A stretch of DNA of 32,778 nt from Burkholderiales bacterium (lineage in GTDB: Bacteria > Pseudomonadota > Gammaproteobacteria > Burkholderiales > Burkholderiaceae). Below are positions 1 to 32,778 of the stretch, piece after piece. The stretch's first letter is position 1; the number at the start of each line of letters is the position of its first letter. The stretch spans positions 1 through 32,778 of the forward strand of contig CANBQJ010000016.1 of the NCBI GenBank assembly GCA_947371645.1, written 5' to 3'. The position numbers and the translations under genes were made by a program. Below the pieces are notes generated by a model. That model was not told the DNA's origin. It did not search any database and worked only from the letters and a program-made list of their open reading frames with translations.

Positions 1-1112
1 CACCGGCTGCGACCAGCCTGAGCGCGGCCTTGACCCTCAAGCCCCGGGGCAGCAACACGCACACCTTGGCGGCGGGCACGGCGACCACCTGCACGGCGAT
101 GGCCGACGGCACGGTGAGTTGCTGGGGCAGCAACACACGGGGCCAGCTGAGTGACGGCACCCTGGTGGACAAGGCCATTCCCACCACGGTGACCGGGCTG
201 TCTCAGGTGCAGGCCCTGGCCGTGGGCCGCCAGCACACCTGCGCGGTCAAGACCGATGGCACGGTGGCCTGCTGGGGCGACAACAGTGGCGGCCAGCTGG
301 GCAATGGCGGCGTGCCCACCTCCTACCTGCCGACCCCAACGGCAGTGCCCGGCTTGAGCCGTGTGATCACCGCATCGGCGGGTGCCTTCCACACCTGCGT
401 GGCCACAAGCGACGGCAGCGTGGCCTGCTGGGGCGCCAACAACACCGGCCAGCTGGGAGATGGCACGACCACACGTCGCGCCGTGCCGACCGTCGTGCCT
501 GGTCTGAGCGGCGTGGTCGCCCTGGCATCCGGCTATGAGCACAGCTGCGCCGCCAGAAGCGACGGCAGCGTGGCCTGCTGGGGCCGCAACAACTACGGCC
601 AGCTGGGCACCGGCGACACCGTGGACCACCTCAGCCCCGCCGAGGTGCCCGGCCTGACGGGCGTCGTGGCGCTGGTGGCCGCCGCGGGCTATGGCCACAC
701 CTGTGCGCTCAAGGCCGATGGCACCGTGGTCTGCTGGGGCCTGAACTCCTGGGGCCAGCTGGGTGACGGCACCGGGGTCAACCGCTCGGCGCCGACGGTG
801 GTCGCTGGCCTGAGCCAGGTCGTCGCCCTGGCGGCCGGCCTGGACCACACCTGCGCAGCCAGGGCCGATGGCACGCTGGTGTGCTGGGGCGGGAACCTCT
901 TGGGTCAACTGGGCGACGGTGTGGCCAGCAACCACTACAGCCCCGCCACGGTGCCCGGGGTCACGGGCGTCACGGCCTTGACCGCAGGCGACCTCCACAC
1001 CTGCGCGGCCAAGGCAGACGGCGCCATGGCGTGCTGGGGCCAGAACAACCATGGCCAGCTGGGTGACGGCACCACCACCGACCAGCACAGCCCCACGGCC
1101 GTCGTGTTCTGA
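1..1112 (+). CDS. RCC1-repeat (Cys-paired) protein, 5' end cut by window
   Basis: The reading frame is open from base 3 to the stop at 1110-1112. A TTG at 30 is possible as a start but falls inside a continuous frame, so the gene most likely begins upstream of the window. At least seven RCC1-type repeats follow each other at about 50-residue spacing. Each contains a pattern like H-T/S-C-A-x4-D-G-x-V/L-x-C-W-G-x-N-x2-G-Q-L. RCC1 repeats build seven-bladed beta-propellers. The two cysteines per repeat are typical of bacterial extracytoplasmic RCC1 proteins, where they could form disulfides within a blade (inference). No anchor, signal peptide or enzymatic domain is visible in this part. The gene ends cleanly after the last repeat. 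Function is unknown; a binding or surface role is the usual guess for the family. Confidence 0.85.
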   Translation, partial: PAATSLSAALTLKPRGSNTHTLAAGTATTCTAMADGTVSCWGSNTRGQLSDGTLVDKAIPTTVTGLSQVQALAVGRQHTCAVKTDGTVACWGDNSGGQLGNGGVPTSYLPTPTAVPGLSRVITASAGAFHTCVATSDGSVACWGANNTGQLGDGTTTRRAVPTVVPGLSGVVALASGYEHSCAARSDGSVACWGRNNYGQLGTGDTVDHLSPAEVPGLTGVVALVAAAGYGHTCALKADGTVVCWGLNSWGQLGDGTGVNRSAPTVVAGLSQVVALAAGLDHTCAARADGTLVCWGGNLLGQLGDGVASNHYSPATVPGVTGVTALTAGDLHTCAAKADGAMACWGQNNHGQLGDGTTTDQHSPTAVVF

Positions 1113-1137
1113 AGCGCCCCGCTTGCCCCCTTGCCCC

Positions 1138-1436
1138 ATGGCCAATGACGCTGACGACGCGTTCTCGCCCGCCAAAGAGGTCATCCGCAACGCCACCCTG
1201 AAGCTCGACTTCATTGGCGCGGACACCAGGCAACTGTTCACCAGCGGCCCGGACGTCACGGCATCGTGCGTCGACGACGCGGGACAGCCGTGGCCGACGA
1301 CTACGGCAATGCGCCCTTCAAGCCTTACCGAACCGTGGAGGTGCTGAGCCAATCGCCCAATGGGGTCTATGCAAGCTACTTCACGGATGTCCAGGTGTGG
1401 GTCTGCGATGCGCCAGTTTTAGACCGATGCCTCCAG
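1138..1436 (+). pseudogene. Frame-broken remnant of a small unknown gene
   Basis: After the RCC1 gene the coding-like signal starts with an ATG at 1138 (MANDADDAFSPAKEV...) in one frame and reads plausibly to about 1285. It then continues plausibly in another frame from about 1287 (DDYGNAPFKPYRTVEV...) to about 1430, before degenerating. Joining the two pieces needs one frameshift near 1280-1290. The residues look like real protein on both sides: mixed charge, GC-rich third positions, and no shadow-like Arg/Pro/Ala bias. I recognise no family. It could be a decayed gene or a sequencing frameshift; it could also be chance, since each half is short. Confidence 0.3.
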
Positions 1437-1700
1437 TCACACGTTGAATACCGGCGTGAACTCCAACCGACCCTCATGGGCTGCGACCGCATGGGCGCTG
1501 ATGTTGGTGGCCATGACGCGTCCACGCCAGTCCACGCCACGCCACCGACCGATGGCTTGTTGATCTGCATCAACCCCAAACACAGAATTTGAACCCGTAA
1601 AAAAGGACATTGCAGCACGATCGCCCATCCAGAAATCAGCCGGACCGCCGAAAATGCCTTGCCAGGTGTTCAGCCGGCAGGGCAGCCCTGCTGTGGCCAT
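1437..1700 (-). CDS. Small hypothetical protein (87 aa)
   Basis: An ATG at 1698-1700 is preceded by a good Shine-Dalgarno GAGGTG (1706-1711 on the complement, 5-base spacing) and reads 87 codons to a TGA at 1437-1439. A GTG seven codons upstream (1721) is an alternative start. The protein is rich in Gly, Trp, Phe and Val (GIFGGPADFWMGD, RWRGVDWRGRVMATN, LEFTPVFNV), with no membrane segment and no signal peptide. Its third-codon GC content is lower than that of the neighbours. I do not recognise the family. It lies divergently from the Aer-like receptor and head-on to the broken gene at 1138-1436. It could be a fragment of a larger protein. Confidence 0.4.
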   Translation of the reverse strand: MATAGLPCRLNTWQGIFGGPADFWMGDRAAMSFFTGSNSVFGVDADQQAIGRWRGVDWRGRVMATNISAHAVAAHEGRLEFTPVFNV

Positions 1701-1735
1701 GAGCACACCTCGATCACGCACACAAGAGGCTTGCC

Positions 1736-3280
1736 ATGCGCATCAATGAACCCACCACAGGACGGGAGTACCGCATTGCGGCCGACGCCACCCTGATGTC
1801 CACCACGGACACCCACGGCAAGATCACCTACGCCAACGCGGCCTTCATCGAAGCCAGCGGGTTCAGCGAGCGAGAACTGCAGGGTCAGCCCCACAACATC
1901 GTCCGCCACCCGGACATGCCGGTCGAAGCCTTTGAAGACATGTGGCGCACCCTCCAGGCCGGTGAGCCCTGGACGGCCCTGGTGAAGAACCGCCGCAAGA
2001 ACGGCGACCACTACTGGGTGCGCGCCAACGCCACACCCGTGATCCGCAACGGGCAGACCGTGGGCCACCTCTCCGTGCGCACCACCCCCGAGCGCAGCGA
2101 GATCGACGCCGCCGAAGCCCTCTACCAGCGCTTTCGTGAGGGGCGCGCCGGGCAGCTGAGCTTCGACAAAGGCCTGATCGTCCACAAGGGCGCCATGGCC
2201 TGGCGCTCGATGTGGCAGACCATGCCGCTGCGCTGGCGCATCCGCACCATGCTGGCCTGCGCGTGGCCCGCCCTGGTGGCCGGCACCGCCGCCACCGGCG
2301 CACCCTGGCCTGTGCTCCTGACGCTGGCCGGCGTCTCGGCGGTGGTGCTGGGCGGCCTGTCGGTGTGGATGCAGCAGCAGATCGCCCAGCCTGCGGAAGC
2401 ACTGTTGGCCGACGCACTCAAGGTGGCCTCGGGCGAGAGCCAGTCCGTGCAGCACATGAACCGCAGCGACGAGCTGGGCATGACCCTGCGCACCATCAGC
2501 CAGCTGGGCCTGATTTTCCGCTGGCTGATCAACGACGTCTCCGGCCAGGTGGGCAATGTGCAGACCGCCAGCAGCGAGATCGCCATGGGCAACAACGACC
2601 TGTCGGTGCGCACCGAGAAGGCCGCGGCCAGCGTGCAGCAAACGGCGTCCGCCATGACCCAGATGACGTCCACCGTGCAGGCCAACGCCGACACGGCCAT
2701 GCAGGCCAACCAGCTGTCGGCTTCAGCCAGCGAGGCCGCGCGCGCCGGCAGTGCCGCCATGTCGCAAGTGGTCAGCACCATGGGCGACATCTCCAGCAGC
2801 TCGCACAAGATCTCCGACATCATCGGCGTGATCGACGGCATCGCCTTCCAGACCAACATCCTGGCCTTGAACGCCGCGGTGGAAGCCGCGCGCGCCGGTG
2901 AGCAAGGCCGCGGCTTTGCCGTGGTGGCCGGCGAGGTGCGCAGCCTGGCACGCCGCAGCGCCGACGCAGCCAAGGAGATCAAGACGCTCATCCAGACCAG
3001 CGTCGACAAGGTGGAAGCCGGTGCCAAATTGGTCGATGGCGCAGGCCAGACCATGGGCGACCTGCAGGCCAGGGTGGCCCGGGTGTCCGAGCTGATCGCC
3101 GAGATCAGCGCCGCCACCCACGAGCAGACCACCGGCATCGGCCAGGTGGGCGAATCGGTGTCGGAGCTGGACCAGATCACCCAGCAAAACGCCGCGCTGG
3201 TCGAGCAGAGCGCCGCTGCGGCAGAAAGCCTGAAAACCCAGGCCAACCGGCTGGCTGAAGCCGTTCAGGTCTTCCGTTGA
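1736..3280 (+). CDS. Aer-like PAS-domain methyl-accepting chemotaxis protein
   Basis: This is a 514-residue energy/redox taxis receptor of the Aer type (E. coli Aer is about 506 residues). The start ATG at 1736 has AGAGG seven bases upstream. Residues about 8-118 form a PAS domain with the Aer-like signatures NIVRHPDMP (54-62) and the segment W79...[13 protein letters not shown] (83-95), which in Aer binds FAD. Two hydrophobic stretches at about 171-187 and 189-211 give a membrane hairpin without a periplasmic domain. A HAMP-like linker follows, and then the signalling coiled coil with its hairpin tip [19 protein letters not shown] (367-385). The C-terminal NWETF pentapeptide for CheR/CheB tethering is absent. 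The gene converges on the triple-CheW gene, leaving 32 bases. Function as an aerotaxis receptor is by family; the ligand is not proven. Confidence 0.9.
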
Positions 3281-3312
3281 GCCTGGCGCGGAGCCGAGTG
3301 GAGGGGCGATGC

Positions 3313-4857
3313 TCAGCGCGTCGCCATCACACCCAGCTGCCGGCTGCGCACCTGAAGCGCCAGTTGTGCCAGGTCCAGCACGGGCAGCATGCGCTGCTCG
3401 TCACCCCGGCCCACCAGAGCCAGTTTGCGCGAGCGGTAGACGCCCGGCTGCATCGCGGTCACCTCAGGCAGCTCGGGCTCCCATTCGGCCGACTCGATGG
3501 TCTTGAGCTGGGGCACGGCAAAGCCCACCAGTTCGCCTTCGGACTGCACCACCAGCACGCTGGCGGCGGGCGAGGCCTCAGGCGCCTGGCCACCCGAGAG
3601 GCGGCTCAGGCACAGCACGGGGATGGACTGGCCCTTGTGCACCGTGAAGCCCAGCAAGGGCCCACCGGCTTCGAAAATGGCCACGCTGCGGGCATAGGGC
3701 AAGATTTCCTGCACCTGCTCCAGCGGGGTGGCGGTTTCGCCGGCCAGCCCGTAGGTGAGCATGGCACGCTGGTGCTGGCCTGGCCTCAGGCCCTGCGTGA
3801 AGGCCTGGGTGCTGGCGCTCACGCGTTGTTGGCGTGCATTGGCCAGCGCCAGGTTGCGCACGTCGTCACAGGCCATCAAGGCCTGGGCTTCCAGCAACAG
3901 GAACTGCGCCCCGGCTGTGCCCAGTCGCTGGGCCAGTTCTGGCGGCAGGTGGTGGTCTGGCAAGGCCGCGTGCATCAGCTCGGGGCGGGGCAATGCAAAA
4001 GCCGGTACCGGCACGCGGGCGTCAGGCTGGGCCCGGATCACGTCCAGCACCTCGGTGACCAGAAAGGCCACCAGGCCGGCGGGCAAGGCCATCAGAAAGG
4101 CCTGGGTGCCCGCGCCGGCACTGGGCGCAGGGCCCAGGCCACACAGCGCATGCAGGTCCACGGCCGGCACCCAGGCACCGGCATGCTCGATGACCCCGCG
4201 GCAATGGCCCATGGCCAGCGGCGAGTCGCGCAGCTCCGGGCTTGGCAGCGTGGCGTGCACCGCCAGCGCGTCAATGGCCATGGGCACGCGGCCGCAGCGC
4301 AACAGCACCAGGGTGTCGGCCCGGTCATCGATGACCACCAGGTCACTGGCCTCCTGCGTGCGCTGCCGCTCGGGCTCGGGGTCTTGCACCAGGGGCACGC
4401 CGGGCAGCTGGCTCAGCGCCTGCACCGACAGCACGCTGACCAGCACCTGGGTGTCGCTGCGGCGCACGGTGCCTGCCAGCAGGGTCGCCGCGCCACCGCC
4501 CTCTTGCAGGCTGTGCTCACCTCTGTGATCGGCATGGAAGATGCCCGTCACCTCGTCGGCCAGCAAGCCCAGCAGGCGGCCCTGAGCCACCACGATGAGC
4601 ACGCAGGCGAACTCGGTCTTGGCGGCGCTGCGGCCCAGCTGGCCACGCAGGTCCAGCACCGGCACCACGACGCCACGCAGGTTCACCCCGCCCACCACGC
4701 CCGGGTTCGGACAGGGCAAGGTGATCCAGTCTTCGCTGGGCACCACTTCGCGCAAGGCGTCCATGGGCAAGGCCAGCTGCATGCCGGACAGGGCAAAGCC
4801 GCCATAGGCCAGGGGCGATGAGGGGCCGCCTTGTGCGTCTTGCTGTGCGTTGGGCAT
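3313..4857 (-). CDS. Coupling protein with three CheW domains
   Basis: This protein of about 514 residues consists of three CheW-like beta-barrel modules, at roughly residues 15-160, 170-310 and 360-505. Module 1 has the typical GGVNLRGVVVPVLDLRGQLG segment. Module 2 has a poorer counterpart (CRGVIEHAGAWVPAVDLHAL). Module 3 carries PVLCLSRL and PVLDLAQL. A single CheW (about 150-170 residues) bridges chemoreceptors and CheA; triple-CheW proteins are known but uncommon. There is no receiver domain, so it is not CheV, and no kinase domain. The ATG at 4855-4857 is taken as start. A GTG at 4863 overlaps the TGA of the upstream receptor (GTGA), so the two genes are almost certainly translationally coupled. 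It probably docks the five-PAS receptor to a CheA encoded elsewhere, or acts as an array scaffold (inference). Confidence 0.85.
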   Translation of the reverse strand: MPNAQQDAQGGPSSPLAYGGFALSGMQLALPMDALREVVPSEDWITLPCPNPGVVGGVNLRGVVVPVLDLRGQLGRSAAKTEFACVLIVVAQGRLLGLLADEVTGIFHADHRGEHSLQEGGGAATLLAGTVRRSDTQVLVSVLSVQALSQLPGVPLVQDPEPERQRTQEASDLVVIDDRADTLVLLRCGRVPMAIDALAVHATLPSPELRDSPLAMGHCRGVIEHAGAWVPAVDLHALCGLGPAPSAGAGTQAFLMALPAGLVAFLVTEVLDVIRAQPDARVPVPAFALPRPELMHAALPDHHLPPELAQRLGTAGAQFLLLEAQALMACDDVRNLALANARQQRVSASTQAFTQGLRPGQHQRAMLTYGLAGETATPLEQVQEILPYARSVAIFEAGGPLLGFTVHKGQSIPVLCLSRLSGGQAPEASPAASVLVVQSEGELVGFAVPQLKTIESAEWEPELPEVTAMQPGVYRSRKLALVGRGDEQRMLPVLDLAQLALQVRSRQLGVMATR

Positions 4858-4859
4858 GG

Positions 4860-7334
4860 TCACGCCAGGACCGTGCCTGCAGCCGCGCCGCTCAGGTCTT
4901 CGATCACACCGGCCACCTGGTTCGCCATGCGCTGTTGCACATCGGCCGCGGCCGCGATCTCGCCCATGCTGGTGCCTGTTCGCCCCACGCTGTTGAGGAT
5001 GTTTTCGAAGCTCCGGGAAGCGTCTTTGCTCACCTGCGCACCTGTGGTCACCTGCAGCACGGACTCGTCGATCAACTTGGCGATCTCGCGCGCCGCCAGT
5101 GAACTGCGTTCGGCCAGCTTGCGCACCTCACCCGCCACCACAGAAAAGCCCACGCCATGCTGCCCGGCGCGTGCCGCTTCGATGGCTGCGTTGAAGGCCA
5201 GCAGGTTGGTCTGGTTGGCGATCTCGCCTATCACCCGCACGATCTCGGCCATGCGGGTGGATCCCGCCTGGATGGCCTCGATGGTGCTCATGGCCTTGAG
5301 GATGGCCTCATGGCCCTGTCTGGCAGCCACATTGGTTTCATGGGCCATGTCGGAGGCCACACCGGTGTTCGCAGCGATCGCCGTGATGCTTTCCACCAGC
5401 GTCTGAACGAGGTCGGCCATGGCCTTGGACTTGGCGGAGATGTGCTTTTCCAGCATCACCTCCTTGGTCACGTCATAGGCGTACTTGACGATCTTGACCA
5501 CCTTGCCGTTGACGTCCATCACCGGGTTGTAAGTGGCCTGGATCCACACGTCGCGGTTGCACTTGCCCACGCGGTGGAAGCGTCCGCTGACCATCTCGCC
5601 TTCGCCCAGGCGCAGCCAGAAGTCCTGGTATTCAGGGCTCTGCGTGTAGGCGGGCGAGCAAAAGAGGCTGTGGTGCTGCCCGTTGATCTCACGCCCGGTG
5701 TAGCCCATGGCCGTGAGGAAGTTGCGGTTGGCCTTCAGCACGTGGCCGTCCAGATCGAACTCGATCATGGCCTGTGCCCGCTCGATGGCCGAGACCTTGG
5801 CTTCGAACTCGGCATTGCGCAGCTTGGCCTGCGTCACATCGGTCGCGAACTTGACCACCTTCACGGGGTTGCCGCGTTGGTCAAAGATGGGGTTGTAGGT
5901 GGCCTGGATCCAGACCTCGCGGCCGCCCTGCCCCAGGCGCTTGTATTCGCCCGAGGCGTACTCGCCACGCCCCAACCGATCCCAGAAGAGCTGGTATTGA
6001 GGCCCGTTGGATTCGCTCGGTTCCATGAACATGCGGTGGTGGCGACCCACGACGTCGTCCGGGCCATAGCCCATCAACTTCAGGAAGTTCTCGTTGGCCG
6101 ACAGCACACGGCCACCGAGGTCGAACTCGATGATGCCCTGCGCCCGGTCGATGGCCACCAGCTTCCCGGCCGCGTCCATCTGCAGCATCTTGGTCTCGGT
6201 CACGTCCTGGGCGATGACCAGCACCTTGGCCAGCAAGCCGTCAATGCCGATGACGGGGCAGACCGTGGCGGCCAGCCAGACTTCGCGCTCGCCAGCGCCC
6301 TTGAGGCGGAACTCGCCTGACAGCGACTCGCCTGCGCGCAGCTTGCGCCACTGCGCCTCGTAGCGTGCGTCCTTGACGTCCTCATCGAACATGAAGCGCG
6401 GCTCGGGCTTGCCCAGCATGTCTTGCGCGCCATGGCCCAAGGCCCGCAGCGCGTTCTCGTTGACGGCGGTGATCACGCCATGGCGGTCCATCTCCAGCAC
6501 GCAGTTGCCGCGCGACATCACGTCCATGCGGGCGTTCAGTTCGGCGGCCACGCTCTTGGACGTGGTCACATCCTGCAGGAATTTCACCACCTTGATCGGG
6601 GTGCCATCCAGATCGAAGATGGGGTTGTAGGTGGCCTGGATCCACACGTGCTTGCCGTTGCGGCCCATCCGCAGGTACTCGCCCGCCTGGAACTGGCCCT
6701 CGTTCAGCTGCTTCCAGAACTGTTTGTACGCGGCCGAGCCCTGGCTTTCGGCGGGCAGGAACAAGCTGTGGTGCTGGCCCATGAGGTCGTCCAGGCTGTA
6801 GTCCATCAGCTTGAGGAAGTTCTCGTTGGCACACAGCACCTTGCCGGCCATGTCGAACTCGATCACACCCTGAGAGCGGCTGATGGCGTCGAGCTTGCTT
6901 GCGGACTCCAGCTTGGCCTGGTTCTGCGACGTCATGTCGCACACCAGCTTGACCACCTTGTGCACCGCGCCGTTGTCGTCCAGCACAGGCGCGTAGTTGC
7001 CCACCACGTAGACGTCACGGCCATCTTTGCTGCGGCGGCGGAACTCGCCCCACGTGCACTGGCCCAGCCTCAATTGCGCCCAGATGGCCGCCATCACCGC
7101 AGAGGCTTCTTCGCCGGGCAGGCAAAAGAGCCGGTAGTGGCGGCCCACCACCTCTTCAAGCGGGTAGCCAAACAACTTCAGAAAGTCGGCGTTGGCGTGC
7201 AGCACATGCCCGTCCATGTCGAATTCGACATACGCGTGGCAGCTCAGCAAGGCTTGCAGGACGCGGCTGTCTGCCGCGGACTGGGCAGGACGATCGGCTT
7301 CGGGGACGGGGACGGGGATGGGGGGGTGGGCCAT
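4860..7334 (-). CDS. Soluble chemoreceptor with five PAS domains
   Basis: An 824-residue cytoplasmic methyl-accepting protein. The ATG at 7332-7334 has an ideal GGAGG nine bases upstream; in-frame codons further upstream lack one. Five PAS modules lie at about 25-137, 147-260, 268-381, 391-504 and 514-625, each ending in a DVT/DMT cap. Modules 2, 4 and 5 share near-identical motifs (GQHHSLF or GRHHRMF, and VWIQATYNP). Module 3 diverges ([10 protein letters not shown]). The signalling domain (about 630-824) is short; its hairpin tip is near [21 protein letters not shown] (704-724). No transmembrane helix and no NWETF tail are visible. The architecture resembles soluble PAS receptors such as BdlA, but with more PAS units. 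It senses an internal cue, perhaps redox or a small ligand (inference). mtnN lies upstream and the triple-CheW gene directly downstream. Confidence 0.9.
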
Positions 7335-7410
7335 GCGGTGGTGCCTCCAATGACGCCATGTCCGGGACCAGGTGGCCCGGTAGTCGTCAGGCTCATCGGC
7401 GTGGCTGCAC

Positions 7411-7459
7411 CAAAGTGAAATGCAAAGTGGCCAGGGTCGCCCACATTGAGCACAAAGTG
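7411..7459 (-). repeat. Three CACTTTG direct repeats before the five-PAS receptor
   Basis: The heptamer CACTTTG (read on the minus strand) occurs at 7453-7459, 7423-7429 and 7411-7417, with start-to-start spacings of 30 and 12 bases. Two copies extend to GCCACTTTG. The stretch is AT-richer than its surroundings and lies between the mtnN stop and the receptor start, 77 to 125 bases before the ATG. It may be a regulator binding site or part of a promoter; no good -35/-10 pair is evident. Confidence 0.35.
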
Positions 7460-7469
7460 GCAAAAATGA

Positions 7470-8315
7470 TCAGGCGGCCGTGCCGTGTTGCCGCCCCGCC
7501 AGCCACAAGTCCAGCCAGGCCGCTGCCATCGGGCTGGCCACGGCGTCCAGGAAAGCCGCGAAGTCGATGTGGGCCTGGGCATCCGCGCGGTCGGAAATGG
7601 CGCGGATCACGGCAAAGGGCAAGCCCAGGTCCAGGCACACCTGGGCCACGGCCGCGCCCTCCATCTCCACGGCCAGTGCCGCCGGCAAGGCGTCCAGCAG
7701 CCCCTGTCCCCTGGTCGCATCGCCAATGAACTGATCACCGCTGAGGATCAGCCCCTGGTGCAGGCGCGAGCCGCCCGGGCGCACAAAGGGGCTGGCCTGC
7801 AACACAGGCCATTTGTCGCAGCGAGACGGCAGGGCCGCGAACGCGCGGGCCAGCTCGGCAGCCAAGGCCGCATCGGCAGGCAGGTGGCTGCGCCCTGTGC
7901 CTGGCAATTCGAATCGCGGGAACAAGGGGGATGCGTCCATGTCGTGCTGGACCAGCTGGGTGCCCAGCACCAGGTCACCCACGGCCACGTCCGGCCCCAG
8001 GCCGCCGGCCACGCCGGTGAACACGATGTGGCTCACGTCAAAGCGGCAGTGCAGCAAGCTGGCCGTGGTGGCCGCCGCCACCTTGCCGATGCGTGACCAC
8101 ACGGCCGCCACACGCTGGCCATGCCAGGTGCCCACGTGCACCGCTCTGCCGCCGACCTGGTGCACCTGAGCGTCCGGCAGGTGATGCAAGACGGCCTCCA
8201 GTTCCTGGGGCATGGCCGCCATGACACCCAGGCAGGGCATGGCGGCCGGCAAGGCAGGCCGAGTCTGCAGTGGGGGCGTGACGGAAGAAGACGCTGCGGA
8301 CTCGGCTGGGTTCAT
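7470..8315 (-). CDS. mtnN: 5'-methylthioadenosine/S-adenosylhomocysteine nucleosidase family protein
   Basis: The protein belongs to the MTA/SAH nucleosidase (Pfs) group of phosphorylase-like nucleosidases. Members cleave adenine from methylthioadenosine and S-adenosylhomocysteine, which recycles by-products of SAM-dependent methylation. Visible motifs are GVMAAMPQELEAV (30-42, catalytic Glu), RIGKVAAA (75-82), FTGVAGGL (99-106), LILSGDQFIG (189-198), AVEMEGAAVAQVC (215-227) and the active-site Asp in AISDRAD (239-245). The first 25 residues have no counterpart in the usual family start, so the ATG at 8238-8240 (MPCLGVMAAMPQE) may be the real one; neither start has a strong Shine-Dalgarno. 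The gene begins only 11 bases after the porin stop and precedes the five-PAS receptor. A link with chemoreceptor methylation by-products is possible but unproven. Confidence 0.85.
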   Translation of the reverse strand: MNPAESAASSSVTPPLQTRPALPAAMPCLGVMAAMPQELEAVLHHLPDAQVHQVGGRAVHVGTWHGQRVAAVWSRIGKVAAATTASLLHCRFDVSHIVFTGVAGGLGPDVAVGDLVLGTQLVQHDMDASPLFPRFELPGTGRSHLPADAALAAELARAFAALPSRCDKWPVLQASPFVRPGGSRLHQGLILSGDQFIGDATRGQGLLDALPAALAVEMEGAAVAQVCLDLGLPFAVIRAISDRADAQAHIDFAAFLDAVASPMAAAWLDLWLAGRQHGTAA

Positions 8316-8326
8316 GAAAGAGCTTT

Positions 8327-9403
8327 TCAGAATGCGTGGCGCACGCCCACCATGTAGCTGTTGCCCTTCTGGAACGTGCTCAGCTTCTCATTGTCGAACA
8401 TGTACGCCAGGTACACGTCGGTGCGCTTCGACAAGAAGTGGTCGTACGCCAAGGTGCCGATGTCGTGGCGCGTCTTGGGTGTGGTGCCACTGCCGTTGGG
8501 CTTCTCGGTGCTGGAGCCCCAGGAGGCCAGCAACTTGCCCTCCTTGCTCAGGGGCACGCTGGCACCCACCTGGAACAGGTTGGTGCTGATCTCTTGCGCG
8601 TTGGCGGTGTAGCCCTTGTTGCTGAAGCGGCCCAGTTCGACAAAGCCCTTGACCACGCCAGCGTCATAGCTGGCATTGAGCAAGGAGAAGGTCTGCTGCT
8701 GCCCCGCGGCGATCGAGCCCGCAGCCTTGGGGGCCTCGTTGGAGCGCAGCCTCTGGGTGGATGCGGCCACGGCCAGCGGCCCGGCCGAATACGACACGGC
8801 CAGGGCGTGGCTCAAGGCCTCGCTGCCATCGGTGGCCTCGCCCGGTTGCAGTTGCACGGCGGCGGTCAGGCCTGCCATCGTCGGGGAGGTGTAGCCCACG
8901 GCGTTGGACCAGCCCGAGTCGCCCTTGTCATTGCCCCACTTGCCATAGGTCAGGCGCACGGCAGGCGAAATGCCGAATGCCCCAGCGAACGGGTTGAAGG
9001 CGACCACCTGCGCATACGGCAGGTTGGCCTGGCGGCCCAGCGTCAACTTGCCCAGCGAAGTCGACTGCAGGTAGACGTTGCTGGCACGGCCCCAGAACGG
9101 GTCGTTGTCAAAGCGGCCAGCCGCGCCCGTGTCAGGGCGCAGGAAGCTTTCCAGCACGAAGCCGGCCTTGACGCCATCGCCCAGGTCTTCCACGCCCTTG
9201 AGGCCAAAGAAGCTGGTGACGATGTTGTTGGGGTCGACCTTGGTGGTGTGCTTGCCATCGGTCGTGCTGGTCTTGAGTGCGCTGTACTGGAAGGATCCGA
9301 AAGCCAGATCCACGACGCCGTACAGGTTGTAGCTCGATTGCGCTTGCGCCAGGCTGGCTGCGCTCAGGCCAATGGCCAGGGCCACGTTTTTCTTCAGGGA
9401 CAT
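8327..9403 (-). CDS. Trimeric general porin, Burkholderiales type
   Basis: A 358-residue outer-membrane porin. The ATG at 9401-9403 is preceded by GAGGAG. The signal peptide (basic MSLKKN, hydrophobic core, cleavage after AQA at about residue 22) leads into the mature start QSSYNLYGVVD, the hallmark of betaproteobacterial porins. The next landmarks are FGLKGVEDLGDGVKAGFVLES, the WGRASNVYLQS strand, and the C-terminal GVRHAF ending in Phe needed for BAM recognition. Length and strand pattern fit a 16-stranded barrel. It transports small hydrophilic solutes; the substrate is not predictable. It diverges from an ABC importer, which hints at shared control of uptake. A sigma-54-like element lies about 60 bases upstream. 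mtnN follows after 11 bases and may be read through. Confidence 0.93.
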   Translation of the reverse strand: MSLKKNVALAIGLSAASLAQAQSSYNLYGVVDLAFGSFQYSALKTSTTDGKHTTKVDPNNIVTSFFGLKGVEDLGDGVKAGFVLESFLRPDTGAAGRFDNDPFWGRASNVYLQSTSLGKLTLGRQANLPYAQVVAFNPFAGAFGISPAVRLTYGKWGNDKGDSGWSNAVGYTSPTMAGLTAAVQLQPGEATDGSEALSHALAVSYSAGPLAVAASTQRLRSNEAPKAAGSIAAGQQQTFSLLNASYDAGVVKGFVELGRFSNKGYTANAQEISTNLFQVGASVPLSKEGKLLASWGSSTEKPNGSGTTPKTRHDIGTLAYDHFLSKRTDVYLAYMFDNEKLSTFQKGNSYMVGVRHAF

Positions 9404-9462
9404 GCATGCTCCTCAGTGGGGATTGCGCGCCCTCTCCGTCGGGGCGGCGCGGCGCTGGCGTG

Positions 9463-9478
9463 TGCACGAACCGTGCCC
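9463..9478 (-). promoter_or_regulatory. Sigma-54-like -24/-12 element or palindromic operator before the porin
   Basis: On the minus strand 9478-9463 reads GGGCACGGTTCGTGCA. The GG and GC doublets are 10 bases apart, as in -24/-12 promoters (consensus TGGCACG-N4-TTGC), with only the TT of the -12 box imperfect. A start site near 9453 would leave a leader of about 50 bases before the porin ATG. The same bases form a dyad GCACG-GTT-CGTGC, so a repressor operator is an equal alternative. Confidence 0.4.
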
Positions 9479-9629
9479 TTTTCGGACCTGGGTCACTGGT
9501 ACCACCTGAATGAGCGAGTGCTTTGTCAATAGGCCGTTCGGCTTTTTGTCTGCCATGACAGCGTCAACCAGGTCGCGCACAGAAATTGCTGAACGACAGG
9601 CATCGCGTCCACCCCTTGGTGACCTGCCC

Positions 9630-10679
9630 ATGTCCCTTGCCCTGTCTCGCCGCACCCTCATCGCCTGCCACGCCGCACTCTTGTGGGGCGCATCGGCCCT
9701 CCTGGGCACTGCGCAGGCGGCCACGCCCATCAAGTTCCAGCTGGACTGGCGATTCGAAGGCCCGTCCGCCCTCTTCCTCTACCCCGCCGCCAAGGGCTAC
9801 TTCAGCCAGGCCGGTCTGGACGTGAGCATCGATGCGGGCAATGGCTCGGGTGGCACGGTCACCCGCGTGGCTTCGGGCACCTACGACCTGGGCTTTGCCG
9901 ACATGGCCGCGCTCATGGAGTTCCACGCCAACAACCCCGATGCGCCCAACAAGCCTGTGGCCATCATGATGGTCTACAACAACACGCCGGCTGCGGCCTT
10001 TGCGCTCAAGCGCAGCGGCATCAAGACCCCCGCCGACATGGTGGGCAAGAAGCTGGGTGCACCGGTGTTCGATGCGGGCCGCAAGGCCTGGCCCATCTTC
10101 GCCAAGGCCAACAAGCTGGGCGCCGTCAACTGGATCAGCATGGACCCGCCGCTGCGCGAAACCATGCTCGTGCGCGGTGACGTCGACGTGATCACGGGCT
10201 TCTCGTTCACGTCCTTGCTCAACCTCGAAGCCCGCGGCGCCAAGGCCGAAGACGTGGTGATGCTGCCCTACGCCCAGTACGGCGTGAAGCTCTATGGCAA
10301 CGCCATCATCGCCTCGCCCAGGATCCTCAAGGAGAACCCCGAAGCCGTCAAAGCCTTCCTCCAGGCCTTTGCCAAGGGCGTGAAAGAAGTGCTGGCCAAC
10401 CCGGATGCCGGCGCCGACACCGTCAAGGCCCGCGACGGCATCGTCAACCTCGACCTCGAAAAGCGCCGCCTCAGGATGGCCATCGACCAGGTGGTCGCCA
10501 GCCCGGACGCCCGCGCCGAAGGCTTTGGCCAGGTCAAGTTGCCGCGCCTCTCCCTGATGGCGTCGCAGGTGGCCGATGCCTACACCACCAAGACGCGCGT
10601 CAACCCCGATGCCGTCTGGACCTCGGCCTACCTGCCGACCGCAGCCGAGCTCAACGTGCTGCCCCCGGCCAGGAAATGA
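9630..10679 (+). CDS. ABC importer substrate-binding protein, NMT1/SsuA-TauA type
   Basis: A 349-residue periplasmic binding protein. I chose the ATG at 9630 because it starts directly at a signal peptide (LSRRTL basic end, hydrophobic core, cleavage after AQA near residue 30). Upstream in-frame codons only add a non-signal extension. The mature start ATPIKFQLDWRFEGPSALFL and the segments GYFSQAGLDVSID, NGSGGTVTRVASGTYDLGFAD and KKLGAPVFDAGRKAW are typical of the NMT1/THI5-like family, which binds sulfonates, nitrate, pyrimidines or aromatic acids. The exact ligand cannot be read from sequence. No TPP riboswitch motif is visible upstream, so a thiamine-precursor role has no support here. It is first in a three-gene operon and its stop overlaps the ATPase start. 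Confidence 0.88.
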   Translation: MSLALSRRTLIACHAALLWGASALLGTAQAATPIKFQLDWRFEGPSALFLYPAAKGYFSQAGLDVSIDAGNGSGGTVTRVASGTYDLGFADMAALMEFHANNPDAPNKPVAIMMVYNNTPAAAFALKRSGIKTPADMVGKKLGAPVFDAGRKAWPIFAKANKLGAVNWISMDPPLRETMLVRGDVDVITGFSFTSLLNLEARGAKAEDVVMLPYAQYGVKLYGNAIIASPRILKENPEAVKAFLQAFAKGVKEVLANPDAGADTVKARDGIVNLDLEKRRLRMAIDQVVASPDARAEGFGQVKLPRLSLMASQVADAYTTKTRVNPDAVWTSAYLPTAAELNVLPPARK

Positions 10680-11512
10680 AGCCCCCCATGGAAGACTTCG
10701 TGCTGTTTGACGACGTCTGGCTGGCCTACAACGAAGCGTTGCTCGCCGCCCAGCAGTTCGCCGTGGAGGGCATCAGCTTGCAGATGCACCGCGGCGAGTT
10801 CGTGGCCATCGTGGGCCCTTCAGGCTGTGGCAAGTCCACCTTCATGAAGCTCACCACCGGCCTGAAGATGCCCTCACGCGGGCGCATCGCCATCCAGGGG
10901 CAAGCGGTCACGGGCCCCTTGAAGATCACGGGCATGGCCTTCCAGGCGCCCTCGCTGCTGCCCTGGCGCACCACGGTGGACAACGTGCTCTTGCCGCTGG
11001 AGATCGTCGAACCCTACCGCAGCCAGTTCAAGCGCAAGCGCGCCGAGTACGCGGCCAAGGCCCGCGCCCTGCTCCAAAGCGTGGGCCTGGGCGGCTTCGA
11101 AGACAAGTACCCCTGGCAGCTTTCGGGCGGCATGCAGCAGCGCGCCAGCATCTGCCGCGCGCTCATCCACGAGCCCGACATGCTGCTGCTCGACGAGCCC
11201 TTCGGCGCGCTGGACGCCTTCACCCGCGAAGAGCTCTGGTGCGCCCTGCGCGACCTGCAGGCCCAGCGCGGCTTCAACGTCATCCTGGTCACGCACGACC
11301 TGCGCGAAGCCGTCTTCCTGGCCGACACCGTCTACGTGATGAGCAAGAGCCCGGGCCGCATCCTGGCACGCCGCGAGATCGCCTTCCCCCGCCCGCGCGA
11401 CCTGGAGCTCACCTACACGCCCGAGTTCACCAACATCGTGCACGAGCTGCGCGCCCACATCGGCGCCATGCGCCAGCCCACGCGCATGGGCCAGACCCAA
11501 GAGGTGGCCTGA
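10676..11512 (+). CDS. ABC importer ATPase, SsuB/TauB type
   Basis: A 278-residue nucleotide-binding subunit. All motifs are present: Walker A GPSGCGKST, a Q-loop at MAFQAPSLLPWRT, signature LSGGMQQR, Walker B MLLLDEP, D-loop GALDAF and the switch His in VTHDLREA. The ATG at 10676 overlaps the preceding stop (ATGA). An ATG at 10688 (MEDFVLFDD) is an alternative that fits the usual family start equally well. It energises uptake of the ligand captured by the preceding binding protein. The stop shares one base with the permease start (TGATG), so the three proteins are translated in a coupled way. Confidence 0.93.
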   Translation: MKPPMEDFVLFDDVWLAYNEALLAAQQFAVEGISLQMHRGEFVAIVGPSGCGKSTFMKLTTGLKMPSRGRIAIQGQAVTGPLKITGMAFQAPSLLPWRTTVDNVLLPLEIVEPYRSQFKRKRAEYAAKARALLQSVGLGGFEDKYPWQLSGGMQQRASICRALIHEPDMLLLDEPFGALDAFTREELWCALRDLQAQRGFNVILVTHDLREAVFLADTVYVMSKSPGRILARREIAFPRPRDLELTYTPEFTNIVHELRAHIGAMRQPTRMGQTQEVA

Positions 11513-12291
11513 TGGCGCTCAAGCTCAAACCCGCCCAACTCGAACGCTGGGCTCCCTGGGGCCTGCTGCTCATCGTGCTGCTGATCTGGCAAGTGCTGTG
11601 CAGTGCCTTCCACGTCAGCGAGTACATCTTCCCCAGCCCGGCCCGCATCGCCAACCAGATGGTCGAGTTCCACAGCGAGATCCTGAAGCACGCCTGGCGC
11701 ACCCTGTGGGTCACGCTGCTGGGCTTCGGCATCGCCATCGTGGTGGGCGTGCTGCTGGGCTTTTTGATCGGCAGCTCGCGCCTGGCCTACGCCGCCATCT
11801 ACCCGCTGATGACGGCCTTCAACGCCTTGCCCAAGGCCGCCTTCATCCCCATCCTGGTGGTGTGGTTCGGCATTGGCGTGGGGCCGGCGGTGCTCACGGC
11901 CTTCCTGATCAGCTTCTTCCCGATCACGGTCAACATCGCCACCGGCCTGGCCACGCTGGAGCCCGAACTGGAAGACGTGCTGCGCGTGCTGGGCGCCCGC
12001 CGCTGGGACGTGCTGACCAAAGTGGGCCTGCCGCGCGCCATGCCGTTTTTCTACGGCTCCCTGAAGGTGGCGATCACGCTGGCCTTCGTGGGCACCACGG
12101 TGTCGGAGATGACCGCCTCCAACGAGGGCATCGGCTACCTGCTCATCAGCGCGGGCTCGTCCATGCAGATGGGCCTGGCCTTCGGTGGCCTGGTGGTGGT
12201 GGGCAGCATGGCCATGGTGCTCTACGAGCTGTTTGCCGTCATCGAGCACCGGACCACGGCCTGGGCGCACCGCGGCAGCCAGGGCCACTGA
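11512..12291 (+). CDS. ABC importer permease, SsuC/TauC type
   Basis: A 259-residue inner-membrane permease with about six hydrophobic helices. The EAA loop for ATPase docking is recognisable around EDVLRVLGARRWDVLTKVGL in the last third. The first helix follows a short cytoplasmic N-terminus (MALKLKPAQLERWAPWG), and FPSPARI after it is typical of the SsuC/TauC family. Start ATG at 11512 overlaps the ATPase stop; the longer upstream reading frame only copies the ATPase gene in another frame. It closes the operon; an intrinsic-terminator-like hairpin follows 32 bases after the stop. Confidence 0.93.
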   Translation: MALKLKPAQLERWAPWGLLLIVLLIWQVLCSAFHVSEYIFPSPARIANQMVEFHSEILKHAWRTLWVTLLGFGIAIVVGVLLGFLIGSSRLAYAAIYPLMTAFNALPKAAFIPILVVWFGIGVGPAVLTAFLISFFPITVNIATGLATLEPELEDVLRVLGARRWDVLTKVGLPRAMPFFYGSLKVAITLAFVGTTVSEMTASNEGIGYLLISAGSSMQMGLAFGGLVVVGSMAMVLYELFAVIEHRTTAWAHRGSQGH

Positions 12292-12323
12292 GCCAGGGCA
12301 TGGGCAAGGCCACGGGCAAAAAA

Positions 12324-12345
12324 AAACCACCCCAAGGGGTGGTTT
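12324..12345. terminator. Hairpin terminator after the ABC importer operon
   Basis: Perfect 10-base arms AAACCACCCC (12324-12333) and GGGGTGGTTT (12336-12345) around a two-base centre. The left side is preceded by an A-run (12318-12326), so on the minus strand the stem is followed by nine T residues. On the plus strand only TTT follows. It can stop transcription from both sides; the plus-strand operon ends just before it. Confidence 0.7.
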
Positions 12346-12359
12346 CGCAAGGCCTTGCG
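12346..12359. repeat. 14-base perfect palindrome
   Basis: CGCAAGGCCTTGCG is fully self-complementary and directly abuts the terminator stem. It may extend the termination structure or be a protein-binding site; nothing else supports a role. Confidence 0.3.
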
Positions 12360-12621
12360 GCTTGCTGCCAGTCCATGCCGTCTGGCCACGGCAAGGGGCT
12401 GGCATGCCGGACTCATCTGCTGGTCCGTTGAATCAAGCTCTCCCTGAGCAGTGCCCCATATTCTTGTGATGACGAGTGCACCACCGCATTGTATGTGTCA
12501 TTTTTGGACATTACGCGCACAAATGCCGCTTTGTTACCATTGCATGCAGGTTTGACGCTTCACCCCTTTCGCCCGGTGATAATCGACCCCCAGCCAAATC
12601 AACCCTCAAGCCGGAGCAGCC

Positions 12622-13575
12622 ATGGACGTGCCAGACACCGCCTACAGCGGCGCCCTGCAGCACCCGCATTCGTCCGGGGAGTGGGTGGCCCAGTGCCTGA
12701 GCGAGCTGATGGCCCGCCATGGCGTGCACAGCCGCCAGCAAGCCACGCTCGTGGCCCAGGTTTGCCTGCTGTCCATCAGCCAGGCCCGACGCAAGCTCAA
12801 GGGCTCGGTATGGACCTTCGATGAGGTCGCGGCGCTGTGCCGGCACTTTGGCCAGGGACTGGACGCCGTCTTCGCCACCCCGGTGTTCCTGCCGGGCAGC
12901 GGCGGCGTCGACCCCAGTGGGCTGGCCCACAGCGGGCAAGCCGCCCTCGTCACCAGCGCCAGCTACCCTGCCACCCTCTACCTGGACGACGTCGAGCTCG
13001 ACTGCGAGGTGCGCCTGGGCGGGCTCCGCTCCCAGGCGGGCAGCGCGGCCCTGCTGGCCACCTTGCACCCCATCCGCGGCTGGATGGTGGGCAGCACGGC
13101 CCGCCTGGCCAAAGAAAGCGCCCACAGCCCCCGCTACGACGTCGACCAGTTGCACATGCGCGTGCCCGAGGAGCCGCCCCTGGCCCGCATCGCCGTGCTG
13201 GACGACGACCGCGGCTCTGCCGACGCCCTGGCCGACTGGTTCAACGAGCTGGGCTACCAGGCCGACAGCTACCAGAGCGCAGAAGCCTTGCTGGACACGC
13301 CCGGGGTCTCGCACGACGCCTACGTGGTCGACCTGATCCTGGCCGGCGGCCAGACCTCGCAGGCCCTGGTGCAACGCATCCGCAGCGAGCAGCCCGAAGC
13401 GCCCATCATCCTGTTGACCGGCCAGCTGCGCGACGGCACCGCGTCCGAAGCCACGCTGGCCACCATCCTGCGCACCCAGGGCGTCACCTTCTTTGAAAAG
13501 CCGGTGCGCCCTGCCGTGCTCACGGCCGCCATCCAGAGCAGCCTGGACCGCGTCACCAAGCGCCATGCCGCCTGA
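12622..13575 (+). CDS. BetR-type response regulator
   Basis: A 317-residue regulator with an N-terminal DNA-binding region and a C-terminal receiver, the reverse of the common order. Residues about 20-90 look like the helix-turn-helix of the BetR family (SQARRKLKGSVWTFDEVAALCRHFG), known from betaproteobacterial response regulators. The receiver spans about 190-310: acidic cluster LDDD near 193-196, phospho-acceptor Asp237 in YVVDLIL, the Thr of LLTGQ and the Lys of FFEKPV. Residues between the two regions (about 100-180) have no family I recognise. The ATG at 12622 is preceded by GGAGC. The stop overlaps the kinase start by 11 bases, so the pair is co-translated and very probably forms one two-component system. 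Target genes are unknown. Confidence 0.85.
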   Translation: MDVPDTAYSGALQHPHSSGEWVAQCLSELMARHGVHSRQQATLVAQVCLLSISQARRKLKGSVWTFDEVAALCRHFGQGLDAVFATPVFLPGSGGVDPSGLAHSGQAALVTSASYPATLYLDDVELDCEVRLGGLRSQAGSAALLATLHPIRGWMVGSTARLAKESAHSPRYDVDQLHMRVPEEPPLARIAVLDDDRGSADALADWFNELGYQADSYQSAEALLDTPGVSHDAYVVDLILAGGQTSQALVQRIRSEQPEAPIILLTGQLRDGTASEATLATILRTQGVTFFEKPVRPAVLTAAIQSSLDRVTKRHAA

Positions 13576-14872
13576 GGCGCTGCCCGTGCGGCCGCGCGTG
13601 GACCGCACCCACGTTCGCCTGCTCTTCTGGCTGGCCACCCTGGCGGCCTTGGGCATCTTCGTCGACTGGGGCTTTGGCGAGCTGCAACACACCAACACCC
13701 CTTTGGACACCTATGGCGTGCCGCTGGTGGGCCTGGGGGCCCTGGGCGCGGCCACCACGCTGCACCTGCGCCCTCAATACAGCCAGTGGGCCGTTGTGGG
13801 CGCCCTCGTGCCGGGCAGCCTGTTCTGCCTGGGCAGCATGCACCTGGCCGCCCTGGCCAACAACCCCATCAGCTGGCATTCCCTGGCCGCCGTCTCGCAG
13901 TTCATCCCGCTGCTCTACATCTCGGCCTTCGTGGCCTTGCAGCGCGGCGCCAGCTGGATCAGCTGGGCCCACTACCTGGCGATGTTGGCGCTCTACCTGG
14001 TGAACTTTGGTGGCCTCAACGGGCACCGCAGCCCCAGCGAGGTGAACACGCCGCAGCACATCTGGCTGGCGGTGCTCACCTCCAACCCCGCCTACATCCT
14101 GGCCCTGCAGTACATCAGCACCCTCAAGGGCCGGCTGGCGCGCAGCGAACGCGTGCACCACGACAGCAAGGAGCGCTTCCTGGCCATGCTGTCGCACGAG
14201 ATCCGCACACCGCTGCAGGCCATGCTGGGCTCCATCGACCTGCTGGCGCTCAAGGCCAAGTCCCCCCCCGAACGACGCGCCGTGGACCGCCTGCGCGACG
14301 CCGCCGCCCAGCTCGATGCCCACCTGCGGGACGTCACCGAATACACCCGCCTGGAAAACCCCGCCTGGCAGCTGCGTGAAGAAGATGTCGACCTGCTGGC
14401 GCTGGGCCGAGACCTGTGCGAACAGTTCGCACCCCAGGCCCAGGCACGAGGGCTGGACCTGCACCTGGAGCTCGATGGCGCCGCCGTGCCCGCGGGCTTG
14501 CCGCCCCCGCCCTGGGCCCGAGTGCGCACAGATGGCCGCCGCCTGCGCCAGCTGCTGGGCAACCTGTTGAGCAATGCACTGAAGTACACCCCGCATGGCC
14601 AGGTGCTGCTGCGCCTCAACAGCCCGGGCGCTGCGGGTCAGCCGCTGAGCCTGGAGGTGCTGGACACCGGCATCGGCATCCCGGCTGAGCGCCTCGAGCA
14701 GGTCTTCGAGCCCTATGTGCGCCTGGAAGACCAGCGTGTCGGGCACGAAGAAGGCTCAGGGCTGGGGCTGGCCGTGGTGCGCCTGCTCACCCAGCGCCTG
14801 GGTCTGAAGCTGCAGGTCGACAGTGAACCCGAACGGGGCACCACCTTCCGCGTGCAGTGGCCCCAGCCCTGA
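13565..14872 (+). CDS. Membrane histidine kinase, partner of the BetR-type regulator
   Basis: A 435-residue sensor kinase. The ATG at 13565 lies inside the end of the regulator gene. The N-terminal part (about 20-175) holds five to six hydrophobic helices with very short loops and no periplasmic sensor domain, so sensing is within or at the membrane. The kinase core shows the H-box SHEIRTPLQ with His211, N-box [10 protein letters not shown]1 box DTGIGIP, F-box FEPYVRLE and G2 box GSGLGLAVV. All catalytic motifs are intact and no receiver is fused. It probably phosphorylates Asp237 of the regulator encoded just upstream. The signal is not deducible. Confidence 0.9.
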
Positions 14873-14948
14873 GGGCTGTTCACCTGGCACGGTGGCCGCA
14901 CAATGGTGGTTTGAAGTCCACGCCACCACCGACCGGAGCGCCTCCCCC

Positions 14949-16205
14949 ATGCCGACCGTGCAACGCCTGACCCTGGGCACCCCCCTGTCCCCCTCTGCCA
15001 CCCGCGTGATGCTGCTGGGCAGCGGCGAACTGGGCAAGGAGGTGCTGATCGCCCTGCAGCGCCTGGGCGTCGAGACCATCGCGGTGGACCGCTACGACCA
15101 CGCCCCCGGCCAGCAGGTGGCCCACCACGCGCGCACCATCACCATGAGCGACGCCGTGCAGTTGCGCGCCCTCATCGAAGCCGAACAACCCCACCTGGTC
15201 GTGCCCGAGATCGAGGCCATCGCCACGGCCGAGCTGGAAGCGCTGGAGGCCGCCGGCCTCGTGCGCGTCATCCCCACCGCCCGCGCCGCCCGCCTCACGA
15301 TGGACCGCGAAGGCATCCGCCGCCTGGCCGCCGAAACCCTGAGCCTGCCCACCAGCCCCTACCAGTTCTGCGACTCGCTGGCCGAGCTGCAGGCCGCCAT
15401 CGATGGCGTGGGCGGCAAGCCGGGCATCGGCTACCCCTGCGTCGTCAAGCCCGTGATGAGCTCCTCCGGCAAGGGCCAGAGCAAGATCGACGGCCCCACC
15501 GACGTGGGCAAGGCCTGGGACCACGCCATGGCGGGCGGGCGCGTCAGCCACGGCCGCGTCATCGTCGAAGGCTTCATCGACTTCGACTACGAGATCACCC
15601 TGCTGACCGTGCGTGCCGCAGGCCAGGGCGCCCAGGCCGACGACATCGTCACCCAGTACTGCGAGCCCATTGGCCACAAGCAGGTCAGCGGCGACTACGT
15701 GGAGAGCTGGCAGCCCCAGGCCATGCCGACCACGGCCCTGCAACGTGCCCGCGACATCGCCAAGGCCGTGACCGACAACCTCGGTGGCCAGGGCCTCTTC
15801 GGCGTGGAGCTCTTCGTGAAGGGTGACATGGTCTGGTTCAGCGAGGTGAGCCCCCGCCCCCACGACACCGGCCTGGTGACGCTGTGCACGCAGGCGCAAA
15901 GCGAGTTCGAGCTGCACGCCCGCGCCATCCTGGGCCTGCCCGTGGACACGCGCTTGCGCAACCCCGGCGCCTCGGCCGTGATCTATGGCGGTGTGGACGC
16001 GGCCGACCTGGTGTTCGACGGCGTGGCCCAGGCCCTCTCGGAGCCCGGCACCGACATCCGCCTGTTCGGCAAGCCCGAGAGCTTCGTGAAGCGCCGCATG
16101 GGCGTGGCCCTGGCGGCAGACACCGATGTGGACAGTGCCCGCGCCAAGGCCCTGCGGGCCGCGTCGGCCGTCAAGCCGCGCGCCCCCGGGGCTGAGTTGG
16201 CCTGA
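14949..16205 (+). CDS. purT: Formate-dependent phosphoribosylglycinamide formyltransferase
   Basis: A 418-residue ATP-grasp enzyme that forms formyl-GAR from GAR, formate and ATP in purine synthesis, the folate-independent alternative to PurN. The start ATG at 14949 has GGAG about ten bases upstream. The N-terminal GSGELGKEV (24-32) binds GAR. The ATP-grasp domain shows [34 protein letters not shown] and the metal-binding [10 protein letters not shown]. The C-terminal [13 protein letters not shown] and [14 protein letters not shown] are family-typical. The length matches E. coli PurT (392) plus a short N-terminal extension. The stop TGA is immediately followed by the reverse-strand stop of the RTX gene, with no base between the two convergent genes. 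Confidence 0.96.
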
Positions 16206-16565
16206 TCAGACCCAGCTGCTGGCCACCAGCTTGTTGAGGCTGGTCGAAGTGGTGGTGGCCGAGATGTCCGCGGTGGCCGGTGGCGTCAGGCTGGCCATGG
16301 CGTTGACCAGGCCCTGCACCTTGGATGCCGACAGCGTCTTGCCGTCACTGCCCACGATGCGCTCGATCTGGTTGGCCGAGCCGCCAAACCAGTTCTGCAC
16401 ATGGATGTCGTCGGCGCCATTGCTGCCAATGACCTGGATGTCCAGGTCATTGCCCTGACGGCCGAACCACAGCTGCCTGGACGTGATGCCCGCGAGCTTG
16501 AGCGTGTCGGTGACGAACCAGCTGCTGTCGGTGTCCACGATGGTGTCCTGCCCGTCGCCACGCGC
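16206..16565 (-). repeat. Near-identical RTX 3' segment, copy 1
   Basis: The last 119 codons plus stop are highly similar in DNA and protein to 18643-19002 (copy 2). About 8 of 119 residues differ. The upstream parts of the two genes are much more diverged, so this is a conserved or homogenised module. Confidence 0.85.
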
Positions 16566-18539
16566 ATACAGGTAGGTGTCGCCTCCCTTGCCGCCGTCCA
16601 GGTAATCGGCGCCTGCGCCACCCCGCAAGGTGTCGGCACCGTCACCGCCAGAGAGAAAATCCGTCCCCAGGTTGCCCACCAGCGAGTCACTGCCCTTGCC
16701 GCCCTCCAGGGTGGCAAAAGTGGTGTCGGCGTACAGGCTGTCCGCCCCGTTGGTGCCTTTGTTGCTCACGGCCTTGGCATACAAGTCACTGCCCTTGATC
16801 ACCGTGCCATCGGCAAACTTGACCTTGGGCAGGGCCGCCAGCGTGGCGGCTGCGCTCAGGCTGCTGTCGCGGCAGCTCAACTGGATGCTGCCCTTGCCAT
16901 CCTTGAAGATGAGGTCCAGGTAGCTCAGGCCATCGACGTTGGCACCCGCCACCACGGCCAGGTCCTTGAGCGTGATGCCCGCGCCCAACTCCAGGGTGTC
17001 GTTTGAAGCACCACCGCCTTGCACCTCGATGACGTCCTGGCCGTCGCCACGGGTGTAGCGGTAGACGTTGTTGCCTGTGCCGCCCACCAAGGAGTCGTTG
17101 CCCAATCCACCCACCAGCGTGTCGCTACCCCCGTAGCCATAGATGGTGTCGTCGCCCGAGCCACCAGCCAACTGATCCGCCCAGGAGAATCCGCTGATCA
17201 GGTCATTGCCAGCCGTACCCGGCGCCAACAGCTTGTAAATGTCGGATGCGGTGTAGACCTTGCCATCGTTGAACTGGACGCTGCCGATGGCCGCAGGCTG
17301 GTCCACCGCCGTGCCCGCGAAGTTCGCGATGCCCACCCTGGTGCTGCCGGCCGCGATGCTCAAGGTCCCGTTCGCGCCGTCGTAGCTGAACTGGGCGCCT
17401 TGACTGCTGGCGTCCAGCAATACAAGGTCCTGGTCATCGCCAACGACGTCGCGGATGATCACAGAATGGCCTTGCGCCACGACATAAGTGTCGTGCCCGG
17501 CACCGCCGTCCAGCGTGGAGCCCGCGTCACTGGTGGCCACGAGCGTGTCGTCCCCGGCCCCGCCTTGCAGCAGGTTGTAGCCCTGGCCGCCATCCAGGTA
17601 GTCGTTGCCCGCACCGCCAATCAAGGTGTCATTGCCTTCCCGCCCGAAGATGCGGTCATCGCCATCGCCGCCCTGGATCACGTCGTCCAGCCGTGAGCCC
17701 TGCAAGCGGGCTTGCGCGATCTCATTGGCGCTCATGCTGGAGCCATCGTCAAAGGTGATGTGCCCCAGTTGCTCGGCCGTCAGCTGGTAGGCCACATGCT
17801 GGCCTTCGATCACAATCAGCCGCCCACTGTCAGAGAACTGCAAGTCGCCTTTGCGGATACCACCCTGCAAGCGCAGCTCATCCAGCGCACCCTTCACCGT
17901 GTCACTGCCATCGCCGCGCCAGGCCACCAGGGCATCGGTGCCACCCGCCGCCGTGCTCAGGTCGATCAGGTCGTTGCCTTGCGTCGACGTCAACAGGTCG
18001 CTGCCGCTGCTGCCCTGAACCGTGTCCACCAGCGGCGACTGCCTGAGCATGTCCAGCACCTGCTGCGTGGACCACACCGTGCCGTCCGCAAATTCAATCT
18101 GCACCGGGCCCTGGATGCGGTCGAGCAGGTTCGCTGGCTTGGTGGGGCTGGTGTCATGCACAAAGTCGTCCACGAAGATCTGGTCTCCGGTGTGCTCGAC
18201 CTTCAACAACCAGCCGACGTTCCACCCCGTTTCGACATTGGGGTAGTAGGTGTTGCTGGTCGGCGAATTGAAATAGACGTCATCCAGCTTGAACAGGTGC
18301 ACGTCTTCGGGGCGAATGCCCGCGCCCAGATGGATGGTGTACGGGTTGGGCGTGACGCGAGCACCGCCGCCAAACGGGCCTTGCGACGCGGCGCCGTCCA
18401 CCACCAGCCGGTCCTGGCCAAAACCAGGGTTGAAAACCACCTGAACCAGAACCGGGGCAGGTGGGGGCTGGGTCCAGTTCGACGTGCTGTCGGTGACCAG
18501 GGTCTCGTCTGCAGACGTGGATGTGATGGTGATGGTCAT
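16206..18539 (-). CDS. RTX (hemolysin-type calcium-binding) protein A
   Basis: A 777-residue acidic protein without signal peptide, as expected for type I secretion. Start ATG 18537-18539 has GGGAGG upstream. The N-terminal block (1-170) ends in a QIEFADGTVW-type motif. Three blocks of GGxGxDxLx nonapeptides form calcium-binding beta-rolls at about 283-345, 445-490 and 597-655, separated by beta-rich linkers with FADGTV-like motifs. The C-terminal 119 residues contain an HCBP-related domain (RGDGQDTI, DIHVQNWFGG, LVNAMA) and end LNKLVASSWV, the probable secretion signal. A single Cys (556) is unusual for RTX proteins. No adenylate cyclase, lipase or protease catalytic motif is visible. It is a tandem paralog of the next gene. 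No type I transporter lies in the window. Confidence 0.88.
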   Translation of the reverse strand: MTITITSTSADETLVTDSTSNWTQPPPAPVLVQVVFNPGFGQDRLVVDGAASQGPFGGGARVTPNPYTIHLGAGIRPEDVHLFKLDDVYFNSPTSNTYYPNVETGWNVGWLLKVEHTGDQIFVDDFVHDTSPTKPANLLDRIQGPVQIEFADGTVWSTQQVLDMLRQSPLVDTVQGSSGSDLLTSTQGNDLIDLSTAAGGTDALVAWRGDGSDTVKGALDELRLQGGIRKGDLQFSDSGRLIVIEGQHVAYQLTAEQLGHITFDDGSSMSANEIAQARLQGSRLDDVIQGGDGDDRIFGREGNDTLIGGAGNDYLDGGQGYNLLQGGAGDDTLVATSDAGSTLDGGAGHDTYVVAQGHSVIIRDVVGDDQDLVLLDASSQGAQFSYDGANGTLSIAAGSTRVGIANFAGTAVDQPAAIGSVQFNDGKVYTASDIYKLLAPGTAGNDLISGFSWADQLAGGSGDDTIYGYGGSDTLVGGLGNDSLVGGTGNNVYRYTRGDGQDVIEVQGGGASNDTLELGAGITLKDLAVVAGANVDGLSYLDLIFKDGKGSIQLSCRDSSLSAAATLAALPKVKFADGTVIKGSDLYAKAVSNKGTNGADSLYADTTFATLEGGKGSDSLVGNLGTDFLSGGDGADTLRGGAGADYLDGGKGGDTYLYARGDGQDTIVDTDSSWFVTDTLKLAGITSRQLWFGRQGNDLDIQVIGSNGADDIHVQNWFGGSANQIERIVGSDGKTLSASKVQGLVNAMASLTPPATADISATTTSTSLNKLVASSWV

Positions 18540-18585
18540 GTGAAGCCTCCCGATGATTTGGTGATGTGCGTCGCGTGATCGATGA

Positions 18586-18622
18586 ATGCAAAGAGGGCAT
18601 CAACCTGACGCCCTCTTTGCAT
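18586..18622 (-). terminator. Strong stem-loop between the two RTX genes
   Basis: Perfect 13-base arms ATGCAAAGAGGGC (18586-18598) and GCCCTCTTTGCAT (18610-18622) with an 11-base loop, 20 bases after the stop of the upstream RTX gene. No T-run follows on the minus strand, so it may be a partial terminator or an mRNA-stabilising hairpin rather than a full stop. The second RTX gene starts 46 bases further on. Confidence 0.55.
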
Positions 18623-18642
18623 GCCCAATCCCGATGTCGGGC

Positions 18643-19002
18643 TCAGACCCAGCTGCTGGCCACCAGCTTGTTGAGGCTGGTCGATGTGGTGGCTGCAGAG
18701 ATGTCGGCCGTCGCCGGTGGCGTCAGGCTGGCCATGGCGTTGACCAGGCCCTGCACCTTGGAGGCCGACAGCGTCTTGCCATCACTGGCCACGATGCGCT
18801 CCACCTGGTTGGCCGAGCCGCCAAACCAGTTCTGCACATGGATGTCGTCAGCGCCATTGCTGCCAATGACCTGGATGTCGAGGTCATTGCCCTGGCGGCC
18901 GAACCACAGCTGCCTGGACGTGACGTCCGCGAGCTTGAGCGTGTCGGTGACGAACCAGGTGCTGTCGGTGTCGACGATGGTGTCGCGGCCATCGCCACGG
19001 CC
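18643..19002 (-). repeat. Near-identical RTX 3' segment, copy 2
   Basis: Direct-repeat partner of 16206-16565. The first 40 bases after each stop codon (reading the plus strand) are identical, and differences are sparse along the whole segment. Confidence 0.85.
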
Positions 19003-20757
19003 ATACACATAGGTGTCGGCGCCCTTGCCGCCCACCAGCAAGTCGGTGCCTTGCCCGCCCCGCAGCGTGTCGGCGCCCGCATCGCCTTGCAGCGTGTCGT
19101 TGCCCGCGCCACCGATCAGGTTGTCGTTGCCAGCGCCGCCAACGAGGCTGTCGTTGCCCATCAAGCCGTAAAGCTGGTCGGCACCGCTGCCACCGGTCAA
19201 GGTCGCGCCACTCGGGTTGGTCACCCAGGCGGTGTAGCGGCCACCCGTCACCACATTGCTGGTGAGTCTGGAGGCGAAGTCGGCGGCATTCACCACGGTG
19301 CCATCGGCAAAGCGGATGGCGGTCAGGCTGGACAAGCCGCCGGGAGAGGCAGAGCCCTGCGACAGGTTGCGCAGGTCCACGCCGCCCGTGCCGTCCTTGA
19401 GCGCCACATAGAGTTCGGTCAGGTTGGCGTGCGCGCCGTCGTTGCCCAGCAGGAACACCGCGTCCGCTGCATTGACCCCCAGCTCCACCACGTCGCCCTG
19501 GGCGTCATCGTTGCTGTACACGACGTCCCAGCCATCGCCACGGGCCCACCGGTAGGTGTCATTGCCGCCGCCCCCGACCAGGGTGTCGTCACCCCGACCA
19601 CCGCTCAGGGTGTCGTTGCCCGCCTTTCCTGCCAGGTAGTCATTGCCGGCGCCACCCACCAGGTTCAGGTTGACCACCGGGGGCGGCAGGACCATGGCCA
19701 GCACCTGTTGCCCCGACAGCGTGGTGCCATCGCCCAGAATGAAGTGTTCGATGGAAGCCTGTGGCTGCGCCGTCGTGCCGCCCACAAAGCCCAGGATATC
19801 GACGGCCGGGATGAGTGCCGGATCACCCGTGGTGATGCGCAGCGTGCTGCCATTGACCAGGCTGAAGCTGGAGCCCATGTTGAGCCCGATGATGACCGTG
19901 TCCTCACCGGCGTTCTGGTCTTCCATGATCACCACATTGGGGCCAGCCGTGGGCTGCCCGCCGATCGTGTTGGGATCGCGCACCGGGCTGCCGCCAAACA
20001 GCATGTAGCGGTCGTTGCCTTCACCGCCGTGCAGGATGTCGCCTTCACCACCGGAGTACAAGGTGTCATTGCCTTGGCCACCCCACAGTTCGTCGCGGCC
20101 TTGCAAGCCGTCCAGCACATCATTGCCAGCCAGGCCGTAGAGGGTGTCCCGCCCTGCGCTGCCAAAGATGGTTTCATCTGCATCAGAGCCCTGGTACACA
20201 TGAAAGGGCGCCTCAGGCTGAGGGCCCTGGGCCAGGCGAGCCAGCACCTCGTCGGCAGACCACACCACACCATTGGCAAACTCGATGGACACCAGGCCAC
20301 GCACCTGCCCGTGCAAGGCATTGGGGTCGTAGACGTCCTCTGAACCGCTGAAGAAGTCTTTCACAACGATCGTGTCCTGGGTCTCCCAGTCACGCTGCAC
20401 ATTGATCGACCAGCTGACCTCCCAGCCCGTGTCGTGTTGAAGCGAGCTCAATGACAGCGGGTTGCGGTCCACATACACATCGGTCAGCCTTGACAGCGTG
20501 ACGGTCGTCGGGTCGATGCCCGCACCGAGCTTGATCACATACGGATCGACGAACTGCAGGCCTGCAGAACTGCGCGGCATCCACTGCCTGGGCGCGCCGG
20601 TCACGATGGTGTCCGAACCAAATGCCGTGTCGAACAGGTAATGGTTTTCGACCGTGGGGCCAGGCACGTCACCGATCGGGCCCGAGTCATACATCTCGTA
20701 GTCGGTGAAGGTCTCGTTGGCAGACGTGGACGTGACGTCCTTGATGGGCAAGGCCAT
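18643..20757 (-). CDS. RTX (hemolysin-type calcium-binding) protein B
   Basis: A 704-residue paralog of the preceding gene with the same layout. The ATG at 20755-20757 has AGGAAG upstream. The N-terminal domain aligns with its partner: both open with a TSTSA-x-ET motif, then PYVIKLGAGI, TGWEVSW and IEFANGVVW near 157-166. RTX nonapeptide blocks lie at about 188-250, 367-401 and 520-582. The C-terminal 119 residues are nearly identical to protein A and end in the same LNKLVASSWV. No signal peptide and no enzymatic motif are visible. Calcium binding folds the rolls after export through a type I system (family knowledge). A Crp-family regulator gene lies 122 bases upstream on the same strand. 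Confidence 0.88.
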   Translation of the reverse strand: MALPIKDVTSTSANETFTDYEMYDSGPIGDVPGPTVENHYLFDTAFGSDTIVTGAPRQWMPRSSAGLQFVDPYVIKLGAGIDPTTVTLSRLTDVYVDRNPLSLSSLQHDTGWEVSWSINVQRDWETQDTIVVKDFFSGSEDVYDPNALHGQVRGLVSIEFANGVVWSADEVLARLAQGPQPEAPFHVYQGSDADETIFGSAGRDTLYGLAGNDVLDGLQGRDELWGGQGNDTLYSGGEGDILHGGEGNDRYMLFGGSPVRDPNTIGGQPTAGPNVVIMEDQNAGEDTVIIGLNMGSSFSLVNGSTLRITTGDPALIPAVDILGFVGGTTAQPQASIEHFILGDGTTLSGQQVLAMVLPPPVVNLNLVGGAGNDYLAGKAGNDTLSGGRGDDTLVGGGGNDTYRWARGDGWDVVYSNDDAQGDVVELGVNAADAVFLLGNDGAHANLTELYVALKDGTGGVDLRNLSQGSASPGGLSSLTAIRFADGTVVNAADFASRLTSNVVTGGRYTAWVTNPSGATLTGGSGADQLYGLMGNDSLVGGAGNDNLIGGAGNDTLQGDAGADTLRGGQGTDLLVGGKGADTYVYGRGDGRDTIVDTDSTWFVTDTLKLADVTSRQLWFGRQGNDLDIQVIGSNGADDIHVQNWFGGSANQVERIVASDGKTLSASKVQGLVNAMASLTPPATADISAATTSTSLNKLVASSWV

Positions 20758-20879
20758 GGTTTCTTCCTGAACGGTTTGTAGTGTTCAAGAGCCTAAAAGC
20801 CTGCCTCCAATGGCCCCACCCGTGCTATCCCTAGGCAGAGCGGCCATGTCGCCCCTTCCCCCCCGTCCGGGCGGCGCCA

Positions 20880-21653
20880 TCAAGCCGATCGCAAAGGCGC
20901 CGGCGGCGTTGGCAGGCTCATGAAGCGCGCGGTGCGGTCCATGGGGCCGGAGCGTTGCAGCAGGCCCATGAAATCGACGATCTCGATCTCGCCATAGTGC
21001 AAGGACAGCACGCCGTCGCGCTCCATGGAGCGCAGCAGCTTGTTGATGGTCTGACGAGACACGCCGAGCATGCGCGCCAGGTAGTCCTGCGGCAGGCGCA
21101 CGCGCCGTTTGATGGTGGGCTGGGTGGACTGCCCGAAGTTGGACGCCGACATCAGCAGTCGGCGCGCCAGGCGTTGTTCGATGGACAGGGTGGCCGCGTC
21201 TTCCAGGGCCGTGAGCACCAGCCGCAGCTTGCCGCAGGCCAGTCGCGCCAGGTCGCGCCAGTTGCGCGGGTGCGCTTCCAGCCATTCCAGCAGGGCCGAG
21301 CCGGTGACCACCATCACGGTGCTGTCCACGTCGGCCACGGCGTCCTGGCTGCGCGGCAACCCGTCGATGGTCGAGATCTCGCCAAACCAGGTGTAGGGCT
21401 CGACATAGAGCGTCAGGCGCAGGCTGCCGTCGTGCTGGTCGGTAGAGCCCAGCTTCAGGGCACCCGCGACCACGCAGCACAGGCTTTCCTTTTCGTCACC
21501 CTGGGTGAAGAGGTAATCGCCGGATTTGAGGTGCCACAGGCGCGAGCGCTCGACCAGTGCCGTCTGGAATTCGGGGTCACATGAGGCAAACCACAGTTGG
21601 GTTTGCAGGGCGGCCAGGAGGCTCAGAGGGGTTGGCTCGGTTCGGCGGCCCAT
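20880..21653 (-). CDS. Crp/Fnr-family transcription regulator
   Basis: A 257-residue regulator. Residues about 20-140 form a cyclic-nucleotide-binding-type barrel (GDYLFTQGDEKESLCCVVAGALKL, WFGEISTIDGLPRSQDAVAD). The usual Crp cAMP contact R-T/S-A-T is replaced by RSQDA, so a different ligand or none is likely. Residues about 165-245 carry the winged helix with a clear recognition segment (YLARMLGVSRQTINKLLRSMERDGV). The N-terminal cysteine cluster of Fnr is absent. The ATG at 21651-21653 lacks a good Shine-Dalgarno. The position just upstream of the two RTX genes suggests it could control them, but this is inference from proximity. Confidence 0.88.
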   Translation of the reverse strand: MGRRTEPTPLSLLAALQTQLWFASCDPEFQTALVERSRLWHLKSGDYLFTQGDEKESLCCVVAGALKLGSTDQHDGSLRLTLYVEPYTWFGEISTIDGLPRSQDAVADVDSTVMVVTGSALLEWLEAHPRNWRDLARLACGKLRLVLTALEDAATLSIEQRLARRLLMSASNFGQSTQPTIKRRVRLPQDYLARMLGVSRQTINKLLRSMERDGVLSLHYGEIEIVDFMGLLQRSGPMDRTARFMSLPTPPAPLRSA

Positions 21654-21693
21654 GGCAATGCGCGATGCGAAAACGGTCGGATGTCACGCATGC

Positions 21694-21711
21694 AACCCCC
21701 TGATAGGGGTT
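21694..21711. promoter_or_regulatory. Small dyad between regulator and HigA-like gene
   Basis: AACCCC (21694-21699) and GGGGTT (21706-21711) form a six-base stem in the 149-base divergent region. It lies 41 bases before the Crp-family gene start and could be a leader hairpin or an operator. Confidence 0.35.
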
Positions 21712-21727
21712 AGATGCCCTGCGTGTA

Positions 21728-21769
21728 ATTGTCCTGCTATTGACAATGTGTGGCGCACAAAGCTCATAG
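21728..21769 (+). promoter_or_regulatory. Promoter with overlapping dyad, HigA-like gene
   Basis: A perfect -35 box TTGACA lies at 21740-21745, with a weak -10 (TCATAG or CATAGC) around 21764-21770. The dyad ATTGTC (21728-21733) / GACAAT (21742-21747) covers the -35 box. HigA antitoxins repress their own promoters through such dyads, so autoregulation is likely (inference). Confidence 0.5.
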
Positions 21770-21802
21770 CATCGGGGCAGTATCCATGAAAAACTGCCTC
21801 AA

Positions 21803-22123
21803 ATGACCAATTCGCAAGCTGTCCACCCTGGCGCGATCCTCCGCGCGCAGTTCATGGCCAAACATGGCCTGTCTGCCAGCGGTCTCGCGATCCGCTTGCA
21901 TGTGCCGGCCCCGCGCGTCAACGACATCGTGCGTGAACGCCGCGGCATCAGCCCGGACTCGGCTTTGCGCCTGGCCCGCTTCTTTGGCAACACCCCGCAG
22001 TACTGGATGGACCTGCAGGCGGCTTACGACCTGCGCGTGGCCGAAGACCTGGCCGGCGAGCAGGTGCGCCGCGAGGTCATGCCTGTTGCAGATGCGCCAA
22101 CGGCACACCTGGCTGCGGCCTGA
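21803..22123 (+). CDS. HigA-family antitoxin-like XRE regulator, no toxin partner
   Basis: A 106-residue protein of the HigA / addiction-module antidote family. It starts HPGAILRAQFM, followed by an XRE helix-turn-helix (LSASGLAIRLHVPAPRVNDIVRERRGIS) and the family hallmark DSALRLARFFGNTPQYWMDLQ with the conserved W-M-x-LQ. In type II systems HigA neutralises the HigB mRNA interferase, whose gene normally lies directly upstream (about 280 bases). Here the 149-base upstream gap is too short for higB and the downstream gene is amn on the other strand. It is therefore a solitary antitoxin or a domesticated regulator. No good Shine-Dalgarno is seen before the ATG at 21803. Confidence 0.9.
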   Translation: MTNSQAVHPGAILRAQFMAKHGLSASGLAIRLHVPAPRVNDIVRERRGISPDSALRLARFFGNTPQYWMDLQAAYDLRVAEDLAGEQVRREVMPVADAPTAHLAAA

Positions 22124-22180
22124 CGGGGTGACGTCGCACCCCTTGCCATGCTTGTGGTGCGTAACAGTATCACAGCGTCT

Positions 22181-22215
22181 CCTCACCTGAACAGGTGAGG
22201 AACCCTGAACAGGGT
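22181..22215. terminator. Twin hairpins sharing a CCTGAACAGG-type core, between HigA-like gene and amn
   Basis: CCTCACCTG-AA-CAGGTGAGG (22181-22200) is followed after one base by ACCCTG-AA-CAGGGT (22202-22215). Both have perfect arms, the same AA loop and the same inner core CTGAACAG. They sit between the convergent stops of the HigA-like gene and amn. No T-run follows either, so a bidirectional terminator is possible but not certain; tandem operator sites are an alternative. Confidence 0.5.
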
Positions 22216-22255
22216 ACAAACGATGCCGCGCGGGGCCGCTGGCCCGCGCAGGCCC

Positions 22256-23752
22256 TCACTGGAACGCCACCTCGGCAAAGCTGCGCAGCTTGCGGCTGTG
22301 CAGCTGACCTGCGCGGTTGGCGCGCAGCCGCTCGATGGCCTGCAGGCCAATGCGCAGGTGCTGGTCCACACGCTCGCGGTAGAAGGTGTTGGCCATGCCG
22401 GGCAGCTTGAGCTCGCCATGCAAGGGCTTGTCGCTCACGCAGAGCAATGTGCCGTAGGGCACCCTGAACCGGAAACCGTTGGCCGCGATGGTCGCGCTTT
22501 CCATGTCCAGCGCCACGGCGCGGCTCTGGCTGAAGCGGCGCTCGGGCTCGCGCTGCGGCAGCAGCTCCCAGTTGCGGTTGTCGGTCGACGCCACCGTGCC
22601 CGTGCGCATGATGCGCTTGAGCTCGTAGCCGTGCAGCTTGGTCACATCGGCCACCGCCCCTTCCAGCGCCAGCTGAATTTCCGCCAGCGGCGGGATGGGC
22701 ACCCACAGCGGCAGGTCTTCGTCCAGCACGTGGTCTTCGCGCACATAACCGTGGGCCAGCACGTAGTCGCCCAGCTGCTGTGAGTTGCGCAGGCCGGCGC
22801 AGTGGCCGAGCATGATCCAGGCGTGCGGGCGCAGCACGGCGATGTGGTCGGTGATGGTCTTGGCGTTGGCCGGGCCCACGCCGATGTTCACCATGGTGAC
22901 GCCGCTGCGGTCCTTGCGGATGAGGTGGTAAGCCGGCATCTGCGGCAGGCGCGGCGGCACCGAGCCCAGGGCATCGCCGGCTTCCACGCTTTGGCCCACG
23001 CGGCGCGTGATCACGTTGCCCGGCTCCACGAAGGCGATGCAGTCGTCGTCGTCACGGGGGTTGGCCGGGTCGGGTGCATGGCGCATCAGCTCGTGGCCCA
23101 TGCGCACGAACTCGTCGATGTAGAACTGGTAGTTGGTGAAGAGCACGAAGTTCTGGAAGTGCTCGGGCGAGGTGCCGGTGTAGTGGCGCAGGCGGTGCAG
23201 CGAGTAGTCCACGCGCGGCGCGGTGAACAGCGACAGCGGCCTGGGGCCACCACGCGTTTCATACGTGCCGTTGGCGATGCCGTCGTCCATGCTGGCCAGA
23301 TCAGGCAGGTCGAACTGGTCGCGCAAGAGCAGGCGGCGGTCGGCCGGCATGCTGCCTTCCAGGTGCTGGTGCTCATCGAGGCTGAAGTGCACGGGGATGG
23401 GGTCGCCACCCAGGCCCACTTCGATGGACACGCCGTGGTTGGCCAGCAGCAGCTCGAATTGTTCGAGGTAGTAGTCGGCGAAGAGGTCAGGCCGCGTCAG
23501 CGTGGTCTCGTAGGTGCCGGGGCCGGCCACGAAACCGTAGGACAGGCGCGAGTCGGCGCGGGCCACGGTCTCGGTGTGGATGCGCACGAACGGGTACTTG
23601 GCGCGCACGTGCTGCTTGAAGGTCTCGCCGGCCACATAGCGCTTGAGGCTGTCGCGCAGGTAGGCCACCTGCGAGTCGTACAGGCGCGTGACGTGGTCCA
23701 GCGCAGCCTGTGCGTTGTCGAATCTCTGGGTGGGGAACTTGGGGGCAGGCAT
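22256..23752 (-). CDS. amn: AMP nucleosidase
   Basis: A 498-residue enzyme that hydrolyses AMP to adenine and ribose 5-phosphate, controlling the adenylate pool (E. coli Amn has 484). I prefer the ATG at 23750-23752 (MPAPKFPTQRFDN); an upstream TTG at 23848 would add 32 residues with no family support. The N-terminal regulatory domain shows RFDNAQAALDHV and RIHTETVARADSRLSYGFV. The C-terminal phosphorylase-like domain shows TMVNIGVGPANAKTITDH, IMLGHCAGLR, LDMESATIAANGFRFRVPYG and CVSDKPLHGE. A perfect GGTTGCAACC palindrome lies 20 bases upstream (23772-23781), a possible operator. exbD ends 117 bases upstream on the same strand. Confidence 0.95.
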   Translation of the reverse strand: MPAPKFPTQRFDNAQAALDHVTRLYDSQVAYLRDSLKRYVAGETFKQHVRAKYPFVRIHTETVARADSRLSYGFVAGPGTYETTLTRPDLFADYYLEQFELLLANHGVSIEVGLGGDPIPVHFSLDEHQHLEGSMPADRRLLLRDQFDLPDLASMDDGIANGTYETRGGPRPLSLFTAPRVDYSLHRLRHYTGTSPEHFQNFVLFTNYQFYIDEFVRMGHELMRHAPDPANPRDDDDCIAFVEPGNVITRRVGQSVEAGDALGSVPPRLPQMPAYHLIRKDRSGVTMVNIGVGPANAKTITDHIAVLRPHAWIMLGHCAGLRNSQQLGDYVLAHGYVREDHVLDEDLPLWVPIPPLAEIQLALEGAVADVTKLHGYELKRIMRTGTVASTDNRNWELLPQREPERRFSQSRAVALDMESATIAANGFRFRVPYGTLLCVSDKPLHGELKLPGMANTFYRERVDQHLRIGLQAIERLRANRAGQLHSRKLRSFAEVAFQ

Positions 23753-23869
23753 GGCAGCATCCGAAGCGAACGGTTGCAACCATTGTGCGCGTGCGCGCTG
23801 GCCCTCAGCGCTGGAGATGCCCGGTGAGACCCACGCTGTCGCTGGCAATACACACAGCGGCGATCAGGC

Positions 23870-24325
23870 CTATTTGCCCGGTGCCAGGGCGCCTTCGGCT
23901 GCGGGCGTGGGCTCGCCTTCGGTGACGAAGGCGATGCGGTTGAGGCCGGCCTTTTGCAGCAGCCCGATCAGCTCAGCCACCTGGCCGTAGGACACGGCCT
24001 TGTCGGCGCGCAACTGCACCTCGGTGTTGGCATTGGCTTTGGCGCTGGCCTCGGCTTTCGCGGCCAGGGCCTCGCGGCTGATGTCGGCCTCTTCCAGGTG
24101 CAGGCGGCCATCGGCCGTGAGCGCAAGTGCCAGCACGGGGGTCTGGCTGTCGGGCGCGGGCGGGGTGTCGGCCTTGGGCAGGTCCAGCTTGAGCTTGGAC
24201 GTCATCAAGGGCGCCGTCAGCATGAAGATGACCAGCAGCACCAGCATGACGTCGATGAGCGGCGTCATGTTGATGTCGCTCATCGGGGCGCTGCCCTGCG
24301 GGCGTTCCAGTCGACCGAATGCCAT
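23870..24325 (-). CDS. exbD: ExbD/TolR-family proton-channel subunit
   Basis: A 151-residue inner-membrane protein. A short cytoplasmic N-terminus with SDINMTPLIDVMLVLLVIFM holds the single transmembrane helix, with the essential Asp25 that carries protons. The rest is a periplasmic domain ending in AFVTEGEPTPAAEG. The pair with the ExbB/TolQ-type gene 23 bases upstream forms the motor that uses proton motive force, either for TonB-dependent uptake or for Tol-Pal envelope constriction. No tonB or tol genes are nearby; the dapB-linked pair in Burkholderiales is commonly annotated as ExbBD/TolQR-like. Assignment to ExbD rather than TolR is therefore tentative. Confidence 0.88.
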   Translation of the reverse strand: MAFGRLERPQGSAPMSDINMTPLIDVMLVLLVIFMLTAPLMTSKLKLDLPKADTPPAPDSQTPVLALALTADGRLHLEEADISREALAAKAEASAKANANTEVQLRADKAVSYGQVAELIGLLQKAGLNRIAFVTEGEPTPAAEGALAPGK

Positions 24326-24348
24326 GTGCGTGAACCTTTGATCAGCGT

Positions 24349-25011
24349 TCAGCGCTCGCTGCGGGCGGGCTGACCCAGCAGGGCTTCGCGCAGGTCGTGC
24401 GCAAAGCCTTCCAGATCGGCTTCGCAGGCCGAAACGAATTTGCCGAACACGTTGAAGGCCAGCACCGCGGGAATGGCCACGGCCAGGCCGGCAGCCGTCA
24501 TGATGAGCGCTTCACCCACCGGGCCTGCCACCTTGTCCAGGCTCACCGAGCCTTCGGTGGCGATGCGGGCCATGGCGTGGTAGATGCCCCAGACGGTGCC
24601 AAACAGGCCCACGAAGGGCGCCACGGCACCCACCGATGCCAGCAGCACCTGACCGGCTTGCAGGCGGGCCAGCACGCTGTGCAGGCTGTCGCGCAGGCGC
24701 CGGGTGAGCTGGGCTTCGCGGTCGCCCTGAGCTTCCAGAGAGCCGGCCACGGGCGCGGCCTGGGCGGCGTCCACCAGCGGCAGCAGCAAGGCTTCACGGT
24801 CCAGCTCAACCAGGCTTTGGCGCGCGGCGCTCAAGTCATGGGCGCGCCAGAACACCTGCGTGCCGGCCTGCAGGTCGGTGCGGGCGCGCCGCAGCAGCCA
24901 GCCCTTCCAGAAGATCACGACCCAGGCCCCGATCGACATGATCAGCAACATGATGGCCACGCCGCGCCCCACTGCGTCGCCCTGGCTCCAGAACTGCGAA
25001 AAACCGTCCAT
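24349..25011 (-). CDS. exbB: ExbB/TolQ/MotA-family proton-channel subunit
   Basis: A 220-residue protein with three hydrophobic helices (about 14-36, 122-144 and 165-187), the ExbB/TolQ layout. The conserved segment GAVAPFVGLFGTVWGIYHAM and the later GPVGEALIMTAAGLAVAIPAV mark the channel helices. The ATG at 25009-25011 has GGAG six bases upstream; a TTG two codons earlier is less likely. The start lies 12 bases after the dapB stop and exbD follows after 23 bases, so the three genes are one operon. Works with ExbD to energise outer-membrane processes. Confidence 0.9.
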   Translation of the reverse strand: MDGFSQFWSQGDAVGRGVAIMLLIMSIGAWVVIFWKGWLLRRARTDLQAGTQVFWRAHDLSAARQSLVELDREALLLPLVDAAQAAPVAGSLEAQGDREAQLTRRLRDSLHSVLARLQAGQVLLASVGAVAPFVGLFGTVWGIYHAMARIATEGSVSLDKVAGPVGEALIMTAAGLAVAIPAVLAFNVFGKFVSACEADLEGFAHDLREALLGQPARSER

Positions 25012-25023
25012 CTGCAACTCCGA

Positions 25024-25851
25024 TCAGTTCAGGCCAAGCACGTCGTCCATGCCGAACAGGCCATGGGGCTGGTTGGCCAGGAAGCGCACGGCACGCAGGC
25101 TGCCCTGGGCATAGGTGGCGCGGCTGGATGATTTGTGGGTGATCTCGATGCGCTCGCCGATGCCGGCAAACAGCACGGTGTGGTCGCCCACCACGTCGCC
25201 GCCACGGATGGTGGCAAAGCCGATGGTGGAGGGGTCGCGTTCGCCGGTCACGCCTTCGCGGCCATAGACCGCGCAGTCGGCCAGGTTGCGGCCCACGCCT
25301 TCGGCCACGATCTCGCCCATCTTCAGCGCAGTGCCGCTGGGGGCATCGACCTTGTGGCGGTGGTGGGCTTCGATGATTTCGATGTCGTAGCCCTCTTTGA
25401 GGGCACGGGCGGCCTGAGCCAGCAGCTTGAAGACCACGTTGACGCCCACGGCCATGTTGGGGGCCATGACGATGGCGATGTCGCGGGCCACGTCGCGGAT
25501 CTCGGCCTTTTGCGCATCGGTGAAGCCGGTGGTGCCGATCACCGCCTTGACGCCCAGCTCGCGGCAGACGCGCAAATGAGCCAGCGTGCCTTCAGGGCGG
25601 GTGAAGTCGATGAGGTAGCTGGCCGGCTTGAGGCCGGCACGCAAATCAGAGGTGATGGCCACGCCACTTTGCACGCCCAGCAGCAGGGTGGCGTCCGTGC
25701 CCAGGGACGGGCTGCCGGGCTGGTCGAGGGCACCGGCCAGGCGGGTGTCGTCGGCCTGGTGCACGGCTTCGATCAGCATGCGGCCCATGCGGCCGGAAGC
25801 CCCGGCGATGGCGATGGCGTGGGCGGGTCGGGCGATGGCAGAAGCGCTCAT
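25024..25851 (-). CDS. dapB: 4-hydroxy-tetrahydrodipicolinate reductase
   Basis: A 275-residue enzyme that reduces the dihydrodipicolinate-type intermediate to tetrahydrodipicolinate with NAD(P)H, for lysine and peptidoglycan diaminopimelate. The Rossmann motif GASGRMG is at 17-23, followed by [18 protein letters not shown] (106-112) and [10 protein letters not shown]. The catalytic signature [15 protein letters not shown] (161-175) contains the active-site His pair, the Lys and the substrate loop. The C-terminal [11 protein letters not shown] is the family end. Length is normal (E. coli 273). It follows bamE after 48 bases on the same strand. Confidence 0.97.
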
Positions 25852-25899
25852 GGGCGGGTCAGCGTGTGGTGCGTTGAAAGGTTGGGGCAGAAGACCAGG

Positions 25900-26496
25900 T
25901 CACTTCTGACCAGGCTCCAGCGGCGGGTAGGCGCGCACGGCGCCCTGGGGCAGCTTGCGAGCCTCGGGCGCCTTGACGGGTGCCGGCAAGGCCGCAATCT
26001 GCGCCTCGGTGAGGTTCTGGGGCGGCTTGCGGTCATCGGGCAACGGCTTGTCGATGGCGGCCACGAATTCGCGCTCGGTGGGCAGCGGCTGGGTGTCGAA
26101 GCGCTCCACGGCGTCTTGCTTGAAGAAGACGGTGATGCGGCGCTGCTGGTCGGCCACACCCTGGCGGCGCAGGATGAACACGTAGTCCCAGCGGTCGGCG
26201 TGGAAGGGGTCGGCCAGCAACGGCGTGCCCAGGATCTCCTTGACCTGCATGCGACCCAGGCCCGGCTGGATCTGCGACATCACCTCCTGGGTGACCACGT
26301 TGCCTTGGACCACGTCGACCCTGTAGGGCTCGATGAGGCCAAACAGCGTTTCGGGGCTGTGCGCGTTGAGGTTGCTGCAGGCGCTCAGGCTGGTGGCCAC
26401 GCCCAGTGCGGCCACCAGGCGGCACAGGTGCGTGGCTGTGGAGGTGCGTCGGGCTCGTGGGGCGCTTGCGGCCGGCAATGTGGGGCTGTGGCTCAT
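25900..26496 (-). CDS. bamE: Outer-membrane assembly lipoprotein BamE/OmlA
   Basis: A 198-residue lipoprotein subunit of the BAM complex that inserts beta-barrel proteins. The ATG at 26494-26496 gives a long basic N-terminus, then a hydrophobic core and the lipobox LSAC with Cys40. The BamE fold covers about 60-140 (GNVVTQEVMSQIQPGLGRMQ, ILGTPLLADPFHADRWDYVF). A Pro/Ala-rich tail of about 50 residues follows; E. coli BamE has only 113 residues, but long tails are common in Burkholderiales. The gene is divergent from fur, an arrangement conserved in beta- and gammaproteobacteria, and heads the dapB-exbB-exbD run. Confidence 0.93.
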   Translation of the reverse strand: MSHSPTLPAASAPRARRTSTATHLCRLVAALGVATSLSACSNLNAHSPETLFGLIEPYRVDVVQGNVVTQEVMSQIQPGLGRMQVKEILGTPLLADPFHADRWDYVFILRRQGVADQQRRITVFFKQDAVERFDTQPLPTEREFVAAIDKPLPDDRKPPQNLTEAQIAALPAPVKAPEARKLPQGAVRAYPPLEPGQK

Positions 26497-26702
26497 GCGA
26501 TCAGGGTTGGGGCGCTGAAACCAGCGCACCGCGCAGCTTAACCCGCAGGAGCAGGTCGGCCGCGCGGCAGAGGTGGTGAAAGGGTCTCGCCACAGACGGA
26601 CGCGACCCTTGTCGATATCATTGGGGATTCTAGCGGGGCCGGCCCTGGCCCGCCGCACACCGCCAGGAGCACCGGATCAGTGCCGCAGGAGCCCCACCAG
26701 TC
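26497..26702. promoter_or_regulatory. Divergent bamE / fur promoter region
   Basis: The 206-base gap separates the two divergent starts. On the minus strand TAGAAT (26627-26632) is a good -10 candidate for bamE. On the plus strand TATCAT (26616-26621) is a possible -10 for fur. No convincing -35 boxes or full Fur box are seen. The two candidate -10 boxes are only five bases apart on opposite strands, so the promoters would overlap. Confidence 0.35.
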
Positions 26703-27161
26703 ATGTCCAACGCAGAAGAACTCAAGAGCAGCGGGCTCAAGGCCACTTTGCCTCGCATCAAGATCCTGGAGGTCTTCCAGCAGGCGTCCCAGCGGCACAT
26801 GACCGCAGAAGACGTGTTCAAGGTGCTGCTCAATGAAGGCTCGGACATCGGCCTGGCCACTGTCTACCGGGTGCTGATGCAGTTCGAACAGGCGGGCATC
26901 CTGTCGCGCAACCACTTCGAGTCGGGCAAGGCCATTTTCGAGCTCAACGAAGGCAAGCACCACGACCACCTTGTCTGCGTCAACTGCGGCAAGGTCGAAG
27001 AATTTTTCGATCCTGAGATCGAGCGCCTCCAGCACGAGGTGGCCCGCACGCGCGGCTACCGCCTGCAGGACCACGCCCTGGCGCTGTATGTCGTGTGTGA
27101 AAAAGCAGAATGTGAAGGCCGTCGGCAGGCCCCACGCCCGCCCAACCTCAACCTGGGCTGA
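26703..27161 (+). CDS. fur: Ferric uptake regulator
   Basis: A 152-residue metal-responsive repressor of iron-uptake genes. The N-terminal winged helix (about 10-80) includes LATVYRVLMQFEQAGIL. The metal sites are recognisable: H86-H87-D88-H89 in the KHHDHLVC segment, Cys92 and Cys95 of the CxxC, and a second C132/C137 pair in VCEKAEC that would hold structural zinc. Length is normal for Fur. It is divergent from bamE and convergent with hprK, leaving 27 bases and no visible terminator. Confidence 0.97.
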   Translation: MSNAEELKSSGLKATLPRIKILEVFQQASQRHMTAEDVFKVLLNEGSDIGLATVYRVLMQFEQAGILSRNHFESGKAIFELNEGKHHDHLVCVNCGKVEEFFDPEIERLQHEVARTRGYRLQDHALALYVVCEKAECEGRRQAPRPPNLNLG

Positions 27162-27188
27162 GGGCGGGCCAGCCACGGGCAGCGCGGC

Positions 27189-28151
27189 TCACATGCCGCC
27201 GCGCTCCATGGCCTTCTGGTGCCGCTCGATGAATTCTTTGTAGGTGTCGATGCCGCGCAGTTGCAGCACCGTGTTGCGCACGGCTGCTTCCACCAGCACG
27301 GCCAGGTTGCGGCCGGCGTCCACAGCGATCACCGCCTTGCGGATGGGCACGCCCATCACCTCTTCATACAAGGGCTCATACGGCAGGCGCTCGAATTCGC
27401 GCTCCATGGTTTCCTTGCGGACCAGGTGGACGATGAGCTTGAGGCGCATCTTGCGGCGCACCGCCGTCTCGCCAAAGATGGACTTGATGTCCAGCAAGCC
27501 GATGCCGCGCACTTCCAGCAGGTTGAGCAGCAGCTCCGGGCAGCGCCCTTCGATGGCCGTGCGCGAGACGCGGTAGAGGTCAACGGCGTCATCGGCCACC
27601 AGGCCGTGGCCGCGCGAAATCAATTCCAGGCCCAACTCGCTCTTGCCCAGGCCGGACTCCCCGGTGAGCAGCACGCCCAGACCCAGGATGTCCATGAACA
27701 CGCCGTGGCGGGTGATGCGCTCGGCAAAGTGCTGGGTGAGGTAACTGCGCAGCACGTCGATGACGTGGCCGGCAGGCTCTTGCGTGACGAACAGCGGGAT
27801 GCCGGCGCGGCCGCACATGGCCACCAGGCGATCGGAGGGCTGCTGGGCATCGGCCACCACCACCACCGGCGGCTCCAAGGTGACGATGCGCTGGATGCGG
27901 CGCTCCTGGTCTTCCGGGGTGGAGCCAGAAAAGTACGCGGCTTCCCGGCGGCCAACAATCTGCACGCGGTAGGGGTGGATGTAATTGAGGTAACCCACCA
28001 GATCGGCGGCAGATTGCGCCGTCTGCACCGCTTCTTCGTCAAAACGGCGCTCTGGATGGGCGTGACCAGCGATCCATTCCCAGCGCAAGGCAGCGCGGTT
28101 GGCTTCGAACAGCGCTTCAGCGCTGATGACGGCAAGGTCCTTGACGCTCAC
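27189..28151 (-). CDS. hprK: HPr kinase/phosphorylase
   Basis: A 320-residue bifunctional enzyme that phosphorylates and dephosphorylates HPr at a serine. In Proteobacteria it belongs to the nitrogen/regulatory PTS. The start is GTG at 28149-28151 without a clear Shine-Dalgarno. Motifs are the P-loop GESGLGKS (164-171), RHGVFMDI with catalytic His149, the DD pair at 187-188 and the HprK signature [10 protein letters not shown] (213-222). It lies downstream of ptsN with a 120-base gap, as in other betaproteobacteria. Confidence 0.96.
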
Positions 28152-28271
28152 GGGTGACTGCTGTTGGGTGTCGGTCCATCTTCAACGCAAGGACTGCCTG
28201 CGTGGACGACCGGCACCGGTGAATGGGACTGGGCTACAGCGTGCGTTGGGCCCGGCTGCCGTCAGAAACAG

Positions 28272-28742
28272 TCAGGCGACGGACTTCAGCGGTTGCCAGC
28301 GCTCGATCAGATCATGCACCTGGGAGGCGTCACCTTCTGTCCTCAGGCGTTCACGCAACTCACGATCAGACAGCAACTCTGCAATTTCGGACAGGATTTC
28401 GAGGTGGCGTTGCGTGGCCGCCTCGGGCACCAGCAAGAAGATCAGCAGGTTGACGGGTTCGTCGTCCGGGGCATCAAAGGGGATGGCCTGGCTGAGGCGG
28501 ATCACCGCGGCGAGGGGGTTCTTCAAACCCTTGATGCGGCCGTGGGGGATGGCCACGCCATGGCCCAGGCCGGTGGAACCCAGACGTTCGCGTGCGAAGA
28601 GGTTGTCCGTCACGGTCGCACGCGCGATGGCGTGCTGGTTTTCGAACAGCAAGCCCGCGTGCTCGAAGACGCGCTTCTTGCTGCTGGCGTCCACGTCCAC
28701 CAGCACCTGACTGGCGGGGAGGATGGCGGATAGACGGTTCAT
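28272..28742 (-). CDS. ptsN: Nitrogen-PTS EIIA component
   Basis: A 156-residue EIIA-Ntr domain, phosphorylated on a histidine (His67 in VAIPHGRI) by the PtsP-HPr relay. It regulates potassium transport, nitrogen and carbon balance through protein contacts (family knowledge). The sequence starts MNRLSAILPASQVLVDVDAS and covers the whole domain. The gene has its own promoter candidate (28806-28832) behind the hpf terminator, so it need not be co-transcribed with hpf. Confidence 0.95.
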   Translation of the reverse strand: MNRLSAILPASQVLVDVDASSKKRVFEHAGLLFENQHAIARATVTDNLFARERLGSTGLGHGVAIPHGRIKGLKNPLAAVIRLSQAIPFDAPDDEPVNLLIFLLVPEAATQRHLEILSEIAELLSDRELRERLRTEGDASQVHDLIERWQPLKSVA

Positions 28743-28805
28743 CTTGATTCAAGCGGGTGGACGGCTCATGCCTTGTCCCGCTTCCCGAGACGGATGAAGG
28801 GGCGG

Positions 28806-28832
28806 ATTATAGGGACGGACAATGGCTGACAA
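28806..28832 (-). promoter_or_regulatory. Probable promoter of ptsN
   Basis: Minus-strand TATAAT at 28811-28806 matches the -10 consensus perfectly. TTGTCA at 28832-28827 is a fair -35 with a 15-base spacer (TTTGTC gives 16). The start site would be near 28799, leaving a leader of about 57 bases before ptsN. Confidence 0.6.
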
Positions 28833-28871
28833 AGCCAAGTGGGCAACCCTGATTTGAGGGATTCTGCACCG

Positions 28872-28890
28872 CTTGCTGCACCGCAGCAAG
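28872..28890. promoter_or_regulatory. Tight dyad upstream of the ptsN promoter
   Basis: CTTGCTGC (28872-28879) and GCAGCAAG (28883-28890) are perfect arms around three bases. A TTGACA on the minus strand (28896-28891) touches the dyad, but no -10 sits at a proper distance. It may be an operator. The rest of the 341-base gap 28743-29083 holds the ptsN promoter, the hpf terminator and the RNA structures listed next; no gene is visible in it. Confidence 0.35.
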
Positions 28891-28976
28891 TGTCAATTGC
28901 CCACAAACCCCACGCGCCTGCCCCGAGGCCCGCCGTGGGGATCAATGTGCGCCAGCAGCAAACGCGTCAAGCCATG

Positions 28977-29084
28977 AAAAACGGCCCCGAAGGGCCGTTA
29001 ACTTGGTGTCTACCTGCGCTGGCGACCCACTATCAGGTCACACCAAGCACGCTGGAGGAGAGGCTTGCGGCGTCAGCGCGTGCT
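28977..29084 (-). ncRNA. Candidate small RNA from the hpf 3'UTR with CU-rich loop
   Basis: Three stem-loops follow each other on the minus strand right after hpf. Stem 1 pairs AGCACGC with GCGTGCT (29078-29084 with 29046-29052) and carries a 25-base loop containing CCUCUCCUCC (29063-29054), complementary to a Shine-Dalgarno sequence. Stem 2 pairs CTTGGTGT with ACACCAAG (29040-29047 with 29002-29009), with an inner ACCTG/CAGGT stem (29034-29038 with 29012-29016). Stem 3 is the intrinsic terminator. Stems 1 and 2 share two bases, so their ends compete slightly. The pattern of an exposed CU-rich loop, a structured body and a terminal hairpin with a U-run resembles 3'UTR-derived regulatory RNAs. 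Identity is inference. Confidence 0.45.
28980..28999 (-). terminator. Intrinsic terminator of hpf with UUCG loop
   Basis: On the minus strand AACGGCCC-TTCG-GGGCCGTT, followed by further Ts (five in a row including two from the stem). A GC-rich eight-base stem with a stable UUCG tetraloop and U-tract is a textbook rho-independent terminator. It ends the transcript 85 bases after the hpf stop and separates hpf from ptsN. Confidence 0.85.
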
Positions 29085-29437
29085 TATGGGAGAGGAGCGT
29101 CCCAGGATGCGTCCTGGCGCTTGTGTGAAGCATGGTGATGGTCCTGAACACGGTCTTTGTGACGACAGACCTGGCGGTCTAGCTTGTCCATGAGTTGATC
29201 AATGGCGGCGTAGAGGTCTTCGTGGGAGCTTTCCACGAATATGTCTTTGCCCTTCACGTGCAGATTGACTTCGGCGCGTTGGCGTCGGTCCTTTTCCCTT
29301 TGCTTTTCAACGGTGAGCAAGACGTTGATGTCCACGACTTGTTCGAAGTGACGGGTGACGCGATCCAGCTTGGTGAGGACGTACTCACGTAGCGAAGGGG
29401 TCACTTCCAGATGATGGCCACTGATCGTCAAATTCAT
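29084..29437 (-). CDS. hpf: Ribosome hibernation promoting factor (short form)
   Basis: A 117-residue protein of the HPF/RaiA family that binds the decoding region of idle 30S subunits and promotes hibernating ribosome dimers in stationary phase. The ATG at 29435-29437 has an excellent AAAGGAGG seven bases upstream; the longer upstream frame has no family match. The sequence [20 protein letters not shown], the [28 protein letters not shown] strands and [21 protein letters not shown] are family hallmarks. The His-rich tail ([10 protein letters not shown]) is short, so this is not the long dimerising form. The usual upstream partner rpoN is absent; 276 bases without a gene separate hpf from an MFS transporter. 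Confidence 0.95.
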
Positions 29438-29713
29438 GCTGCCTCCTTTCGAGAGCAGAGCGTTGAAGACACACCCAGTTGGCGGGCTGTGGGCCTGAAT
29501 CCGGCTGGGTTGCCAGGGCACCCAAACCGTCAACCGGAAGGTCAGTTTGCGCCTGTCCCGGCCGGATGACAAGTCCATGACATCAGTGTTTGTATGGAGG
29601 TGTGAAGGAACTGGCAGAGGCCTTGTGAGCACGCAATCGGGGCGCTTTTTGTCGCCTCCGATGCCCCCCTTTGGCGCGCACTTGTGGCACCATCGATTGG
29701 CTTTGCCAGGCGC

Positions 29714-30952
29714 TCAACGCTGTGCCGTGTGCAGGCGCAAACGCCCCACCCACCACAGCATCATGACCGTGGTGACCAGGGCCAGCCAGCCGGTGTAGCC
29801 GTAGCCCTCCACGCGCCCATCCGGCCCGCGCGAAATCAGCATGCCGCCCACCCACGCCGCCACGCCCATGGTGGCCGACTGCAGGGCGCCATTGACGCTC
29901 ATGAAGGCACCGCGCAAGGCCGGATCAGGGGCCGCAGTGAGCAGGGCCATGCCGGGCACCATGCGGCCAGAGACGAACACGAAAAACGCCGTGGTCACCA
30001 CCAGAAGCACCCACAAGGGCACCACCGGCAGGTGCGTCAAGGCCATCATGGGCAACACCGCCAGCGCGCCGACCAGACGGAAGGTGAAGACCTTGCCCCA
30101 GCGGTCGGACAGCTGGCCCCACAGCCGTGCCGTGAAGAAGGTGGCCACGCCGCCGCACAGGTAAACCAGGGGCACCTGCTCACTGCTCAGCCCCACGTTG
30201 GTGGTGGTGTAGATGGTGATGAAGGGGATGATGCTGAAGCTGCCCGACAGCATCAGCATGGACAGGCCGAAGGCGCGCCAGTGGTTGGGCTCACCCAGCA
30301 CACGCTGCAGTTGCAGCAGGGGCGGCTGGGCCGAGACACCCGCCATGTGGCGCGTCATGCGCGGCACCGAACGCCAGGCCCCCAGCCAGATCACCACCGA
30401 GAAGGCGGCAATGGCCACAAAAGGCATGTGCCAGCCCCAATGTGTGGCCAGCCACAAGGACGCAGGCACGCCGGCCACGGTGGACAGCGAAAACGCCGCC
30501 ATCACCAGGCCCATGGCCTGACCGCGCCGCTCGAACGGCACGGCATCGCCCACGATGGTCTGCACCAATGCCCCCAGCACGCCACCGAACACCCCTGCCG
30601 CCACCCGGGCTGCCATCAAGGCCAGGTAGGTGGGTGCCAGGGCGCAAGCCAGCGTGGACAAGGCGAAGCCCGCATACATCCACAGCAAGGCGCGCTTGCG
30701 CTCGAAGCGGTCGATCACCATGGACACCAGCAGGCCGGACACACCCGCCGCCAGCGAGTAGGCAGAGACCAGCAGGCCGAAGGAGGCATCACTCAGGCCA
30801 AACAGCCGTGTGAGTTGGGGCCCCAGGGGCATCATCACCATGAAGTCGACGATGTGGGTGAAGTTGATGGCCGCCAGGCTCCACAGCAGCAGGCGCTCGT
30901 TGATTTGCAGGTGGGTGGCGTCGCCAGCGGTGGCGGGGGGCGTGGCGGACAT
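29714..30952 (-). CDS. Major facilitator superfamily transporter
   Basis: A 412-residue inner-membrane protein with about 12 hydrophobic helices. The N-half carries the MFS loop 2-3 pattern around DRFERKRALLW, preceded by FGLLVSAYSLAAGVSGLL. The PFERRGQAMGLVMAAFSLSTVAGVP segment resembles drug/sugar efflux MFS proteins (AraJ/NepI-like DHA1 group). The ATG at 30950-30952 was chosen because upstream residues are polar with no family character; no strong Shine-Dalgarno is seen. The substrate is unknown. It is divergent from the PglL-like gene with 105 bases between starts and is read towards hpf. The 276-base gap after its stop holds no gene and no clear promoter. Confidence 0.88.
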   Translation of the reverse strand: MSATPPATAGDATHLQINERLLLWSLAAINFTHIVDFMVMMPLGPQLTRLFGLSDASFGLLVSAYSLAAGVSGLLVSMVIDRFERKRALLWMYAGFALSTLACALAPTYLALMAARVAAGVFGGVLGALVQTIVGDAVPFERRGQAMGLVMAAFSLSTVAGVPASLWLATHWGWHMPFVAIAAFSVVIWLGAWRSVPRMTRHMAGVSAQPPLLQLQRVLGEPNHWRAFGLSMLMLSGSFSIIPFITIYTTTNVGLSSEQVPLVYLCGGVATFFTARLWGQLSDRWGKVFTFRLVGALAVLPMMALTHLPVVPLWVLLVVTTAFFVFVSGRMVPGMALLTAAPDPALRGAFMSVNGALQSATMGVAAWVGGMLISRGPDGRVEGYGYTGWLALVTTVMMLWWVGRLRLHTAQR

Positions 30953-31057
30953 GGGGGCGGTTGAAAAGTGAGGGGCACGGGGTGATGCCTGCGCCGCAGG
31001 CAGCACTCCAGTGTGAGGGCAAATCAAAGGCCCCGGGGAGCAGGGACAATAGCGGGC

Positions 31058-32778
31058 ATGAACACCTCGACGTCAAGCTTGACGCCCTCCGCAGATTCGG
31101 CGCGTGCCCGGGCGGGCCTGGGCCAATGGGCCTGTGCCCTGATGGCCGTGCTGGCCCCCACCCTGGTGGCCTTCCACACGCCACCGTCCATGACATTTTT
31201 CAACCAGATCGTGGCCGTGGTGGGCTGGGGCATGTGGCTGGCGGCCATGGGTGCCACCGTGCCCGGAGCACCCGGTCTGCCGCCAGACGAAACGCAGACG
31301 CCCTTCAGCGTGAAGCGCGGGGCCGTGGCGGTTTGCGGCATGTGGCTGGTCTACGGGGCCATGAGCCTGGGCTCGACCTTCGTGTGGGGGCAGTTGCCCA
31401 TCGGGCTGGGCCTGATGCATGCGGGTCTGTGTGCCGCCGCTGCGCTGGTGTTCTGGGCGGCCTGGCAGTCGCGCCGCTGGCCGCAATGGGACACCTTGAT
31501 GGACCTCTTTCTGTGGACCTTGACGGCAGCAGGCCTGATCGGCTGGGTCATCGCCATGCTGCAGGCCTTCCAGCCCGACTGGACCGATGGCCGCTTCCTG
31601 GCTGAAGCCACCATGCCCGGCCGTGCCGTTGGCAACCTGCGCCAACCCAACCACTTCAGCACCCTGCTGGTGTGGGCCACCGCGGCCGTGGCTGCGTTGG
31701 GCGGGCGTGGCCGCATGCCGGTGCGCTGGGCCTGCGTGTTGGCTGCGGTGTTCATCTGGGGTGTGGTGCTGAGCGCCTCGCGCACCGGCATGCTGGGCAT
31801 GGGCTTCTTGCTGCTGTGGGGGCTGGTGTACAAGGGCGCACCACGCACGCTGCGCTGGACCTTGCTGGCCGCCCCGCTGATTTACGGGCTGTGGTGGGGC
31901 GTGATGTACGCCTGGGCCCACCTGGGCACCGACGTGACGTTCGCGGCCGAAGCCCGGCTGCACGACCACAGCGACATCTCCAGCAGCCGCTTCAAGATCT
32001 GGGCCAATGTGCTGGGCTTGATTGCCCAGCACCCCTGGGCCGGGGTGGGCGTGGGCGAGTTCAATGTGGCCTGGAGTTTCACGCCCTTCCCGACGCGGCC
32101 CTTGGCCTTTTTTGACCACACCCACAACGTGCTGCTGCAGTGGGCCGTGGAGCTGGGCCTGCCCCTGGCCACCCTGATGCTGGCCGCCAGCCTGGTGGGG
32201 CTGTGGCCGTTGCTGCGGGGCTGGTGGCCACTGGGTGCTGACCACGCGCGCACCAGCGACGCGCCAGAGGCTCGGCCCGGCCTGGACGCCGCCTTGGGTG
32301 CATGTGGGGTGATCGTGGCCATCTCCAGCCTGCACAGCATGCTGGAATACCCCCTGTGGTATGCCCATTTGCTGCTGCCCACGGCCTTTGCCTGGGGCAT
32401 GGGGCTGGCTGCGGTGAGCCGCTGGCGAGGGGCTGGCCGCGCAAGCCCTGCGGCAATGGCCCGTGCGGTGCCCGCCAGCAAGGCCTCCAGCACCTGGGTG
32501 AGTTGGGGCGGTGCCGTCATGGCGTTCATGGGTCTGTGGTGCACCCTGGACTACCTGGCCGCCGCCGACATCTACGCGCCCCACCCGGGCGCGGGCCCAT
32601 TGAGTGAGCGCATCGCCTTGAGCCGGAAGATGCCCTGGTGGGGCTACCAGGCCGATTACGCCGAAGTGACGACTGCCGATGACGACGAGCCGTCTCCGCC
32701 GCCAGCCCTGTTCAGGCGCACGCTGCACAACCTGGTGGACACGCGCCTGATGATGGCCTATGCCCGCTCGCTGGCCGA
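31058..32778 (+). CDS. PglL/Wzy_C-family O-oligosaccharyltransferase or O-antigen ligase, 3' end cut
   Basis: The frame runs open from an ATG at 31058 to the window end (573 codons seen). The protein is polytopic, with about 11-12 hydrophobic helices. The motif GNLRQPNHFSTLLVW (about 191-205) is characteristic of the PglL_A/Wzy_C family. The catalytic-loop region HPWAGVGVGEFN and FFDHTHNVLLQWAVELGLP contains His354 and His356 (DHTHN), the position of the conserved His of WaaL/PglL enzymes. Such enzymes move lipid-linked glycans to pilins and other proteins, or to lipid A core. The extended soluble C-terminus starts before the edge, more like PglL than WaaL. No pilin or glycan gene is visible beside it, so the acceptor is unknown. 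Confidence 0.85.
   Translation, partial: MNTSTSSLTPSADSARARAGLGQWACALMAVLAPTLVAFHTPPSMTFFNQIVAVVGWGMWLAAMGATVPGAPGLPPDETQTPFSVKRGAVAVCGMWLVYGAMSLGSTFVWGQLPIGLGLMHAGLCAAAALVFWAAWQSRRWPQWDTLMDLFLWTLTAAGLIGWVIAMLQAFQPDWTDGRFLAEATMPGRAVGNLRQPNHFSTLLVWATAAVAALGGRGRMPVRWACVLAAVFIWGVVLSASRTGMLGMGFLLLWGLVYKGAPRTLRWTLLAAPLIYGLWWGVMYAWAHLGTDVTFAAEARLHDHSDISSSRFKIWANVLGLIAQHPWAGVGVGEFNVAWSFTPFPTRPLAFFDHTHNVLLQWAVELGLPLATLMLAASLVGLWPLLRGWWPLGADHARTSDAPEARPGLDAALGACGVIVAISSLHSMLEYPLWYAHLLLPTAFAWGMGLAAVSRWRGAGRASPAAMARAVPASKASSTWVSWGGAVMAFMGLWCTLDYLAAADIYAPHPGAGPLSERIALSRKMPWWGYQADYAEVTTADDDEPSPPPALFRRTLHNLVDTRLMMAYARSLA

Follow-up and report, generated by a model that had tools for sequence, protein, structure and literature searches.

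Which part of the RNA that follows the ribosome hibernation gene hpf has been kept by selection, and what might that part do? The window (the whole stretch of 32,778 nucleotides analysed, from a Burkholderiales bacterium) carries three predicted hairpins after hpf, and a sequence-only reading had proposed that the first of them exposes an anti-Shine-Dalgarno loop through which the RNA silences translation. A structured RNA does indeed follow the hpf coding sequence, and its conserved part is the second hairpin, termed stem 2 or the element in this work.

Layout of the hpf locus

The features of the locus, from the hpf promoter region to hprK, are as follows.

29544..29572, minus strand: promoter-like sequence of hpf, TTGTCA-N17-CAAACT (putative promoter)
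29084..29437, minus strand: hpf, encoding a short S30AE / sigma-54 modulation protein, the ribosome hibernation factor (Pfam PF02482, E 4.5e-26 on 29443-29084); start ATG at 29437, as read from the sequence, and stop TAA at 29086-29084
29046..29084, minus strand: stem 1 with its CU-rich loop, variable and lineage-specific
29002..29047, minus strand: stem 2, the conserved element, 46 nt, supported by covariance model R1, pair counts and identity
28977..28999, minus strand: intrinsic terminator AACGGCCC-UUCG-GGGCCGUU-UUU, from the predicted fold
28804..28813, minus strand: -10-like box CCTATAATCC before ptsN, recognised by sequence position
28272..28742, minus strand: ptsN (EIIA-Ntr), the next gene after hpf (Pfam PF00359)
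28151-27189, minus strand: hprK, downstream of ptsN (Pfam PF07475/PF02603)

The element was found in the window and in related genomes, together 36 carriers. In 31 of the 36 carriers, the 150 bases that precede hpf contain a TTGTC-type box separated by 17 nt from CA[CA]ACT, and the same TTGTC-N17-CA[CA]ACT box precedes hpf in 12 of 19 non-carriers examined, both counts being made without a chance control. The spacer is exactly 17 in all 31 matching carriers. The -10 half of the box (CAAACT) is unusual for sigma-70. Before ptsN, one of seven -10-like hexamers is present in 79 of 81 hpf-ptsN gaps, again without a chance control, and the -10-like box of the window suggests that ptsN probably has its own promoter. 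Together, the promoter-like box before hpf, the terminator after stem 2 and the -10-like box before ptsN suggest that the hpf mRNA is probably, although not certainly, monocistronic, and stem 2 would then probably be transcribed as part of its 3' UTR. Measured from the promoter-like box to the terminator, such an mRNA would be roughly 560 nt long. Conservation of fourfold sites at the 3' coding end of hpf was not unusual, so no promoter is indicated there. The U-run of the terminator consists of five U, two of which are paired in the predicted fold. A simple terminator scan returned six plus-strand sites, and the hpf terminator, which is visible in the fold, was not among them. Sequences resembling the terminator hairpin (28999-28977) also occur elsewhere in the genomes of relatives, in matches of about 14-24 bases.

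The gap between the terminator and ptsN also holds a palindrome, TTGCTGCGGTGCAGCAA, at 28889-28873 on the minus strand. The pattern CTGC-N3/4-GCA occurs in 35 of 81 hpf-ptsN gaps compared to 4.5 expected from mononucleotide shuffles, and in 25 of the 34 gaps that have both it begins 71-77 bases before the last -10-like box. The palindrome resembles a site for PhaR, the PHB regulator. ptsN has been reported to affect PHB accumulation (PMC9049629).

Stem 1 and the CU-rich loop

The coordinates and pairings proposed for the hairpins were reproduced when checked against the minus-strand sequence. Stem 1 is formed by 29084-29078 with 29052-29046, its 5' arm beginning with the final nucleotide of the hpf stop codon, and UCCUCC is located at 29059-29054 on the minus strand. 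The predicted pair probabilities of this register are 0.41-0.58, and those of a second register 0.31-0.41. According to the sequence-only reading, the UCCUCC loop of stem 1 would make the transcript a regulatory RNA that silences GGAGG translation starts. Consistent with this, the motif is predicted to be largely unpaired (probabilities of 0.60-0.96) and is rare in the window (five sites on both strands, or 0.0015 expected per 25-nt loop), and the hpf leader was confirmed to carry AAAGGAGG. In the relatives, UCCUCC is present in only 2 of the 36 stretches between stop codon and terminator, the window and L119, and in L119 it is at an unrelated place. Five close relatives have CUCAAA in place of UCCUCC. 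Stem 1 itself (ACGCUG/CAGCGU) is common to 11 of the 36 stretches as judged by eye on the alignment, the other subgroups having an unrelated hairpin or none, and none of the 10 further stretches with stem 1 has the loop. Since UCCUCC is found at that position in the window alone, the loop is private to the window; it is probably incidental. These counts speak against an action through the anti-Shine-Dalgarno loop, which we regard as extremely improbable. Because UCCUCC is rare by composition, a lineage-specific role of the loop may exist, with no comparison in its favour.

A second CU-rich stretch was seen at 29097-29089 (minus strand), where the last hpf codons hold CTCCTCTCC. In L001 and L002 the sequence reads CTATTCA, and the stretch is absent there.

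Covariation and conservation of stem 2

To evaluate the pairing of stem 2, we used a MAFFT alignment (A4) of 30 sequences, 28 of them distinct, from which six carriers with duplicate elements were left out, and a structure of 17 pairs. Standard pairs occupied 92.8% of the cells compared to 89.7% in shuffles, and covariation was 0.161 compared to 0.108; neither value was reached by any of 500 shuffles, which ignore relatedness and can be exceeded by related sequences without structure. Five pairs had changed in both partners, a count that 24 of 500 shuffles also attained, and the number of further pair types was ordinary (269 of 500 as high). When the register was slid, 35-41% of cells were paired and covariation was 0.007-0.093. 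One parsimony reconstruction on a FastTree tree of hpf and ptsN placed double compensatory changes at three column pairs, 3/49, 6/46 and 14/39. The expected conservation and covariation were thus borne out for stem 2, with no counterpart in the anti-Shine-Dalgarno loop.

An inverted repeat may also work as DNA, as a dyad site for a protein, and compensatory changes would preserve a dyad too. On the hpf strand, the pairs of the element include 25 G·U cells compared to 6 A·C, with 28 other mismatches of which 17 are G·A at columns 23/31. The excess of G·U over A·C suggests that the folded strand is likely the RNA of the hpf strand. This asymmetry, and the location of the strong copies, which are always 3' of hpf and before its terminator, argue against a DNA site, and we consider that explanation very improbable.

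Among the 36 carriers, the element had a mean pairwise identity of 0.804 and the terminator one of 0.956. The corresponding values were 0.533 for the preceding spacer, 0.530 for the 60 bases past the terminator, and 0.538 and 0.573 at the fourfold sites of hpf and ptsN, respectively, showing that the element evolves more slowly than the flanking spacers or the fourfold sites of hpf. The element was seen in lengths of 45, 46, 47 and 49 nt, which disfavours a peptide-coding reading. Collectively, the fixed position, the covarying pairs and the slower evolution are those expected of a structured RNA that lies 3' of a gene and is under selection, and comparison of the carriers shows where the element lies, on which strand, with what predicted structure and how well it is conserved.

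Structure and folding of stem 2

Stem 2 is formed by pairing of 29047-29040 with 29009-29002 on the minus strand and has three tiers, namely an outer stem (CUUGGUG/CACCAAG), a middle stem (CCUG/CAGG) and an apical stem with a GG-NCG-CC core. When stem 2 was folded alone, the z-score was -4.41 and none of 200 shuffles folded as well; for the 110-nt stretch the z-score was -2.69, and 3 of 200 shuffles were as good. Twelve elements folded alone gave z-scores of -1.74 to -4.41, the best fold of one of them (L123) being unlike the common one. In single-sequence folds from the stop codon to the terminator, the five outermost pairs of stem 2 all had probabilities above 0.5 in only 23 of the 36 carriers. 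The minimum outer-pair probability was 0.11-0.45 in the window and seven relatives, because in these folds the outer bases are contested by stem 1, which overlaps stem 2 at bases 29047-29046. The stop-to-terminator stretches of L112, L118, L119, L121 and L122 fold otherwise. Columns 23 and 31 hold G·A in 17 of the 28 distinct sequences, G-C in 9 and A-U in 2, and for those with G·A the modelled apical stem has an ambiguous register. An inverted-repeat search of 28700-29700 (minimum length 12, seed 9) returned no pairs; imperfect stems escape such a search.

The position of this structure, immediately ahead of a terminator and with ptsN downstream, would also suit an attenuator or riboswitch that decides read-through from the hpf promoter into ptsN-hprK. 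From a reading of the sequence, pairing of GGGUCG with the terminator arm CGGCCC is conceivable. However, GGGACG and other variants break this pairing while the terminator arm is unchanged, as seen by eye, and the outer stem and the terminator do not overlap, being 2 or 5 nt apart. In addition, ptsN has a -10-like box of its own and there is one strong site per genome. Inspection of the alignment by eye revealed no conserved, mutually exclusive terminator/antiterminator pairing, and we consider an attenuator or riboswitch quite unlikely.

Distribution of the element

To locate further copies, hpf loci of named species were scanned, taking the best 80 of 517 relatives. A mismatch search detected stem 2 downstream of hpf in the window and in 10 of the best 80 loci; the remaining matches were in other places and had 4-6 mismatches. 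Six of the 10 named carriers from the best 80 loci are labelled Aquabacterium and four have order- or phylum-level names only, and L008, also labelled Aquabacterium, is without the element. Covariance model R1 was built from those 11 sequences, the window included, and scored them at 57-73 bits (window 72) and everything else at 20.1 bits or less. Among the relatives of A. commune, itself a carrier (L005), R1 matched 41 of 149 at E <=0.05, with 44 matches in all. The strong matches (E <1e-5) numbered 35 of the 44, one per genome, and 35 of 35 were between hpf and ptsN; the window and 35 related genomes have the element directly before the hpf terminator. A mobile or repeated element was rejected on the basis of the single strong copy per genome. 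Seven of the nine weak matches were fetched (L126-L132, 3.5-4 kb), and none of the seven had hpf or ptsN. Matches of 23-31 bases were present in three phage records and one plasmid record, and the exact degenerate pattern of the element had no match in viral contigs.

A broader model, R2, gave 5 matches in a family sample of 399, all of them already-known carriers, and 1 in an order sample of 399, which was the centre genome itself. In a class sample of 274 there were 2 matches, the centre genome and a 28.9-bit match (L144) without hpf or ptsN nearby. The large R2 searches used stricter filters, with which weak matches are lost, and the family, order and class samples contained no new strong match to the element.

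In a tree of 55 rows, the 36 carriers and the non-carriers L134, L135 and L136 were on one side of a branch with support of 100/98. Two changes of the element label suffice on this tree, and 17% of 200 bootstrap trees need one; the two changes are readable as one gain and one loss. By eye, L134, L135 and L136 have unrelated G+C-rich hairpin-like sequences after hpf and before the terminator. Two genomes of the clade neighbourhood are outside the carrier count, G040, with hpf at a contig end, and G023, in which no hpf was found. As judged from this comparison of genomes, selection has retained the element in most of the Aquabacterium lineage.

Comparison with known RNA families

The window and seven related loci had no Rfam match at gathering cut-offs in a scan assumed to include the raiA motif (RF03072) and the rmf motif (RF01755), in agreement with the sequence-only reading, which knew of no described element at this position in Burkholderiales. 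The best sub-threshold match in the window was Atu_C3, with 18.1 bits against a cut-off of 100, and Atu_C3 and PhotoRC-I were rejected with scores far below their cut-offs. A literature search of titles and abstract beginnings found no paper on an element of the hpf-ptsN locus.

Two known RNAs are comparable by the genes they accompany. The raiA motif RNA, or ModT, is associated with raiA and resembles the element as a structured RNA tied by name to an hpf/raiA-type hibernation gene, and the rmf motif is likewise a structured RNA of a hibernation gene. The raiA motif RNA is described for Bacillota and Actinomycetota (PMC11706538), and the rmf motif is listed for Pseudomonadales (PMC2864571). 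The Burkholderiales-1 motif belongs to the same order; it has no Rfam number in the table of PMC2864571, so it was outside the Rfam comparison.

The loop had also been likened to those of alphaproteobacterial small RNAs (cuckoo-like / CcsR type). With the anti-Shine-Dalgarno sRNAs of Alphaproteobacteria (αr14 / NfeR1-type), the window shares several hairpins and a C/U-rich loop. The αr14 sRNAs are described as having three hairpins, each with an ultraconserved CCUCCUCCC in its unpaired part (PMC10746234). Measured against that description, the window has one CUCUCCUCC, which is not conserved, and this together with the 2 of 36 count for UCCUCC places it outside αr14. In general layout, the element is like 3' UTR-derived sRNAs and the ProQ-bound 3' UTR hairpins that control decay, having hairpins and an intrinsic terminator at the mRNA 3' end. 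It differs from them in having a three-tier core with covarying pairs, so far encountered at a single gene of a single lineage. The element is real and conserved, has no Rfam entry and is of a known general kind, and any mechanism proposed for it is putative.

Possible roles at the 3' end of the hpf mRNA

We judge the chances to be about even that stem 2 and the terminator are a structured 3' UTR of the hpf mRNA that works in cis, as RNA. The adjacent hairpins of element and terminator would give the message a handle at its 3' end. This handle may be used by an RNA-binding protein, a ProQ/FinO-domain protein being the obvious candidate, or may act through the stability of the hairpins themselves, and its effect would be to protect the hpf mRNA or to set how fast it decays. 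Within the element, runs conserved at 90% are at most 2 nt long where unpaired and at most 4 nt long of any kind. With a longest conserved unpaired run of 2 nt, a structural or protein-recognised feature fits better than a pairing seed. The modelled outer pairs, all above 0.5 in only 23 of 36 stop-to-terminator folds, are a point against a handle.

The main rival to a handle acting in cis is a released small RNA. In this case, an RNase cut near the hpf stop codon would free a stable RNA of ~70-110 nt, consisting of the element and the terminator, that base-pairs with other mRNAs. Hairpins followed by a terminator at the mRNA end are a common layout of 3' UTR-derived sRNAs, and the hpf mRNA has this layout with an element that is conserved and covarying. 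On the other hand, the short conserved runs leave no conserved accessible seed of the kind expected of a trans-acting sRNA, the spacer upstream is not conserved, and the terminator has the short, partly paired U-run described above. We therefore regard a released small RNA as possible but doubtful.

With respect to a protein partner of the handle, ProQ has been reported to bind intrinsic terminators (PMC12001967) and, in Salmonella, to protect the 3' end of rpoS mRNA from poly(A) polymerase (PMC12086684). A ProQ-family gene was present in 18 of 18 related genomes tested. Since three of these genomes are without the element, the presence of ProQ does not discriminate, and ProQ or any other protein that may bind the element is a candidate only. 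A bolder proposal, which we consider unlikely, would see in the element the first member to be described of an RNA class that is specific to the lineage and marks a hibernation-factor mRNA. Here, a putative dedicated partner, either Hpf itself in autoregulation or ProQ, would read the GG-NCG-CC apex, and such recognition would let hpf messages last into stationary phase.

Together, these results point to a compact structured RNA that is located 3' of a hibernation gene and has been retained across most of a bacterial lineage. They also illustrate that a striking motif, such as the anti-Shine-Dalgarno loop, can be incidental beside the part that selection has kept.
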